DNA of 64,000 nt from Bacillus sp. FJAT-27916 (GCF_001183965.1 NZ_LFZV01000001.1:2061871-2125870); one strand, 5' to 3'; shown: positions 1-64,000, numbered from the stretch's first letter. Made by a program: numbers and translations. The notes: a model not told the origin generated them from the letters alone.

Positions 1-275
1 TTTTTTAATCCGTTTTCTTTATTCTTTACAAAGATGATTTGCGAACCTTTAGGAAGATCTATGAAAGCTTTTTCTAAATCAGCATCAGACAGGTCTTTAT
101 TACTAATTAGTTGCTCCACATGCATATGAATGGGAAATAGTTCAAAAGCTTCTTTCCTCATCAAGGCGGATGTTCTTGTGTAAGTATAAAGAATAATTGT
201 ACTGCATATCAGCAGAATGAGCATAAAAAATGAAAAGAAAATAGTTATTTTTGATTTACTTATCCATTTAACCAT
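1..275 (-). CDS. Membrane protein N-terminus (partial; possible sensor kinase)
   Basis: An open frame on the minus strand starts with ATG at 275 and runs off the left edge after 91 codons. A GGAG precedes the start by about 5 nt. The product begins MVKWISKSKITIFFSFF, followed by a single hydrophobic segment (about residues 9-30) and then a polar region that would lie outside the cell. A short N-terminus, one membrane span and an extracellular domain fit a sensor histidine kinase or similar signalling protein, but no catalytic domain is in view. The function is therefore a guess; the existence of the gene is more secure. Confidence 0.5.
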   Translation of the reverse strand, partial: MVKWISKSKITIFFSFFMLILLICSTIILYTYTRTSALMRKEAFELFPIHMHVEQLISNKDLSDADLEKAFIDLPKGSQIIFVKNKENGLK

Positions 276-890
276 TAATCTCCGTCCATTCTATTACTAT
301 GTATTTAAACTAAATTAAACAACTCAAAAAGACTATTTATTATATCACGATATTTTTTGAAATCGATTATTAAGAATATTTATTAAACTAATAAGTGGTC
401 GCTTTTATCTTTCAGTAGATAACTGGACTCCTTCTTCTTCACTCACCGTTGATAAGATACAACGAATCAAAAAACCTTGTCTGCCCCAAATAGTATTCGC
501 CGATACCTCACGAATTCCATATACATTGTAGTTAAGCTACTAAAGATTATTTTGTTTACAAAAATCTTGTATCCGCAATGGTTCGTCCTTTTTGAATGAG
601 CAGCTTATTGCTTTTTAAAGTAGTTATTATTCTCCAATAACTTTATCTTGCTGCCATGTGTTTTTATACTATGAAGATTTAGAACATAGTTTATTTAAAG
701 CTCATATGTTTAACAAATCCTTTATATATCATGTTTTTCTTTCACTTGATTGCCTATTTTAGTAACTGATTATGAAGATTTGGAACATGGTTATAAATGA
801 ACTATACTGCAAGGAACCGCCGCCAGCATCATATGGGGATTAAGACAACATAAAAACCGAATCTGCCGCAGATTCGGTTTAAGGTTTGAT
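276..890. other. Long intergenic stretch with decayed coding remnants
   Basis: About 600 bases carry no intact gene. On the minus strand between about 600 and 410, one frame reads through a protein-like stretch (SFKKDEPLRIQDFCKQ..., then two adjacent stops, then LNYNVYGIREVSANTIWGRQ... ending ...LSTER and a stop). It has no start codon and looks like the C-terminal remnant of a lost gene. On the plus strand a 22-base sequence at 670-691 recurs with 20/22 identity at 771-792 and encodes YEDLEH in both copies. The function of the lost genes is unknown. Confidence 0.35.
854..880 (-). terminator. Intrinsic terminator after the DUF1232 gene
   Basis: An 11-bp or longer GC-rich stem (AACCGAATCTG / CAGATTCGGTT) with a CCG loop is followed, read on the minus strand, by TTTTTATG. 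It lies 11 bases past the stop of the DUF1232 gene. Confidence 0.85.
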
Positions 891-1079
891 TTATGAAAGG
901 CTCGCTTTTTTTGGTTTTTTCAAGTCTTCGTATAGGCATTTAATCAGGTATGTTGCAACAGCAAGATCATCCACCTGTCCAAATCCAACAAAAAAATCCG
1001 GGATAACATCTACTGGCATAATAATATACAGTCCCGCTCCCAAAAGAGCAAACTTCGTTTTTTTCGACAGTTTTGACAA
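891..1079 (-). CDS. DUF1232 (YkvA-like) small membrane protein
   Basis: A small protein with the DUF1232 signature: a hydrophobic stretch leading into YIIMPVDVIPDFFVGFGQVDD, the hallmark PxDxIPDxxxxxGxxDD pattern of YkvA-type proteins. Their biochemical role is unknown. The frame is open from an ATG at 1106, but a perfect AGGAGG at 1089-1094 lies inside that version, 9 nt before a TTG at 1079. The TTG start (62 aa) is therefore preferred; the ATG version would be 71 aa. It has its own terminator. Confidence 0.8.
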   Translation of the reverse strand: MSKLSKKTKFALLGAGLYIIMPVDVIPDFFVGFGQVDDLAVATYLIKCLYEDLKKPKKASLS

Positions 1080-1157
1080 CAGTTTTATCCTCCTCTGACC
1101 CTTCATCTTGGGCTCGACTCATTTTAACAGAGGGATAAAAAAACTGTCCATAAAAAA

Positions 1158-1571
1158 CTAATGTACATGTTGGACCATTTTTCTAGCGGCTTTCTTTCCT
1201 TCTTTGCTCCACCGATAAGCACCGATTATGAAAGGTATTTGGAGGGGAAGCCGTAGCCATAGAGCAACTGGAAGTGCCTTCTGTTTAGGCCCGAGAGGTT
1301 TCTTCTTGAGCGCCATATAAATATTGACAGGATAGATAAGAATCATAAAGATGGTTAAAAGCATACCGGTCAGCCTTTTGAATAGATTAAAAAAGAGAGC
1401 AATACCCGCCATGAGCTCACAAATCCCTGTAAAAAGCACGAAGAAGGGCCGAAATGGAATCACTTTCGGCATGATATAGATAAAATTCCTTTTGCGGGTA
1501 AAATGCAGGATTCCTGCTATTAGTAAAACAATGCTATAAAGGATTCGTGTAAGGTTTCTCATCGTTTCCAC
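1158..1571 (-). CDS. DoxX-like integral membrane protein
   Basis: A 137-aa protein with four predicted hydrophobic segments (about residues 10-25, 42-62, 68-90 and 103-118). The pattern of short loops and the GICELMAGIALF stretch match the DoxX/DoxD-like family. Some members are tied to quinone or thiol stress; the role of this one is unknown. The frame opens with GTG at 1571, 4 nt after GGAGG; an ATG four codons in (MRNLTRIL...) is the alternative start. It is probably transcribed alone or with the DUF1232 gene 52 bases downstream. Confidence 0.75.
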   Translation of the reverse strand: METMRNLTRILYSIVLLIAGILHFTRKRNFIYIMPKVIPFRPFFVLFTGICELMAGIALFFNLFKRLTGMLLTIFMILIYPVNIYMALKKKPLGPKQKALPVALWLRLPLQIPFIIGAYRWSKEGKKAARKMVQHVH

Positions 1572-1844
1572 TTTTCCTCCCTTTTTCCTCCTCTATTCCT
1601 TTCCTTAATCTCTTGTAAACACATAAAAGTCGCCTTGCTTATTCCAAAAGGAATTATGGTCAAGATCTTTTTGGGAGCCCATCTAGTCAAAATCTCTAAT
1701 AAATCTGATTTATACTGGATGTCTAATTGGGAGAGTTGTTACTTAGCGGAGTGGACATTTACCTTAGACATTGGGATAGCGTCTTATTTATCCTTAGCAG
1801 TCGCTTTTTGATGAGTAATCTTGTGTAATAAGTCGATAATTGAG

Positions 1845-2027
1845 TTATTCTAATGTGGTTTGATTGATTCCTTCGATAAAGCCGGTTTGCTCCTTATTTT
1901 CCTCTTTCCTTGATTCTTCTGTAATTGCGGCGATGTTATCACTCTCATTTTCTTCATCTAACGTGTCCATTAGCCAGATGACACCAAGAAAAAGGGCGCT
2001 GCTGCTAATAGCAGGGGGTATTTTCAT
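1845..2027 (-). CDS. Small hypothetical protein with N-terminal hydrophobic segment
   Basis: The ATG at 2027 follows a GGAGG by 10 nt and gives a 60-aa product: one hydrophobic stretch (about residues 5-20, AISSSALFLGVIWLM) and then a strongly acidic, Glu/Asn-rich tail. The open frame extends upstream into the yyaL terminator and 3' end, but that part is a shadow. No family is recognised. It may be a tail-out membrane-anchored peptide. It is supported only by the RBS and by residue composition. Confidence 0.45.
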   Translation of the reverse strand: MKIPPAISSSALFLGVIWLMDTLDEENESDNIAAITEESRKEENKEQTGFIEGINQTTLE

Positions 2028-2081
2028 CCATTCGTATCCTCCGAACATGACTTTTCTAAATGGGTACAAACCATCACATAA

Positions 2082-2107
2082 AAAAGACCGGTTATTTATC
2101 ACCGGTC
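2082..2107 (-). terminator. Terminator of yyaL
   Basis: A 7-bp stem (GACCGGT / ACCGGTC) with an 8-nt loop overlaps the yyaL stop codon. On the minus strand it is followed by TTTTTTATG. Confidence 0.8.
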
Positions 2108-4153
2108 TGTCCTTAATTGCCTTATAGCCTCTTCTATGTCTGTTACAGGTGCATGACAAACAAAGTTTTCGCATATATAATACGTTTGTTTATCTAATAC
2201 GCGATAACCCTCCGTAAATGGCGCCGCGTTTTTTAATTTAGAGCTATCCGTCCCTGCCAAATAGGTGACTTCCGGAAGAAACTCCTTCTGTAGGTAATTC
2301 AGGAATGGGTCGTCAAGATAAGGCTTGGCAAACACAACTGCTTCCTTCATCTTCATTGCTGTTGTCAAATACGCCATCAGCATGTATGTGTGGCCCATTG
2401 GATAGTGGGTTACATCCGCTCCGCTCGTCCTGAAAAGCTCTTCAACCTTCTCTTCAAGCTGAAAGTCTCCCGTAAGACGAGAAAGTCTTAATAGCTGCAG
2501 TGCAGCAACGCTATTGCCGGATGGAAGAGCCCCATCATAATATTCCTTTGACCGTATGAGGAGTGCTTCATTATCGATCCCATAGAAATAAAATCCGCCA
2601 TGCTCATCATCCCAGAAAAGGCGAGTCATTTCTGAAGCCAGTTTTTTCGCTTGCTCAAGATAGGCTATATTTAACGTCGTCTCATAAAGCTCAATATACG
2701 ACCATGTCAGGTAGGCATAATCATCTATAAAGCCTTCCTGCTTAACCTCCCCATCTCGATAACGGACCATTACACGTCCATTCACCATAAGTTCCCTCTC
2801 GATAAACTGAATGGCCTGCTCCGCCGCTCCAATAGCTTCCTTATGGTCAAAAACACGTCCTGCCTTTGCCAAACCAGCAATCATCAAGCCGTTCCATGCA
2901 GTCAGAATCTTATCATCCTTATGCGGATGAATTCGTTCCTCTCTTGCCGTAAATAGCTTTTGACGAGCTTCCTCCAGGTCACGCTTCACTTCGTCAGCAT
3001 CCAAGTCATTATGAGCGGCAAATGACTCAATTGGCTCGCGAATAAGATTCGGAATAGATGCCCCTTCAAAATTCCCTTCTGGTGTTATATCAAAGACGGC
3101 ACAGTAAAGGTCGCCAAGCTCTTCACCTAAAAGATCCAGAACGTCTTCATAGTCCCACACATAGAACTTTCCTTCTATCCCTTCCGAATCTGCATCCTCT
3201 GCCGAATAGAAGCCGCCTTCTGGATGACGCATATCACGCAGCACATAGGTGATAATTTGCTCAGCCGTATTCTTATACTGCTCATCCTTCGTCACCTGAT
3301 ACGCCTCTGTATAGGCCATGAGCAGCATCGCATTGTCATAAAGCATCTTTTCGAAATGAGGAACGAGGTAAAGCTCATCGGTAGAATAGCGGGAGAATCC
3401 ATAGCCAATATGATCGTAAATTCCACCTCGACGCAGTCCGTCTAATGTTTTCTGTACCATCTGCAGGGCCTTCTCATCCTTGCTGAACTGATAATAACGA
3501 AGCAGGAACATCAAATTATGCGGTGTCGGAAATTTAGGTGCCGCTCCAAAGCCGCCATACTGTTCATCAAACATACTCTTAAATTGCTTAACAGCCGCAT
3601 CAATCGCTACAAGCGTCAATGACTCACCACTAGTGGATGGAGCTGGTTCCAGCGCCTTATGGAGCCGCTCGCCTGTCTTTGTAATCTTTTCTGGATCATT
3701 TAAATACACATCATAAAGCTGCAGCACGATATCCTTCATTCCAGGAAGACCATAACGGCTATTCTTTGGAAAATATGTCCCTGCATAGAACGGAACCTGA
3801 TCAGGCGTCAAAAACACATTCAGCGGCCAGCCGCCCTGACCAGTCATGATCTGGCACACATTCATATAAATCGAATCAATGTCCGGGCGCTCCTCCCGGT
3901 CTACCTTAATAGAGACAAAGCGCTCATTTAAGAGAGCAGCAATTTCCGGATCCTCAAAGCTTTCCCTCTCCATAACATGACACCAATGACAGGTAGAATA
4001 CCCGATGGACACAAATACAGGCTTATTTTCCCGCTTTGCCTTCTCGAAAGCCTCCGCTCCCCATGGGTACCAGTCAACTGGGTTATGAGCATGCTGGAGA
4101 AGATAGGGGGATTTTTCGTTGATTAGCCTGTTTGTGTGAGATTTATCATTCAT
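2099..4153 (-). CDS. yyaL: YyaL-type thioredoxin-fold / six-hairpin glycosidase-like protein (DUF255)
   Basis: A 684-aa protein. The N-terminal ~160 residues form the DUF255 thioredoxin-like domain, opening with [21 protein letters not shown] and containing the [14 protein letters not shown] motif with its CxxC. The remainder resembles an (alpha/alpha)6 barrel of the N-acylglucosamine epimerase/cellobiose epimerase type ([28 protein letters not shown]). Homologues occur from bacteria to mammals (SPATA20), but no reaction is established. The start is supported by AAGGAGG nine bases upstream. It is monocistronic with its own terminator. Confidence 0.95.
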
Positions 4154-4372
4154 TATCCACTTTCCTCCTTTTGTAAATGTTGTTTAGTAGTGTCTTTTCA
4201 AAATCACTCTTCAATTACTCCACATCTATACCTTTTACTGTTCTTCACTGATTAAACCTCATCTACTGATATTAATCATGCCTGAAAATGAAAAGAGTTT
4301 CCAAAGAAAGACTTCCGTTCTATCTGGCTCAATGACATCATTTTCCTCAATCAAAAATGATTGCAGATTGTT

Positions 4373-4406
4373 AAAAAAGACTATCCGGTAAATTGGATAG
4401 TCTTTT
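4373..4406 (-). terminator. Terminator after the DUF2087 gene
   Basis: A 12-bp perfect stem (AAAAGACTATCC / GGATAGTCTTTT) with an 8-nt loop. T-tracts lie on both strands; the orientation fits the minus-strand gene ending at 4421. Confidence 0.8.
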
Positions 4407-4420
4407 GCCCTATATAATCA

Positions 4421-4744
4421 TCACTTCAAAAATTTATGTTCCTCGTTCTCAGAGCGGTCCTCTTGAATCAACCAATACTTTGCTCCATCTGAGGTTCTTT
4501 TCATGAAACCGAACATGATCAGGTATCTCCTTTGCTCGACATAATCATTCAAGGAGTACATCGAGAGTAGTTCATTATTGATCTCTTGCTCGGAATACAT
4601 TTTCCCTGCATCCAAACGTTTAATGAACTGATCTAATAATATGTACTTTTTCTTTTCTTTTGCAGGAATGGCTGTTACTTTCCCTTCCTTCATGAAATTC
4701 ATCATAACTTGGTTTCTTTCTTCTTCCGTATACGGGTACTTCAT
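4421..4744 (-). CDS. DUF2087 domain-containing protein
   Basis: The preferred start is ATG at 4744 (MKYPYTEEERNQ..., 107 aa), with a weak GGGAGTG about 8 nt upstream; the open frame extends 13 codons further. The stretch KKKYILLDQFIKRLDAGKMYSEQEINNELLSMY...DYVEQRRYLIMFGFMKRTSDGAKYW, in that order, is typical of DUF2087: a winged-helix-like domain often found at the C-terminus of ArsR-family transcription factors. Here it stands alone, without a recognisable DNA-binding N-terminus. The role is unknown; a regulatory role is plausible. Confidence 0.75.
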   Translation of the reverse strand: MKYPYTEEERNQVMMNFMKEGKVTAIPAKEKKKYILLDQFIKRLDAGKMYSEQEINNELLSMYSLNDYVEQRRYLIMFGFMKRTSDGAKYWLIQEDRSENEEHKFLK

Positions 4745-4935
4745 GATTCTCACTCCCATCCCTGCCTCTTGTACGTTTATCATACCATTATTGACCTTAC
4801 TATTCTTCCTTGAACTTATATGTAAAATAGAGATTGAATTCCTCGAATCCAGTCCATTATTAAGCCAGTATGAAGACTTACACTCAAAAACAAGCTAAAA
4901 ACAAGCGCACATGATGGAGTCCTTCCTTTTCAGGC

Positions 4936-4968
4936 ATAAAAAAGAGACCCTGATATTCAGGATCTCTT
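4936..4968 (-). terminator. Terminator of the cold-shock gene
   Basis: A 12-bp stem (one G-T pair) at 4942-4968 is followed on the minus strand by TTTTTTATG. It starts 12 bases after the csp stop codon. Confidence 0.85.
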
Positions 4969-4979
4969 CAGTATATTGA

Positions 4980-5180
4980 TTAGGCTTTTTGTACGTTAGA
5001 TGCTTGAGCTCCGCGAGCGCCTTGTTCGATGTCAAAAGAAACTCTTTGACCTTCATCTAAAGATTTGAAGCCATCGCTTTGGATTGCTGAAAAATGTACG
5101 AATACATCTTCTCCCGCTTCACGTTCGATAAATCCAAAACCTTTTTCTGCGTTAAACCATTTTACTGTACCTTGTTCCAT
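4980..5180 (-). CDS. Cold-shock protein (CspA/CspB family)
   Basis: A 66-aa single cold-shock domain starting [17 protein letters not shown]. Both RNA-binding motifs are present: RNP1 KGFGFI and RNP2 VFVHF. This family binds single-stranded RNA and DNA and acts as an RNA chaperone. The start at 5180 follows AGGAGG by 9 nt, and the length matches the family (65-67 aa). The open frame extends 17 codons upstream in sequence that is better read as leader. Which Bacillus Csp (B, C or D) it corresponds to is not decided. Confidence 0.95.
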
Positions 5181-5545
5181 TAAGTGTTGCCTCCTAGTGC
5201 TCTTAGCACGATAGTTACTATTCTTGCTCAAAACCTTAGATGAAAATCAACCATCTTTCTATATGAAAGAACAAAAAATAATACCTTCTCAGGTTAACAG
5301 ATATTGGATATAATTGCAAATGCGTATTTCATTAAGGTTTGGAGATAAAAACGAATCCCCCAGCTATACTGATGATCAATCCACTTCAATTGTGTTATAC
5401 ATAAACAATTATCGTCTATATGTTCCGGCATAAAATCGGTCAACACTTGATTTGCACTAAGCCATTAACCCGATTAAATGAATCTTTTATTGAACAATCA
5501 CTCCAAAGAATATCATCATGCTTGCATCCTGATTCCTAAGTGTGA
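5181..5545. other. csp upstream region
   Basis: About 365 bases lie upstream of the cold-shock gene with no coding sequence that I can support. Long structured leaders are usual for csp genes and this region could hold one. I did not identify a specific cold-shock box or promoter here. Confidence 0.3.
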
Positions 5546-5585
5546 AAAAAGACATCGATTAGCGAACCTAACCGATGTCTTTTAT
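5546..5585 (-). terminator. Terminator of the purine permease gene
   Basis: Stem AAAGACATCG-TTAG / CTAA-CGATGTCTTT with a short loop. On the minus strand it is followed by TTTTTTCAC, about 75 bases after the permease stop codon. Confidence 0.8.
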
Positions 5586-5657
5586 GGTTTAATCACATGA
5601 ATGTAATGGTACTGATGTGTGTCCCTCTAGGCATTATTCTCTCTATCAGCAACATTC

Positions 5658-6953
5658 CTACAATATAAAAGCAAAGTATAAGATGAATAACAAACATAAC
5701 ACATACATAATTGGGTGAATTTCTTTATATCGCTTTTGAGCTGCTAAACAAATCGGATAAAAAACAAAACCTAATCCAATCCCGATTGCCACACTAGATG
5801 TAAGAGGCATCATAATAATGGTTAAAAATGAAGGAATGACAATTTCTAATTTCGTCCAGTTTATCTTGCTGATTTCCGATGCCATCAATGCACCGACAAT
5901 GATTAATGCAGCCGATGTAACCTCCACTGATATAACGGCAACAAGCGGAGAAAAGAATAAAGCAATCACAAAACAAGCGGCAATAACAACAGACGTGAAG
6001 CCTGTTCTTCCTCCGACAGCAATACCAGCGGAGGATTCAACACTTGTAGCGGGTGTCGATGTGCCTAAAATAGCGCCAATTACACCAGCCGTAGAATCGG
6101 CAAGCAACCCTTTCCCGATATTTGGTATCTGGTTGTTTTTCATCATTCCTGCTTGACTAGTTAAAGCAATCAAGGTGCCTGCTGTATCAAAGAAGGCAAC
6201 AATTAAAAACGTGAAGATAACGGTCAGTATTTCCGGTGTAAAGATCTCATCTAAATGAGAAAATACAACACCGAATGTTGGCTTGATGCTCGGTATCGTT
6301 CCAACAATCGAAGAAGGAACCTCTATTAATCCAGCTATCATTCCTACAATCGTTGTAATGACCATCCCGTAGAAAATCCCGCCGTTTATGCCACGTACTA
6401 ACATAATAATGGTCGTAATAAGACCAATAGTGGCAAGCAGGGTCATAGGTGAAGTTAAGTCACCAATGGAAACAAACGTATCAGGATTACCAATAATCAT
6501 TCCGCCATTTTTCAACCCTATGAATGTGATAAAAAATCCGATCCCAGCAGCGATGGCATATTTTAAATCAGTTGGAATGATATTAATGATCTTTTCTCGG
6601 ATTTTCATTAAGCTTAATAGCATAAAAATGATGCCTGCGACAAAAACACCCGTTAAGGCAACCTGCCATTCTATCCCCATCCCTATACATACAGAAAAGG
6701 TGAAGAATGAATTCAATCCCATACTAGGTGCAATGGCGATAGGGTAGTTTGCAAGCAACCCCATAAGTAGGGTTCCGATGATTGCAGTAAGTGCTGTTGC
6801 CGTGAATACAGCCCCATTATCCATCCCGGATTGACTTAGAATAAGCGGATTGACAACTAATATGTAGGCAATCGATAAGAAGGTCGTTATCCCTGCAAGT
6901 GTTTCCTGCTTATAGGAAGTGTTCCGTTCTGCAAATTTAAAAAAGTCTTTCAT
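5658..6953 (-). CDS. pbuG: Hypoxanthine/guanine permease (NCS2/AzgA-like, PbuG/PbuO type)
   Basis: A 431-aa polytopic protein with about 12-14 hydrophobic segments. Signature stretches of AzgA-like purine transporters are present: the N-terminal RNTSYKQETLAGITTFLSIAYI, then ANYPIAIAPSMGLNSFF, VAFFDTAGTLIAL and GTSTPATSVESSAGIAVGGRTG. It should import hypoxanthine and guanine by proton symport. The upstream guanine-class riboswitch supports a purine substrate and predicts shut-off when guanine is plentiful. Choosing pbuG rather than pbuO is a judgement from similarity. It is monocistronic. Confidence 0.9.
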   Translation of the reverse strand: MKDFFKFAERNTSYKQETLAGITTFLSIAYILVVNPLILSQSGMDNGAVFTATALTAIIGTLLMGLLANYPIAIAPSMGLNSFFTFSVCIGMGIEWQVALTGVFVAGIIFMLLSLMKIREKIINIIPTDLKYAIAAGIGFFITFIGLKNGGMIIGNPDTFVSIGDLTSPMTLLATIGLITTIIMLVRGINGGIFYGMVITTIVGMIAGLIEVPSSIVGTIPSIKPTFGVVFSHLDEIFTPEILTVIFTFLIVAFFDTAGTLIALTSQAGMMKNNQIPNIGKGLLADSTAGVIGAILGTSTPATSVESSAGIAVGGRTGFTSVVIAACFVIALFFSPLVAVISVEVTSAALIIVGALMASEISKINWTKLEIVIPSFLTIIMMPLTSSVAIGIGLGFVFYPICLAAQKRYKEIHPIMYVLCLLFILYFAFIL

Positions 6954-7033
6954 GTTGTCGTCTCCTTAGATTGATTGAGGAAGCTTCTATGATTAGTAAA
7001 GAAATCGTTCATTTGGCTTTCTCGGTAGATATG

Positions 7034-7063
7034 AAAAAAACTTTGACCATTATTTGGCCAAAG
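7034..7063 (-). terminator. Riboswitch expression-platform terminator
   Basis: Stem CTTTG-CCA / TGG-CAAAG at 7041-7063 is followed on the minus strand by seven T residues. It lies between the purine aptamer and the permease gene, as expected for an OFF-switch terminator. Confidence 0.8.
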
Positions 7064-7106
7064 CTTTTCTACAAAACGGAATAAAAAAATCAATCATTTC
7101 TCATCC

Positions 7107-7172
7107 CTTGTAGACAAGCTATTATCGGTAGCTGGTAGAAACGTTCAAGCCATATTCTTGAATTTATACAAG
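7107..7172 (-). ncRNA. Purine riboswitch aptamer, guanine class
   Basis: Read on the minus strand, the 66-nt element has P1 CTTGTA/TACAAG; P2 TTCAAG/CTTGAA closing the loop AATATGG; the invariant J2/3 core GTTTCTACC; P3 AGCTA/TAGCT closing the loop CCGATAA; and J3/1 TGTCTA. The loop and core sequences match the xpt-type purine aptamer. The discriminator position before TA is C, which pairs with guanine or hypoxanthine, not adenine. A terminator follows about 45 nt downstream, then the permease. Ligand binding is predicted to cause termination. Confidence 0.92.
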
Positions 7173-7621
7173 GTTTATCTATTATATTAAAAACATTAGT
7201 ATTTTAACAATCTAGACTTAAAAAGTCAATGAATTAATAGGGATAGACTATTCTTGTAATAGATGGAAGCTGGATGGAAGCCAATATTATTTCCATATAG
7301 CATGTCCTTTAACGGAGGAATGTATACAGGGCATTAGTCCAAATGCTTAGTAAATACTTATTGAAATAGGTTATGAACTGTGTTCATAAAGAAAACCGAT
7401 CTATCGTAGACAGCTTAGGCAAATCAAAGGCGGAGAAAATACGGATTTGGCTGGTTGGCGGGTATGTGATCGAGGATTTTGATTCTTATTATACATCGAA
7501 TAAAACAGATGGGAAAATCAGATGAAATATTGGATGATTTATCATGATCCTGACATGTGTAAAAGGTAGAGAGAACCTTGCTCGTTGTGAGCTAAGGCCC
7601 CCTCATGGTCCGATTAACTCC
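7173..7621. other. Intergenic region upstream of the riboswitch
   Basis: This stretch should hold the promoter of the riboswitch-permease transcript at its left end. AT-rich sequence lies just upstream of the aptamer, but no convincing -35/-10 pair was fixed. The right half contains only the short remnant at 7373-7525. No terminator for the thioredoxin-like gene was recognised. Confidence 0.3.
7373..7525 (+). pseudogene. Short ORF, possibly a nucleotidyltransferase-fold remnant
   Basis: A 50-codon frame with an ATG but no good RBS encodes a stretch KAEKIRIWLVGGYVIEDFDSYY. The IWLVGGY-like string resembles the start of the nucleotidyltransferase fold of antibiotic adenylyltransferases, but the GSxxxD core that should follow is missing and the frame stops soon after. 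It is best read as a decayed gene fragment. It could equally be a chance ORF. Confidence 0.25.
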
Positions 7622-8179
7622 TTATGATAGCTTAGGAGAGATTGCCTGTTTGAAGCTGTCATACACATTCATCCAATAAGCTGTCCGTTCCGTATAAGCG
7701 CGACGTAATTCATCATAGAACGCTTTTGATTTCTCTTCAAATGACGGCTCCTCTTTAGCTGGTAATTGAGCACGGCCATCCATCACGTATTTCTGCAATT
7801 CAGGTGCGCGCGGGCCCCACTTTGCGATGACCTCGCCCGATTCGTTTAAGATCAAATAAAGGGGGATTGCACGCCCGCCATTCGTTAAATAGCGGTCAAT
7901 CAAGTCTGTATCTTCATCACGCAATACAGTTCGCACCTCTACACCAGCGGCTTCAGCAACTTTTCGGATAATCGGGTTATTCAGCATGGCGTCTCCGCAC
8001 CAATCTTCCGTGATGGCGAGGATATGTACATTCGCAGCTTTCAACTGCTGGATGAAAGTATCCTGAGGAACCTCGAATTGATGATAAATTTGAAAGGATG
8101 GCTCCTTTAGCTGTGACATCTTCTCCATGTATTCTTGGATGCTTGGAGATTCATCATAATACTGTTGTTCTGTTTTCAT
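7622..8179 (-). CDS. Thioredoxin family protein with single-Cys WCGD motif
   Basis: A 185-aa cytoplasmic protein with a thioredoxin-like core around residues 45-130. The active-site position reads EDWCGDAMLNNPI, so the usual WCxxC lacks its second cysteine, and this is the only Cys in the protein. The cis-Pro region is GGRAIPLYLIL. This pattern belongs to the thioredoxin_9-like group. A single cysteine could support glutathione- or bacillithiol-type chemistry but not a dithiol cycle. GAGGAGG lies 7 nt before the ATG. A helical C-terminal extension follows. Substrates are unknown. Confidence 0.85.
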   Translation of the reverse strand: MKTEQQYYDESPSIQEYMEKMSQLKEPSFQIYHQFEVPQDTFIQQLKAANVHILAITEDWCGDAMLNNPIIRKVAEAAGVEVRTVLRDEDTDLIDRYLTNGGRAIPLYLILNESGEVIAKWGPRAPELQKYVMDGRAQLPAKEEPSFEEKSKAFYDELRRAYTERTAYWMNVYDSFKQAISPKLS

Positions 8180-8246
8180 CCTTGTTCCTCCTCATTCAAA
8201 TGTCTCTCTGGCTAATTATACATGCCTAAATGAATTGTCCCCATGA

Positions 8247-9827
8247 TTATGCTCTTTCATAGACAATTCTCCCATTTACGACTGTCTTAACAGCACAGGC
8301 CCTTAACATATCTTCTGTCGTTCCAGTGAATAGATCACGGTCAAAGATGGAGAAGTCAGCCACATATCCTTTTTTAATCAGGCCGCGCTCATGCTCCTTG
8401 CAAATAGCCTGCGCACTTCCGACGGTATACATTTGGATAGCCTCGAAACGTGATATTTTCTCTTCAGGCAGATAACCATCATGTTGCTCACCCGGATTTT
8501 TCCGTTCAACCGCCGCATAAATCGTCCAGAGGGGATTGATATCCTCAACCGGTGCATCAGTGCCAGCCGCACACATGAATCCCTCGTTAATGAGCGAGCG
8601 GCAAGTGTAAGACCACCCTAGCCGATCAACCCCGAGACGGTCAATAACCCAAGGGAAATCTGATGGGACAAAGGCAGGCTGAAGATCAAGAACAACAGAA
8701 AGCTTCTTCATCCGTTCGATTAAATCAGAACGAAGAACACTGCAGTGAATCAAGCGGTCCCGCTTACCTGCTGGAGCTGGATATTTCTCAAGGACACTGA
8801 TCACTTGCTCTGCTGCCATATCCCCGATGATATGGACAGCGACGGTCTCATTGTACGACCTTGCCTGTTGAACCAATTTGGCAAGCTCTTCATCTGTCTG
8901 AATGAGAAGTCCTGTATGATCCGGATTATCCGCATACGGGCTTGATAGGGCAGCTGTAGATCCTCCAAATGCCCCATCAGCAAAGATTTTCATGGGGCCA
9001 GGTTCAATGAACGGTTCATCAAAATCGGGCTGATCATTCATCATTTTCTCAAAGACAGCATTATGGCGCAGCAAGGTTACCCGGAAATGATGTTCTTTCC
9101 CAATTGTTCGCTGAAGGGCGGTTAATGGATTCTGATATGGACCGAAATAATCCATATCCTCTGTGTGGGCACCTGTCAAACCATAGCTTTGCATTTGCCG
9201 GATTGCTCGCTCCAGTGCTTCGGTTAAGTAGGCAAGATACCCCTCTCCCATTTTCGGCTGGGCATCATTAACAGCGTTCATTGCTTGATCATATAATAAA
9301 CCATTTACGTTTCCATTCTCATCACGGCCGATCTCACCGCCTTGGGGTGCTATACTATGTTTATCGATTCCACCAGCTTTCAAGGCAGCTGTATTCGCTA
9401 AAGTCATATGGCGGCAGACGCGTGTCAACAGTACAGGTCCTGCATGAATGGCATCAAGTTCTTCTATAGAAGGAATCCGCTTATCTGAGAACTGATTCTC
9501 ATTCCATCCGTCACCAAACAGCCATTCTCCCTCAGAGGTAATATTAGCTGCTTGCCGAAGAAGTTCGAGCATTTCTTCCGCTGACTTAGCTTGGGATAAA
9601 TCCAGCCTCATCAGCTTTTCTCCCTGATTGAGCAGGTGAATATGACTGTCAACAAAGCCAGGATACATAGCCGCTCCATTCAAATCCACACACTCATCAG
9701 CCTCTTGCTTCAAATCAATGAGCTTTCCAGCATCAACAATGATGCCATCTTCCACTAGAACGGCTTCCACCGTCTCCATCTCCCGCTCCATTGTATAAAT
9801 GGGCCCCCCGTACCAAAGCTGTTTCAT
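8247..9827 (-). CDS. ytcJ: YtcJ-like amidohydrolase (Amidohydro_3)
   Basis: A 526-aa metal-dependent hydrolase, close in length to B. subtilis YtcJ. Motifs run in family order: GFVDSHIHLL (metal-binding HxH), FADGAFGGSTAAL, VAVHIIGDMA, LIHCSVLRSDLI and AGTDAPVEDINPLWTIYAA. It lacks a signal peptide, so it is cytoplasmic. The natural substrate of this group is unknown; relatives hydrolyse amide or N-acyl bonds. The start follows AGGGG. It lies 67 bases upstream of the thioredoxin-like gene in the same direction and may share its transcript. Confidence 0.92.
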   Translation of the reverse strand: MKQLWYGGPIYTMEREMETVEAVLVEDGIIVDAGKLIDLKQEADECVDLNGAAMYPGFVDSHIHLLNQGEKLMRLDLSQAKSAEEMLELLRQAANITSEGEWLFGDGWNENQFSDKRIPSIEELDAIHAGPVLLTRVCRHMTLANTAALKAGGIDKHSIAPQGGEIGRDENGNVNGLLYDQAMNAVNDAQPKMGEGYLAYLTEALERAIRQMQSYGLTGAHTEDMDYFGPYQNPLTALQRTIGKEHHFRVTLLRHNAVFEKMMNDQPDFDEPFIEPGPMKIFADGAFGGSTAALSSPYADNPDHTGLLIQTDEELAKLVQQARSYNETVAVHIIGDMAAEQVISVLEKYPAPAGKRDRLIHCSVLRSDLIERMKKLSVVLDLQPAFVPSDFPWVIDRLGVDRLGWSYTCRSLINEGFMCAAGTDAPVEDINPLWTIYAAVERKNPGEQHDGYLPEEKISRFEAIQMYTVGSAQAICKEHERGLIKKGYVADFSIFDRDLFTGTTEDMLRACAVKTVVNGRIVYERA

Positions 9828-10039
9828 TTTCTCTATCCCCTTTTATTCGAGGAATCTATCCTCGTCTCTGCCTATTTTTACTATTGTATAAAACTTGGAA
9901 GAATATGGTCAATCCGTTTGTTTACTAAAGATATATGATGGAAAATTGCGATTGTTGCCAAAAGAACATATTGTATAATAGTAAGTGTATTTATTCACAT
10001 TGACCGATATTTATATAAAACAAGAAGGGTCTGATAGCC

Positions 10040-10774
10040 ATGGCGAAACATACAGGGAGCAAGCTCACCGCCTTGAGACAGCTGGCTACGGAAGCTTTCC
10101 TTTTTCTAGGTATGGCTGCATTTATCTTCTGGCTTATCCAAAAATGGAACCCTCAGTTCTTCCCAGTTCTATTGACGGGAGACAGGGATGCGCTTGAGCA
10201 GATGATTCAACATGAAACCGGCTTTTATGCTGTCTTATTTACGATTGGACTTGAATACATCCAAACCTTCTCCATAATCATTCCAGGGGCACCGGTCAAT
10301 ATTGCTGCGGGACTTGTATTAGGCGGATTCATCGGTACCATTGTTTGTACAATAGGATTCGTCTCGGCTAATGTCGCTGTATTTGCACTGGCCAGAAAAT
10401 TACACGGTTTATTGGAGCGCTTTATTCCTTCAACAGGTAAGATAAATCCGAGATGGAAGTTTATCAGTGAATCTGAACATCCTTCCTTGATGATTATCTT
10501 AGCTTATGGGATTCCCATCATGCCCAATGGCTTTATCCCATACATAGCAGCCAAATCGTCCATATCCACAAAAGGCTTTTCATGGGCTGTTTTCTTCGGC
10601 GGTTTTCCAGGCATCATGTTCAGCAATTTTATGGGGCATTTCATCGTTCGCGGTCATTACAAGAACGCCATCATTCTCGGTCTCATATGGATCGGGTGTT
10701 TTATCCTGTTTCTCATGAACCGGAACCATCTCTATAAATGGGCTGCTAAAACCCAGAAAAAAAGAAAGAGCTAA
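10040..10774 (+). CDS. TVP38/TMEM64 (DedA-like) membrane protein
   Basis: A 244-aa integral membrane protein. After a cytoplasmic N-terminus it has the TVP38/TMEM64 core: GLEYIQTFSIIIPGAPVNIAAGLVLGG, then AYGIPIMPNGFIPYIAAKSSI, a re-entrant-helix signature of the SNARE-associated/DedA superfamily. Superfamily members act in membrane homeostasis and lipid flipping; this one is uncharacterised. The ATG at 10040 follows GAAGGG at a rather long 11-nt spacing. The stop codon lies inside the stem of its terminator. Confidence 0.9.
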   Translation: MAKHTGSKLTALRQLATEAFLFLGMAAFIFWLIQKWNPQFFPVLLTGDRDALEQMIQHETGFYAVLFTIGLEYIQTFSIIIPGAPVNIAAGLVLGGFIGTIVCTIGFVSANVAVFALARKLHGLLERFIPSTGKINPRWKFISESEHPSLMIILAYGIPIMPNGFIPYIAAKSSISTKGFSWAVFFGGFPGIMFSNFMGHFIVRGHYKNAIILGLIWIGCFILFLMNRNHLYKWAAKTQKKRKS

Positions 10775-10812
10775 TTCCTCTATGACTTTTTGAGGCGTTA
10801 GCTCTTTTGGTT
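10764..10812. terminator. Bidirectional terminator between convergent genes
   Basis: Stem AAAGAGCTAA..CCTC / GAGG..TTAGCTCTTT is followed on the plus strand by TTTTGGTTTTT and preceded by an A-rich run. It can serve both the TVP38 gene and the convergent gene ending at 10836. Confidence 0.75.
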
Positions 10813-10835
10813 TTTCCTATTTTGGTGTCGTTATG

Positions 10836-11273
10836 TTACGAATTACGTATTAATTTACCTGAAACGTTTGCCGGTCCGGAAATGGTAATATCCCCTTGTT
10901 CTGGCTGAGTGTTAGATACAAAGACTTGGAAAACATGATGTCCTGCTGATACATTCGTTAGAACCGTTTGAAATTTCGTGGTCATCTCGAGTGGCTCGTC
11001 CTCATTATTAGAAATGGATTCCTGTGTGGTGCTTCCGACCGTCGTACCATCCATTCTGACCTCGATTTGAAGAGTTGGTTGATTAGGTTGGTTGCTTCTT
11101 AATTCCACATTCGTAACATCCCACCCTACAGTTGTCAGCAACTCAACAAAGTTTACTGGATTATCAATAAATAAGCCGAATTCCATAATACGCCGTGGTG
11201 TTGACGTTACAGGAATGGATACACCATTTCTTAAATTTGTTAGTATGCTTCGGTTATAGTTAATCAAAGCCAT
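10836..11273 (-). CDS. Hypothetical beta-rich protein
   Basis: A 145-aa protein starting MALINYNRSILTNLRNG at an ATG 7 nt after GGGGG; the open frame extends 21 codons further upstream without support. It lacks a signal peptide and a membrane segment. The alternating hydrophobic pattern and late motifs (TVLTNVSAGHHVFQVFVSN, ITISGPANVSGKL) suggest an all-beta jelly-roll fold of the kind seen in spore or exosporium surface proteins. That is an inference only. No catalytic residues are recognised. It is monocistronic. Confidence 0.7.
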   Translation of the reverse strand: MALINYNRSILTNLRNGVSIPVTSTPRRIMEFGLFIDNPVNFVELLTTVGWDVTNVELRSNQPNQPTLQIEVRMDGTTVGSTTQESISNNEDEPLEMTTKFQTVLTNVSAGHHVFQVFVSNTQPEQGDITISGPANVSGKLIRNS

Positions 11274-11380
11274 ACTTATTCCCCCTTTCTGATTTATATT
11301 ACATACTATGTGTGCAGAAAGGGATTGCCTGTACAAGCTCCTAAATCAATTTTCAACGTATGAATCATTTTCATTCACAC

Positions 11381-11413
11381 AAAAACCCCCTCCAATGTAT
11401 AAATTGGAAGGGG
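11381..11413 (-). terminator. Terminator of the threonine aldolase gene
   Basis: Stem CCCC-TCCAAT / ATTGGA-GGGG with one bulge. On the minus strand TTTTTGTG follows, 10 bases past the stop codon. Confidence 0.85.
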
Positions 11414-11423
11414 CATTCTCGAT

Positions 11424-12482
11424 TCACGCAAAGGCAATATTCTTATTCTTCCTATTCTTCCTAAGACACTTTACATCCTCAATAAAGGCATCAACCATCA
11501 ATTCCCTCGTTGCCCAGGAGGTTATCAAACGGATGGCGGAAGATTCCTCGTCTACTTGCTCCCACACATAAAAGGAATAGTTCTCCTTAAGCTCAAGAAT
11601 AACGCTGTCTGGAAGAATAGGGAAGAGCTGGTTTGTTGAAGTTTCCGCTAGGAAGGAGATGCCGTTTCTCTTCAATCCCTCTTGAAGCTTCATCGCCATG
11701 TGATTAGCATGGTCAGCTAAATCCCAATATAAATGGCCTTTAAACAGCTCTAAAAACTGGATGCCAAGGATCCGGCTTTTTGCCAGCATGGCCCCTTTTT
11801 GCTTCATTAAATAACGAAAGTCCTCCTTAAGCTCCTCCCGCTGAATCACAAGAGCCTCTCCCATCATTGCACCATTTTTCGTCCCGCCGATATAAAAGGC
11901 ATCTGGATACACGGCAAACTCAGCCAATGTCATATCGTTATTTGAAGACATGAGGGCGGAGCCAAGTCTTGCTCCATCTACATATAAATAAAGCTGGTTT
12001 TGTTCACAGACCGTTTTTAAAGCCTGCAGTTCCTTTTTTGTATAAATCGTACCTAGCTCAGTCGGATTCGAGATATAAACGAGCTTAGGCATGACTGTAT
12101 GTTCGTCCGGATGTTTTGCGAGAACAGCTTCCACCTGATTTGGCTTAAGCTTGCCATCTTCTCCCGGTACGGTAATCACTTTATGGCCAGTTGCTTCAAT
12201 AGCACCCGCTTCATTGACATAAATATGGCCCGTATGCGGTGCGATGACAGCATGATGTGGCTTTAGAAAGGCAGAAATGGCTGTAAGATTTGTTTGGGTT
12301 CCCCCAGTCAGTAAATGAATATCTACAGCTGGATTTTGAATTTGTTCCTTTAACAGCCGGATGGCCTCTTGCGTATAGGAATCATACCCATAACCCTCTT
12401 CCTGCTCATAATTTGATTCTGCCATTGCCTTCAAGATGGCTGGATGGGCAACTTCACTATAATCATTTTTGAAACTATACAT
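11424..12482 (-). CDS. Threonine aldolase / beta-eliminating lyase family PLP enzyme
   Basis: A 352-aa fold-type I PLP enzyme. It opens with the family sequence MYSFKNDYSEVAHPAILKAM. Later it has LLTGGTQTNLTAI (cofactor phosphate loop), YVDGARLGSAL (Asp for the pyridine N) and FYIGGTKNGAMMGEAL, with the Schiff-base lysine in GGTKNG. It probably cleaves L-threonine or L-allo-threonine to glycine and acetaldehyde. The length suits the low-specificity aldolase group. GGAGG lies 9 nt before the ATG, and a terminator follows the gene. Confidence 0.92.
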   Translation of the reverse strand: MYSFKNDYSEVAHPAILKAMAESNYEQEEGYGYDSYTQEAIRLLKEQIQNPAVDIHLLTGGTQTNLTAISAFLKPHHAVIAPHTGHIYVNEAGAIEATGHKVITVPGEDGKLKPNQVEAVLAKHPDEHTVMPKLVYISNPTELGTIYTKKELQALKTVCEQNQLYLYVDGARLGSALMSSNNDMTLAEFAVYPDAFYIGGTKNGAMMGEALVIQREELKEDFRYLMKQKGAMLAKSRILGIQFLELFKGHLYWDLADHANHMAMKLQEGLKRNGISFLAETSTNQLFPILPDSVILELKENYSFYVWEQVDEESSAIRLITSWATRELMVDAFIEDVKCLRKNRKNKNIAFA

Positions 12483-12590
12483 ATTGCACTGCCTCCACTG
12501 TTAACATTCTAAAGTCTGTTATTTTAGAATAAGGAAAAAACAGCCTCTTTTCAACCACTTTTACTTGAAGCAATAGAAATGAAGGCTTAC

Positions 12591-12622
12591 AAAAAGGCCC
12601 TGAATGAAAACAGAGCCTTTTC
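12591..12622 (-). terminator. Terminator of the ZIP transporter gene
   Basis: Stem AAAGGC-CTG / CAG-GCCTTTT. On the minus strand the hairpin is followed by TTTTTGTAAG. It lies about 50 bases past the ZIP stop. Confidence 0.8.
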
Positions 12623-12669
12623 TCTCTATTCATGTGAATGGAATGCACAAGCTTGAACAGAGGCGCAGT

Positions 12670-13398
12670 TCATCCGGAGAAATAATCAAGGATAAGCGAA
12701 AGCAGCAATCCAAAAGCGGTAATCAATCCAGTACTCGGGCCGCTGTTTTCATAGGCTTCCGGCATCATCGTCGATGAGACCATAGCGATTATCCCTCCTG
12801 CCGCAAAGGCTGCAATGCCGCCCATAATGGATTCCGATGCTGCAGACAGAAAGACATATCCACAGAAGGAGGCCAGCGCTGATATAAGGATAACAGCAAT
12901 CCACAGGACATAAATCTTCCAAGCAGGATACCCGCCCTTCTTCAATCCGGTCGTGCTGGAAAGTCCCTCGGGGATATTGCTAATAAAAATCGCTGCAACG
13001 AGCATCCAACTGACTGAAGGCCCCGCAAGCAGACTTGCTCCAATCATGATGGACTCCGGTATAGCATCCATCACCGTGCCGATAAAAATGGAAAAACCTC
13101 CTTCACCTTGACTGCCAGATCTTTTCCGCTCTCCAGCCCCTCTTTTAGAAATATAGGAATTCAGCAGTGTAAAGGTTATAGCACCAATCATGAATCCAAT
13201 CGAAACAGACAAAATCTCGCCTTTTTCAACATAATCGCCCAATAATTCATAGGCAGCAGCTCCGATTAATACACCTGTTCCAAAAGCCATCACATACCCA
13301 ATCATTTTTCCAGACAAATGAAACACCATGGCTAGGATCGCACCGACAAATACTGCTGAACCAGAAACAGCTCCCCACATGGCAGCTGACCACATCAT
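12670..13398 (-). CDS. ZIP family metal transporter
   Basis: A 242-aa membrane protein with about 7-8 hydrophobic segments. The ZIP-type metal path is marked by GTVMDAIPESIMIG (HNxPEG-like helix IV position) and ISNIPEGLSSTTGLKKGG (helix V, NIPEG). A variable loop (SKRGAGERKRSGSQGEGG) sits before helix IV. It should import zinc or another divalent metal. GGAGG is 6 nt before tandem ATG codons. No Zur- or Mn-type box was recognised upstream. Confidence 0.9.
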   Translation of the reverse strand: MMWSAAMWGAVSGSAVFVGAILAMVFHLSGKMIGYVMAFGTGVLIGAAAYELLGDYVEKGEILSVSIGFMIGAITFTLLNSYISKRGAGERKRSGSQGEGGFSIFIGTVMDAIPESIMIGASLLAGPSVSWMLVAAIFISNIPEGLSSTTGLKKGGYPAWKIYVLWIAVILISALASFCGYVFLSAASESIMGGIAAFAAGGIIAMVSSTMMPEAYENSGPSTGLITAFGLLLSLILDYFSG

Positions 13399-13741
13399 AT
13401 GCAGCCTCCTTCCATTCAGGTTTACATTCTCTCCTCAACATTAGCTAAATCTAGGTGAAATAAACCTTTCCCTTTAAAACAACGATGATACCTATATATT
13501 GCCCTGATTAACGATGAGCTGCTCAAAAATGCTTGAAATTAGGAGAAAAGGCAATTCTATGCCTAAAGGAACAGGGGGTTAAAGAGGGTTCATAATGATG
13601 TGACAATTCTAAAGGAGCATATGGAAACGAAACTTCAATCAACTAGATGAGCTATGAATGATTGCCTTTATAGAATGAAATCTTCAAAAGAGGAAGGCCT
13701 TGAAGAGGTTAAATGGAGGATAAGCATCATTTTATCCAAAT
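13399..13741. other. Intergenic region between ZIP and GH68 genes
   Basis: About 340 bases between two minus-strand genes. It should contain the promoter of the ZIP gene. I found no additional supported ORF; the longest start-RBS-like site gives only seven codons. Confidence 0.3.
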
Positions 13742-13782
13742 AAAAAAAGGTCTCACAAAAGATTTAATCTTTTGCAGGACCT
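13742..13782 (-). terminator. Terminator of GH68 gene A
   Basis: A long stem AGGTC..CAAAAGAT / ATCTTTTG..GACCT. On the minus strand it is followed by TTTTTTTATTT. It lies 50 bases past the stop of the GH68 gene. Confidence 0.85.
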
Positions 13783-13831
13783 CATTAAACGAATCTTTCA
13801 AACGGTCAGCGCTTAAATGCCGTCACATTTC

Positions 13832-15526
13832 TTATTTATTCTTTTTCTTTTTCTTCTTTTTGTTCTTTTTATCACAGTCACATTCCTTGTCCTTTTTATG
13901 ACAATCACATTTCTTTTGATCCTTCTTATTGCCTTTTCCATTGTGTCCGTGATGATGGTCTACATCATCATGATGTTTATGACCATGTCTTCTTCCGTGC
14001 TTGTGATTTCCTTTGCAATCATCATAATCATCATCGTGATCATTCTTGTCTTCCTCACAATCGAGATTACATTTAGGGCTTTCTGATTGCGCCAACATGA
14101 CTAAGCCATATGGCAATTCATTGACCACTGCAGTCGTGGTGCCTGATACCTCTAATTGTATGGTCGGCGCTAACGTACCCCCAAAGTGAGCAAATTGGAA
14201 GCTGGCCGGCAATAAACCTACTTCATCAATGCTGATTCCTTGCAGGTTAAAGTTATCGATGAAGCTTAAGACCGAGAAGTCCGGAAGAACAAGCCAGGAA
14301 TAAGCCTGGTACTCCTCCTGCGGCGGGTTCGCTAAGACAAGTCCGCCATTATTTAAAGGGACATAATTTCCGCGCAGGCCGCTTGCAACAAACCCATATA
14401 ACCCATCCGGTCCAGGTCCGGGAACTAGTCCAGGAGCAAAAGTGAACTTATGGCTATCCGTGAATAAATAGTAATTTCCACCTCTTACAACGATATGAGG
14501 GCGCTCTGTTTGCTGGTTATTGCAGCTTGCTTCAAGGAGCGCAGGGAGAAGCTCCCATTCGGAATACTCATAATTCCGAAGCAGCGCGATTCCGATATTA
14601 CCGGTATAATACCTCGCCTCCTCCGGTACATTAGGACCGCAATCGACATCACTCGCCGTCCCCGCTACATTCCCTTCAAATAATAAATATTCGCATCCAG
14701 TTGCAGGATCCTTGAAGAAGAATGGGTCGCGGAATGCATAAATAATGCCGCCGCTGGATTGCTCTTGTGTTTGATATAGTACACCATCCGGCTCAAGAAT
14801 GATTTCATGAGGAGCAAAGTTCACAAATCTAACCCCATCTAAGTCTGAGATATAATCACTGCTTGATAAGGCAATGCGTTGTTCATATGTGATTTGTGCT
14901 TCTCCTCTTCTTCCTGTTGCCGTGTAGAAATAATAGATACGGCCATCATCATCAAGCATAGCGGACCCAGCCCATTGTCTTGAACCAAAGGCTGTCCCTT
15001 CCTCAAATAAGGCGCCCCCTTGAATCCAATCATAGCCGTTTCGAGAATAGAAATAAGCGATTCGTGCGATATCATGACGCTTACCTGGAAGGACGCTCCT
15101 TGGTGCTGATAAGGCGAATAAGACTCTCCACCCGCCTGGCAGTTCTGCAACAGAACCATCCTTCGTCATCAGCGGCCACATATCCCATATATTTAAATCC
15201 GGCGATATACGAGGGAAAGGTTCATTAATGACACTCGATACATTGGTAGAAGTGATTCTAATTTGTTCCGATTGCTCCCTTGTCCAAGAAGATGGAACGG
15301 CATCTAAGTGTTCTTCTAAACAGCATTCGTAATCTTTAACCGGGTCATAATGACAAAAATCTCTGACTTGCTTTTTTGAAAAACTTCTAAAAGTGACTGG
15401 CATATTACCTGATGAGCCACTCGGAAAATTCCGATTACTGATGTTTCCTGTTGGTTGATTCGTGTTTCCAGGAACAGGGAAATATTGCCTGCACCCCTTC
15501 ATATGATGATGATTATTATTAGTCAT
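13832..15526 (-). CDS. GH68 fructosyltransferase (levansucrase type) with Cys/His/Asp/Lys-rich tail, copy A
   Basis: A 564-aa protein. Residues about 95-480 form a GH68 five-blade propeller: nucleophile D115 in IWDMWPL, WAGSA at 185-189, transition-state Asp D267 in FRDPFFF and acid/base E341 in QQTERPHIV. YLFTDSHK and GGTLAPTIQLE also match. The sequence resembles proteobacterial levansucrases (Zymomonas, Gluconacetobacter) more than B. subtilis SacB. It should split sucrose and build fructan. There is no signal peptide. A Cys-rich leader (KGCRQYFPVPG, ECCLEEH) precedes the domain, and residues 486-564 are a low-complexity tail of Asp, His, Lys and Cys pairs ending in a poly-Lys run. AAGGGG lies about 10 nt before the ATG, with a sigma-K-like promoter upstream. 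Spore-surface localisation is an inference. Confidence 0.92.
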   Translation of the reverse strand: MTNNNHHHMKGCRQYFPVPGNTNQPTGNISNRNFPSGSSGNMPVTFRSFSKKQVRDFCHYDPVKDYECCLEEHLDAVPSSWTREQSEQIRITSTNVSSVINEPFPRISPDLNIWDMWPLMTKDGSVAELPGGWRVLFALSAPRSVLPGKRHDIARIAYFYSRNGYDWIQGGALFEEGTAFGSRQWAGSAMLDDDGRIYYFYTATGRRGEAQITYEQRIALSSSDYISDLDGVRFVNFAPHEIILEPDGVLYQTQEQSSGGIIYAFRDPFFFKDPATGCEYLLFEGNVAGTASDVDCGPNVPEEARYYTGNIGIALLRNYEYSEWELLPALLEASCNNQQTERPHIVVRGGNYYLFTDSHKFTFAPGLVPGPGPDGLYGFVASGLRGNYVPLNNGGLVLANPPQEEYQAYSWLVLPDFSVLSFIDNFNLQGISIDEVGLLPASFQFAHFGGTLAPTIQLEVSGTTTAVVNELPYGLVMLAQSESPKCNLDCEEDKNDHDDDYDDCKGNHKHGRRHGHKHHDDVDHHHGHNGKGNKKDQKKCDCHKKDKECDCDKKNKKKKKKKNK

Positions 15527-15867
15527 TTAAAAACGCCCCTTCGATTTTGTAATACAAGCTGACAATAACCACTTTATGAATGTGCGGAAATATTGTTTCC
15601 GTTATTAACCTAGAATCTATACATATTTTAAAAACTTTATATAATCGCCGCTTAAAAGACGAAATAACAAACAGCCCGCCCGCACAGACAAAGGCATAAA
15701 GCCTATCACTTCCCCCAACCGGATGGTGCATGACCAGAAAAAGCAGTCCTACTGTCCATGCTCCCTTTGAAATAGCTTACATGGAATCGGAAATATCCAC
15801 GATAGGCATATAATGCGCCAAAAGAAAATATGTTGTACAAACTAGCTATAAATATGGAGGGGAATAC
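15527..15867. other. Divergent promoter region between GH68 gene A and the small plus-strand gene
   Basis: About 340 bases with open frames on the minus strand that lack RBSs and overlap each other; I regard them as chance. The left end holds the sigma-K-like promoter of GH68 gene A. No clear promoter was fixed for the plus-strand gene, although a TATAAT occurs at about 15810. Confidence 0.35.
15570..15596 (-). promoter_or_regulatory. Sigma-K-like promoter of GH68 gene A
   Basis: On the minus strand AC (15596-15595), 16 nt, then CATAAAGTG (15578-15570), against the mother-cell sigma-K consensus AC-N16/17-CATAnnnTA. There is one mismatch, in the last base. It ends 44 bases before the start codon. 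The same geometry is found before the paralogue. Confidence 0.45.
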
Positions 15868-16254
15868 ATGAATGATATTCTGATAACGGCAGACATGATG
15901 GCTCGTTACCATTCTCTAAGCAAAGAAAAAAAGGCGATAGAAGATGAAATGAACGTCTTGAAGGAAGTCTTTCATCAATTCTTTGACAAGCAGGCAGGAG
16001 TGAATCAAAAAGGAGAGTTAATAGAAGAAGGGCTTAAGCTGCAACGACAAATTAGAAAGACAGAAAAATATCTTCCAGAGCCCACGGTGCAGAAACTAGA
16101 GGAGCTGAAAATGAAGGATCTCATTAAGGTAATCAAAATCCCTGATGAAGAGAAGATTAACGCCTCCATTAAACTAGGCTTCATGCGAGAAGAAGATTTA
16201 GAAGGGTGTAAGGCTATCTATTATTCAAAGGCCATCTCCATAAAACAAACATAA
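15868..16254 (+). CDS. Hypothetical coiled-coil-like protein
   Basis: A 128-aa charged protein, largely helical. Residues about 15-75 have a heptad-like pattern of Leu/Ile with Lys/Glu (SKEKKAIEDEMNVLKEVF..., EEGLKLQRQIRKTEKYL). GGAGGGG lies 5 nt before the ATG, so this is very likely a real gene. No family is recognised. It points opposite to the two GH68 genes that flank it, so the pair brackets it like a duplication around a resident gene. It has no signal peptide. Confidence 0.75.
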   Translation: MNDILITADMMARYHSLSKEKKAIEDEMNVLKEVFHQFFDKQAGVNQKGELIEEGLKLQRQIRKTEKYLPEPTVQKLEELKMKDLIKVIKIPDEEKINASIKLGFMREEDLEGCKAIYYSKAISIKQT

Positions 16255-16277
16255 TATCTATCAGTCTCTCTATTCAC

Positions 16278-16317
16278 TAAAAAGAGAAAAGGTCTTGCAA
16301 AACAACCCTGCAAGACC
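16278..16317 (-). terminator. Terminator of GH68 gene B
   Basis: A perfect 9-bp stem GGTCTTGCA / TGCAAGACC at 16291-16317. On the minus strand it is followed by TTTTCTCTTTTT. It may also slow the convergent plus-strand gene ending at 16254. Confidence 0.8.
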
Positions 16318-16348
16318 CCTTCCTTCGATTCATTTTGTCAATTATACA

Positions 16349-18037
16349 TTACTTACAGCCGCAGTCTTTCTTTTTCTTTCTCTTATGGTTTTGCTTGTTT
16401 TGGTGTCCGTTGTCTCTGCTATAGTCATCTTCAGGGTGTCTTACATCACAATAGTGTCCGTCATGATGTCCATTTCCGTGATTATGATTATTTCTATGGC
16501 GTCTTCTATGAGAGTGTCGGCCGTCACAATCGTCCTCGTAGTCATCTTCATAATCTTTATCGTCTTCCTCACAATCCAGGTGACATTTAGGACTCTCTGA
16601 TTGAGCAAGCATGACCAATCCATAATCCAATTCATTCACAACCTGTGTTTCTGTACCTGATACCTCCAATTGCACAGTCGGTGCTAATGTCCCTCCAAAG
16701 TGAGCAAATTGGAATCTTGCCGGCAGTAAACCGACCTCATCAATACTAATTCCTTGAAGATTGAAATTATCGATAAAGCTTAGGACTGAAAAGTCAGGAA
16801 GAACAAGCCATGAATAAGCCTGATACTCCTCCTGCGGAGGGTTTGCCAAGACCAATCCTCCATTATTTAATGGAACATAATCCCCTCTTAGCCCGCTCGC
16901 AACAAATCCATATAACCCATCCGGTCCAGGTCCTGGTTCAAGTCCAGGTGCGAAGGTAAACTTGTGACTATCCGTGAATAAATAGTAGTTTCCTCCTCTT
17001 ACAACGATATGCGGACGCTCTGTTTGCTGATTATTGCAGGTTGCCTCAAGCAATGCCGGCAGAAGCTCCCATTCTGAATAATCATCGCTTCGGAGCAGGG
17101 CAATACCAATATTCCCTGTATAGTATCTTGCTTCAGGCGGTACATTAGGCCCGCAGTTAATATCACTTGCTGTTCCGGCGACATTTCCTTCGAATAACAA
17201 GTACTCACAGCCTGTTGCTGGATCTTTAAAGAAGAATGGGTCACGGAAAGCATAAATGATTCCACCGCTGGATTGCTCTTGTGTCTGATATAATACCCCA
17301 TCAGGCTCTAAGATAATTTCATGCGGAGCAAAATTGACTAATCTCACCCCATCCAGGTTGGAAATATAGTCACTGCTCGTTAACGCAATCCGTTGTTCAT
17401 ACGTGATTTGAGCTTCTCCTCTTCTTCCTGTAGCGGTATAGAAATAATAGATTCTGCCATCCTCGTCAAGCATGGCTGAACCAGCCCATTGTCTTGAACC
17501 AAAAGCAGTCCCTTCTGCAAATACATATCCTCCCTGTATCCAATCAGCACCGTTTCGAGAATAGAAGTAGGCGATTCTCGCTATATCATGGCGCTTACCA
17601 GGAAGAACACTCTTCGGAGCAGATAAGGCAAACAATACTCTCCAGCCGCCTGGCAGCTCTGCTACCGACCCATCCTTTGTCATTAATGGCCACATATCCC
17701 ATATAAACAAGTCTGGAGATATCCTAGGAAACGGCTCGTTAATAACATTGGTGACATTAGTAGACGTAATTCTGATTTGCTCCGATTGTTCCCTCGTCCA
17801 CCTAGATGGGACAGCATCAATATGCTCTTCCAAGCAGCAATCAAAATCTTTCACAGGGTCATAGTTACAGAAATTCTTTACTTGCTTCTTTGAGAACCTT
17901 CTAAAGGTTACTGGGGTATTCCCTGATGAACCACTTGGGAAATTACGGTTAATGATTTGACTATCTAGCTGATTCATACTTCCCGGAACCGGAAAGTATT
18001 GTCTGCACCCCTTCATATAGTAGTGCTTGTTAGACAA
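16349..18037 (-). CDS. GH68 fructosyltransferase (levansucrase type) with His/Asp/Arg/Lys-rich tail, copy B
   Basis: The paralogue of copy A, 562 aa from a TTG start at 18037. That start is 9 nt after AGGAG and gives MSNKHYYMKGCRQYF, which aligns with the copy A N-terminus; the open frame extends 16 codons further without support. The catalytic triad is D114 (IWDMWPL), D266 (FRDPFFF) and E340 (QTERPHIV). The catalytic domain is nearly collinear with copy A. The tail has diverged (RHSHRRRHRNNHNHGNGHHD and a terminal KKKKDCGCK) but keeps the same composition. No signal peptide or wall anchor is present. A close sigma-K consensus match lies 44 bases upstream. The predicted reaction is sucrose to fructan plus glucose. 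Confidence 0.92.
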   Translation of the reverse strand: MSNKHYYMKGCRQYFPVPGSMNQLDSQIINRNFPSGSSGNTPVTFRRFSKKQVKNFCNYDPVKDFDCCLEEHIDAVPSRWTREQSEQIRITSTNVTNVINEPFPRISPDLFIWDMWPLMTKDGSVAELPGGWRVLFALSAPKSVLPGKRHDIARIAYFYSRNGADWIQGGYVFAEGTAFGSRQWAGSAMLDEDGRIYYFYTATGRRGEAQITYEQRIALTSSDYISNLDGVRLVNFAPHEIILEPDGVLYQTQEQSSGGIIYAFRDPFFFKDPATGCEYLLFEGNVAGTASDINCGPNVPPEARYYTGNIGIALLRSDDYSEWELLPALLEATCNNQQTERPHIVVRGGNYYLFTDSHKFTFAPGLEPGPGPDGLYGFVASGLRGDYVPLNNGGLVLANPPQEEYQAYSWLVLPDFSVLSFIDNFNLQGISIDEVGLLPARFQFAHFGGTLAPTVQLEVSGTETQVVNELDYGLVMLAQSESPKCHLDCEEDDKDYEDDYEDDCDGRHSHRRRHRNNHNHGNGHHDGHYCDVRHPEDDYSRDNGHQNKQNHKRKKKKDCGCK

Positions 18038-18080
18038 TCTACAACACTCCTTTTTATTTAGTTGTGTAAGCTTACATTCA

Positions 18081-18107
18081 TACATTATGAAAAGGCGAAA
18101 GGCTTGT
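18081..18107 (-). promoter_or_regulatory. Sigma-K-like promoter of GH68 gene B
   Basis: On the minus strand AC (18107-18106), exactly 16 nt, then CATAATGTA (18089-18081). This is a perfect match to AC-N16-CATAnnnTA. The -10 ends 43 bases before the TTG start, leaving room for the RBS. Confidence 0.55.
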
Positions 18108-18307
18108 TCATGCTCTAACCTATTAATATTTTCGATTTACCGATAATTAATGCATTTGTACTAGCAAATCGAAAAAAATAATAGATTCCTATCTCTTATC
18201 GGCCGCTGCCGTTACGTTTGGGAAGCCTATTATTTGTTTCTAACTCTGAATCTGGCGTTCAGATAAACACGCATTTCAGCTTGCTCCCCTTCCGCCTTGC
18301 TTTATGA

Positions 18308-18332
18308 GTTTGTTTCCCGTTTATTAGGGTAA
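18308..18332 (+). promoter_or_regulatory. Sigma-B-like promoter of the SDR gene
   Basis: GTTTGT (18308-18313), 13 nt, GGGTAA (18327-18332), against the general-stress sigma-B consensus GTTTAA-N12-15-GGGWAW. It lies about 50 bases before the start codon. Confidence 0.4.
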
Positions 18333-18383
18333 AAAATGGCAGGTGCCATATGTATGTGCCTTGACAACTAAGGAGGTAATAAC

Positions 18384-19133
18384 ATGAGAAAAACAGCCAT
18401 TATCACTGGAGCAGGGAGCGGCTTAGGACAAGCTGCAGCCATTCGTTTAGCCAAAGAGGGGATTATTATTGCTGCCATTGATATCAATGAAAAGGGTGGT
18501 CATGAAACAGTCGAGACAGCTAAGCAAAATGGAGTGGATGCCCTATTTATTAAAGCTGATGTTTCAAATCCAGAAGATGTGAAGAGTTATGTTGAACAAA
18601 CAATCGAACACTTTGGATCAATTGACTATTTTTTCAATAATGCAGGGATTTCCGGTAGCGGTTCTTATTTCCTTAATTCGAAGATTGAAGAGATCCAGCA
18701 AATCGTCAATATCAATTTAATGGGTGCCCTATATGGGGTTCGATATGTAGCAGAGGCGATGCTTAAAAACGGCGGCGGCTCTATTGTCAACACCGCTTCA
18801 AGCGCTGGGGTTATTGGACAGGATTCTGTCGTAACCTATTCCGCCACCAAGCATGGAATTATTGGTTTGACAAAGAGCATGGTCGCTGAATATGCTAAAG
18901 ACGGCCTGCGTGTCAATGCCATTGCACCAGGTCCAACAGAAACGCCGATGGTCAAAGCCTTTTATGAAGCAAATCCTTCCATGAAGGAGAACGCCACAAA
19001 GGGAATTCCTCAAAGAAGGTTAGGGACTCCTGAGGAGGTAGCCGAACTTGTCACCTTCCTTCTTACCTCAGAGGCTCAGTATATTAACGGGGAAGTGATC
19101 CGGATTGATGGTGGGTTTACGAATACGAAGTAA
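18384..19133 (+). CDS. Short-chain dehydrogenase/reductase (SDR)
   Basis: A 249-aa classical SDR. It has the nucleotide-binding TGAGSGLG at residues 8-15, NNAGISGSG, the active-site Ser in NTASSAGVIG and the YSATKHG catalytic Tyr-x3-Lys. The C-terminal GEVIRIDGGFT is typical of glucose-1-dehydrogenase/3-oxoacyl reductase-like members. It should use NAD(P)H to interconvert an alcohol and a ketone; the substrate cannot be told. AAGGAGG lies 7 nt before the ATG. A sigma-B-like promoter would make it a general-stress gene. Confidence 0.92.
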   Translation: MRKTAIITGAGSGLGQAAAIRLAKEGIIIAAIDINEKGGHETVETAKQNGVDALFIKADVSNPEDVKSYVEQTIEHFGSIDYFFNNAGISGSGSYFLNSKIEEIQQIVNINLMGALYGVRYVAEAMLKNGGGSIVNTASSAGVIGQDSVVTYSATKHGIIGLTKSMVAEYAKDGLRVNAIAPGPTETPMVKAFYEANPSMKENATKGIPQRRLGTPEEVAELVTFLLTSEAQYINGEVIRIDGGFTNTK

Positions 19134-19150
19134 ATAAAATACCATTTGGC

Positions 19151-19180
19151 CTAGAGGTTTTCCTCTAGATGTTTTTTCAT
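19151..19180 (+). terminator. Terminator of the SDR gene
   Basis: Stem CTAGAGG / CCTCTAG with a tetra-T loop, followed by ATGTTTTTTC. It lies 17 bases past the stop. Confidence 0.75.
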
Positions 19181-19251
19181 TTACCCCTTTTTGTAACCTT
19201 ATACCGTGAGAAATTGCATTGATTGATAAGTGACTTCGATCATGTTCAAAT

Positions 19252-19290
19252 AAAAAAGGACAACCAGCATAGGTAAACTGGTTGTCCTTT
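19252..19290 (-). terminator. Terminator of the lipoprotein gene
   Basis: A 13-bp perfect stem AAAGGACAACCAG / CTGGTTGTCCTTT. On the minus strand a T-run follows. Confidence 0.85.
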
Positions 19291-19297
19291 CAAGCCT

Positions 19298-19960
19298 TTA
19301 TTTAGCTGCATCCTCTGTGTTCTCTTCCATATTAAAGCTGTCAGCAAATTCCTCGATTGCGCTTAACATGCCGCCGGTGGCAGCATCATAAAAGGCCTCA
19401 TCCCCAACCACCTTCCATTCGCCGTCCACTTTCTTCATATGCACATCCACATTCGTTGTGATGAGGTTGTCCTGATTGTCATCGACCATTTTCTTAAACT
19501 TGGTGAGTAAGAATTCTTCCATTTCCGCATCAATCTCTTCCTCCGTTTTATCGGAGAATGCTAAGGACATTGATTGGATGAAAACCTCGCCCATCGCAGC
19601 ACTAGTCGCTTCCTTTAAGTCAGCTTGCTCCATTTCAACTGCAATGGTTGCTGAATTTTCCTCTTCTTTCTTCACATCGCCAATCTTATAGGATAAGTGC
19701 TTAAATAAGTAGGCAAGAGCTTCCTCTGCTTTCTTCTCCTCTGCCAAATCCGTGACCGTATCTTCCATTGAAGAGCTATCCGCCCCCTCTTCTTCCACCA
19801 CATATTTTTCCATCTTTTCCGAATCTCCAGATTTCATGGCTTCAAGGGCATTTTCCAGCGCAATCTTTCGTTCATCCTTCTCTGCTCCATGACTTGAGCA
19901 GCCAATCAGCAAAGTGGCCGTCAAAATAAAGAGCAAGAAAGCCGCAAAACGGTTATTCAT
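19298..19960 (-). CDS. Putative lipoprotein
   Basis: A 220-aa exported lipoprotein. The start at 19960 follows AAGGAGG by 9 nt and gives a lipoprotein signal peptide: MNNRFAAFLLFILTATLLIGC, lipobox LIGC with acylation at Cys21. The mature part is acidic, and its C-terminal half resembles the NTF2-like DUF4878/lumazine-binding type (VDVHMKKVDGEWKVVGDEAFYDAATGGM). It would sit on the outer face of the membrane. The function is unknown. The open frame extends 14 codons upstream, past the RBS. Confidence 0.85.
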   Translation of the reverse strand: MNNRFAAFLLFILTATLLIGCSSHGAEKDERKIALENALEAMKSGDSEKMEKYVVEEEGADSSSMEDTVTDLAEEKKAEEALAYLFKHLSYKIGDVKKEEENSATIAVEMEQADLKEATSAAMGEVFIQSMSLAFSDKTEEEIDAEMEEFLLTKFKKMVDDNQDNLITTNVDVHMKKVDGEWKVVGDEAFYDAATGGMLSAIEEFADSFNMEENTEDAAK

Positions 19961-20234
19961 GTTGCTTTTCCTCCTTGATGTTTCGTTCAAGCCCATATTC
20001 ATTCTCTATTATTATCGTATATAAAATCTGTTTGTGCAAAATAAAAGAAAATCCTTTTGAATAGGCTGCCAGGAAGGAAATGTAAGTAAATCTAACATAA
20101 CTTTCATCATTTTATAAAAAGATACGTGAGAAAAGTTAACAAAACACATGACAGATGAATAAAATGCTCGTATTCTAATGAAAATACATGTTCTTCAGAA
20201 GCGAAGATCATTGAGGATGAAAGGGTGAAACAAG

Positions 20235-20483
20235 ATGAAGAATCGAAGAAATGAACAATTAGCGGAACTCATCATCCAATTGGATTTACTAAGGGATGAG
20301 TTGTATGAGGAATTGCTGGGACATTGCGGATCTCGCGCGGAGGATTTGCTCCGTCTTTTGCAAAACAGCGAGAATCATCGCCATATGTTCACTAGACAAA
20401 TCCCCACTAACCATAAGGAAGCCTACATTGGGCTCCTGGAAGCCTTATTCATGTCTGCCGCAAACGAGAAAACGGCAGGATAA
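20235..20483 (+). CDS. Small hypothetical protein
   Basis: An 82-aa, mostly helical cytoplasmic protein starting MKNRRNEQLAELIIQLDLLRDEL. AAAGGGTG lies about 8 nt before the ATG. No family is recognised. A strong terminator follows in the same direction, which supports it as a transcribed gene. A second overlapping frame in the same stretch is a shadow. Confidence 0.6.
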   Translation: MKNRRNEQLAELIIQLDLLRDELYEELLGHCGSRAEDLLRLLQNSENHRHMFTRQIPTNHKEAYIGLLEALFMSAANEKTAG

Positions 20484-20519
20484 GCCGCTATCTCTATTCC
20501 CCCTCTATTCCCCCCATTG

Positions 20520-20556
20520 AACAGCCGTCAGGATTTTTCCTGGCGGCTGTTTTTGC
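20520..20556 (+). terminator. Terminator after the small plus-strand gene
   Basis: Stem AACAGCCG-CAGG / CCTG-CGGCTGTT followed by TTTTTGCC. It abuts the stop codon of the convergent MerR-family gene. Confidence 0.85.
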
Positions 20557-20862
20557 CTATTTTCGCATTTGAAACTGAGCGTTGATCTGACCTTTGATCA
20601 TCTCGTCGCGGATTTTTTTGCGGTTGTTTTCTGTTAAGAGCTTTTTCTTAATCTCAGAAGTTTGTACGCCTTCTTCTCTCTTCTCGGCGATCTTCATTAA
20701 TGTTTCCACATCAGCAAAAGAATACTTCCTGACTCCCTTTTCCGTCCGTCCGGGAGCAAGCAGCCCGCGCTCTTCGTAATATCTGATTTTTCGAAGAGAA
20801 AGTCCAGTAAGTTCACTGACGATTCCAATCGAAATCACTTTTTTCTCTTTATAGGATGTCAT
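20557..20862 (-). CDS. TnrA/GlnR-like MerR-family regulator (second copy)
   Basis: A 101-aa protein whose N-terminus [35 protein letters not shown] is almost TnrA's. The winged helix occupies about residues 12-75 ([32 protein letters not shown]). The C-terminal [11 protein letters not shown] matches the TnrA tail that contacts feedback-inhibited glutamine synthetase. The DNA-recognition region differs from the other copy ([19 protein letters not shown] against [18 protein letters not shown]). The start at 20862 follows GGAGG. It is divergent from the second TnrA-like gene. Whether it is TnrA proper or a specialised paralogue is unclear. Confidence 0.85.
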
Positions 20863-20910
20863 AACTCCCTCCTTCATACGTAAGCACTTTATCTTTGCTA
20901 TATAGATGAT

Positions 20911-20984
20911 TATCTCTCAATGAAGCGTTTTCTCAAGATTTTTGGAAGAAGTCCTGACACATGTTTTTATCTTATTGAGAGATA
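20911..20984. repeat. 11-bp inverted repeat between the two TnrA-like genes
   Basis: TATCTCTCAAT at 20911-20921 and its exact complement ATTGAGAGATA at 20974-20984 lie 52 bases apart in the divergent region. The sequence does not match the TnrA consensus. It may be an operator pair that permits looping. Confidence 0.45.
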
Positions 20985-21065
20985 GGTGCATGACTTTTTG
21001 CATTACCAATAGCCTTCAAGAAGATAACCAGCTATTAGAATTTTCTGTTTTTTTATTCCAATCAA

Positions 21066-21082
21066 TGTGAGATAATATTCCA
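21066..21082 (+). promoter_or_regulatory. TnrA box upstream of tnrA
   Basis: TGTGAGATAATATTCCA matches TGTNANAWWWTMTNACA at all but one defined position. It ends 30 bases before the start codon. That close position suggests autorepression more than activation. Confidence 0.6.
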
Positions 21083-21112
21083 TATTTATATTTATGAATG
21101 AGGTGAATACAG

Positions 21113-21439
21113 ATGACACAGGAGTCTTCCTACAAGGACAAAAAGGTCATAACCATTGGTGTAGTCAGAGAACTGACCGGATTGACAGAAAGGCAGATCC
21201 GATATTATGAAGAACGGAAATTGATTTTTCCTGATCGGACGTCTGGGGGAAGCAGAAAATACTCGTTCACCGATATTGAGCTGCTCATGGAGATTGCTGA
21301 GAAAATCGAAGACGGAGTTCAGACATTTGAAATCAGGAAGGAAATGGTACGTAAGAAGAAGAAAGAAGATGAAGCAACACTCCGCAAGAAAATGCTTCAA
21401 GGTCAAATTAACGCCCAGTTCGGGATTCGAAAAATATAA
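21113..21439 (+). CDS. tnrA: Nitrogen regulator TnrA (MerR family)
   Basis: A 108-aa protein with a TnrA-like N-terminus ([37 protein letters not shown]), the winged-helix wing [24 protein letters not shown] and the glutamine-synthetase-binding C-terminus [17 protein letters not shown]. TnrA activates and represses genes under nitrogen limitation and is held by feedback-inhibited glutamine synthetase when nitrogen is ample. The neighbouring amtB with its own TnrA box fits. GAGGTG lies 7 nt before the ATG. A near-consensus TnrA box upstream predicts autoregulation. Confidence 0.88.
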
Positions 21440-21495
21440 GCTTACCATCTAAGACCGCTTGCAAAAGCATTACCTTAGTCCTAATCCAAAATCCA

Positions 21496-21512
21496 TGTAA
21501 GGATTTCTAACA
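21496..21512 (+). promoter_or_regulatory. TnrA box upstream of amtB
   Basis: TGTAAGGATTTCTAACA fits TGTNAN7TNACA exactly, with one miss in the extended consensus. A candidate -10 TACAAT at 21547-21552 puts the box centre about 50-55 bases before transcription start, the usual activating position. Confidence 0.75.
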
Positions 21513-21592
21513 TCATTGTAGAAATCCATTTTCCTTGATGCGACAATACAATTGCAGCAAGCGAAAAATAATGAATTGGAAGGTGAGGACTA

Positions 21593-22888
21593 ATGGAAGA
21601 AACTTTATATTTAATGAACAGCCTCTGGATTATGATTTCTGCAATTTTAGTTATTTTGATGATTGGAGGCTTTATCCTGCTGGAGACAGGCTCCACTCGA
21701 ATGAAGAATGCCGGGCATATCGCCGGCAAGACCATTCTGACATTCGGTATCTCCTCCATTGTCTTCTGGGCAGTTGGATACGGATTAATCTTTGGGGATG
21801 GCGGCGGACTAAGCAAGTTTATCGGTCTATCTGACTTCTTCTATTCCGGTGCGGAGGCTGAAGGTGCCGCCTATAATGGATCTGTATTCTTTGTATTCCA
21901 AACAGCGTTTGCTGGAATTGCCATGACAATCGCTTTCGGCGGATTCGCTGAAAGAGCGAAGATGGGCGTTTACCTCGTATTCGCCGTTTTATTCGCCGTA
22001 TTGGTTTACCCGCCAATCGCTCATTGGATTTGGGGCGGCGGCTGGCTCGCTGAACACGGTAAACAAGATTTCGCCGGTTCAACTGTCGTTCACTTAACTG
22101 GCGCTATGGCAGCCCTTGCTGCAACCATTCTACTGAAACCACGGATTGGCAAATTCAATAAAGACGGCTCTGCCAATAATCTATATGGTCATAACCAAGT
22201 GTATACGGCACTTAGTGTATTGCTTTTATGGGTTGGCTGGTTTGGCTTCAATGCCGGCAGCACAGTCGCAGTCGATGCCGGATTCTTCGGATTTGTCGCA
22301 TTGAACACGAACCTTGCCGCTGCAGCTGGAACGGTTGCCGCGATGATGATATCCTGGATTGTTCTTGGAAAGGCTGATGTATCCATGATGCTTAATGGTG
22401 CCTTAGCTGGTCTCGTTGCTATCACGGCTTCGTGTGCATTCGTTGATACATGGGGTGCTCTTGTCATCGGATTTGTCGCTGGTATTCTCGTATTCTACAG
22501 CATTCGTTTCTTTGAAGCCCGTAAGATTGATGATCCGATTTATGCCCTTTCCGTTCACGGAGCAGCCGGAATCTGGGGTACCTTATCCACTGGTTTCTTC
22601 GCTACAACTGAACTAGCTTCTGTCGGAAAGCCGGGATTGTTCTACGGCGGCGGTTTCGAACAATTAGGCGTTCAAGCATTAGGTGTAGCTGTTTGCGGCG
22701 CTTTCGCCTTCATCGTCTCCTACATTCTGTTATACATCATGAAATCTGTCATGGGAGGCCTTCGTGTGACAGAAGAAGAAGAAATCATGGGTCTTGATAT
22801 AAGCGAACACGGGGTTTATGGATACCCGGAACAGCTTAAATCAGACACCGTCATCACACCATCTGAGAAATCAACCTCTATTGTCTAG
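21593..22888 (+). CDS. amtB: Ammonium transporter AmtB (NrgA)
   Basis: A 431-aa Amt/Rh channel with 11 membrane segments. The twin pore histidines are in STVVHLTGAMAALAA and LSVHGAAGIWGTLSTG; the Amt signature is present (FAGIAMTIAFGGFAERAK, FGFNAGSTVAVDAG). It moves ammonium/ammonia inward when nitrogen is scarce. Upstream is a TnrA box at an activating distance. A PII gene (glnK/nrgB) normally follows in Bacillus but is absent here; a DUF294 nucleotidyltransferase gene follows instead. GAAGGTGAGG precedes the ATG. Confidence 0.96.
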   Translation: MEETLYLMNSLWIMISAILVILMIGGFILLETGSTRMKNAGHIAGKTILTFGISSIVFWAVGYGLIFGDGGGLSKFIGLSDFFYSGAEAEGAAYNGSVFFVFQTAFAGIAMTIAFGGFAERAKMGVYLVFAVLFAVLVYPPIAHWIWGGGWLAEHGKQDFAGSTVVHLTGAMAALAATILLKPRIGKFNKDGSANNLYGHNQVYTALSVLLLWVGWFGFNAGSTVAVDAGFFGFVALNTNLAAAAGTVAAMMISWIVLGKADVSMMLNGALAGLVAITASCAFVDTWGALVIGFVAGILVFYSIRFFEARKIDDPIYALSVHGAAGIWGTLSTGFFATTELASVGKPGLFYGGGFEQLGVQALGVAVCGAFAFIVSYILLYIMKSVMGGLRVTEEEEIMGLDISEHGVYGYPEQLKSDTVITPSEKSTSIV

Positions 22889-22937
22889 ACAAACAACGAG
22901 TATCCTATAGCAGCTTTCCAATGCTGACTTTCGCATC

Positions 22938-22967
22938 CCCCTTGGATTTGAGTTCTCATCCAAGGGG
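22938..22967 (+). other. Hairpin between amtB and the nucleotidyltransferase gene
   Basis: A 10-bp perfect stem CCCCTTGGAT / ATCCAAGGGG with a 10-nt loop lacks a T-tract. It could be a weak attenuator or an mRNA-protecting hairpin between amtB and the downstream pair. Confidence 0.55.
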
Positions 22968-22990
22968 TTATGCCTGTTAAGGAGGGTTCT

Positions 22991-23983
22991 ATGTCCGCTG
23001 TTACCAATCATTATTTAGATATACGCAGCTACCGGGATCAACGAATAGGGGAGCTTCCCCTCACTTCTGCTGTATTAAATGAACGCCATGACGATATCAT
23101 ACTGCGTACGATTCATAAATCAATGGAGCTTCATTCCTCTATCTATGGTCCCCCTCCCTCACCCTTTTGCTTCTTTTTGATGGGGAGTGCGGGTCGGAAG
23201 GAACAAGGTGTTTGGAGCGACCAAGACCACGGCATCATTTATGATAGCTCTTCCGATGAGACAAAGCTGTACTTCGTTTCTCTGGGTGAGGAAATTTCAG
23301 CTGGACTGGCGGTAACCGGCTATAAGCTATGTGACGGCAAGGTCATGGCAAGCAATCCTTTTTGGTGCCGCTCGAGGAAAGAATGGATGGAACAGGCGGA
23401 AGAATGGACAAATGATCAATCATGGGAATCTATTCGTCATCTTTTAACCTTTCTCGATGGGCGGTGCCTCATTGGGGAAGATGCCTACCTTATGGATGTC
23501 AAATCAGCCGCATACCACTTTATTCATCATAAAAGGTTAATCAGCCGGATGATGGAAAACACGATGCATGTCAAAAAAGCCGTCAATATGCTCGGCCAAT
23601 TCCTTGTCGAGACACATGGGGCCTATTCCGGTCTTTTAAATATTAAGGAAACAGGGTTATTCCCTTATATTAATGCTGGACGCATTCTGGCCATATCAGA
23701 AAATCTTATGGAAACCTCCACTGCAATGCGTCTAAAGACACTCCCCTCCTCCATCCTATCTGAGGGAAGAAAGAAGTCTATCAGCGAGCAATTTATCAGA
23801 CTGCAGGATTACCGTATTCAATTTGGGAATCACAAAGATTATGAATCTGGCCATTATCTATTTATTGACCGCTTAACGAAGGCAGAAAGGAAAGAATTAA
23901 AGGAACTCATTAAGGATGGACAACTGTTGAATGAATATGTACGCAAATTTGCAGAAAGGAAGGAGTACGATGGGGATGAATGA
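22991..23983 (+). CDS. DUF294 GlnD-like nucleotidyltransferase
   Basis: A 330-aa protein starting MSAVTNHYLD at ATG 22991, 4 nt after AAGGAGGG. Residues about 60-85 hold the DUF294 nucleotidyltransferase core: GSAGRKEQG (Gly65-Ser66) and the metal-binding pair D77 and D79 in WSDQDHG. The C-terminal half (from about 175) is the DUF294_C helical region (SRMMENTMHVKKAVNMLGQF). This fold is that of the GlnD uridylyltransferase; elsewhere the domain is usually fused to CBS domains, which are missing here. The target is unknown. It overlaps the exonuclease gene by 14 bases, so the two are probably translated together. Confidence 0.85.
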   Translation: MSAVTNHYLDIRSYRDQRIGELPLTSAVLNERHDDIILRTIHKSMELHSSIYGPPPSPFCFFLMGSAGRKEQGVWSDQDHGIIYDSSSDETKLYFVSLGEEISAGLAVTGYKLCDGKVMASNPFWCRSRKEWMEQAEEWTNDQSWESIRHLLTFLDGRCLIGEDAYLMDVKSAAYHFIHHKRLISRMMENTMHVKKAVNMLGQFLVETHGAYSGLLNIKETGLFPYINAGRILAISENLMETSTAMRLKTLPSSILSEGRKKSISEQFIRLQDYRIQFGNHKDYESGHYLFIDRLTKAERKELKELIKDGQLLNEYVRKFAERKEYDGDE

Positions 23984-24710
23984 TTTTATTCAATTCTTCC
24001 GAGGGATGGGCGGAAAGATCAGCTCAAATGTCTTGGCCGGCATGCAAGGACAGCCATCCGCACAAAGCATCTCCTTCCTTCGGCAGCTTGAAAAGGAGGT
24101 TCGTCAAAAGGATGATCTATCCTGTCCTCTAAAGGATTTAGAAGTCGTCGTCTTTGATATCGAAACAACCGGGTTTCATCCGGATAAAGGAGATCAAATC
24201 CTATCCATCGGTGCTGTAAAAATGAAAGGCGCAGCTTTTTGCGAGGAGGACACCTTTTATTCCTTAATCAAGAATGATGGCATCCTTTCCACTGAAATCC
24301 GTGCTTTAACCAATATTACCGATGAGCAGCTGCAGGATGCTCCTGAAGCTCACGAGGTTTTAATGCAATTCTTTCAATTTATTTCATCGAGGATTTTGAT
24401 TGCCCACCATTCCAAGCATGAAATGGCGTTTATGCGAAAGATCACTTGGAATCTCATGAAAAAAAGGTTTCAGCATCGAATGATTGACACCTCCTTTCTG
24501 ACCAATCTGTTGACCCCAGGACCGCAAACAATACGTACATTGGATCAACTATGCGAGGAATGCGGGATTGAGATAAAGAACCGGCATCATGCCCTTGGAG
24601 ATGCCCTCATGACAGGGTCTATATGGGCTTATTATTTGCAGAAGGCTATCGATGAGGGATATAAAAATCTAGGTGATGTGTACAGCGAGCTTGCCAAGAA
24701 AAGAGGATGA
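23970..24710 (+). CDS. DnaQ-like 3'-5' exonuclease
   Basis: A 246-aa DEDD exonuclease. Motif I is VVFDIETTGFHPDKGDQI (Asp63, Glu65), motif II is LIAHHSKHEMAFM and motif III is NRHHALGDALMT, with the His-x4-Asp of the DEDDh group. It should degrade single-stranded DNA or RNA ends. The ~50-residue N-terminal extension is specific to this stand-alone type. GGAAGGAG lies 4 nt before the ATG at 23970; a second ATG at 23976 is possible. In other bacteria the DUF294 and exonuclease genes also travel together, so a shared pathway is likely though undefined. Confidence 0.88.
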   Translation: MGMNDFIQFFRGMGGKISSNVLAGMQGQPSAQSISFLRQLEKEVRQKDDLSCPLKDLEVVVFDIETTGFHPDKGDQILSIGAVKMKGAAFCEEDTFYSLIKNDGILSTEIRALTNITDEQLQDAPEAHEVLMQFFQFISSRILIAHHSKHEMAFMRKITWNLMKKRFQHRMIDTSFLTNLLTPGPQTIRTLDQLCEECGIEIKNRHHALGDALMTGSIWAYYLQKAIDEGYKNLGDVYSELAKKRG

Positions 24711-24715
24711 AACAG

Positions 24716-24752
24716 GAAAAAAGAGCCCAATCAAATAGGCTCTTTTTCGTTC
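24716..24752. terminator. Bidirectional terminator between exonuclease and wrbA
   Basis: Stem AAAGAGCC / GGCTCTTT at 24720-24745 with T-runs on both sides. It serves both convergent genes. Confidence 0.8.
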
Positions 24753-24754
24753 GT

Positions 24755-25363
24755 TTATTCATTTCCTTTTTTCACCCATTCAGCAACAGTGATGGTACGT
24801 TTGGCTTGATATTTCACAGCCTCTCGAACATCCTCAATCATTTTTCCATCCTGTCCGACCGTTACGCTTGTACCATACGGATTTCCTCCTGCTTTGAAGG
24901 TAGAAGGATCGGCATATCCCGGTGTTGCTACGATCGCACCCCAATGATACATCGTAGTGTACAAGGATAGGATGGTCGCCTCCTGACCGCCATGAGGGTT
25001 TTGAGCAGATGACATGGCACTGACCACCTTATTGACCAGTTTTCCATTAAACCAAAGCCCTCCTGTCGTATCAAGGAATTGCTTCATCTGGGATGGCATA
25101 TTGCCAAACCGGGTCGGTACACTGAAGATGATGGCATCGGCCCATTCCAAATCATCAAGAGCAACCTCAGGCACTTCTTTTGTCGATTCGATAAAGGCTT
25201 TCCACTCCTGATTTGCCTCAATGACCGACTGCGGAGCAAGCTCAGGCACCTTCATGACTTTCACCTCAGCACCAGCCTCTATTCCGGCTTCCTCTGCCCA
25301 TTTGGCAAGCTGATAATTCGTTCCGCCCACGCTGTAATAGATAATGGCCAATTTGATAGGCAT
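24755..25363 (-). CDS. wrbA: NAD(P)H:quinone oxidoreductase, WrbA type
   Basis: A 202-aa flavodoxin-like protein. MPIKLAIIYYSVGGTNYQLAK is the FMN phosphate loop; FSVPTRFGNMPSQMKQFLDTTGGLW and SSAQNPHGGQEATILSL are WrbA hallmarks. It reduces quinones by two electrons and so avoids semiquinone radicals. AAGGAG precedes the ATG at 25363. It follows mhqO after 87 bases in the same direction with no terminator seen, which suggests an mhqO-wrbA operon under the MhqR-type operator. Confidence 0.93.
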   Translation of the reverse strand: MPIKLAIIYYSVGGTNYQLAKWAEEAGIEAGAEVKVMKVPELAPQSVIEANQEWKAFIESTKEVPEVALDDLEWADAIIFSVPTRFGNMPSQMKQFLDTTGGLWFNGKLVNKVVSAMSSAQNPHGGQEATILSLYTTMYHWGAIVATPGYADPSTFKAGGNPYGTSVTVGQDGKMIEDVREAVKYQAKRTITVAEWVKKGNE

Positions 25364-25450
25364 ATGACTCCTTCTCCTTTCCACCGTTTAATACGGTTGT
25401 GTATCCATTGCCTTCCTATTTATCTACCCTTTTTTTCCCTTTTACAAGCA

Positions 25451-26386
25451 TCAATTCATTTCTCTTAAGCGAATCTCCATTAAGTTGCCTTCAATCTCTA
25501 ATCTTCTGGGGTCATATTCCTCTGGAAGCATCAATGACTCTCCAAGATGCTGTATATCTTCATCAATCAGGAATCCTGGCGAATCGGTTGCAATCTCGAA
25601 AAGAATGTCCCCATGCTCACGGAAATAAACAGCCTTGAAATATTTCCGATCCTTGATGGGAGTCACCGCAAAGCCTTTGCTGATAATGGATTCACGAGCC
25701 TTTAATTGGTCCTCATTATCCATTGCTCTCCAGGCAATATGATGAACGGTTCCTGTTCCCATCCTCCCGCGCTCATGCTCTGACACATCCACATCAACCG
25801 TATTTCCATACTCTGCTTCACTGCGGTAGCGGACATAATGCCCTTCCTTGCCGACAACCTCAAAGCCCAATCCGTTCCTAAGCAGCCCCATCGTATGACT
25901 TGGAGAACTTGATAAAAGAATGGCACCTGCAAAGCCCTTTATTCCTGTATCTGGCCCCACGCCATTGAAATGCCAAATAGACTGCTCCCCTTCTGCGCGC
26001 TCGACCAATTCCAATTGAAGACCGTGTGGATCCCGAAAGGCTAGATAAGTCTCTCCAAAACGTGCATGCTTCCTGGATTTGACATGATATCGTTGAAATC
26101 TCTCCTCCCAGAATGGCATGGCCCCTTTAGGAATCGCAAAGCTTGTCACGCTGACCTGTCCTGTGCCAATGCGGCCCTTAAATCCTTTGTTCCAAGGAAA
26201 GAAGGTCATAACCGTCCCTGGTGATCCTTGATCATTGCCAAAATAAAGATGATACGTACCTGGGTCATCGAAGTTAACCGTTTTTTTCACTAGCCGCATA
26301 CCAAGAACACTACCGTAAAAATCAAGATTTTCTTGAACGTTTCCTACGATAGCAGAAATATGATGGATACCCATTGTTTTAAACAT
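25451..26386 (-). CDS. mhqO: Ring-cleaving dioxygenase / glyoxalase-like protein MhqO
   Basis: 311 aa from the ATG at 26386, with AGGGAG 9 nt upstream; B. subtilis MhqO is about the same length. Two VOC (glyoxalase/extradiol dioxygenase) modules are visible: GIHHISAIVGNVQENLDFYGSVLGMRL...HLYFGN, and then VHHIAWRAMDNEDQL...VYFREHGDILFEIATD, whose His and Glu are metal ligands. It is thought to detoxify hydroquinones and catechols. The upstream operator matches the MhqR consensus. Confidence 0.92.
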   Translation of the reverse strand: MFKTMGIHHISAIVGNVQENLDFYGSVLGMRLVKKTVNFDDPGTYHLYFGNDQGSPGTVMTFFPWNKGFKGRIGTGQVSVTSFAIPKGAMPFWEERFQRYHVKSRKHARFGETYLAFRDPHGLQLELVERAEGEQSIWHFNGVGPDTGIKGFAGAILLSSSPSHTMGLLRNGLGFEVVGKEGHYVRYRSEAEYGNTVDVDVSEHERGRMGTGTVHHIAWRAMDNEDQLKARESIISKGFAVTPIKDRKYFKAVYFREHGDILFEIATDSPGFLIDEDIQHLGESLMLPEEYDPRRLEIEGNLMEIRLREMN

Positions 26387-26424
26387 GCCTGCCAACTCCC
26401 TTTGAATCAAATCTTTTATTGGAT

Positions 26425-26454
26425 TTATTATCTCAAATTCGAGATAATTGTCAA
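26425..26454 (-). promoter_or_regulatory. Promoter with MhqR-type operator
   Basis: On the minus strand: TTGACA (26454-26449), 18 nt, TAATAA (26430-26425). The spacer holds a 20-bp inverted repeat (26428-26447, TTATCTC..GAGATAA) with one mismatched pair. It matches the MhqR operator described in B. subtilis (tATCTcgaAtTCgAGATa). Confidence 0.75.
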
Positions 26455-26488
26455 ATAAAAAAATCATTCACGCCTTGTTTTAGCATGT

Positions 26489-26525
26489 AAAAAGGTGATT
26501 CTTCCTCTCTTGAACCACCTTTTTA
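26489..26525 (-). terminator. Terminator of galU
   Basis: Stem AAAAAGGTG-TTC / GAA-CACCTTTTT. On the minus strand a T-run follows. It lies about 35 bases past the galU stop. Confidence 0.8.
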
Positions 26526-26557
26526 GTCAAATATATTTGATTAACGATTCATCTAAA

Positions 26558-27442
26558 TCATTCCTTGTCTTCAAAAGATTTAATCTTTTCTTTCATAAAG
26601 TCCAAAACATCACCACGTAATGATGGATTCCTCAAGGCAAAATCAATCGTTGTCTTAATAAAGCCGATTTTATCCCCGACATCATAACGCGTTCCTTCAA
26701 AATCATAGGCAAATACACGCTGGATTTCATTCAGCTTTTGAATCGCATCGGTCAATTGAATTTCACCGCCCGCTCCAGGCTTCTGATTCTCAAGAAACAT
26801 GAAGATCTCTGGCATCAATATGTATCGGCCTAGGATAGCAAGATTGGAAGGTGCCTTGCCCGAGGCTGGTTTTTCAATAAAATCATTCACCTCGTATAGC
26901 CTGTTTCCTCTTTGCTTACCTGGGTCTATGATTCCATACCGATGTGTCTCTGAATTCGGGACATGCTGAACACCGATAATGGAGGATAGAGTTTGGTCAT
27001 ATTGATTAATTAATTGCTTCAAGCACGGAGTCTCAGCAACGACTACATCATCTCCGAGTAAGACGGCAAATGGTTCATCCCCAATAAATTTCCGGGCACA
27101 CCAAATGGCATGGCCTAATCCTTTCGGCTCCTTCTGACGAATATAATAAATGTCTACCTTTGACGGTGCTTGAACCTTCTCAAGCAATTCATACTTTTGC
27201 TTTTCCTCAAGATTGGCTTCAAGCTCGAAGGCATTGTCAAAATGATCTTCAATAGCCCGTTTTCCTTTACCCGTAACGATAATGATATCCTCAATACCTG
27301 AGCAGATTGCTTCCTCTACGATATATTGAATCGTTGGTTTATCGACAATCGGCAGCATTTCCTTTGGCATTGCCTTTGTGGCCGGTAAGAAACGGGTTCC
27401 CAAGCCAGCTGCTGGTATGATGGCTTTTCGCACTCTCCTCAT
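26558..27442 (-). CDS. galU: UTP-glucose-1-phosphate uridylyltransferase
   Basis: 294 aa, starting [32 protein letters not shown]: the nucleotide-binding [11 protein letters not shown] signature of GalU/GtaB. VLLGDDVV and GEIQLTDAI also fit. It makes UDP-glucose for teichoic acid glucosylation, glycolipid anchors and polysaccharides. GGGGAGG lies 6 nt before the ATG at 27442. It stands alone with its own terminator. Confidence 0.96.
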
Positions 27443-27735
27443 GATTGACCTCCCCATATGCTTCATCAGTCATTACATCATTTTATAGGAAAAACCTTGT
27501 TCACATGACTATTGGAATGAATCAAAACATGAAACATCCAAAATCCTGGTTTCCCTATATGTCATCTTTCTCGCTTTATTCACCATCTTCATCCTTGCAC
27601 TAAATCTCTTACAAGCAAACGGACAATATAAAAATATTCAGACAATATAATCTTAGCATAATGAAATTCCCCGTACAATCTGCTCCTATATACCAGTCGA
27701 TAAGCCTTTAGCTGAAACACGCCAATCAATAGAAT
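27443..27735. other. galU upstream region
   Basis: About 290 bases with no supported coding sequence. It should carry the galU promoter, but none was fixed. Confidence 0.3.
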
Positions 27736-27765
27736 CTAAAAAAGCCTCCCGATCAGGAGACTTTA
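27736..27765 (-). terminator. Terminator after the small membrane protein gene
   Basis: Stem AAAG-CTCC / GGAG-CTTT. On the minus strand it is followed by TTTTTTAG, about 60 bases past the stop. Confidence 0.75.
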
Positions 27766-27823
27766 GGTTAGCTTACTTCAATTGTTTCAAAATCTACCTT
27801 CATGCTACTAATCTGAGCCTTTA

Positions 27824-28135
27824 TCAAGCAACGAGTAATAGCAGCACCAAAATCCCTTGCATCAGCAAAACACCAGCAATGGATTTCTCATTCCTCAATG
27901 ATTTATACGTCAATGCACCGAAAATGATCAAAATGATTGAGGCGATGGCCAGCCAAGTAATCATTTTGGCTGTAAATACAACGACAAATCCAGTTATGAA
28001 GAGTATCTGCAAAATCACAACGGCAAAAATGATTTTTTTTGCAGGATCTTCACGATGATTGGAAGCCCATAGGGCAAGCAGTAAAACAGTTAACACCGGG
28101 ATGACAATTGATGCGAAAAATGCAATCCAATCCAT
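27824..28135 (-). CDS. Hypothetical membrane protein (three or four spans)
   Basis: 103 aa from ATG 28135 (MDWIAFFASIVIPVLTVLLLALWASN...), with GGGGG 6 nt upstream. Hydrophobic spans are about residues 4-24, 36-55, 58-75 and 86-103. There is a single charged cytoplasmic loop (NHREDPAKK). No family is recognised. It ends shortly before its own terminator, so it is separate from galU. Confidence 0.7.
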   Translation of the reverse strand: MDWIAFFASIVIPVLTVLLLALWASNHREDPAKKIIFAVVILQILFITGFVVVFTAKMITWLAIASIILIIFGALTYKSLRNEKSIAGVLLMQGILVLLLLVA

Positions 28136-28288
28136 TTGCATCCCCCTTTCTATAAAGGATGATTTCACCTAAGATGTTATCAGGAAAAGAAATATACAGT
28201 ATTTTGTAAAACTTTGTCGTTTTTCCCTCTTCCTGTGTATCGTACCATATTTTTATCCCCTTCAATAGTAATATAGCTATCTCCTTAA

Positions 28289-29482
28289 CTAAACAAATAA
28301 TCTAGGAAGCTCCTTTATTAAGGTATAAATGCCCATGACCGACATAGCCGCCACAACTATACCACCTAAAAAAGTCATCCATATCGGCTGCTGATAATCA
28401 CCAACAATCCTTTTTTGATAGCTGGCAATCAGCATAACCCCAAGAGCAATCGGCAGAATTAACCCATTCAGTGCCCCGGCAAGGACTAATACTTTTACAG
28501 GCTGTCCAATTAAAGCGAATACACCTGTTGAAATGACAATGAAGCTGATTGTAACCCAATTCTGATTCCGCGATACAGTGCTGCTGAATGTCTTAATGAA
28601 GGAAACAGATGTATAGGCCGCTCCTATGACACTTGTCACAGCTGCCGCCCACATAATAATCCCGAATATCTTGTAGCCAATATCTCCTGCAGCATGATGG
28701 AAGACGGAAGCGGCGGGATTTTCCGCGTCTAACACCAATCCTTGTGAGACGACCCCCAGTACGGAAAGAAATAGAAAGATTCGCATAATAGAGGCGAGTC
28801 CAATCTCACTGACCGCTCCTTTTGTCACTTCTGATACATGTTCCTTTCCCGACACCCCTGCATCAATCAAGCGGTGTCCGCCAGCGAATGTGATATACCC
28901 GCCAACTGTTCCGCCCACAAGGGTAACGATCGCCAATAAATCGATTTCCTCCGGCATGAAGGTCCTCGCAGCTGCTTCACCGACAGGAGGAGAGGCAGTA
29001 AACATCACATATAGCGTTAAGAAAATCATGACAAACCCCATGATTTGCGCAAAGCGGTCCATTGCTTTGCCCGCTTCCTTAATGAAAAAGATGCCCACTG
29101 CAACGAAACCGCTTAACACGGCCCCTAAACGGGGGTCAACACCAACGATGACATGTAAACCAAGTCCTGCACCAGCTATATTGCCGATATTAAATGCCAA
29201 GCCGCCCAAAACAATCATGGCTGCAAGGAAATAACCTAATCCAGGAAGCAATTCATTCGCTATGTCCTGCGCCCGCTTCTTGGATACGGCAATAATCCGC
29301 CATATATTCACCTGAGCCCCAAGGTCAATGATAATAGAAACAAGGATGACAAATCCCATGCTTGCTAGCAAGGTTTCCGTGAACACGGTTGTTTGTGTAA
29401 GAAAGCCTGGTCCAATCGCAGACGTGGCCATTAAGAAAGCTGCTCCAAGCAAGATACTTAAGCGTGATTCCTTCTTTTCCAT
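28289..29482 (-). CDS. ycsG: NRAMP-family transporter YcsG
   Basis: A 397-aa protein with 11 membrane spans. The NRAMP-like start SAIGPGFLTQTTVFTETLLASMGF replaces the strict DPGN metal-binding motif of MntH, which argues against a plain Mn transporter. It follows pxpA by 37 bases and ends the 5-oxoprolinase operon, as ycsG does in B. subtilis. It may bring in 5-oxoproline or an ion needed by the pathway; this is inferred from context only. Confidence 0.88.
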   Translation of the reverse strand: MEKKESRLSILLGAAFLMATSAIGPGFLTQTTVFTETLLASMGFVILVSIIIDLGAQVNIWRIIAVSKKRAQDIANELLPGLGYFLAAMIVLGGLAFNIGNIAGAGLGLHVIVGVDPRLGAVLSGFVAVGIFFIKEAGKAMDRFAQIMGFVMIFLTLYVMFTASPPVGEAAARTFMPEEIDLLAIVTLVGGTVGGYITFAGGHRLIDAGVSGKEHVSEVTKGAVSEIGLASIMRIFLFLSVLGVVSQGLVLDAENPAASVFHHAAGDIGYKIFGIIMWAAAVTSVIGAAYTSVSFIKTFSSTVSRNQNWVTISFIVISTGVFALIGQPVKVLVLAGALNGLILPIALGVMLIASYQKRIVGDYQQPIWMTFLGGIVVAAMSVMGIYTLIKELPRLFV

Positions 29483-29519
29483 TCATTCCTCACCCCCCTG
29501 AGTATCTTTAGGCTCGTTA

Positions 29520-30287
29520 TTAGATAAATTCTGCTATTCTCTTAATCTCAATATTCTCTTTTCGCAATGCTTGATTAATTTGCTCCGCAAATCGCAGTGC
29601 GCTTGTTCCATCTCCATGGATGCAAACCGTTTGGGCGATGATCTCAATATCTGCTCCCTGCCTGGTTTGGACCTTTTTTTCCTTCACCATTCGGACAACT
29701 TGAGCAATCGCCTCATCCGAGTTTTCGATGACCGAGCCAAACGTCCTTCTAGAAGTCAACGACCCATCCTGCTGATAGGTGCGGTCTGAGAACACTTCAC
29801 TTGCTGTCCGAAGACCGATTTTCGCACCCTCTTTAACCAGTTCACTTCCTGATAACCCAAATAAAATCAGCTCAGGGTCAACCTTATACACCGCTTCAGC
29901 AATCGCCTCTGAAAGCTTCGCGTCAATAGCGGCCATATTAAACAATGCCCCATGCGGCTTAACATGCTGAAGCGTCCCGCCCTCTGAGCGGACAAATGCA
30001 TTCAAGGCGCCAATCTGATAGATGACGAGGTCATACACCTCCTCCGGACTGACCTGCATTTCCCTTCTTCCAAACCCGACTAGGTCTTGAAAACCCGGAT
30101 GAGCGCCGATTCCAACATTCCTCTCTAATGCCAGACGAACGGTTTTCTTCATCGTGGCCGGATCTCCCGCATGAAAGCCGCAAGCAATATTGGCAGACGT
30201 AATATATCCTAATATGGCTTCATCTGATCCCATTTGATAATTTCCGAAGCTTTCTCCCATATCACAATTAATGTCAATCACGTACAC
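29520..30287 (-). CDS. pxpA: 5-oxoprolinase subunit A (YcsF/LamB family)
   Basis: 255 aa. A GTG start 7 nt after GGGGG gives [31 protein letters not shown] and [12 protein letters not shown] are LamB/YcsF signatures, and [12 protein letters not shown] follows. With PxpB and PxpC it forms the ATP-dependent prokaryotic 5-oxoprolinase that turns 5-oxo-L-proline into L-glutamate. The three genes are contiguous here. Confidence 0.95.
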
Positions 30288-30299
30288 ATTAAATCCCCC

Positions 30300-31256
30300 T
30301 TATGAGTACTTCATCTGTATGGCCCTCTTTAGAATTTTCAGCTCCCGCTCCTGTTCAAGCAACAGTCGCTGTGCCTCCTTTAGACTAATCATCTCGAAGG
30401 TCAATCGATCTCCTGGCTTTGCTTGGGCGACAACCGCCTGATCGACCGTTGCCACTTGAGCAATCTTCGCATAACCGCCAAGCGTCTGGCTGTCAGCCAT
30501 TAGAATAATCGGCTGTCCGTCTGCCGGAACTTGAATCGTCCCAAATGATACGGCCTCTGAGATGAATTCAGTTTGCTTTTTCAAGCTTAAACGCTCCCCT
30601 TCAAGCCGGTATCCCATGCGATCGGATTCAGGCTTTACGATGAATTCCTTTTTGATTAAGGCAGCCCTGCTTTCCTCTGTAAAGGCATCATAATCGAGAC
30701 CAGGAAGGACCCGAACATTCTTCCTTGTCCCGCCATCATGCAGGCGGAATGACTCTGCTGACCACTTCATTGGTCCAGTCCATCTGATTGGTTTGGCAGC
30801 CTTAAGCTGGATTTCGTCCCCTTTTTCAAGTGCTCTTCCTTTATAGCCCCCAATTCCGGCCCTTAGGTAAGTGGACTTGCTATGCATGACATGTTCAATG
30901 GAAAATCCGCCATGGACCGCTAAATAACATCTCAGCCCGTTTTTTGGATGACCGAACGACAGTACATCCCCATCATCCACCAATAACGGACGATACATCT
31001 TAACCGGCTGTCCATTAACAGCAGGAGAGAAATGACCGCCAGTCATTGCGATGACTGCCTTTTCCTGAAAGCGTATAACAGGCCCGCCCATCGTAATTTC
31101 GACTGTTTCTGTTTCCTCTGGATTGAGCACTAGCATATTGGCTATCCGGTGTGCAGTCTGATCCATCGCTCCACTCGCAATAATCCCATACTGTTTGTAG
31201 CCAGTCCTGCCTAAATCTTGAATCGTCGTTAATAATCCCGGCTTTTCAATAATCAA
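30300..31256 (-). CDS. pxpC: 5-oxoprolinase subunit C (KipA, biotin-dependent carboxylase-like)
   Basis: 318 aa. A TTG start at 31256 overlaps the pxpB stop (TTGA). Motifs are KPGLLTTIQDLGRTGYKQYG, GAMDQTAHRIANMLVLN and DGQPIILMADSQTLGGY, as in KipA/AHS2 proteins. It is a subunit of 5-oxoprolinase; in B. subtilis KipA was also described as relieving KipI inhibition of the sporulation kinase KinA. AGGGGAG precedes the start. Translational coupling is evident. Confidence 0.94.
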   Translation of the reverse strand: MIIEKPGLLTTIQDLGRTGYKQYGIIASGAMDQTAHRIANMLVLNPEETETVEITMGGPVIRFQEKAVIAMTGGHFSPAVNGQPVKMYRPLLVDDGDVLSFGHPKNGLRCYLAVHGGFSIEHVMHSKSTYLRAGIGGYKGRALEKGDEIQLKAAKPIRWTGPMKWSAESFRLHDGGTRKNVRVLPGLDYDAFTEESRAALIKKEFIVKPESDRMGYRLEGERLSLKKQTEFISEAVSFGTIQVPADGQPIILMADSQTLGGYAKIAQVATVDQAVVAQAKPGDRLTFEMISLKEAQRLLLEQERELKILKRAIQMKYS

Positions 31257-31966
31257 GAATGCTCCCCTCCCAACGAAAGATATTCTTCATAGCTAATGGG
31301 GTTAAATTTGATTTGGTCGCCTGCTTGCAGCAAGGCAGGAGGTTCTTTATCAGGGAGAAAAAGAGAATAAGGGGTTCTGCCGATTAATTGCCAGCCGCCA
31401 GGGGATTCAATCGGATAAATCCCTGTCTGCTCACCGGCTATTCCGACACTCCTTGAAGGAATCTTAAGCCTAGGAGTTTCTTTGCGTGGTGTTGCGATTT
31501 CTTTTTTCATGCCGCCCATATAGGGAAAGCCAGGAGCAAATCCAAGCATATAGACGACATACTCTCCGCTCGCATGCAGTTCAATAACCTCTTCCTCAGA
31601 TAGTTTGTGATAGTGTGCTACATAAGCAAGGTCCGGCCCGAGCTCCCCTCCGTAACAAACTGGAATCTCCATGAACCTCTCTTTTTTACTTTCTGTTCCT
31701 TGTCTGTCAGATAGGATTTCTTCAAGCCTCATCCTGGCTGTTTCATAAGGAGATTGACCATCCTTATGGAGCCAGTCTAATTGAACAGGGTCATAGAAAA
31801 CGGCGATTGAGGCAAAGCTTGGAACGATTTCAATCAGCCAATCCTCCTCGACTTGTTCAAGCCGCCTGGAAGCCTTCATGACCTTTTCATATTCTTGCTG
31901 ACCTATTGCAGAGCCGCATTTAATCATGACAGCCTTGTCTCCTAAAGGAGAAAATGTATACGTCAC
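31253..31966 (-). CDS. pxpB: 5-oxoprolinase subunit B (KipI)
   Basis: The preferred start is GTG at 31966, 8 nt after AGGAG, giving VTYTFSPLGDKAVMIKCG... (237 aa, near the B. subtilis KipI length of 240). An ATG 20 codons upstream has a poor RBS. Motifs of the AHS1 domain: GFAPGFPYMGGM, PRKETPRLKIPSRSVGIAGEQTGIYP and GGWQLIGRTP. KipI is known as a KinA inhibitor as well as an oxoprolinase subunit. It leads the operon pxpB-pxpC-pxpA-ycsG. I found no TnrA box upstream. Confidence 0.93.
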   Translation of the reverse strand: MTYTFSPLGDKAVMIKCGSAIGQQEYEKVMKASRRLEQVEEDWLIEIVPSFASIAVFYDPVQLDWLHKDGQSPYETARMRLEEILSDRQGTESKKERFMEIPVCYGGELGPDLAYVAHYHKLSEEEVIELHASGEYVVYMLGFAPGFPYMGGMKKEIATPRKETPRLKIPSRSVGIAGEQTGIYPIESPGGWQLIGRTPYSLFLPDKEPPALLQAGDQIKFNPISYEEYLSLGGEHS

Positions 31967-32230
31967 GTTCACCACTCCTTGCGTTGATTGTTTCGGTAAC
32001 TTAGTACAAATCGCCTTAACTTCCATTTACCACCAGAATACAAGTTTAATGTCTGATTAATCAATAAATTTCGACGCTATTAAACACAATGTTTGCACAT
32101 AGAACCATCGAACCATCATACTAGGTATATAAAAAAACCCTTACATACGTCATGCAAGACGATTTGTACAATGGATATTCTTTTTTGTAATATAATAATT
32201 AGCTAGATAACATCATAAGGAGGATTTAAC

Positions 32231-32971
32231 ATGAATGAGGTTATACGCACAATGCAGGCACATCGTTCTTACCGTTCCTATCTAGACAAGCAAGTGGATG
32301 AAAGTCAGCTAGAACATATCATCCAATGTGTTCAAGCGGCACCTAGCTGGATTAACGGTCAGCAGGTTTCTATCATTGCCGTTAAAGAACCTGAGCGCAA
32401 ACAGAAGCTCGCCATGTTATGTGGAAACCAGAAATATGTTGAAGAAGCACCAGTATTTCTTGTCTTCTGTCTCGATTTCTACCGGGCCTATTTAGCGAGC
32501 CAAATGGAAGGAACCCCCTTTGAAATAAGCAATAACATCGATACATTGCTTGTCGGGGCAACAGATGTCGGCATTGCCTTAGGTACTGCCGTTACGGCCT
32601 CGGAATCCTTTGGTTTAGGCACGGTTGCCATCGGCGGTATTAGACGGAACCTTGAGGAGGTCATCGAGGAGTTAAATCTGCCCCCTTATGTCCTTCCGGT
32701 AGCAGGGCTGTGCATCGGCCACCCTGCCGAAGACCCGGGTCTTAAACCGCGTCTCCCAGAAGAGGCTGTCGTTCATGAAGAACAGTATCAGCAGGATCTA
32801 TTGCCTGCCCTAGAGAATTACAACACTACCTATCGCGCCTATTTAGAAGAGCGTTCCAAAGGCAGCCGCAGCGGTACTTGGACAGAGGCTGTAGCAAACT
32901 TCTACAGCAAGCAGTATTATCAAGGCATTGAAGAAGCGCTAAAAAAACAGCAGCTGCCTCATAGTAAATAA
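32231..32971 (+). CDS. NfrA-type NADPH-dependent flavin/nitro reductase
   Basis: 246 aa of the nitroreductase FMN fold. MNEVIRTMQAHRSYRSYLDKQV (FMN-binding HRSYR), AAPSWINGQQVSIIAV, GLGTVAIGGIRRN and VAGLCIGHPAEDPGLKPRLP (GxPxxxxxxKPRLP) mark the NfrA/YcnD group. It reduces FMN, nitro compounds and possibly disulphides with NAD(P)H. AAGGAGG precedes the ATG. It diverges from the oxoprolinase operon. Confidence 0.92.
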   Translation: MNEVIRTMQAHRSYRSYLDKQVDESQLEHIIQCVQAAPSWINGQQVSIIAVKEPERKQKLAMLCGNQKYVEEAPVFLVFCLDFYRAYLASQMEGTPFEISNNIDTLLVGATDVGIALGTAVTASESFGLGTVAIGGIRRNLEEVIEELNLPPYVLPVAGLCIGHPAEDPGLKPRLPEEAVVHEEQYQQDLLPALENYNTTYRAYLEERSKGSRSGTWTEAVANFYSKQYYQGIEEALKKQQLPHSK

Positions 32972-32983
32972 GGCATCAAAACA

Positions 32984-33028
32984 TTCACTCCATCCGGAAA
33001 TACACTTTCCGGTGGAGTGTTTCTTTTT
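32984..33028 (+). terminator. Terminator of the NfrA-type reductase gene
   Basis: Stem CACTCC..CCGGAAA / TTTCCGG..GGAGTG followed by TTTCTTTTT. Confidence 0.85.
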
Positions 33029-33277
33029 ACTGCAGTTTTTCACTTGAAAATAATCTCTTCGCGTTAGCTTCTCCCATAAAATGGGTAGATGTGAATAGTC
33101 ATATATTCATATAGCCATTTTTATCCTCGAGTGTTAATATATGAAACAACAGCCTACTTTATGGTAAGATAGCAATAACTATCATTATCCCCCTTTTAAT
33201 GGTAGAGTTCTTTCCTAAATGGCTGACCCCTCAAAGCTATTATTCTAGGAATCGACATCAATTTTAGGAGGTTACAA

Positions 33278-34525
33278 ATGAACTTAACAAAAAAAATTAT
33301 TATTGGCTTGGTACTGGGTGCTGCCGTTGGTCTCATCCTAAATATTTACTCCCCTTCCTTATTTACACAACTTGATATGTATCTTTTCAGCCCACTCGGG
33401 ACTATCTTCATCAATCTAATTAAATTACTCGTCGTTCCAATCGTTCTCTTTTCCATCATTTTAGGTGTAGCCGGTTTAGGAGATCCCAAAAAGCTTGGCT
33501 CCATCGGTCTTAAGACGGTTACGTATTTCTTGATTACAACAGCCATGGCCATCATGCTTGCGATGATGCTGGCTACCGTCATCTCACCAGGAACGAAAGG
33601 AGAATTCGATACTTCTAAAGCTGAGTTCTCAGCAGAAGAAGCCCCATCTATCGCAGAGACCCTGCTCGGAATTATTCCAAGCAACCCGTTTCAAGCCATG
33701 GTTAACGGAGATATGCTTCAAATCATCTTCTTCGCCGCCTTGATTGGATTCGCTTTGACAGCCTTAGGCAAGAAAACGGAAGGCATTGTTAAGCTGATTG
33801 AACAAGGAAACGATGTCGTCATGTTCCTCGTCACATGGGTAATGAAATTGGCGCCATATGGAACTTTTGGTCTGATTGCCACTGCAGTCGGAAGCCAAGG
33901 CTACAGTGCAATGAAAGCCATGGGTCTTTATATGATTGTCGTTGTGATTGCTCTTGTTATTCATACAATCGTTGTCTACGGCGGCACGATTCTATTTGTT
34001 GCCAAGAAAAACCCTCTTTGGTTCTTTAAAGGCTTCGCACCGGCAATGACATTAGGATTCAGTACCTCCAGCAGTAACGCCACTCTTCCTGTATCAATGG
34101 AAACGGCTCAGGATAATCTTGGAGTCAGGAAAGAGATTTCAAGCTTCGTTCAGCCTTTAGGTGCCACGATTAATATGGACGGAACGGCTATCATGCAAGG
34201 GGTTGCGACCATCTTTATTGCACAAGTGTATGATGTGAACCTTACCTTTACAGCGCTTATTACCGTCGTCATTACGGCTGTATTAGCGAGTATCGGAACG
34301 GCCGGCGTGCCTGGTGTCGGACTGATCATGCTTGCGATGGTTTTGACATCGGTTAACCTCCCTGTCGAAGGAATCGGCTTGATACTTGGGATTGACCGTT
34401 TGCTTGATATGGCAAGAACCTCTGTCAATATTACCGGTGATGCAGCATGCGCCGTGATGATTGACCAGCAAGAACGAAAGAAAGAAAAAAAGAATGCTTC
34501 TTCCTCTGACACAGTAGAAGCTTAA
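33278..34525 (+). CDS. Dicarboxylate/amino acid:cation symporter (DAACS)
   Basis: 415 aa. Hallmarks of the GltP/DctA family: FSTSSSNATLPVSMETA (HP1 serine-rich tip), LGATINMDGTAIMQGVATIFIAQ (NMDGT, TM7) and IGTAGVPGVGLIMLAMVL (HP2), then a late DRLLDMARTSVNITGDA. It imports glutamate, aspartate or C4-dicarboxylates with Na+ or H+; the substrate cannot be fixed, though the RTSVNITGDA ending fits either group. GGAGG is 7 nt upstream of the ATG. Confidence 0.93.
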   Translation: MNLTKKIIIGLVLGAAVGLILNIYSPSLFTQLDMYLFSPLGTIFINLIKLLVVPIVLFSIILGVAGLGDPKKLGSIGLKTVTYFLITTAMAIMLAMMLATVISPGTKGEFDTSKAEFSAEEAPSIAETLLGIIPSNPFQAMVNGDMLQIIFFAALIGFALTALGKKTEGIVKLIEQGNDVVMFLVTWVMKLAPYGTFGLIATAVGSQGYSAMKAMGLYMIVVVIALVIHTIVVYGGTILFVAKKNPLWFFKGFAPAMTLGFSTSSSNATLPVSMETAQDNLGVRKEISSFVQPLGATINMDGTAIMQGVATIFIAQVYDVNLTFTALITVVITAVLASIGTAGVPGVGLIMLAMVLTSVNLPVEGIGLILGIDRLLDMARTSVNITGDAACAVMIDQQERKKEKKNASSSDTVEA

Positions 34526-34535
34526 CAAACGATAG

Positions 34536-34577
34536 AAGTCCCGGTTTGCTAGATGATCTAGAAACCGGGGCTTTTGT
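34536..34577 (+). terminator. Terminator of the DAACS symporter gene
   Basis: Stem AAG-CCCGGTT / AACCGGG-CTT followed by TTTGTC. Confidence 0.8.
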
Positions 34578-34594
34578 CTGTGTGGGCATGTACT

Positions 34595-34636
34595 CCATGC
34601 AAAACCCCCGCCTGATTTTTTCAGCGAGGGTTTTGC
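34595..34636 (-). terminator. Terminator of the general-stress gene
   Basis: Stem GCAAAACCC-CGC / GCG-GGGTTTTGC at 34599-34636, about 10 bases past the stop of the minus-strand gene. Confidence 0.7.
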
Positions 34637-34646
34637 GAATTACCTA

Positions 34647-35231
34647 TTATAGATTATCTGTGTCAATTCGATTTTTTGGATAGGTTCTCTTCTTATCCAA
34701 ATCGTCTTTTTCATGTAAATTAGAATCATCTAAACGTGTATCAGCCGTCACGGAAAGATCATCAGCCCGGCTCATATTCCCGACTGTTTGACTTTTTCGC
34801 TCCTCTTCACGTGCTTTCTCTTCATTTCGATTGGCATATAAGCCGCTATTATGAGTCGTTTGGTCATTCAGACCTGTCTCCATCATGCCTGCAGCCCCTT
34901 CATCCACAAGGATAAGGATCTTGCCATTATCAACATCTTCCGCAAGGCGCTCTGCCTCTACACCTTGAATCCCTTTCGCCATTAACCTGTCCTCAATTCG
35001 TTCAGTTGAATCTACCGAGAAAAAGCTGGCAATCTTGTCCATAAAGGATTCACCAGTAGCTGCTTCGGTATCCACATCACTATTCGGTGCTTCCTTCGTA
35101 AAGCGAAGGCGGTCAGCCTTATCTGCCAAGATGGTAATATCAGATCCATCCGCTCCTTTATACTTAAGAGCATTCACTGCCTGTAAAGCTTCTTCCTGCG
35201 TATCATATTTTCCGTAAACGATTTTTGCCAT
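34647..35231 (-). CDS. General stress protein 17M-like (YflT family)
   Basis: 194 aa from ATG 35231, AAAGGAG upstream; the frame extends 72 codons further but without an RBS. The N-terminal half (MAKIVYGKYDTQEEALQAVNALKYKGADGSDITILAD) is the YflT/GspM heat-induced stress domain, a ferredoxin-like fold. The C-terminal ~75 residues are a charged, probably disordered tail. On the minus strand GGGTAT occurs at 35298-35293, like a sigma-B -10, but its -35 is poor. Function is unknown. Confidence 0.85.
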   Translation of the reverse strand: MAKIVYGKYDTQEEALQAVNALKYKGADGSDITILADKADRLRFTKEAPNSDVDTEAATGESFMDKIASFFSVDSTERIEDRLMAKGIQGVEAERLAEDVDNGKILILVDEGAAGMMETGLNDQTTHNSGLYANRNEEKAREEERKSQTVGNMSRADDLSVTADTRLDDSNLHEKDDLDKKRTYPKNRIDTDNL

Positions 35232-35429
35232 GTTTATTCTCTCCTTTTCTTTCGGATAAAATAGTTGTACACTAGCTTCATTCGTTTCTCCCATACCCTT
35301 TTGAATTATCCACCGGGTATATGTATGGTGATTCCCTTTCATCCTCAATGGAAAACCTTGACAAGGAAAAAATAACGATAAACTTTTAACATTGGAATGA
35401 TTATACATACATAGAGGAGGCTTTTTAGG

Positions 35430-35894
35430 ATGGATGCCGTATTTCAAACAAAATCAGCTGTCTTTAACTACCGAACCGCCGCTGTTTGGATTGAGGATGG
35501 GCATATACTATTACACCGGCAAGCTGACGATAACTATTGGGCATTGCCAGGAGGAAGAGTCAAGATTGGAGAGGATTCCATGACATCCTTGAAAAGAGAA
35601 TTGAAGGAGGAGCTCGGAGCCGACGCTGAAGTTGATCAACTGGTATCGTTTACAGAGAATTTCTTTGAATACAAAAATGCCCCCTTTCATGAGATAGGCC
35701 TTTATTATTCCGTCACGCGAAAAGGATCCTCTATTCTAAAGCATGGTCCCTTTTTCGGACTTGAGGGTGAACGGCTGATCTATCAATGGGTACCGCTTGA
35801 GGAGCTTTCCTCTTTAACCGTGTATCCAGCATTTCTACAGGAGGGACTATTAAAGATGCCTGCTTCAACTGAACATTTAGTGTTACATACATAA
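35430..35894 (+). CDS. NUDIX hydrolase
   Basis: 154 aa with a complete Nudix box: GGRVKIGEDSMTSLKRELKEELG (GX5EX7REUXEEXG). VSFTENFFEYKNAPFHEIGLYY follows, as in the YjhB/ADP-ribose pyrophosphatase-like group. It hydrolyses a nucleoside diphosphate linked to another moiety. GAGGAGG lies upstream of the ATG. The substrate cannot be told. Confidence 0.9.
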   Translation: MDAVFQTKSAVFNYRTAAVWIEDGHILLHRQADDNYWALPGGRVKIGEDSMTSLKRELKEELGADAEVDQLVSFTENFFEYKNAPFHEIGLYYSVTRKGSSILKHGPFFGLEGERLIYQWVPLEELSSLTVYPAFLQEGLLKMPASTEHLVLHT

Positions 35895-36008
35895 ATCAAC
35901 AATGACTCACTTTGGAAGTGATGAACGATCTAGGTAAATTCATCATAACAAGTCACAACGCATTATGATTGATCAGATGAAATGATACCGACATCTTGAA
36001 TATTTCAT

Positions 36009-36039
36009 CATACCAGCTGTCAATCAGGCAGCTGGTATG
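36009..36039. repeat. Perfect 11-bp inverted repeat
   Basis: CATACCAGCTG / CAGCTGGTATG with a 9-nt loop in the convergent space between the NUDIX and methyltransferase genes. Neither strand has a T-tract, so an ordinary terminator is unlikely. Confidence 0.5.
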
Positions 36040-36111
36040 GAATATAAGGATAGGTATTACCTTCAGAAGGAAAGCGGCACAGTTTATTTTTCACCATTAT
36101 AAAGGGATTCA

Positions 36112-36819
36112 CTAATACTCCAAGCGAAATAAAGCTGTCAATAACCCTTCAATCGCCATGACATCATTTTGATTTGTTGACTCCATCTTCCTTATCTCAA
36201 TCTTTTTAAAATCATGAAAGATTGCTCGAAGTTTATCCTCGGTAAATCCGAGCCCGCCATTAAGACTGCGTATTCTGTATACATCCCAATCTGTCAAATC
36301 CGCCCCTCCATACTTTCCTCCCACAGTAAAACAAGTTAATCCATAAAAGCCATTAGGCTTTAAAGCCCTTCTCACTAAATGTAAATAGCTCATTCTGCGG
36401 TGCGGTGCTATATGATGGAAGCACCCCGAATCATAAACAATATCATATGAGCCTTCCTCGATGTCCAATTCAAAAAGGTTTTTCTTGATAAAAGTTACGG
36501 GCAAATTATTTTCCTTCACCCTTTCCCTGCCCCAATTCAATGCCTCTTCTGATAGGTCTACGGCATCAACTGAACATCCATTTTCAGCAAAATAAATAGC
36601 GTTTCTTCCTGGGCCGCAGCCCAATTCAAGCACTCTCATTCCTGACTGAAACCACTTATTCCTGAAGTATTTAACTAGGTTTTCATCCGGATGGTTTGGA
36701 AAAAAAGGAATCTCTCGATCACGATTGGAATAAAAATCATCCCAATTAAAGCGGGCATTCTCTTTTAATAACTGATCCAGCATCATTAATAAGTCATCAT
36801 AAGTATGGATCGTTTCCAT
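36112..36819 (-). CDS. Class I SAM-dependent methyltransferase
   Basis: 235 aa. The SAM motif is RVLELGCGPGRNAIYFAENG (about residues 62-81), then VDAVDLSEEAL and DIVYDSGCFHHIAPHRR. The order resembles TehB-like and thiopurine-type methyltransferases. The acceptor is unknown. The start is supported by GGGGGA upstream. It has no partner genes; both flanking genes point away or are distant. Confidence 0.88.
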   Translation of the reverse strand: METIHTYDDLLMMLDQLLKENARFNWDDFYSNRDREIPFFPNHPDENLVKYFRNKWFQSGMRVLELGCGPGRNAIYFAENGCSVDAVDLSEEALNWGRERVKENNLPVTFIKKNLFELDIEEGSYDIVYDSGCFHHIAPHRRMSYLHLVRRALKPNGFYGLTCFTVGGKYGGADLTDWDVYRIRSLNGGLGFTEDKLRAIFHDFKKIEIRKMESTNQNDVMAIEGLLTALFRLEY

Positions 36820-37449
36820 TAAACATCCCCCTTTTCATCTACCTCATAATTGTATCAATATCTCCTTTACGCATTGTTAAGCGATGATTAAAAATAGATT
36901 ATTTCAATCGTAAACCCATATCTGAAAACAGATGAAAACATAGCCGTAGGAACCCATTCACACACCAAAATGGGTTCTTTGCTAACAGGCAAGGGGAATG
37001 TATGCTTTTTATCAAATTCTTCTCTATGAAGCTGATAAACCCTTTTAAATCCATATCTGTTTGTTGAAATGACCGTCGAGTATGACAAATTTTACAAAAG
37101 CATGACAGTGCTCCTCATACACACCGCTTCTTATTCCTTTATGGATATATATCATTAAAATTCCATATTCCTTTAAAAAGAAAAGCAGCTAAGAATAGCC
37201 GCTTCAGATTGTATACAAAATCCATTTAGTATTTGTTCTAATGTTTTTTAATCTTGCGCTTCATTTGTAGGGGCAGAATGGACTCGGGCGAACCGTGGGG
37301 GAAGCTGCTTTCGCCAGCTCTCATTCGGCAAGAGCTCCCTTCAGCCTGCCTACTTCTCCGTACCGAGAGTCCCGCCCATCCTGCAGAAAAGGCTTATAAA
37401 AGAGAGCAGGAGAGATTTGTCTGTGAAGGAACGATCAAAAAATCAAACA
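36820..37449. other. Long intergenic region with repeat element
   Basis: 630 bases between the methyltransferase and TetR genes, with the repeat element (37270-37386) near the right end. A minus-strand frame at 36888-37088 reads protein-like for 66 codons but would start with TTG and has no RBS; I do not call it. Confidence 0.35.
37270..37386. repeat. Bacillaceae repeat element, copy 1
   Basis: About 117 bases share long blocks with the copy at 63075-63200: GGCAGAATGGACTC, GCGAACCGTGG, AGCTGCTTTCGCCAGCTC, TTCGGCAAGAGCT and TCAGCCTGCCT. The ends are inverted repeats (GCAGAATGG / CCATCCTGC). It is noncoding and could fold into one long hairpin. Confidence 0.75.
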
Positions 37450-37486
37450 AAGGACTGAGAATATATTTATTCTCAGTCCTTTTTCT
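37450..37486. terminator. Terminator of the TetR gene
   Basis: A 14-bp perfect stem AAGGACTGAGAATA / TATTCTCAGTCCTT, T-tract on the plus strand and a T-rich tail on the minus. It sits 20 bases past the stop of the TetR gene. Confidence 0.75.
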
Positions 37487-37500
37487 CCATAATGACCCTA

Positions 37501-38151
37501 TCAAGAGGATTTTCCAAGTCCCTCTAGAATGAAAGTGATCACTTGTTCGATTTCATTTTCGCTTATGGATTGTTTATTTAATAAAACAAAATTTGTGACA
37601 AACATTCCACCTATGACGGTAATGAGCATTTTTTGAATGATTTCATTCGGTACGTCTTTCATTTCATCCCTTTGTTTAAATTGTTCAATCACTTTTGTTA
37701 GATGATTTGACCCAACTTCTACGGCAAAGGGAAGTAATTCGTTTCTAAGCTCTTCTTTATAAAACATTTCCTTAACGAACACTTGAAATATTTCTCTGTT
37801 TTCAGCGAGAAATGCGCTGCGATCCGTTATTAAAGTTCTTAAAAACTCTTCAAATGTGCATTTATCATTCATGAGATGTCCAACAAGCTCATCTACCTTC
37901 AAAGGGAAAAAATCTTTTAGAAATGGAACCATTATCGACAATAATAGATTTTCCTTCGTGCCATAATGTTTAAAGATTGTCCCTTCAGCTACGCCTGCTT
38001 TTTTCGCTATTTCAGCTGTCGATGTATTTGAATATCCTTTTTCCGCAAAAGATGTAATAGCAACTTCAATAATTTTCTGTTGCTTAACCGTTTGTTTATT
38101 GGATTTTTCAAGCATTTTAGCCATTTCATCCAGTAGATTATTATGTTTCAT
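37501..38151 (-). CDS. TetR-family repressor
   Basis: 216 aa from ATG 38151 (an ATG four codons earlier is also open). The helix-turn-helix is AITSFAEKGYSNTSTAEIAKKAGVAEGTIFKHYGTKENLL at about residues 28-67. A helical ligand domain follows. It is the last gene of the ABC exporter operon, 40 bases after the permease. A GTGAGT-N4-ACTCAC operator overlaps the operon's transcription start. It probably represses the exporter until a toxic ligand binds. Confidence 0.88.
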   Translation of the reverse strand: MKHNNLLDEMAKMLEKSNKQTVKQQKIIEVAITSFAEKGYSNTSTAEIAKKAGVAEGTIFKHYGTKENLLLSIMVPFLKDFFPLKVDELVGHLMNDKCTFEEFLRTLITDRSAFLAENREIFQVFVKEMFYKEELRNELLPFAVEVGSNHLTKVIEQFKQRDEMKDVPNEIIQKMLITVIGGMFVTNFVLLNKQSISENEIEQVITFILEGLGKSS

Positions 38152-38191
38152 TGAAATCACCATCTTTGCATAAGACTATATCGCTTTCGTA

Positions 38192-39256
38192 TTATAGCTT
38201 ACGATACTTTTTCAAAGCAAACAAATTCAATACGATAAACACTGCTGCAAAAGCCAAGAGGATATATACGTCATGACTAATGTCTGCTAATGTTAATCCT
38301 TGATACATGACTCCTTTTAATGCGTCCGCTGCATAATACATCGGCATAAATCTCGCAAATACTTGTAACCAATCAGCCATCGCCTCAATGGAGAAGATTC
38401 CTGAAAAGAATACTTGCGGCACGATGACGAGCGGAATGAATTGAATCATTTGAAATTCAGAGCTCGCAAAGGAGGATAGCAGGATGCCAAGCGACAAGGC
38501 GACAAGGGCGATAACGACGTTTATCAATATAACATTCCACATTGAACCAACCAAAACCATATCTAACACATTTATTGAGAACAACACAATAATAATCGTT
38601 TGAATCAGGGCTAGAATACCATAACCGATGAGATAAGCGGCCACTACTTCCCCTCTTCGAATAGGAGTTGTCAATAATCGATCCAGCGTACCTGTCGTTC
38701 TTTCATTTAACAGCCCAATTCCAGCAATTAAGAAGACAAAGAAGAAGACGAAAAAGCCAACTAAAACAGGGTTAATCGTATCAAAGATCTCCGTATCGCT
38801 GCTTCCATAAACATACTCTGTTTTGATTATATCCTGTGTTGTTGTTTTGCTTGGTGCTTTGGTTGGTCCTAGCATTTGGGCTTGAACTTCTTGGCCATAG
38901 ATTTGCTTAACCTTCATTTCTAAACTTTTTGTTAATGATGGATCGTTATTTAGCAATGTTAAGGTTGCTTTGGCATCTGATGCTTGTAAAAGTCCATCTA
39001 AATTATCCTCTAAAATTATTTTGTCTATGTCAGATGCTTCGTCATATTCTTTTACCTCAATATCTGCCTCCCGCATTTTTTCGATTAGTTGTTGATCCCC
39101 ATCCACAATTCCCAATGTAGGTTCAATCGTTTTACCATCAAAGACATAATTCATCAGTGTTAAAACTAATAATGGAGCCACAAATAAAAGCGCCATTGTC
39201 CGCTTATCTCGGATGATTTGTATTAATATTCTTTTAACCAGTGCTGCTATCCTCAT
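38192..39256 (-). CDS. ABC-2 type exporter permease
   Basis: 354 aa. One N-terminal membrane span (about residues 20-38), a large extracytoplasmic domain (40-165) and five clustered spans with the ABC-2 signature NERTTGTLDRLLTTPIRRGEVVAAYLIGYG. The layout is that of drug or antibiotic exporters. It overlaps the ATPase gene by 4 bases. Substrate unknown. Because there is only one permease gene, a homodimer is expected. Confidence 0.9.
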   Translation of the reverse strand: MRIAALVKRILIQIIRDKRTMALLFVAPLLVLTLMNYVFDGKTIEPTLGIVDGDQQLIEKMREADIEVKEYDEASDIDKIILEDNLDGLLQASDAKATLTLLNNDPSLTKSLEMKVKQIYGQEVQAQMLGPTKAPSKTTTQDIIKTEYVYGSSDTEIFDTINPVLVGFFVFFFVFLIAGIGLLNERTTGTLDRLLTTPIRRGEVVAAYLIGYGILALIQTIIIVLFSINVLDMVLVGSMWNVILINVVIALVALSLGILLSSFASSEFQMIQFIPLVIVPQVFFSGIFSIEAMADWLQVFARFMPMYYAADALKGVMYQGLTLADISHDVYILLAFAAVFIVLNLFALKKYRKL

Positions 39257-39984
39257 TTTGATTGCCTCCCAGCTTGCAAAAAGGCCTCGTCTAAACTATT
39301 AACCTTGTATTTTTCTTTTAATTGACGAGAGGTTCCAGAAGCAATAATGGACCCATCTCGTACCATTGCGATGCAGTCACATCTTTCTGCTTCATCCATT
39401 ACGTGAGTGGTCACAATGATGGTTTTCCCTTCCTCCCTTTTCAATCGTACTAGCTCATTCCAGATACTCAGTCTTAATTCAGGATCTATTCCAACAGTAG
39501 GCTCATCCAATATCAACACTTGAGGATTTTGAATTAAAGCAATGGCAAGAGATAGCCGGCGCTTCATGCCTCCGGAGTAGGCAGACACTCTTTTATTAAG
39601 ATCTTCGGTTAAGTTGACTAATTCTGCCACATAGGCAATACGCTTCTGTTTTTCCATTTTGTCTAATTTAAAGAGCGATGCAAAAAACATAAGATTCTCC
39701 TTACCGGTAAGAGCCGTATATAGAGCATCTGATTGTGCCATATATCCGACCTGCTGCAGGATATTCAAGTTAGGCATTTTTTCACCTAATAAATATATTG
39801 AACCCTCATCTGGGGTATCCATTCCAACCATCATCTTGATTAGGGTTGTTTTACCAGCTCCAGAAGGCCCGATAAAACCATAAATACTGCCCTCTTTTAT
39901 ATCGATGTTGACATCTTTTACGACCACTTTTTTGCTGAAACTTTTCGTTACTTTTTGAACGTGAATGGTATTCGTTTCACTCAT
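39253..39984 (-). CDS. ABC exporter ATP-binding protein
   Basis: 243 aa. Walker A GPSGAGKTT, Q-loop YMAQSDALY, signature AYSGGMKRRLSLA, Walker B VLILDEPTVGID and switch His in VTTHVMDEAE. It is the first gene of the operon, preceded by GGAGG, and forms the motor of the ABC-2 exporter encoded next to it. Related pairs give resistance to polyenes and other membrane-active antibiotics. Confidence 0.94.
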   Translation of the reverse strand: MSETNTIHVQKVTKSFSKKVVVKDVNIDIKEGSIYGFIGPSGAGKTTLIKMMVGMDTPDEGSIYLLGEKMPNLNILQQVGYMAQSDALYTALTGKENLMFFASLFKLDKMEKQKRIAYVAELVNLTEDLNKRVSAYSGGMKRRLSLAIALIQNPQVLILDEPTVGIDPELRLSIWNELVRLKREEGKTIIVTTHVMDEAERCDCIAMVRDGSIIASGTSRQLKEKYKVNSLDEAFLQAGRQSK

Positions 39985-40007
39985 AATACGGACCCTCCTT
40001 CAAAAAA

Positions 40008-40023
40008 GTGAGTGTTTACTCAC
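40008..40023. promoter_or_regulatory. Operator for the TetR-family repressor
   Basis: GTGAGT-GTTT-ACTCAC, a 16-bp palindrome immediately downstream of the promoter -10, so it covers the transcription start. A related half-site (GTGAGT) lies at 40068-40073, upstream of the -35. Confidence 0.7.
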
Positions 40024-40250
40024 CTGGATTTATTATAAGTCTATGTTAATCCCTTTTCAATAAAAAAGTGAGTAATCACATACTTTTTTTATCGCTTATT
40101 CCATCTTATCCGGCTTCACATTGTTCCCTTGGAAGATTTGTAAATTTAACCTCAAATAAAACTGCTTATATCCTCTTTTTTCCTCTTTGCCATACGATGT
40201 TCAATATTAATAGGACTTTCATTTTCTTCCGCCCTGTCCTATATGTCGCA
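40024..40250. other. Exporter promoter region and adjoining noncoding DNA
   Basis: The left 40 bases hold the exporter promoter. The rest, up to the terminator at 40251, holds no supported gene. Confidence 0.35.
40032..40060 (-). promoter_or_regulatory. Sigma-A promoter of the ABC exporter operon
   Basis: On the minus strand TTGAAA (40060-40055), 17 nt, TATAAT (40037-40032). Near-consensus; the operator begins 8 bases further on. Confidence 0.75.
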
Positions 40251-40279
40251 TGAAAAAAAGAGCTGAACAATCAGCTCTT
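40251..40279 (-). terminator. Terminator after the 49-aa gene
   Basis: Stem AAGAGCTGA / TCAGCTCTT with a 4-nt loop. On the minus strand it is followed by TTTTTTTCATG. It is about 180 bases past the stop of the small gene. Confidence 0.65.
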
Positions 40280-40459
40280 GATAGGGAAGTATAAATTGAT
40301 ATGTATAACATTCTTTTAATTTCATTTTCCTCTTTTTTATCATACTTTACAGCTTTAGATGAGCCTCCTCAACGGAAAACTTATAGAATCGGAAATATTG
40401 TTATTCACTAAAATTAAACCTAAAAATCAGGGTTTGCTACCATTCGCTCTGGCCTATCC

Positions 40460-40609
40460 TCAAAACCAGATCCCTTTGTTCGCCATATATACCAACAATA
40501 ACAATCCGGCAAACAGCAATAAATAACGTAGCCTTTTTGGAACCAAGGACAGCCATTTAACCGTTATGCCCTGACCAAGCTGCGGCTTTTTCTTTTGGTT
40601 ATCCTCCAT
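40460..40609 (-). CDS. 49-aa single-span membrane protein
   Basis: A small gene with AGGAGG 6 nt before the ATG at 40609. The product is basic and polar (MEDNQKKKPQLGQGITVKWL), then has one hydrophobic span (about residues 28-43, RYLLLFAGLLLLVYM), and ends KGIWF. No family is recognised. The strong RBS and clean membrane-segment pattern support it. Confidence 0.6.
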   Translation of the reverse strand: MEDNQKKKPQLGQGITVKWLSLVPKRLRYLLLFAGLLLLVYMANKGIWF

Positions 40610-40670
40610 TTAACTCCTCCTCATTACCGTGCTTATTTTCCAGTCCCGTGATTGCTGTTTATTTATAAAT

Positions 40671-40702
40671 AAAACTAGTCTTTGCAGAAAGACTAGTTTT
40701 TG
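40671..40702 (-). terminator. Terminator of yvbH
   Basis: A 12-bp stem AAACTAGTCTTT / AAAGACTAGTTT with a 4-nt loop, T-rich on both sides, 28 bases past the yvbH stop. Confidence 0.8.
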
Positions 40703-40729
40703 TTTCTCTGACTATGCATCGTCTATGAT

Positions 40730-41344
40730 TTAGTTATTGATGTACTTCTCATATACTTCGCCAAAGTCTTTTACAGAATAGTTCTCTTTATTTGTTTTCA
40801 GCCATTCAAAGGTAAACTCCGTAATTCCTTTATAGGATTCGAATACAGAGGCTTCCTCTGAACGGGAGCTTTGAATGGATTGCACCGCTCTATCTAAGCT
40901 TTGATTGGAGAACCCAAGGGCAAGCTCGTTTTCATAATTGATTTCTGAAATGCGAACGAGTGCCTTGTACAAATCTTTCAGTTGTTCTATTTGGCTCTTT
41001 TTCACGTCAATATCGAACGGAATATTGCCAATCGTAAATTTAATCTCAACATCAAGGTCAATCTTGCCTGCCGTCTCAAGCATCACATTCGAAATCTTGT
41101 GTTGGGCATATGGATAGCGCTTAAGTACTCTCTTCGATGAAACGGCACTGTCCCCATCCACATGAATAACAGCTAAGTTCGTAAAGCAATACTCATCCGC
41201 CTTCGTTTTAATAAGAAAATAAATCTGTTCCCCGTCCTCATGCATGACGTAATCGTCGGCTTCAGTCTTGTCATAATCCGCCTTTGAAATGATCGTACCA
41301 ACATCGGACAAGCCTAATGCATCTGAAGCGATTTTCTTTAACAT
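40730..41344 (-). CDS. yvbH: YvbH-like PH-domain protein
   Basis: 204 aa. The N-terminal ~130 residues form a bacterial pleckstrin-homology domain (SDALGLSDVGTIISKADYDKTEADDYVMHEDGEQIYFLIKTKADEYCFTNLAVIHVDG in that order), followed by the YvbH-type helical oligomerisation region. Length and sequence pattern match B. subtilis YvbH. Function unknown. It is monocistronic. Confidence 0.9.
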   Translation of the reverse strand: MLKKIASDALGLSDVGTIISKADYDKTEADDYVMHEDGEQIYFLIKTKADEYCFTNLAVIHVDGDSAVSSKRVLKRYPYAQHKISNVMLETAGKIDLDVEIKFTIGNIPFDIDVKKSQIEQLKDLYKALVRISEINYENELALGFSNQSLDRAVQSIQSSRSEEASVFESYKGITEFTFEWLKTNKENYSVKDFGEVYEKYINN

Positions 41345-41509
41345 AATGAGTTTCCCCTTTCCATATTCCTAGCCTAATTATAGCATTTATTTAGCAGGCT
41401 TGTCGTTTCCTTCTATATCGACAATAAACTTTCTATTCTTACATGAAATAAATGAATACAACGGTATTCGACTATTCAAATTTGTCATAGTTTAGGGAAG
41501 CTGAATAAT

Positions 41510-42019
41510 CTATCTGGTTGGTATGACTGAACTGTCTTCTACGATTGTTTTCACAATCTCAAGCTCTGACATTTCTTTCGTAATGATTCTTTCCCTTTCA
41601 TCGCCTAGATAATCATGTGGATTCCACCATTTCCTCAATTCGGTTTCTCCAAATGCCAACTTTTTTGAACGGGTTTGATGCCGCTTAACTGTTTCCTCAA
41701 ATGGCAAATCAAAGTAATAGATAAGGGCTTTTCCTTGATAATAGTCAATCAAATCGCAGAGCATATCTCCATATCGTTCCTTGCTCAAAATCCCCTCTAA
41801 AATGACATATTCACATTGGCCCTTCCCATATTTCGTGATTTGACGGATTAATTCAATCGAAAGATTTTTCTTTCTGTCCCGCACATTCAGCATATCTCGT
41901 CGAATGACATCCTGTGATACGAGCAAAGTCCCCTCTCCCCATTGCTTTTGAAGATGTTTCGCAATGGTCGTCTTTCCACTCCCCGAATTTCCTCGAAGGA
42001 TAATAAGCGTTGTCTCCAT
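41510..42019 (-). CDS. P-loop kinase-like AAA protein
   Basis: 169 aa with Walker A GNSGSGKTT at residues 10-18, a lid-like RHQTRSKK and YVILEGILSKERYGDML. This matches small P-loop kinases of the zeta-toxin/uridine kinase-like group. The phosphoryl acceptor is unknown. No antitoxin-like gene is adjacent, so a toxin role is unlikely. Confidence 0.85.
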   Translation of the reverse strand: METTLIILRGNSGSGKTTIAKHLQKQWGEGTLLVSQDVIRRDMLNVRDRKKNLSIELIRQITKYGKGQCEYVILEGILSKERYGDMLCDLIDYYQGKALIYYFDLPFEETVKRHQTRSKKLAFGETELRKWWNPHDYLGDERERIITKEMSELEIVKTIVEDSSVIPTR

Positions 42020-42055
42020 AGCAGCCTCTCCTTTCTATCCATTATCTCAAATAAA

Positions 42056-42092
42056 AATAAAACCGCCTATCGATAAAGATAAGACGGTTTCT
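42056..42092 (-). terminator. Terminator of yhdT-panF
   Basis: Stem AAACCG-CTATC / GATA-G-CGGTTT. On the minus strand TTTTATTTTTAT follows. Confidence 0.75.
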
Positions 42093-42107
42093 GTTGATGT
42101 AAGATCC

Positions 42108-43556
42108 TTACTGATTCTGTAAAGGTCTCCCCGATTGTCTTGGAGCAGTCAATAAGCTTGCTGCCACATAGACCAAGAAGGAGAAGACGATTGGCAGGAC
42201 AACGGAATGCATGCCAAAGGGGGTTGGATAGTATTGATCAATGATAATAAATGATCCCATTCCGACAATCATTGAAGCAATGGCGCCATATTTATTTCCC
42301 TTTTCCCAGTACAATCCCATGACAACCGGCCAGATGAAGACCGATTCAAGTCCGCCAAAAGCGAAAAGATTGAGCCAGATAATTAAATCGGGCGGCGTCA
42401 TAGCAAAAAGGACAACGGATAAACCAACAATGGTTGTCACAAAAAAGCTAATGGTCTTGATTTGTTTCTCAGATGAATCTGGTTTTATATAATTGACATA
42501 CAAATCCTTCACGACAGTCGCACTCACTAAGATAAGGAGGGAATCCACTGTCGACATGATTGCTGCCATTGGAGCAGCAAGGACAATTCCTGCCACAAAG
42601 GCAGGCAGAACATCCATCGCGAGCGTCGGCATAACTGTATCGGCTACCTCAATCCCTGGCAGAACGGCCCGGGCGAGCACACCAATCAGATGCATGCCAA
42701 GCATGACCGCACCAATCACAATCGTACCGATGATGATCGCTGTATGCATGCCTTTTGAGTCCTTATATGACATAGCCCTCATACTAATTTGCGGGAGACC
42801 GACAACACCTACCCCGACCAGTATCCAGAAGGAGGATACATAAAGAGGTGTCAGGTCTTGATCAGCGCCAAAAGGTGAGACGAGATTCGGATTCTCTGCC
42901 ACGAGATCTGACATGATATTTTCCATTCCGCCTCCGGCAATGATTGTCGCAACAAGCAAAATGATGGTACCTACCAGCATGACAATTCCTTGTACCGTAT
43001 CCGTCAATGCAACCGCTCGGAAGCCCCCGATAATCACATAAACAAGGACCGATGCCGCAAAGATAAATAACGCTGTCCTGTAAGGCAGTCCAGTAAGAGA
43101 CTCAATTAAGCGCGCACCTCCCACCCATTGAGAGGTCATTGAAGCGAATAAGAAGATAATGATACTAAGCGATGAAATAATGACAACAGCATCACTCTTA
43201 TAACGCCCCTTCAAATAATCCACCATCGTAATGGCTTTGTACTTGCGCGCCATAATCGCAAATTTCTTTCCAAGGATCATGAGGACAAAATAACCTGCTG
43301 CCAGCTGGGCCATCGATAAAAGCACCCAGCCAAGTCCTCTCGTGTATGCAACCCCCGGCCCTCCAATAAAGCTAGAAGCACTTCCATATGTCGCCATCAT
43401 CGTCATGGCGAGTACAAATCCTCCTAGCTGGCGGCCGCCAAGAAAGTATTCCTGAAGAAAGGAATTGCTATGATTGACACGGCTATTCGCATAAAAACCA
43501 ATGATAAAGATAATGACCAAAAAGATGGCGAGCGGCAGGATCACTTCCCAATTCAT
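42108..43556 (-). CDS. panF: Sodium/pantothenate symporter PanF
   Basis: 482 aa with 12-13 spans of the sodium:solute symporter family. MTMMATYGSASSFIGGPGVAYTRGLGWVLL and YVIIGGFRAVALTDTVQGIVMLVG are PanF/SSS signatures. It imports pantothenate for coenzyme A synthesis. It overlaps yhdT by 4 bases, as in other bacteria where yhdT precedes panF. Confidence 0.95.
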   Translation of the reverse strand: MNWEVILPLAIFLVIIFIIGFYANSRVNHSNSFLQEYFLGGRQLGGFVLAMTMMATYGSASSFIGGPGVAYTRGLGWVLLSMAQLAAGYFVLMILGKKFAIMARKYKAITMVDYLKGRYKSDAVVIISSLSIIIFLFASMTSQWVGGARLIESLTGLPYRTALFIFAASVLVYVIIGGFRAVALTDTVQGIVMLVGTIILLVATIIAGGGMENIMSDLVAENPNLVSPFGADQDLTPLYVSSFWILVGVGVVGLPQISMRAMSYKDSKGMHTAIIIGTIVIGAVMLGMHLIGVLARAVLPGIEVADTVMPTLAMDVLPAFVAGIVLAAPMAAIMSTVDSLLILVSATVVKDLYVNYIKPDSSEKQIKTISFFVTTIVGLSVVLFAMTPPDLIIWLNLFAFGGLESVFIWPVVMGLYWEKGNKYGAIASMIVGMGSFIIIDQYYPTPFGMHSVVLPIVFSFLVYVAASLLTAPRQSGRPLQNQ

Positions 43557-43822
43557 TCTTCTTCCCCGCCTTCCTCATCATCAAATGATACTTCCTTAAA
43601 TAAAAATTTTACGACACATGTAACCAGCACAACCATAAGGATAAAGCCGATGACACAGCTGTAAAAGAACCAGGCAGGCATGCCTAATATGTATGTATAA
43701 GATTTCGGATCGCCACCGCCCATGCCATAGGCAAAGGCATACCACCATATAAAGTTGATTAACACGAGGATGATGCCGATGATGGCTTCCCGGTTGGCGA
43801 TTTTAAAACGTTTGTCTTTCAT
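43553..43822 (-). CDS. yhdT: YhdT family membrane protein (DUF997)
   Basis: 89 aa with two spans (about residues 13-33 and 50-75). FKIANREAIIGIILVLINFIWWYAFAYGMG, PSW-like pocket GMPAWFFYSC and an acidic C-terminus are typical of DUF997, which nearly always precedes panF. It may stabilise or regulate the symporter; this comes from gene linkage. Confidence 0.92.
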   Translation of the reverse strand: MKDKRFKIANREAIIGIILVLINFIWWYAFAYGMGGGDPKSYTYILGMPAWFFYSCVIGFILMVVLVTCVVKFLFKEVSFDDEEGGEEE

Positions 43823-43957
43823 TCCTTCCTCCTTCTGATCTTTGAAGCAAAATCACACAGATACTACCATTAAACCAATCTGGTTAAAAAAAAAGTAGGC
43901 ACAAAACATGGTAACCTATCCACAAATCACCACACTCTATTTTCTTATAAACACCAA

Positions 43958-43995
43958 CAAAAAACAAACCTGACTTTTCATACGAAAAGTCAGGT
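43958..43995 (-). terminator. Terminator of alsT
   Basis: An 11-bp perfect stem ACCTGACTTTT / AAAAGTCAGGT with a 6-nt loop. On the minus strand it is followed by TTGTTTTTTGTT. Confidence 0.8.
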
Positions 43996-44003
43996 CCAAA
44001 CCG

Positions 44004-45473
44004 TCAGGATATATTCGTTTTCTTTTCTTTATCCTCTTGCTCCCAATAATCAGCATTTTTGATGCCAAGCTCCTTTGGATTGAAGACCGGATCCTTGCCT
44101 TCTTTCCTCTGGCGCTCATAATCCTTCAGCGTGATTAAAGCCGGCTTCGCCAAGATCACGATGGCGATGATATTCAGCCACACCATGATTCCAAGGCCGA
44201 TATCTCCTAATGCCCATGCCAGGTTCGCCGTCTTGACAGCCCCATAGAAGGTAGCAGCCAGGATGACAATCTTCAGCAGGAAGATTGGTACATCCCCTTT
44301 ACGTTTCTTCAGTAAGTAGGCAATATTGGTCTCTGCAATATAGTAATAAGCCATGATCGTCGTGAAAGCGAAGAAGAACAAAGCAATCGCTACGAATCCG
44401 GAACCGAATCCAGGCAGAACCTCACTGACTGCCATCTGTGTGAACGGACGGCTCTCGTTGATTTCAGCTGTGTCTCCAAGATTATTGACAATCAAGGATT
44501 GTTCATCCTCTGCCGTGACATTATACATCCCCGTGAAGAGAATCATAAAGGCTGTCGCGGAGCAGACAAATAAGGTGTCAATATAAACGGAGAACGCTTG
44601 GACAAGTCCTTGTTTAGCTGGATGGGATACTTCCGCAGCGGCAGCCGGGTGGGCACCTGTACCCTGTCCTGCTTCATTGGAATACACGCCACGTTTAACG
44701 CCCCATGCAATGGCGCTTCCTAATAGGCCGCCAAAGACAGAATCCGCTCCGAAGGCACTGCTGACGATAAGAGAAATAACCCCAGGAACCTCCGTGATAT
44801 TAAAGGCAATAACAATTAGTGATACGAGAATATACCCGATAGCCATGAATGGAACGACGAGCTGGGCTGTTTGGGCAATCCGCTTAATGCCCCCTAGAAT
44901 GATAAAGCCCAAGAGAAGAACAATCACGCCACCTGTAATATATGTAGGAATATTGAAGGCTTCCTTAAAGCTGCCTGCAATCGCATTTGATTGAACACCC
45001 GGCATTAAGATTGCCATAGCGATAATCGCTGCACCGGCAAATAATACAGCAAACCATTTCCAGCCTATGCCTTTTTCAATATAATAAGCTGGCCCCCCGC
45101 GATAGACGCCATCTTTCTTTACCTTGTAGATTTGAGCTAACGTTGATTCCACAAAGGCACTCGAGGCGCCAATGAAGGCAATCGTCCACATCCAGAATAC
45201 CGCTCCCGGCCCCCCATAATAAATGGCCGAGGCAACCCCAGCGATATTCCCTGTTCCGACACGCCCAGAAAGGGAAATGGCTAACGCCTGAAAGGAGGAC
45301 ACCCCAGCGCTTGAGCTTTTGCCCTCAAACATTAACTTGACCATATCCTTCAAATGCCTCACCTGCAGAAATCTCGTTAAAATAGAGAAAATGAGACCGA
45401 CCCCTAATAAAATATAAATAACCGGCGTACTCCAAAAAACATCATTTGCTAGAAACTTAATGAATTCTTCCAA
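44004..45473 (-). CDS. alsT: Alanine/glycine (glutamine):cation symporter AlsT
   Basis: 489 aa with the AGCS family features: SISLSGRVGTGNIAGVASAIYYGGPGAVFWMW, the EAGQGTGAHPAAAAEVSHPAKQG segment and FAFTTIMAYYYIAE. It carries amino acids, probably alanine or glutamine, with Na+ or H+. alsT also lies next to the parEC block in B. subtilis, which agrees with the context. A hairpin-forming palindrome lies 70-107 bases upstream. The C-terminus is a short charged tail. Confidence 0.94.
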   Translation of the reverse strand: MEEFIKFLANDVFWSTPVIYILLGVGLIFSILTRFLQVRHLKDMVKLMFEGKSSSAGVSSFQALAISLSGRVGTGNIAGVASAIYYGGPGAVFWMWTIAFIGASSAFVESTLAQIYKVKKDGVYRGGPAYYIEKGIGWKWFAVLFAGAAIIAMAILMPGVQSNAIAGSFKEAFNIPTYITGGVIVLLLGFIILGGIKRIAQTAQLVVPFMAIGYILVSLIVIAFNITEVPGVISLIVSSAFGADSVFGGLLGSAIAWGVKRGVYSNEAGQGTGAHPAAAAEVSHPAKQGLVQAFSVYIDTLFVCSATAFMILFTGMYNVTAEDEQSLIVNNLGDTAEINESRPFTQMAVSEVLPGFGSGFVAIALFFFAFTTIMAYYYIAETNIAYLLKKRKGDVPIFLLKIVILAATFYGAVKTANLAWALGDIGLGIMVWLNIIAIVILAKPALITLKDYERQRKEGKDPVFNPKELGIKNADYWEQEDKEKKTNIS

Positions 45474-45542
45474 ACTAACACCCCTATCGTCTGAATATTT
45501 TTTATTTTATAATTATAAGGGAGAAGCAGTATTTTTTACCAT

Positions 45543-45580
45543 ATGACTTTATACCTATGAATAAATAGGCACAAAGTCAT
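45543..45580. promoter_or_regulatory. Palindrome upstream of alsT
   Basis: Nested arms ATGACTTT / AAAGTCAT and CCTAT / ATAGG form a 38-bp imperfect palindrome. On the minus strand its centre holds TATAAA, so it could be an operator lying over the alsT promoter. Regulator unknown. Confidence 0.4.
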
Positions 45581-45640
45581 TTTATGTCGAATTTATGTAT
45601 ATTTTGCAGACTACAGCACCCTTTGAACGAATGAAAAAAA

Positions 45641-45666
45641 TATAAAAAAATCCCCTCTAAAGGGGA
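45641..45666 (-). terminator. Terminator of the GlsB/YeaQ-like gene
   Basis: Stem TCCCCT / AGGGGA with a CTAA loop, followed on the minus strand by TTTTTTTATATTTTTTTC. Confidence 0.75.
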
Positions 45667-45674
45667 ATACCTGT

Positions 45675-45926
45675 CTAAGATCTATTTGTTACAGACATAA
45701 TCCAGCTCACTAATATACATGTGGCAACCGCTCCGATCAACGACGGAAGAATGAAAAATCCGCCCGTTTCCGGTCCGAATTCCCCCATTACGCCATTTCC
45801 GAACCACGCGCCAATCAATCCAGCCAAGAAATTGCCAATCCGAACATTTGGGATATCCTCTTCAGCTAACAAGCCCGCAAACCAGCCAATAAATCCGCCG
45901 ACAAATAAAATCCCCAAAAAAGACAT
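45675..45926 (-). CDS. GlsB/YeaQ/YmgE family membrane protein
   Basis: 83 aa from ATG 45926, with AAAGGAGG 10 nt upstream. Three spans and the family pattern FVGGFIGWFAGLL...GNFLAGLIGAWFGN...LPSLIGAVATCILVSW. It is also called the transglycosylase-associated family; it is stress-linked in several bacteria, with no known activity. The frame extends 64 codons upstream without support. Confidence 0.88.
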   Translation of the reverse strand: MSFLGILFVGGFIGWFAGLLAEEDIPNVRIGNFLAGLIGAWFGNGVMGEFGPETGGFFILPSLIGAVATCILVSWIMSVTNRS

Positions 45927-46101
45927 TGTTCTCAAGCCTCCTTTTTGCAGTATATGCTTGAAGGGAAGCGCTTGCTTTTCATTCAGCAGAAAACGGGGAT
46001 TGGCGGATTTATAACTTAACAGTGGCCAGATTCTTGTCTTGATTAAAATCCAATGAGGTATAATGGTAGCAGAAAAAATAGCGAAAAAGGAGAAACGATT
46101 A

Positions 46102-46842
46102 ATGAAAGCCGCCGTCATTGCAGATGTACATGGAAACGCTCCCGCACTAAAAGCGGTGCTTAAATCTATCGATGGGCAGAAGGATATTGACCATATTTAT
46201 TGTGCAGGAGACATGATTGGCATCGGTCCTGATTCGAATGAAGTTCTCCGACTTTTATTCTCAAGAACGGATGTTTCAATGGTGACAGGCAATCATGATG
46301 AGGCTGTTTTAGCCCTTCTAACCGGAGCGGAATATCCTAAGAGCCATGCCGAAACAAAGCTGCACCATCAGTGGATTGCCAAGCATCTTGACCCATCGTT
46401 CATCCCATTACTCAAAGGGTTGCCTAGGACACATAGACAGACAATCAATGGCTGTACATTGCTTTTGACACATTATCATATCAAACCTGATCGATTGCTT
46501 GACCCTATCGGCGAAGATCCATTCAGCGGGATTATAGAACCTTCGATGGATAATATGGTTTCTTTGTTTGCCGATGTTTCGGCAGATATCATCCTATTTG
46601 GGCACCATCACCCGCTGCATTACTTTAAGAATGACCTTGCCTGTTACGTAAATCCCGGCTCTCTCGGCTGCAGCCAAAAGGCCGCAGCACCTTATGCGGT
46701 GATCGATTTTACAACAAAGCCATTCAGCATCCAATTTGAAGAGGTATCTTACGATAAGACTGCATTTCTCGCTTCCTACGAAAAGCTGCAGGTTCCTGAC
46801 CGGAACTTTATTCTCCCAGTCTTCCATGGGGCAGTCACATGA
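46102..46842 (+). CDS. Metallophosphoesterase (calcineurin-like)
   Basis: 246 aa from ATG 46102, AAAGGAGA upstream. The metal-binding motifs are ADVHGNAPAL, CAGDMIGIGP, TGNHDEA, LTHYHI and FGHHHPLH, followed by VNPGSLGC. These are the blocks of the YfcE/MPP_PAE-like superfamily. It hydrolyses phosphodiesters or phosphoproteins. Substrate unknown. It diverges from the GlsB-like gene. Confidence 0.9.
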   Translation: MKAAVIADVHGNAPALKAVLKSIDGQKDIDHIYCAGDMIGIGPDSNEVLRLLFSRTDVSMVTGNHDEAVLALLTGAEYPKSHAETKLHHQWIAKHLDPSFIPLLKGLPRTHRQTINGCTLLLTHYHIKPDRLLDPIGEDPFSGIIEPSMDNMVSLFADVSADIILFGHHHPLHYFKNDLACYVNPGSLGCSQKAAAPYAVIDFTTKPFSIQFEEVSYDKTAFLASYEKLQVPDRNFILPVFHGAVT

Positions 46843-46891
46843 GAAAATTCTCTATCGGCCCTGCCGGTAAGCCTAATCAACTCACCAGATT

Positions 46892-46926
46892 CAAAAAAAG
46901 TGCCGCAGCCATAGTCTGCAGCACTT
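46892..46926 (-). terminator. Terminator of the membrane-anchored protein gene
   Basis: Stem AAGTGC-GCAG / CTGC-GCACTT. On the minus strand TTTTTTTGAATC follows. It is 10 bases past the stop. Confidence 0.8.
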
Positions 46927-46936
46927 CCTTCATGCA

Positions 46937-47437
46937 TTATTCCGGTTTCCCTATGGTTTCTGTTACACCGAAGACTGTATCGGTTTCCTTATACCGATTG
47001 ACCGCGATGTCCAAATCATGAAAATAGCGATGCAGGAGCCGCACCTGCTCCTTATCCGGATTGGTCGATGTTTCTTTCGCCAGCTGATGAATCGTCTTCA
47101 TATCGCCTTCAAGCTGTTTGTCGACAATGCCTTTCTTAAGTGCCTCTCCTGATTCCTTAAACACTCGTTTAGAGAGTGTGATCGCTTTGTCCTGGTCCAA
47201 CCCATCAATATTGCCATAGCCGGTAAGATTATTGTACTGCTCATGGGTATCCGCAATCATGGCAGCAAGATCATCTGTCACACCTGTTGGAGGGTCTTTC
47301 TCCAATTGGGCCTTCAGGTCTTCCTGGGGCTTAATATGATTGAAGTACATATATATTCCTGCTCCCCCGGCAACGAGCAGCCCAACCGCGACAACGCTCC
47401 AAAGCATGGCTTTTGAGTATCGTCCTTTTTTCTTCAT
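46937..47437 (-). CDS. Hypothetical membrane-anchored protein
   Basis: 166 aa: a basic N-terminus (MKKKGRYSKAM), one span (about residues 11-33, LWSVVAVGLLVAGGAGIYMYF) and a helical extracytoplasmic domain. The anchor lacks a cleavage site, so it stays membrane-bound. No family is recognised. It follows the lacI-type gene by 78 bases in the same direction. Confidence 0.75.
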   Translation of the reverse strand: MKKKGRYSKAMLWSVVAVGLLVAGGAGIYMYFNHIKPQEDLKAQLEKDPPTGVTDDLAAMIADTHEQYNNLTGYGNIDGLDQDKAITLSKRVFKESGEALKKGIVDKQLEGDMKTIHQLAKETSTNPDKEQVRLLHRYFHDLDIAVNRYKETDTVFGVTETIGKPE

Positions 47438-47515
47438 TTTGAACCGCCCACTTTTTGTTTTTTTGTTTGGCTATACTATTTACCCGCTGTGGCAGCTTTT
47501 GATTCCACTATCGAA

Positions 47516-48478
47516 TTAAACGGAGTGATGAACAGGCAGTAAAATCCTGACCGAACTTCCCTGCTTTCCGCGAAGCCGCTCCATCAGCAATCGCGCCCCC
47601 CATTCCCCTAGTTCCTCCGCAGGCATTTGAATAACCCTTAATGGTTTTTCGGAATAAGCAGCTTCATGCTGGCCAGGAAAAGATAACACAGACACTTCCG
47701 ATACCCTCTCTTCCTGCAAGGCTTGTACAACTCCTAGAGCCAATAGGTCTCCATCGGCAAATATCGCTTCCGGAAGCTGAGAAGATCCAATCATGCCCTT
47801 CATCTGCTCGTATCCTGCCTCTATTCTGTCCTCACATAAATAGGTCCTTGACTCCAGCAGTCCCTTCTTTTGCATCGTCTCCTGAAAATACTGTCTCCTT
47901 TTATGAGAGCCGTCGCTTCCCATATAGGCAATACGGGTTAAACCTGCTGTGATAAATGAAGTAACAGCAAACTCTATGACTCTCTCATGGTCAATATCCA
48001 CACAATCATAACGCGTTTGATCAGGACAGCCGCTAACAAAGACAATCTGTTCAAACCGTCTTCTCATATAAGCTGCCTCTTCTTCTGCAACCGGACCTAT
48101 TACGATAACCCCTTTAACAGGGAAAGGAACATCCATATGCTCCTCATAACGGAGCATATACATCTTTTTCTTCCCCAAACGTGTTAATTCCTGCTCAATT
48201 CCCTTTCGCACAGATAAATAGAATGGATTTCTAACCTCTTCCTCTACACTGAGGGCGAGCACAATCAAGATGATTTCCTCTGCTTGTTCACTATCTGTTA
48301 TTTCTTGTTCCAGCGCCCGGCGCTCATAAACCGTCCGATAACCGAGCTCCTTTGCCGCCTGAAATATTTTCTCTCTTGTTGCTTCCTTCACCGTGATGGA
48401 TGGATCGTGATTTAACACTCTTGAAACGGTTGCAGGTGATACACCAACATGCTTGGCAATCCCTTTAATTGTCACCAT
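47516..48478 (-). CDS. LacI-family transcriptional regulator
   Basis: 320 aa from ATG 48478, AGGTGG 8 nt upstream. The helix-turn-helix is VTIKGIAKHVGVSPATVSRVLNHDPSITVKEATREKI, followed by a periplasmic-binding-like effector domain (GVIVIGPV, VDIDHERV). It should bind a sugar or derivative. No sugar genes adjoin it, so the regulon is elsewhere. A perfect 23-bp palindrome 22 bases upstream of the start suggests autoregulation. Confidence 0.9.
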   Translation of the reverse strand: MVTIKGIAKHVGVSPATVSRVLNHDPSITVKEATREKIFQAAKELGYRTVYERRALEQEITDSEQAEEIILIVLALSVEEEVRNPFYLSVRKGIEQELTRLGKKKMYMLRYEEHMDVPFPVKGVIVIGPVAEEEAAYMRRRFEQIVFVSGCPDQTRYDCVDIDHERVIEFAVTSFITAGLTRIAYMGSDGSHKRRQYFQETMQKKGLLESRTYLCEDRIEAGYEQMKGMIGSSQLPEAIFADGDLLALGVVQALQEERVSEVSVLSFPGQHEAAYSEKPLRVIQMPAEELGEWGARLLMERLRGKQGSSVRILLPVHHSV

Positions 48479-48499
48479 TCCTAAAACCACCTCATTTGG

Positions 48500-48522
48500 T
48501 GCAGGTAAAACTTTTACCTGCA
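48500..48522. promoter_or_regulatory. 23-bp perfect palindrome (putative LacI-type operator)
   Basis: TGCAGGTAAAA-C-TTTTACCTGCA, 11-bp arms around one central base, 22 bases before the regulator's start codon. A further GGTAAA repeat lies next to it. The spacing fits autorepression. Confidence 0.7.
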
Positions 48523-48673
48523 TTTACCTTTAACATAAGCGTATCACTAAATATTTATTAATGGCAATCTATTATCTGTTTCTTCTGATATATCTATATA
48601 ACAATGAATTAAATAAAAGATGAAAATTTGTAAATTATATATAATTGGTGTAATAATATACTTTTGAACAAGA

Positions 48674-48703
48674 GAAAAACCGATTCCAATCGAATCGGTT
48701 TTC
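48674..48703 (-). terminator. Terminator downstream of the pdxH-like pseudogene
   Basis: Stem AAACCGATTC / GAATCGGTTT. On the minus strand TTTTTCTC follows. It is about 10 bases past the pseudogene end. Confidence 0.8.
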
Positions 48704-48713
48704 AGACTCAATG

Positions 48714-49360
48714 CTAGTTTACTAAATCTGTTAAAGGTGATAACTGGTTCTTCAACCAGCTATGATTCTGTCGATAAAACGTAAGCCTTATATGCTTACG
48801 GTCTGTTTAAGCCAGCCAGAATAGACAGTCCAAGTTGGAGAAATAGCCTCATGATTATCTTCCAGCCATTTTACCTTTTCTGTTAAAAGTTCTTTAAGGA
48901 GCTGAGGATCATACAGAGGCGCCCTTTGTTTATCCAGCAATGCAACGGCTCTTGCAGTCTTTCCCCTATGCAAGAAGTGTGCCTTATTGATAGCCTCATC
49001 CATTCTTTCAATCCTCCCGCGTATCCTTACTTGCCGGCCTATTTCAGACCAATAAAATGGTAAGGAACCCTTTGGATTGTACCTGATCTGCTGTCCTTTT
49101 TTACTCGACGAATTAGAGGCAAAATATCAGCCTTCCTCCTCTACGTCCTTCAAGATTAACACCCTTGCATCAGGATATCCATCTTGATCGATGGTCGATA
49201 ATGTCATCGCATGCGGCTCATAGATGCCATATTGAACAGCTGACTGAAACCATTCTAAAAAAAGGATGTACGGACATCCGCCGGCTTCATTGGCCTTACA
49301 TTCAAAAAATGGTCCTGCTAGGGTCTGACTCCCTTTAATGACGGCTCTAATATTCTCCAT
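48714..49360 (-). pseudogene. Disrupted pyridoxamine 5'-phosphate oxidase-like gene
   Basis: The reading frame starts at ATG 49360 with a GGAG and encodes the start of a PNPOx-like oxidase (LFLEWFQSAVQYG, EPHAMTLSTIDQDGYPDARVLILKDV). It stops after VEEEG near 49127, and the protein goes on in a second frame (YFASNSSSKKGQQIRYNPKG..SLPFYWSEIGRQVRIRGRIE) to about 48790. A third frame then gives TDRKHIRLTFYRQNHSW, as in the family C-terminus, ending at 48714. So it has at least two frameshifts, and a few residues are missing near the second. Sequencing errors cannot be excluded. Confidence 0.82.
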
Positions 49361-49396
49361 GGTCTACTCCGCTTCGACCTTCCTATTTTCAAAGGT

Positions 49397-49903
49397 TTAC
49401 AGCTTGCTTGAATAAAAAACATGCTCAACAGCCATCTCGCTTCCAAGGCGGATAATGGCGAAGGAATAGTGCTCCTGCCATCTCTTATCCGTAGGAGAAC
49501 CTGGATTAAGGAGAAGGATTCCATTGACCTCTTTTAATAGTGGAATATGGGAATGACCGAATAGAATCAAGTCTACTTCCTCATCTGCGAATGCGGCCAG
49601 TGCCCGCTGCTCGGTTGTTCCTTTTTTGCCATGACCATGAACGATTCCGATTCGAAAGTCTTCAAACGTCCGTACTTTCTGAAGACCAAACTTTCCGACC
49701 AGCTCTCCGCTATCCACATTTCCGCAAACGCCATCGACTGGGGCAAATTTCTTTAGCTCCTCATAGACATCCATCGTCTGCCAATCACCTGCATGCAAAA
49801 TATAATCAGCATCCTTTAGCTCCTCGACCAGCCTTCCTGGCAGGGACTTTGCCATCCTCGGCATATGTGTGTCTGATAGAGCAATGATCTTCATTTCCTT
49901 CAC
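49397..49903 (-). CDS. YfcE-type phosphodiesterase
   Basis: 168 aa. MKIIALSDTHMPRM (metal-binding DxH), HAGDWQT, CGNVDSGE, IVHGHG and LFGHSHIP are the calcineurin-like metal ligands of the YfcE/MJ0936 group. A GTG at 49903 overlaps the upstream stop codon (GTGA); the ATG three codons later is an alternative start. It is probably coupled to the YcxB-like gene. Confidence 0.9.
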   Translation of the reverse strand: MKEMKIIALSDTHMPRMAKSLPGRLVEELKDADYILHAGDWQTMDVYEELKKFAPVDGVCGNVDSGELVGKFGLQKVRTFEDFRIGIVHGHGKKGTTEQRALAAFADEEVDLILFGHSHIPLLKEVNGILLLNPGSPTDKRWQEHYSFAIIRLGSEMAVEHVFYSSKL

Positions 49904-50442
49904 CTGCCTCCCCTCTCCTTCCCTTGATAATCTTTAAGGTCAGATTGGAAGTTTTCCCAAGCTTCCTTGTCTCCAAAGATTCTCCTTGGAATCATAATGG
50001 CTGTAAACTCACTCACATGAATAAACACATATAAAGAAGTTACGTAAACCTCTTTAACCACACTCCATTGATAGATGATGTCTTTCATTCCATCCGTTTG
50101 CTCCGTGATTCCATTTTGATTGATTTCTATCTTTTTCTCGCCGTAAACACCCTCATTTTTCCCCTTCGCGTGGAATTTTCGGAGCCTCCTGCCAATCCAG
50201 CGATAAATAAAAAAGGAATAACCTTTAGACAAAAGGAAAGATAGAATGATCCAGATCCCGTAATAAATCAGCCAATTAGAGGGAGGCCAAACAAAGAATC
50301 CTGCAGCTCCCAGCAGGAGGAGCACGATGAAAAAGCGAACCTGCCTCCCCTTTACAACAAATCTAAACTGCGGTGATGTATGACTCATATGTATATAATA
50401 TTGGACGATGTCCTCAAGCCTTACCTCGTAGTGAAATTTCAT
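49900..50442 (-). CDS. YcxB-like membrane protein
   Basis: 180 aa, starting MKFHYEVRLEDIVQYYIHMSHTSPQ. Two spans (about residues 36-53 and 58-76), then a PH-like cytosolic domain with the YcxB C-terminal pattern GVYGEKKIEINQNGITEQTDGMKDIIYQWSVVKEVYVTSLYVFIHVS in order and IPRRIFG. Function unknown. It overlaps the phosphodiesterase gene by 4 bases. GGGAGGAG lies upstream. Confidence 0.85.
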   Translation of the reverse strand: MKFHYEVRLEDIVQYYIHMSHTSPQFRFVVKGRQVRFFIVLLLLGAAGFFVWPPSNWLIYYGIWIILSFLLSKGYSFFIYRWIGRRLRKFHAKGKNEGVYGEKKIEINQNGITEQTDGMKDIIYQWSVVKEVYVTSLYVFIHVSEFTAIMIPRRIFGDKEAWENFQSDLKDYQGKERGGR

Positions 50443-50572
50443 AATAAATCGCTCTCCTCCCTTTTATTTTACAACAGTAAGAAGAAAGCAAGCAGCCAGA
50501 AGACATAAATCTCACCTGATTTTCTTCGCTGAGAAAGGCTGCCCAAGCATAAGCGACGTTATGCATGTGTGG

Positions 50573-50588
50573 TAACATAATAATGTTA
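50573..50588. repeat. 16-bp palindrome upstream of the YcxB-like gene
   Basis: TAACAT-AATA-ATGTTA lies about 130-145 bases before the YcxB-like start in a 185-base intergenic space. It is a possible operator; the regulator is unknown. Confidence 0.35.
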
Positions 50589-50607
50589 TGTAAAGTAAAT
50601 TTCATAA

Positions 50608-50634
50608 ACATAAAAGGATAGCCTAAGCTACCCT
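50608..50634 (-). terminator. Terminator of the staygreen-domain gene
   Basis: Stem AAGG-TAGC / GCTA-CCTT overlapping the stop codon. On the minus strand TTTTATG follows. Confidence 0.7.
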
Positions 50635-51083
50635 TCTTGATAATGCCTTGCCAATCCATAATACATCACTTGATTAAATTCAGGGTAAATGGAGCAGAAC
50701 TCAACTTGAACAGGGGCATTCAAAAGCCAAGGATAGTATCCAAATAACCCTTTATCTCCATTGATGATTCCTTTCAAAGCAAGCGGCATCTCCTCTTTAA
50801 AGATTGAATAGCGTGCACGCGCTTTATTCTCATCGAATTCCCCTGCGCTAATATGGACTGAACAAACCAGATAGTATTGCCCTCCTCTGATCTGCCAGGT
50901 CCCAATCACTTCATCACGCATCTTCCAGTCGATTTTCGAGGAGTCAATTCCGCCGCCAACACTTAGGAATAACTCGCCTGTTTCATCTGAATGGGTCAGT
51001 GTATACGTACGACCCTCCACTGGCCCTACGGTAACATAAGGGGGGATAAATATAACAGTCAAGCGATTTGTCAAAGCTGACAT
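50628..51083 (-). CDS. Staygreen domain protein
   Basis: 151 aa. The central and late motifs match the staygreen family (PF12638): GRTYTLTHSDETGELFLSVG, RDEVIGTW, YSIFKEEMPLALKGIINGDKGLF..YPWLLNAPVQVEF. Plant SGR enzymes remove Mg from chlorophyll; bacterial members without chlorophyll have no known substrate, though some have dechelatase activity in vitro. The ATG at 51083 is preceded by a weak GAGGG. Confidence 0.85.
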   Translation of the reverse strand: MSALTNRLTVIFIPPYVTVGPVEGRTYTLTHSDETGELFLSVGGGIDSSKIDWKMRDEVIGTWQIRGGQYYLVCSVHISAGEFDENKARARYSIFKEEMPLALKGIINGDKGLFGYYPWLLNAPVQVEFCSIYPEFNQVMYYGLARHYQEG

Positions 51084-51147
51084 AAGGCCCTCACTCCATT
51101 AAAGTGATCTTATGCGGCATCTTATGTCATCAGCCCAGCTTTGGTGA

Positions 51148-51894
51148 TTACTTTGTCTCAACTTCCACCTTTTTTAAGATCCAGTTTTCTTCTTGATATA
51201 CCCAGATTGAGCTTACCTCTGCAATGATATCCGATATCGAGGCTCCTGAGATGGTTTGCTTTGCAACCAGTTCATTAATCCCATCCTTGTTCGTATCCTT
51301 AACCGCTAAGGAATAAAATTCTCCAATCAATGTTTCCTGCGGTTCATTTAATTTGCCTTTTTTATACATCCCCAGCCTGTCATAGACTGGTTTGTGCTTT
51401 TTCAAGTCCAGCACAAAGGATTGATTATTTTCTGGGATGATGAAACTCGCACGATAGTTATTTTTGAACGATCCATTCAAATTAAGCGGCTCAGGCAGCG
51501 GCAGTTCCTCAATTGCTTGATTATAAACATTAAAGGCATAGTAGTCACAGGCCCCTGCACTTCCCCCTGTCGGAACCTCCAGTATGACCTCGAGTACTTT
51601 GTCTGAATTTGCATCGGCTAACATTAATTCCGGGCTGAATCCCCCAGGGATTTGATAAACTGCTTTGCCCTTTTGATTATTTAGAACCAGCTTGAATTCC
51701 TTATAATACTTTGTTCTCTCTCCAAACGGGATTCCATATAACGTCAGCTGATCTTTCTGGCCATCTCCCGTGACATCAATCAAATAGGATTTCAGTTTAA
51801 CCTCCCCGCTTTTCTTTGCAGCATTCACCTGCACGGGGGAATTTATGACTAATAAAACAGCGCAAAGAATGAGATATTTTACGGCCTTCATCAT
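51148..51894 (-). CDS. Secreted VCBS/FG-GAP-like repeat protein
   Basis: 248 aa. AAAGGAG lies 5 nt before ATG 51894. The signal peptide MMKAVKYLILCAVLLVINSPVQVNA is cleaved after the VNA. The mature chain holds repeats of the type DVTGDGQKDQLTLYG and DTNKDGINELVAKQ, which resemble calcium-binding beta-propeller or EF-hand-like loops. It is probably extracellular or wall-associated. Function unknown. Confidence 0.82.
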   Translation of the reverse strand: MMKAVKYLILCAVLLVINSPVQVNAAKKSGEVKLKSYLIDVTGDGQKDQLTLYGIPFGERTKYYKEFKLVLNNQKGKAVYQIPGGFSPELMLADANSDKVLEVILEVPTGGSAGACDYYAFNVYNQAIEELPLPEPLNLNGSFKNNYRASFIIPENNQSFVLDLKKHKPVYDRLGMYKKGKLNEPQETLIGEFYSLAVKDTNKDGINELVAKQTISGASISDIIAEVSSIWVYQEENWILKKVEVETK

Positions 51895-52137
51895 TTCAGC
51901 TCCTTTATTCACTTGATACCTCCCCTTACTGTTTCCTTGCCATTCGTTATTTATGCGGGGCTGATTGTTCAAAAAGAACAGAAAAAGAGGCTGGAAAAGA
52001 CGAAATAAAAGATCCTCAAAAACGAATGATTCTCATTTATTTTTCCTATTCAATCGCAGTTGGAAAGACAAGTCCGTTCCATTCCGCTAGTCACGAATAG
52101 CCAAAAGCCATAATCAATATATACATGGAAAACAACA

Positions 52138-52195
52138 AAAAAGACCCGAATGATTAGACGATAGATTCATTCCATTATCGTCTAATCATTCGGGT
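52138..52195 (-). terminator. Terminator of the parE-parC operon
   Basis: A 20-bp perfect stem with a 12-nt loop, arms at 52144-52163 and 52176-52195. On the minus strand TTTTTTG follows. It is the strongest terminator in the window, about 50 bases past the parC stop. Confidence 0.92.
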
Positions 52196-52242
52196 TGATC
52201 ATTGGTTGAAAAACTTATTTCCCAGCCTCTTCCTTAAAAGGT

Positions 52243-54687
52243 TTAGTTGGGAGCTTCATCTGTTGTTTCTGCTTTGACAATCCAATTGTCGATAATTGGA
52301 CCGTTTTCCGCTTCATCCATAAAGAAGGAACCATTCGAATAACGATCACTCGGACGAAGCTGGAAGGAGCCAATTTCTTCAATCTTGCCTTTTTCCGATT
52401 CAATATATAGCTGATCTAGGTCATCAAGCATTTCAATGCCAACAACTCTATGAGGATTTTTCTTGAGCTCACGAAGCATGACTACCCCTCTTTTTGCGCG
52501 GGAGCCGACTTCAAATTCAGAGCGCTTCATTTTCTTGACTGCCCCTCGATGTGTCACAAGAGCAATCATAGAGGAACTATCATCTGCGAATACTTTTCCG
52601 CTGACGACATGATCATCGTCTTTCAGATTGATGCCCTTCACACCCGCCGCTCTTGCACCAATGACAGGAACATCCTCCTCTTTGAACATGAGACCATAGC
52701 CATGTGATGTCGCCAGGAAGACTGTATATGTTCCGTCAGTAAGATGGACATCCACAACGCAATCATCGCCCTTAAGATTTAAGGCAACCAATGGTTTTGA
52801 ATAACGGGTTGCTTTATATAAACCAAGCTCAGATTTCTTTACCATACCATTCTTGGTGACAAATAATAAGTATCCTGGTTTTTCAAAATCACGGACAGAG
52901 ATGGCTTTAATGATGCAGTCATCTTTATCCATTGGAACAATGCTGCTAATATGCTGGCCGGCATCCTTCCACCTGATATCCGGCAGAAGATGAACCGGGC
53001 AGTAAATATAGCTTCCCTTGTTCGTAAATAGCAGGAGGGTATCCGTCGTGTTGATATCCATTTTGTGCAGGATGCGGTCCCCGTCCTTCATGCCGAAATC
53101 CTGCCCGCCGCTTGCCGTATAGGAACGAAGGCTTGTCCGTTTAATGTATCCTTCCTTCGTAACCGTGACGATGACATCTTCACTCGGGATTAAAACTTCA
53201 AGATTAATCTTAATGTCTTCTATCTTCGCTTCGATTTGAGAGCGGCGAGCGTCTGCATAGACTTTCTTGACTTCCTTTAATTCTTTCTTGATAACAGACA
53301 TTAATTTCTTGTCGCTTTCAAGAATGGAAGTCAATTCGGCGATTTTCGTCTGAAGCTCCGCCGCCTCATTTTCCAGCGCTGTAATATCCGTATTCGTTAA
53401 ACGGTATAATTGCAAGGAAACAATCGCTTCTGCCTGAGCCTGTGAGAAGCCAAATTCAGCCACGAGATTCTTCTTGGCATCCATCTTGTCATGAGAGGCA
53501 CGAATAGTGGCAATGACTCGATCAAGAATGGAAATCATCTTGATAAGACCTTGAACGATATGCTCTCTTTCACGTGCTTTCTTCAGCTCAAATTCAGAAC
53601 GTCTCGTAACAACCTCGCGCCTATGATCGATATAGGCATCCAGCATGCTGCGCAGTCCCATTAATTGCGGGCGCTTCTTATAAATAGCGACCATATTAAA
53701 GTTATATGTAACCTGAAGATCAGTATTCTTAAATAAGTATTGAAGGATAACTTCAGAATCAATTTCCTTCTTCAATTCAATCACAATACGAAGACCTGTC
53801 CGGTCCGTTTCATCACGTACCTCAGATATACCCTCGAGCTTGCGATCTAACCGAAGCTCATCAATCTTCTTCACAAGAGAAGCTTTATTGACATCAAACG
53901 GAATTTCCGTGATGATAATTTGCTGTCTACCCCCGCGCAAAGTTTCAACCTCAGTCTTACTGCGGATAACGATTTTTCCCTTGCCGGTTTCATAGGCCTT
54001 CCTAATACCGTCAGCGCCTTGAATGATTCCGCCTGTCGGGAAATCAGGTCCTTTGACAACCTCCATTAAGTCCTCAACCGAACAATTTGGCTTGTCGATA
54101 CGCATGATGGTCGCATCGACAATTTCCCCGAGATTATGCGGAGGGATCTCGGTAGCATAACCTGCAGAAATTCCGGTAGAACCATTTACCAGCAGGTTCG
54201 GATATTTTGCCGGCAAAACAACCGGCTCCTCATCCGTGTCATCGAAGTTCGGTACGAAATCAACCGTATGCTTGTCAATGTCGCTTAATAATTGACCTGC
54301 GATTGAGGACAATCTTGCTTCTGTGTAACGCATAGCAGCCGGCGGATCGCCGTCTACACTCCCGTTATTTCCGTGCATTTGAATTAATTCACGGCGCAGC
54401 TTCCAGTCCTGACTCATCCGAACCATGGCTTCGTAAACAGAGCTATCACCATGTGGATGGTAGTTACCAATAACGAGACCGACCGTCTTTGCTGACTTAC
54501 GGTATGGCTTTTCATTTGTATTCCCGTCAGCATGCATCGCATAAAGAATCCTGCGCTGAACAGGCTTCAGGCCGTCCCTTGCATCCGGCAGGGCACGGTC
54601 CTGAATGATGTACTTACTATAGCGTCCGAAACGGTCGCCAATAACCTCCTCAAGGGGAAGATCGCGGTATTTTTCTGTAGAAGTCAT
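52243..54687 (-). CDS. parC: DNA topoisomerase IV subunit A (ParC/GrlA)
   Basis: 814 aa, the full length for Gram-positive GrlA. The N-terminal winged-helix breakage-reunion domain holds [15 protein letters not shown] (Ser82 and Glu86 correspond to the quinolone-resistance positions Ser80 and Glu84 of S. aureus GrlA, unmutated here) and the catalytic Tyr121 in [11 protein letters not shown]-terminal beta-pinwheel follows (repeats such as [20 protein letters not shown]). With ParE it unlinks daughter chromosomes. It overlaps parE by 4 bases. Confidence 0.97.
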
Positions 54688-56663
54688 ATCACTTCCTCCT
54701 CATCGGCGACTGTAATATTCTCATTTTCCAATATATTATTATCTTCATCCAAGCCAAATGCCACATTGGATTCAATCCATTTTCGGCGCGGCTCGACTTT
54801 ATCGCCCATCAATGTTGTCACACGGCGTTCAGCCCTTGCAGCATCGTCAATGCGGACACGAATCAATGTACGCTGAGCCGGGTCCATCGTCGTCTCCCAA
54901 AGCTGATCGGCATTCATCTCGCCGAGACCTTTATAACGCTGGAGCATATAGCCTTTTCCAACCTTCTTGATAGTACTGTCAAGTTCATCATCATCCCAGG
55001 CATACTCAATGACTTCTCTCTTGCCTGAGCCCTTGCTGACCTTATAAAGAGGCGGAAGAGCAATGAAGATCTTGCCATTTTCGATTAAAGGCTTCATATA
55101 ACGATAGAAGAACGTCAGAAGCAGCACCTGAATATGAGCACCGTCTGTATCGGCATCTGTCATGATGACAATCTTGTCATAGTTGATGTCCTCGATGGAG
55201 AAATCCGCACCGACTCCGCCGCCAATGGCGTGAATAATTGTATTGATTTCTTCATTCTTGAAGATATCCTCTAACTTCGCCTTCTCCGTATTGATAACCT
55301 TTCCGCGCAGAGGCAGAACCGCTTGGAAGCGTCTATCTCTCCCCTGTTTTGCGGAACCTCCGGCTGAGTCCCCCTCCACTAGATATAATTCGTTTTTCAG
55401 CGGATTACGGGATTGCGCAGGAGTAAGCTTACCGGAGAGAAGCGCCTCTGATTTCTTGCGTTTCTTTCCGCTTCTCGCATCCTCACGTGCTTTTCTCGCT
55501 GCTTCGCGTGCCTGTGCCGCTTTAATGGCCTTACGAACGAGCAGGGTGGCAATATCGGTGTTCTCCAATAAATAATAAGCTAGTTTATCAGAAATGACCG
55601 AATCAACTGCTGAGCGGGCATCGCTTGTTCCAAGCTTGCTCTTTGTCTGTCCCTCGAATTGAAGAAGCTCCTCAGGAATACGGACAGAGACGACACCTGC
55701 AAGACCTTCTCGAATATCTGAACCGTCTAGATTCTTATCTTTTTCCTTCAATAAGCCGGCTTTCCGTGCATAATCATTGAACACACGTGTCATGGCCGTT
55801 TTCATGCCTACCTCATGTGTGCCGCCGTCCTTTGTCCGGACATTATTGACGAAGGATAGGATATTTTCGGAATACCCATCATTGAATTGGAAGGAAAACT
55901 CGACCTCAATATCGGATTGGGTCCCTTCAAAGCTGACAACCGGGTGAAGAGTATCCTTCTCCTCATTTAAATAGCTGACAAAGGCCTCAATCCCATTCTC
56001 ATAATGATAGACATCCTTCTCATCGGAGCGCAGGTCATGCAGCTCAATCTTCAATCCCTTTAGAAGGAAAGCAGACTCGCGCAAGCGCTCGCTCAATGTC
56101 TCACGGTTAAAGACCACAGTGGAGAAAATGGATGGATCTGGTTTGAAATGGATGGTTGTTCCGGTTTGATTGGTCTTCCCAATCTTCTCAAGCGTCGTTA
56201 CCGGTCTTCCTCCATTCTCAAAGCGCTGCTCATAGATAAATCCGTCGCGCTTGATGGTGACGACAAGCCATTCAGAAAGCGCGTTCACGACAGAAGCCCC
56301 AACCCCATGCAAGCCGCCGCTCGTCTTATAGCCGCCTTGTCCGAACTTACCGCCGGCATGAAGAACAGTGAGAATGACCTCTGGTGTTGGTTTGCCGGAG
56401 CGATGCATCCCTGTCGGCATACCGCGTCCTTTATCAACCACGCTAATACTGTTATCTTTATGAATCTTTACGATAATTTCATCACCGTACCCAGCTAGTA
56501 CTTCATCGACTGAATTATCTACGATCTCATAGACTAGATGATGCAAGCCTCGAGTATCAGTGCTGCCAATATACATGCCCGGTCTTTTCCGGACAGCCTC
56601 TAATCCCTCGAGTACCTGGATGGCATCTTCATTATAATCAAATTGATTCAAATTCTTAGCCAC
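54684..56663 (-). CDS. parE: DNA topoisomerase IV subunit B (ParE/GrlB)
   Basis: 659 aa. A GTG start at 56663 follows AGGGG. GHKL ATPase motifs are EIVDNSVDEVLAG and GRGMPTGMH, with GGLHGVGASVVNAL, and the TOPRIM domain has LVEGDSAGGSAKQGRDRRFQ and DTDGAHIQVL. It is the ATP-binding subunit of topoisomerase IV. The operon is preceded by a LexA-like box. Confidence 0.97.
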   Translation of the reverse strand: MAKNLNQFDYNEDAIQVLEGLEAVRKRPGMYIGSTDTRGLHHLVYEIVDNSVDEVLAGYGDEIIVKIHKDNSISVVDKGRGMPTGMHRSGKPTPEVILTVLHAGGKFGQGGYKTSGGLHGVGASVVNALSEWLVVTIKRDGFIYEQRFENGGRPVTTLEKIGKTNQTGTTIHFKPDPSIFSTVVFNRETLSERLRESAFLLKGLKIELHDLRSDEKDVYHYENGIEAFVSYLNEEKDTLHPVVSFEGTQSDIEVEFSFQFNDGYSENILSFVNNVRTKDGGTHEVGMKTAMTRVFNDYARKAGLLKEKDKNLDGSDIREGLAGVVSVRIPEELLQFEGQTKSKLGTSDARSAVDSVISDKLAYYLLENTDIATLLVRKAIKAAQAREAARKAREDARSGKKRKKSEALLSGKLTPAQSRNPLKNELYLVEGDSAGGSAKQGRDRRFQAVLPLRGKVINTEKAKLEDIFKNEEINTIIHAIGGGVGADFSIEDINYDKIVIMTDADTDGAHIQVLLLTFFYRYMKPLIENGKIFIALPPLYKVSKGSGKREVIEYAWDDDELDSTIKKVGKGYMLQRYKGLGEMNADQLWETTMDPAQRTLIRVRIDDAARAERRVTTLMGDKVEPRRKWIESNVAFGLDEDNNILENENITVADEEEVI

Positions 56664-56941
56664 TTATGTACCCCTCTCTATACTTTCCAAAAACTATTAT
56701 ATACTTTTTTATCATTAAGAACAAACGTTCTCATTCAAATAGGATTGTGCGTTCATTGCTCTATTCTTACAGATTCTTGGCCGTTTCGCAAATAGCAATT
56801 GACCTGACCGCGGAAATCGGATCCGAATCCTGAACCATTCAGAACAAAGCGATTCATTTATCGTCCCTTCTTCATATCGTAACACATGAGCAGGATTTGA
56901 AATCAAAATTTTGCATTTCAAAAGGATTTTCTGCAGGCACG
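56664..56941. other. parE upstream region
   Basis: Holds the LexA-like box and, presumably, the parE promoter. Nothing else is supported. Confidence 0.4.
56719..56730. promoter_or_regulatory. LexA-like SOS box upstream of parE
   Basis: GAACAAACGTTC, i.e. GAAC-N4-GTTC, with the inner bases fitting CGAACRNRYGTTCG (only the outer C and G differ). It lies 56 bases upstream of the parE start. Confidence 0.65.
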
Positions 56942-56968
56942 CAAAAGCCGCCTTTGCTTCCAGGCGGC
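56942..56968 (-). terminator. Terminator of yneT
   Basis: Stem GCCGCCT / AGGCGGC with TTTTGC on the minus strand, 15 bases past the yneT stop. Confidence 0.7.
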
Positions 56969-56982
56969 CAGTCTAAAACGAC

Positions 56983-57393
56983 TTATTTCGTCAAAGCATG
57001 TTCGACTTTAATGCATCTGTCCATGATTACCTTCCGGCCCTTCTCTTGCAGCAGCTGAAAAGCTTCTTCATCCACTACACCAAGCTGAGTCCAGAATACA
57101 TCCGCATCAATATCCAGGAAATCCTTTGCTAAATCCATGACAAATTCCGGCCTTCTAAACACATTCACAATATCCACATGCTCATCAAGTTCCTTCAAGG
57201 AGCCAATCGCTTTGACACCTAACACTTCCTTGACAGCCGGATTAACAGGAATGATCTCATAGCCGCTGTCCTGCATCGCTTTCGATACCATATAAGAAGT
57301 TCGCTCTGGGTTCTCAGAAAGCCCTACAACCGCAATTTTCTTTGCGTTTTTTAAGATGTTTCCGATCTCGTCCCTGCTAGGATTCTGTATCAT
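56983..57393 (-). CDS. yneT: CoA-binding domain protein YneT
   Basis: 136 aa from ATG 57393, GGAGG 7 nt upstream. The Rossmann-like CoA_binding_2 domain: IAVVGLSENPERTSYMVSKAMQDSGYEIIPVNPAVKEVLGVKAIGSL, in order; FWTQLGVVDEEAF follows. It binds a nucleotide such as CoA. It sits between parE and plsY in Bacillus, as here. Confidence 0.92.
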   Translation of the reverse strand: MIQNPSRDEIGNILKNAKKIAVVGLSENPERTSYMVSKAMQDSGYEIIPVNPAVKEVLGVKAIGSLKELDEHVDIVNVFRRPEFVMDLAKDFLDIDADVFWTQLGVVDEEAFQLLQEKGRKVIMDRCIKVEHALTK

Positions 57394-57627
57394 CTTTCTT
57401 CCTCCCACCTTCTCTTACCTTCCATACACTCATTCTTATTATATACCCGGATGGCACTTTAATATAGACTCTTCCACATAACATTTTTGATATATACGAA
57501 TCAAAATCAACAGAATGAACAGTCGAACATGCCGGAAATGGATATATGTGCTAATTTGTTAAATTTCTATGCCCCTTTTGACAATCGTGTTAAAATATAG
57601 TGACACTATGGGTTAGAAAGGGTTTGG

Positions 57628-58239
57628 ATGATGTTATACTTGATGCTTTTATTGGCCTATCTGCTAGGTTCCATACCTTCGGGTCTCATTATCGGAAAGG
57701 TGTTTTACAACACTGATATCCGTGAACATGGCAGCGGCAATCTTGGCGGAACCAATACTTTCAGGACACTGGGCAAAAAAGCAGGATTTGTGGTGACCTT
57801 ACTGGATATTCTGAAAGGAACAGCTGCAACGTTTCTTCCATACATATTCACGGTGCAAACACCCAATTGGCCTGATTGGATTGCCTTGCCGCTTGTATGC
57901 GGACTACTGGCTGTAGTTGGACATATGTATCCTGTATTCGCGGGATTCAGAGGCGGAAAAGCCGTTGCAACCTCCGGAGGAATTATACTAGGGTATGAAC
58001 CTGCTTTATTCGTAATTTTGTTAGTTTGTTTCTTGCTTTCCCTCTATTTGACGCGCATTGTTTCTTTATCTTCGATGATTATTGCCATTGTTGCTGTTAT
58101 TTATGTTATGTTTACGAATGATTTATCTCTTCAACTATTGATCTTCTGCTTAGCTGCTTTCATTTTTTACCGCCATCGGGCAAATATTAAGCGGATTATC
58201 AATAAGACAGAGCCTAAAGTCAATATATTCAAGAAATAA
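57628..58239 (+). CDS. plsY: Glycerol-3-phosphate acyltransferase PlsY
   Basis: 203 aa, five spans. Conserved blocks [52 protein letters not shown] and RHRANIKRI match PlsY. It transfers an acyl group from acyl phosphate to the sn-1 position of glycerol-3-phosphate, the first step in phospholipid synthesis. GAAAGGG lies before tandem ATG codons (57628 or 57631). Confidence 0.95.
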
Positions 58240-58243
58240 GCTG

Positions 58244-58282
58244 CTGCTGACTCCCTTACAGGGATCAGCAGTTTTTTATTTT
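58244..58282 (+). terminator. Terminator of plsY
   Basis: Stem CTGCTGA-TCCC / GGGA-TCAGCAG followed by TTTTTTATTTTT. Confidence 0.85.
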
Positions 58283-58387
58283 TGCCTATTTTTAACAAGG
58301 GTAAAAAAGGAAATTTTCCGTTGCATTTATCCCGGGATAATGTCACCATAATATTGAGTGAAAATTCATAAGAATAGGGCGGTTATC

Positions 58388-59530
58388 ATGAAAAAACCAT
58401 CGTTTATTCAAGTCATAATCATTCTATTATTAACTGGGAGCCTTGGTGCAGGATTACTCTATTGGCAAGGGATAGAAACAGCTACGACCGAGCCAAAAGA
58501 AAGTGTGTCAATAAGCGCGAGACCTCTAGCTTTAGACAGCAAAACGTACACAAAGACGATTACAATTGGTGCTATTGGTGATATCTTAATTCATACACCG
58601 GTCTATGAGGATGCTAAAACAAAGGACGGTTATGATTTTGAGCGTATGTTTGCTCCGGTGAAGGAAATGCTTGGGGAGCCTGATTTTACGATTGCCAATC
58701 AGGAATCCATTGCTGGAGGAAGCAAGCTGGGCCTATCCGGTTACCCAGCTTTCAATTCACCTTATGAGATCTCTGATACCCTGCAAGATTCAGGCATAGA
58801 CTTAGTGACCCTTGCCAATAACCATTCCTTGGACAAAGGAGAAAAAGGCATCCTAAGCTCCTTATCCTATTATGAAAAAATCGGGATGCCCTATGTCGGC
58901 ATGTATAAGAATCAAGAGGATGCCAAACAAGAACGCATCTTAACGATTGAGGGAATGAAAGTTGGCTTCTTATCCTACACATATGGAACAAACGGCATTC
59001 CGATTCCAGACGGCAAGGATTATTTAGTCAATTACCTTGAGGATCAGAAAATCATTTCTGACCTAAAGAGCATTAGAGGGAAAGCGGATATCGTCCTTAT
59101 TAATGCACATTGGGGCAATGAATATGAGCGCAATCCATCAGACGAACAGCGGCGCCTCGCCCAGCTGATGGCAGATAATGGAGCGGATATCATCATTGGT
59201 CATCACCCCCATGTCCTTCAGCCGATTGAGTGGCTCGAGCATGATGATGGAGAAACGCTTGTTGTCTATTCACTTGGAAATTTCCTATCTGGGCAGGTGA
59301 GGGATTATAAGGATATCGGCGGCATGGTTACCATAGAAATCGAACAGACAAAGAGCGATGCAGGAACAGAGACAACCGTACTTAACCCAAGCTTCACACC
59401 GACCTATGTCACTAGCTCAAACGAGCAAAACTATCAGGTCAAGCCATTTGAGGATTCAACCGTTTTCGGTTCACCAAAGACAGATTTGGATGAGTTAACC
59501 GAGTTCATGCTTGAATCAGCTGACAAATGA
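58388..59530 (+). CDS. CapA-family protein (poly-gamma-glutamate type)
   Basis: 380 aa from ATG 58388, AGGGCGG 6 nt upstream. N-terminal anchor (about residues 5-22, FIQVIIILLLTGSLGAGLLYW); the PGA_cap metallophosphatase-like domain has IGAIGDILIHTPVY, NQESIAGG, TLANNHSLDKG, INAHWGNEY and GHHPHVLQPIEW, then YSLGNFLSG. Members help assemble or export poly-gamma-glutamate; no capBC genes are nearby, so the substrate is open. Confidence 0.88.
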   Translation: MKKPSFIQVIIILLLTGSLGAGLLYWQGIETATTEPKESVSISARPLALDSKTYTKTITIGAIGDILIHTPVYEDAKTKDGYDFERMFAPVKEMLGEPDFTIANQESIAGGSKLGLSGYPAFNSPYEISDTLQDSGIDLVTLANNHSLDKGEKGILSSLSYYEKIGMPYVGMYKNQEDAKQERILTIEGMKVGFLSYTYGTNGIPIPDGKDYLVNYLEDQKIISDLKSIRGKADIVLINAHWGNEYERNPSDEQRRLAQLMADNGADIIIGHHPHVLQPIEWLEHDDGETLVVYSLGNFLSGQVRDYKDIGGMVTIEIEQTKSDAGTETTVLNPSFTPTYVTSSNEQNYQVKPFEDSTVFGSPKTDLDELTEFMLESADK

Positions 59531-59660
59531 GGTGGAAATCTTCCACCATTATTTTTCTTTCCCGATATGTAATCCAAGCGGAATCAAATGATATTTTCCT
59601 ATGTTTATGCGATAATGAAAGATACAACATGTTTACGGTATGGAAATAGGAGGAATAGCG

Positions 59661-59951
59661 ATGAAAATAATAATAGATGAACAATCAGTGGCTTGGTACC
59701 GGGAAGAATTAGATTTAGGTGATGGCGATAGCATTCGGTTCTTCCCGCGTTATGGTGGATACAGCCCCATACAATCAGGTTTTTCCCTCGGCATCTCTCC
59801 TGAACCTGCCAAGGAAGCAAAGGCTTTAACCGAAAAGGGCGGATTATCGTTCTTTGTTGAGGAAGACGATTTGTGGTATTTTGACGGACATGATCTTGAA
59901 GTTCAATTCGATGAGAAGAAGGCCGAGCCTGCATTCTATTATCATAAATAA
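59661..59951 (+). CDS. yneR: HesB/YneR-like protein
   Basis: 96 aa from ATG 59661, AGGAGG 7 nt upstream. MKIIIDEQSVAWYREELDL and DSIRFFPRYGGYSPIQSGFSLGI match YneR (HesB-like, iron-sulphur biosynthesis fold). The Cys ligands of true A-type carriers are missing, so it may not carry a cluster. It keeps the Bacillus order next to yneP. Confidence 0.88.
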   Translation: MKIIIDEQSVAWYREELDLGDGDSIRFFPRYGGYSPIQSGFSLGISPEPAKEAKALTEKGGLSFFVEEDDLWYFDGHDLEVQFDEKKAEPAFYYHK

Positions 59952-59954
59952 CCA

Positions 59955-59991
59955 TAATAAAGAAAGGAGAAGGGACATCCCTTCTCCTTTC
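59955..59991 (-). terminator. Terminator of yneP
   Basis: A 13-bp perfect stem GAAAGGAGAAGGG / CCCTTCTCCTTTC. On the minus strand TTTATTATGG follows; the tail is weak. Confidence 0.65.
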
Positions 59992-59998
59992 TATTGGG

Positions 59999-60418
59999 CT
60001 ATTTCTTTTTAATTTCTTCGTATTTAGCAAACCATTCCGGGAATGCTTTTTTGAATTGAACCGGACGGAAATTTTCCTTCTTCACGACAATATGTGTGGT
60101 TGCTCCAACAGCACATACCTCATCATGCTGATTTTTAATTTCATACGCATAGACAGTCTTCAAACCCGTGTTTTCCTCTACCCATGTATACACATATGCC
60201 TGGTCGCCATATCGGAGAGGTGTTTTATAGGTAGCCTGTATGTCGTAAACAGGCGCATAATAGCCCGCATCCTCCATATCGGTATAGGAAAATCCTAAAT
60301 CACGGATAAGGGCCGCCCTACCCAGCTCAAACCATTTTAAATAGTTGGCGTGATACATCACACCCATCATGTCCGTGTCTGCATAAAACAGTTGAATTTC
60401 TTCCTTTGAGATAAACAT
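59999..60418 (-). CDS. yneP: Acyl-CoA thioesterase YneP (hotdog fold)
   Basis: 139 aa from ATG 60418, AAGGAG upstream at a long 11 nt (a GTG at 60430 overlaps the RBS). FYADTDMMGVMYHANYLKWFELGRAALIRDLG is the 4-hydroxybenzoyl-CoA thioesterase signature with its catalytic Asp. It hydrolyses acyl-CoAs. It is conserved in this chromosomal block. Confidence 0.93.
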   Translation of the reverse strand: MFISKEEIQLFYADTDMMGVMYHANYLKWFELGRAALIRDLGFSYTDMEDAGYYAPVYDIQATYKTPLRYGDQAYVYTWVEENTGLKTVYAYEIKNQHDEVCAVGATTHIVVKKENFRPVQFKKAFPEWFAKYEEIKKK

Positions 60419-60464
60419 TCCGCTAAACACTCCTTACCTGCTGCGCCTAATTCCTATTCCTTAT

Positions 60465-62750
60465 TCATTCTAACACAAGTTTGAAATCATCTTTTATTAA
60501 GTTTGAAGCATTTGCATTCTCGCCGGCATTCATCAACCTCTGGGCCTGGTATTGGATGGCATTATCAGCAAGATTGATGGCAAAGCGGCCATTCCCGTCA
60601 ATCTCCATCTCCTCTAACCGCCCCTTCAAATACTCCTCTGCCTCTTCATCAAGGCTGTATTGGTAGGAATCAAGATAGTTCTTCATAATTTGCAGGAGCT
60701 CCATAACCGAATAATCAGGGAAATGCATGAACTTCTTAAACCGTGAAGAGAAGCCAGGATTGCTTTGAAGCAATTCATCCATTTCCTTCGGATATCCGGC
60801 CAAAATAATGACCAGGTTTTCATTATGCTTTGTCATTTCATCCACCAATGTATTGACAACCTCTGCTCCAAAATCACTGTTGGATTGACTTAATAAGGAG
60901 TACGCCTCATCAATGAATAAAACACCGCCAAGTGCATCCTGGACCTTCCGTTTTGTTTTGATAGCCGTCTGGCCGACATATCCCGCGACAAAATCCGCAC
61001 GGCTTGCCACGACAAGATGTCCCCGCTTCAGCAGCCCGCAGTCACGCAGAATCTCAGAATACAGCTTGGCGATGGTTGTCTTCCCAGTCCCAGGATTTCC
61101 GGTAAAAACTGCATGCAGCTGGATGGGCACAACCTTTTTCCCTTCATTCCTTCTAGCTTGCTGCACGCGGACAAAGGCTGATAATTTCTTGATTTCATCC
61201 TTAATGGATTCAAGTCCTACAAGATTCATCAGCTCTTCAATGGGCGGGTTAGACTCTTCCTTTGTATCTGATTCATGAAAATCCTCTGCCTGTAAAAGGA
61301 GATAATCGATGAAGGAACGCCCAGTATCGGCTATTTGCCTTGAGCCCTTTTGGAAAATAGCATCCGTGACAATTGACTTAACGCTTCGGGCATTACCGAA
61401 GGATTGATCGACCATCTCATGCTCGATCTTCTTCTCCAGAGCAGGAAAAGCTTCCGGCGTAATGAAATAGCCGTTATCTTCAGCGAAGCGGCAGGCAATT
61501 TCCTTCATTTCTTCCATGGAATAATCGGGAAGCTCCATGAAATTGAACTGTGGAAATCGGCTTCTGAGTCCAGGATTGCTGTCTAGAAACTGTCTCATTT
61601 CATCCGGATATCCGGCCAAAATGACAGCGAATTTCCCTGCATAATCAGCACTGTCCATTAACGAAACCAAGGTATCAATGACTGTTTGGCCATAATCACT
61701 GCCTTGCTGACCATCCCGTTTTAGACTATAAGCCTCATCAATAAATAACACACCGCCAATGGCCTCTTCAACGAGGTTGCGGACATTTTCCTCCGTCTGA
61801 CCGACATAGGCACCAACGAGCTTGGACCGATCCGCTTCTATAATGGTTTCCTTCGGCAGGATGCCGAGCTCATAATAAATCTTTCCTAATAATCTTGCGA
61901 GTGTTGTTTTCCCCGTGCCAGGATTTCCGGTCAAAACCATGTTCAAGCTAAGATCACTGCTTTTCGTAAAGCCCATTTCAAGTCTAGATTTCTGATAGGT
62001 CAGGAAATCATACAGCTGACTAATGCGTGTCTTAATATCCTTAAGCCCAACCATTCGCTCTAATTGATCAAGTGGTGAGAGCTCCCGTTCCTGAAATGGC
62101 TGCAGTTTGCTCAGAATGGCATCAAAGCTGTCCCTGCTTTCATTGAGCTGGAGGATGGATCGCTTTAATTCCTCATAAACCGTGATGGTATGGAAATTTC
62201 CGCTCAAGGTATCCTGATAGGCTTGAGCCTGTTTCTTCACAAGCTGCAAGTGCTCATCGACTGCCACAAGAGCGGTCCGGACCTCCTGAACCGAAGGGGA
62301 ATTTTCTTCCTTCGGCAAGCCCTTAATGGCTTCATGAACTCTTTGCCCATACCGCTCAGCCTTTTCTAGGATTTCCATCACGACATTGCGCTTAGCCGTC
62401 CGGTTATCTGTTTCGCGCAAAACAGGCATGGTTAAGCCGTCAAGAAGTCCTTTGAGCTGATTCAAGCTTTTCTTCTCGAGTCTTGTGTGTATATCAGTCA
62501 TTTCTGGCCATAAAACGGCCGCCTGTTCTAGTAATAAATAGTAGAAGGAGTCTTCCTCCTTCTTATTGGCACGATTCAAGGCAAGGAAATAGAGAAGGAT
62601 GCCTTTCCATTTTTCCTTGCCCTCCCCCATATTTGCTGCCTCTGAGAGAGTATTCAATAAAGCTTCCTGTGAGGGAAGCTCTCCTTTTGTTTTATACAAT
62701 GACTCCCATTCACTTATTAGCTCTGGGAGATAGCTATTAGATTGGTTCAT
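60465..62750 (-). CDS. Double-AAA+ CbbX/CfxQ-type ATPase
   Basis: 761 aa. After a helical N-terminal ~230 residues come two CbbX-type AAA+ modules: Walker A GNPGTGKT at 275-282 and 551-558, Walker B VLFIDEAYSL in both, and the family YVGQT and SNPGFSSRF / SNPGLRSRF segments. The fold is that of SpoVK, RuBisCO activase CbbX and EccA, but those have one module. A ring-forming remodelling ATPase is likely; the substrate is unknown. It stands alone on the minus strand, not next to a type VII secretion cluster. Confidence 0.88.
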   Translation of the reverse strand: MNQSNSYLPELISEWESLYKTKGELPSQEALLNTLSEAANMGEGKEKWKGILLYFLALNRANKKEEDSFYYLLLEQAAVLWPEMTDIHTRLEKKSLNQLKGLLDGLTMPVLRETDNRTAKRNVVMEILEKAERYGQRVHEAIKGLPKEENSPSVQEVRTALVAVDEHLQLVKKQAQAYQDTLSGNFHTITVYEELKRSILQLNESRDSFDAILSKLQPFQERELSPLDQLERMVGLKDIKTRISQLYDFLTYQKSRLEMGFTKSSDLSLNMVLTGNPGTGKTTLARLLGKIYYELGILPKETIIEADRSKLVGAYVGQTEENVRNLVEEAIGGVLFIDEAYSLKRDGQQGSDYGQTVIDTLVSLMDSADYAGKFAVILAGYPDEMRQFLDSNPGLRSRFPQFNFMELPDYSMEEMKEIACRFAEDNGYFITPEAFPALEKKIEHEMVDQSFGNARSVKSIVTDAIFQKGSRQIADTGRSFIDYLLLQAEDFHESDTKEESNPPIEELMNLVGLESIKDEIKKLSAFVRVQQARRNEGKKVVPIQLHAVFTGNPGTGKTTIAKLYSEILRDCGLLKRGHLVVASRADFVAGYVGQTAIKTKRKVQDALGGVLFIDEAYSLLSQSNSDFGAEVVNTLVDEMTKHNENLVIILAGYPKEMDELLQSNPGFSSRFKKFMHFPDYSVMELLQIMKNYLDSYQYSLDEEAEEYLKGRLEEMEIDGNGRFAINLADNAIQYQAQRLMNAGENANASNLIKDDFKLVLE

Positions 62751-62965
62751 TTATTCCTTCATCCTTTATTCTAGTCAATACCACCATCCTACCATATACA
62801 AGAATGATTTAGACTGAATTTGGCTTGTACCTAGAATAACCGCTGTCATATCTTATGAATCACTCCTCAAGAAGAATGAAACAATCTGTACGTTGAATAT
62901 CCCGCTAATCTAAAAAGAAGTTTAGAGAGTTAAGTATGGACTCTTTTATGGCGATTAAATTCATC

Positions 62966-62998
62966 ATAAAAAGAGCCGAATGAATATCATTCGGCTCT
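62966..62998 (-). terminator. Orphan minus-strand terminator
   Basis: Stem AGAGCCGAATGA / CATTCGGCTCT. On the minus strand TTTTTATG follows. No minus-strand gene lies upstream in view. Confidence 0.6.
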
Positions 62999-63001
62999 CA
63001 G

Positions 63002-63045
63002 ACTGTAGACTAAATCCATTAAGGTTTTGGTCTACAGTTTTTTTA
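63002..63045 (+). terminator. Orphan plus-strand terminator
   Basis: Stem ACTGTAGAC / GTCTACAGT with a 19-nt loop, followed by TTTTTTTAT. The nearest plus-strand gene upstream ends about 3 kb away. Confidence 0.6.
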
Positions 63046-63074
63046 TACTCTTGCATCCCATATGGACGTGAAAG

Positions 63075-63200
63075 CTATTTTCGGCAGAATGGACTCAGCG
63101 AACCGTGGTGGAGCTGCTTTCGCCAGCTCGCCTTCGGCAAGAGCTGTCATCAGCCTGCCTCCTTCTCCCACAGGAGTCTCGCCCATTCTGCCAAAAATAG
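63075..63200. repeat. Bacillaceae repeat element, copy 2
   Basis: 126 bases with 18-bp terminal inverted repeats (63075-63092 and 63183-63200, one mismatch), sharing long blocks with 37270-37386. It ends about 90 bases before the transposase start. It should fold into a long hairpin as DNA or RNA. Confidence 0.8.
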
Positions 63201-63292
63201 ATGTCTGCGCTTCATAATAATTAGCACATACAAAACAGATGTTTCCTCATTTTGGTATAATAGAGTTAACGATTCTTATCGAAGGTGATGAC

Positions 63293-64000
63293 ATGTTAAC
63301 CAAATATACCCCTAAAAACCGCGAACAATTAGAAATGATTACATTAGATCAACTCGTACCTAAGAACCATTTGGTTCGGAAAGTCGAAGCCACCATTGAT
63401 TTCTCCTTATTTACTCATTAGTCGAGGATGCTTATTCGGCTGAACGAGGTCGCCCCAGTATTGATCCTGTTGTTCTCATTAAAATGACCTTTATCCAGTA
63501 CATGTTCGGTATTCGTTCCGTGCGTAAAACGATTGAAGAGATTGAAACCAACCTGGCGTATCGTTGGTTTCTGGGATTTTGAACAGATTTTCTGTGAAAT
63601 TCTGAATCAGGCAGCGAATAAAAAACTCATCAAACCAGAACATGTATTTATTGATTCAACCCATGTGAAGGCAAGCGCAACAAACATAAGTTTGAGAAAA
63701 AGGTTGTTCGCAAAGAAACGAAAGACTATCAGGAACGATTGAATCTAGAAATCAATCGTGACCGCGAAGAACATGGAAAGAAGCCGTTTCCTCCATTTAA
63801 ATTCGAAAAAGAAGAGAGGAAAGAAATCAAAGAGAGTACGACCACAAAAGAAGGTTATCGTCAGTATGTATCCAATCCCCTGCACTGTAAGGACTGTCCA
63901 TTTCTATCCCGTTGCACTCAAAGCAAAAATCAGCTGAAGGTGATTCAACGCCATGTATGGGAGGAACACATGAAGGAAGCTGACCACCTTCGTCATACAG
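63293..64000 (+). pseudogene. Disrupted IS1182-type transposase (runs off the window)
   Basis: The ATG at 63293 gives MLTKYTPKNREQLEMITLDQLVPKNHLV, the start of IS1182-family transposases. The frame stops at 63421 and continues in a second frame (SLVEDAYSAERGRPSIDPVVLIKMTFIQYMFGIRSV..., to YRWFLGF). An internal deletion jumps to a third (FEQIFCEILNQAANKKLIKPEHVFIDSTHVKA), and another shift leads to KHKFEKKVVRKETKDYQERL... and the CKDCPFLSRC zinc-like motif. At least three breaks make it inactive. The 3' end and right terminal repeat are outside the window. Confidence 0.9.

Follow-up and report, generated by a model that had tools for sequence, protein, structure and literature searches.

The window analyzed here, a stretch of 64,000 nucleotides from Bacillus sp. 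FJAT-27916, contains two genes encoding proteins of the GH68 family, hereinafter copies A and B, which are the sole GH68 genes in this 4.15 Mb genome (Table 1). Both proteins score above the curated cut-off of 27 bits for the Pfam profile PF02435 (Glyco_hydro_68) and share an architecture in which the GH68 domain is preceded by a leader of about 75 aa and followed by about 80 aa of low-complexity tail. A previous reading made from the sequence alone (the sequence-only reading) had described two GH68 genes with the triad D115/D267/E341, and this description was confirmed by the profile scores and by the comparison of 77 GH68 sequences, in all of which W114, D115, R266, D267, E341 and R342 are invariant; in the numbering of copy A, D115 corresponds to the nucleophile, D267 to the Asp of the RDP motif and E341 to the acid/base Glu. 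The blocks QTERPHIV, GGTLAPT and YLFTDSHK that it listed were all found, as were the low-complexity charged tails (68–77 % K, R, D, E, H and C) and the Cys-containing leaders. The latter have four Cys in 75–76 aa, and two of these, C58 and C69, are conserved in the eight closest relatives. The lack of a signal peptide likewise held: the maximal 15-aa Kyte–Doolittle mean within the first 70 aa does not exceed 0.49 in the whole group of non-secreted proteins described below.

Table 1. Features of the GH68 gene pair and its surroundings (window positions)
Feature	Coordinates	Strand	Details
GH68 copy A	13832..15526	-	564 aa, ATG start; Pfam PF02435, 294.8 bits
Copy A leader, aa 1-76	15299..15526	-	without signal peptide; 4 Cys
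Copy A GH68 catalytic domain, aa 77-476	14099..15298	-	D115, D267, E341; group-specific C278
Copy A tail, aa 483-564	13832..14080	-	77 % K/R/D/E/H/C; 7 Cys, 12 His
Copy A sigma-K-like site	15570..15597	-	AACA-N15-CATAAAGTG; one mismatch to CATANNNTA
Copy A probable intrinsic terminator	13745..13785	-	hairpin and T run; fold z -4.07
GH68 copy B	16349..18037	-	562 aa, TTG start; Pfam Glyco_hydro_68, 300 bits
Copy B leader, aa 1-75	17813..18037	-	without signal peptide; Cys-containing
Copy B GH68 catalytic domain	16613..17812	-	profile match and catalytic residues
Copy B tail	16349..16594	-	68 % K/R/D/E/H/C; 6 Cys, 12 His
Copy B sigma-K-like site	18081..18108	-	AACA-N15-CATAATGTA; exact match
Copy B intrinsic terminator	16285..16323	-	18-pair stem followed by T run; fold z -4.91
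Gene between the copies	15868..16254	+	128 aa; matches no known family
ORF	10836..11336	-	up to 166 aa; no Pfam or NCBIfam family; looks beta-rich
amtB-DUF294-exonuclease set	21593..24710		

The TTG start codon of copy B aligns with the ATG of copy A and is preceded by AGGAG 9 nt upstream, within a reading frame that is open from position 18085, upstream of the start. Given the hairpin and T run at the 3' end of each copy, and the 128-aa gene that lies between them on the opposite strand, each copy probably forms its own transcription unit. The two proteins are 90 % identical across the leader and domain, with dN of 0.066 and dS of 1.96 (0.048 and 1.74, respectively, for the GH68 domain alone). 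Such a combination of high dS and low dN implies an old duplication, after which both copies evolved under strong purifying selection; with the active-site residues kept and a dN/dS of 0.034, both appear to be catalytically intact. An AlphaFold model built from 8 sequences was poor (mean pLDDT of 42.8) and was excluded from the argument.

Position of the pair within the GH68 family

The best solved relative of the two proteins is the archaeal structure 7bj4 (428 bits), followed by enzymes of the proteobacterial type (215–246 bits) and SacB (about 80 bits). Protein identity is 44–48 % to the haloarchaeal homologs, 36–37 % to those from Pseudomonas, and 35–37 % to proteobacterial levansucrases. 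In a maximum-likelihood tree of 77 GH68 sequences, the 16 SacB-type sequences form a clade with 100/100 support that does not include copies A and B, which instead group with other Bacilli and haloarchaeal GH68 proteins, across from the SacB clade. The two proteins share with the levansucrase SacB the family and identical catalytic residues; they differ from it in belonging outside its clade, in lacking the signal peptide that SacB possesses, and in having His rather than Arg at position 359. Membership in the SacB type was accordingly rejected, the more so because they are also devoid of an N-terminal hydrophobic stretch. When the joining point of the SacB branch was examined with the AU test, its placement beside the group of copies A and B was not rejected (p = 0.30). 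A clade uniting the pair with proteobacterial (Zymomonas/Erwinia) enzymes was rejected (AU test, p = 4.6e-5). Thus, of the earlier proposal that these are Zymomonas-type enzymes rather than SacB, the second part stands, the phylogeny having set SacB apart at 100/100, whereas the Gram-negative affinity has to be abandoned in view of the AU test and the closest match to 7bj4.

The HX(F/H)T motif takes the form HKFT in both copies, and Ser replaces F in 3 of the 14 members of the group. By their grouping and by this motif, copies A and B can be assigned to the 'inulosucrase subfamily' of Bacilli and haloarchaea; the motif occurs in some levansucrases too and does not fix the product. All things considered, the sequences place the pair with the Bacilli GH68 proteins, most of which are Sec-secreted. 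The same wide GH68 group, with the common HX(F/H)T motif, includes the inulosucrase/FOS synthase pair of Salipaludibacillus (Bacillus) agaradhaerens and the haloarchaeal inulosucrases, which have been reported to group with those of halophilic bacilli (PMC8066391). The Bacilli enzymes of the S. agaradhaerens type belong to the secreted class, with about 440 aa, and differ from copies A and B, which have no signal peptide and combine long Cys/His tails, C278, and a promoter of the mother-cell type.

A non-secreted class of GH68 proteins

Searches at the genus, order and class levels and in three families of Bacilli, together with searches of genome contigs, yielded two kinds of non-SacB GH68 proteins in Bacilli, secreted and non-secreted. 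Proteins of the secreted kind are about 440 aa long, carry a Sec-type signal sequence, and are frequently found in tandem arrays of two or three or in double-domain form. Several double-domain proteins from Bacilli (L028, L085, L086, L087) reach approximately 850–1085 aa and possess a signal sequence. The non-secreted kind comprises 14 sequences from seven lineages, so far limited to spore-forming bacteria: two in this genome, two in each of two Psychrobacillus genomes, two in Rummeliibacillus, and the remainder in Sporolactobacillus kofuensis, Terrilactibacillus laevilacticus and four genomes (two genera) of another family. The class is rare and patchy, being found in at least 3 of 261 genomes of the Psychrobacillus family, at least 2 of 26 of the Sporolactobacillus family, and at least 4 of 9 of the third family; these counts are lower bounds because stretches of the genomes are masked with N.

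A hydrophobic N-terminus is present in none of the 14 proteins, whereas each of the 37 secreted relatives from Bacilli included in the tree has one; the maximal hydrophobicity over 15 residues within the first 70 ranges from -0.24 to 0.49 in the non-secreted proteins versus 1.24 to 2.76 in the secreted ones. All leaders contain Cys, and the tails consist of 43–77 % K, R, D, E, H and C; the leaders differ between the two sub-groups of the class. The nearest relatives of the class are the Sec-secreted enzymes of about 440 aa. In the 77-sequence tree, the ten closest members form a clade with 100/100 support, and all 14 form a single clade with modest support (80/53), the case for which is strengthened by C278, common to all 14 members and found in 0 of the 63 other GH68 proteins. 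Furthermore, non-secreted and Sec-secreted GH68 proteins coexist in one genome in two cases (G107 and G037), so that the non-secreted proteins constitute a class of their own.

Sigma-K-like promoters

The sequence-only reading had also pointed to sigma-K-like promoters, and these proved to recur in distant orthologs. With the strict pattern defined as AC[AC], 14–16 nt, and CATANNNTA, copy B has an exact site and copy A one that deviates at a single position; the distance to the start codon is 71 nt in either case. A strict site precedes 8 of the 11 first genes of the class (copy B, two from Psychrobacillus, one from Terrilactibacillus and those of the four genomes of the third family), lying 58–82 nt ahead of the start, with a spacer of 15 in all sites except one. 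The sites in Sporolactobacillus and Rummeliibacillus are degenerate and occupy the same register as the remaining ones. No strict site precedes the second gene of a tandem pair, which fits an operon. Exact sites were thus found in 5 of the 7 lineages, where sequences within one genus do not count as independent. The expectation from dinucleotide shuffles of the same upstream DNA is about 0.5 % (0.2–0.8 %), and the strict pattern is present in 22 of 4722 segments. It is absent upstream of the 46 secreted or SacB-type GH68 genes (0/46) and upstream of the other ORFs in the window (0/78). Genome-wide, the strict pattern shows no enrichment (13 occurrences versus 14 in the control), so the promoter case rests on position and recurrence. 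One of these 13 lies ahead of a PrkA-like kinase gene (L115, G000:C1:3330098-3330125); prkA is a known mother-cell gene. Sigma-E and sigma-K have a common -10 element, and AC at -35 marks sigma-K (PMC3789822). Both factors act in the mother cell, and accordingly the compartment can be assigned more safely than the exact sigma factor. As judged by these sites, the genes appear to possess the mother-cell sigma-E/K promoter expected of a coat or exosporium enzyme.

Genomic surroundings

Neither a known coat gene nor genes for sucrose transport or utilization adjoin the pair in this genome, and none of its other proteins was found to carry the leader. Elsewhere in the class, the G186 genome contains two genes for endospore appendages (Enas, PF13157; L070:18504-19427) 8 kb from its non-secreted GH68 gene and a Pel-like polysaccharide cluster (PelG) less than 10 kb from it. 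The GH68 gene of Terrilactibacillus has a gene for a CwlC-like amidase and a glycosyltransferase cluster as neighbors, and that of Sporolactobacillus is immediately preceded by a nucleotide-sugar and glycosyltransferase cluster. These three neighborhoods can be taken as hints in favor of a role in the spore.

The amtB-DUF294-exonuclease set found near the pair here also lies close to the GH68 pair of Psychrobacillus (L006:9982-13005), which suggests either an old shared site or transfer together with the flanks. The sister species G002 has a 66 % homolog of the 128-aa gene (L103:17145-17531) with no GH68 gene at the locus, and is the only sister species shown to lack the pair there. An apparent absence of the pair from another sister, G001, was dropped as evidence of a recent gain: the corresponding region (L102:12002-19001) is seven kb of N. 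Carriage of close relatives by phages or plasmids was also rejected, as the searches gave no phage match, no viral contig, and plasmid matches below 60 % identity.

A putative fructan-making enzyme of the spore surface

A GH68 protein without a signal peptide, encoded downstream of recurring sigma-K-like promoters, is best read as a spore-surface enzyme, a reading for which seven lineages, and not a single locus, appear to provide the backing. We assign a probability of roughly 0.6 to the hypothesis that the mother cell produces the protein, that it is incorporated into the spore surface or attached to it, and that it acts once it encounters sucrose. The earlier suggestion of a mother-cell fructan enzyme on the spore surface is thus retained on the strength of the promoters and the missing signal peptide, without its Gram-negative component.

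Expression in the mother cell, well supported by the promoters, would occur late in sporulation, under sigma-K and perhaps also sigma-E. Since the spore develops within the mother cell, a signal peptide would be unnecessary for an enzyme that presumably ends up in the coat. Anchoring and cross-linking within the coat or exosporium may be the task of the leader and the Cys/His/Lys-rich tail, and the enzyme would become exposed once the mother cell lyses. Sucrose encountered by the spore, such as that of plants, would be the putative substrate, which the enzyme would split to form fructan or fructo-oligosaccharides at the surface of the spore.

The promoter evidence fits equally well a mother-cell product that stays outside the coat, as a soluble or inclusion-body enzyme freed on lysis, for which the parasporal crystals of oxalate decarboxylase in Bacillus pumilus 15.1 provide a precedent (PMC5812249). 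The conserved leaders and Cys/His/Lys tails suggest, without proving, cross-linking at the surface, and we regard a location outside the coat as improbable. Proteobacterial levansucrases are exported without a signal peptide, and GH68 proteins of these bacteria that lack a cleaved one are known. The missing signal peptide alone therefore proves little, and the argument is carried by the promoter and by the contrast with the secreted relatives from Bacilli. A vegetative enzyme exported in the proteobacterial manner would be at odds with both, given the N-terminal hydrophobic stretch in 37/37 of these relatives and promoters of the mother-cell type, and is quite unlikely. There is a similarly slim chance that the protein is a structural component of the coat that keeps the GH68 fold with catalysis unimportant: the extra Cys and the long tails would suit such a role, whereas the invariance of the catalytic residues in 14/14 members and the domain dN of 0.048 against dS of 1.74 speak against it. 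An enzyme that stays in the cytoplasm and uses imported sucrose or stored fructan would need no signal peptide, but the sporulation-type promoter, the coat-like tails, and the lack of sucrose transport and utilization genes beside the pair make it highly improbable.

The spore-surface enzyme envisaged here has precedents in kind among coat enzymes such as the oxalate decarboxylase OxdD, which, as cited in PMC5812249, is produced under sigma-K and becomes part of the B. subtilis coat (Costa 2004). As far as that account goes, OxdD is an active enzyme that is under sigma-K control and built into the coat, properties that copies A and B may share; it has another fold and substrate, and its location in the coat is demonstrated, whereas that of the GH68 proteins is predicted. 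In Clostridioides difficile, the coat chitinase/peroxiredoxin CotE is likewise a spore-carried glycoside hydrolase under sigma-K (PMC3789822). It differs in that it hydrolyses chitin, makes no polymer and belongs to an unrelated family. We found no report of a spore-borne GH68 protein in open-access papers.

Known coat enzymes mostly degrade or oxidize small molecules or cell-wall material. GH68 enzymes draw on the energy of the sucrose bond, and because of this the building of a polymer without metabolism is chemically possible. Somewhat more tentatively, with odds that we put a little below even, the class might represent an undescribed spore-borne GH68 subfamily through which a dormant spore wraps itself in fructan without germination, cofactor or energy supply. 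If so, a metabolically silent spore on the surface of a plant or gut would be able to produce a capsule or glue for itself, and the leader and tail would constitute a natural, already evolved system for the display of enzymes on spores.
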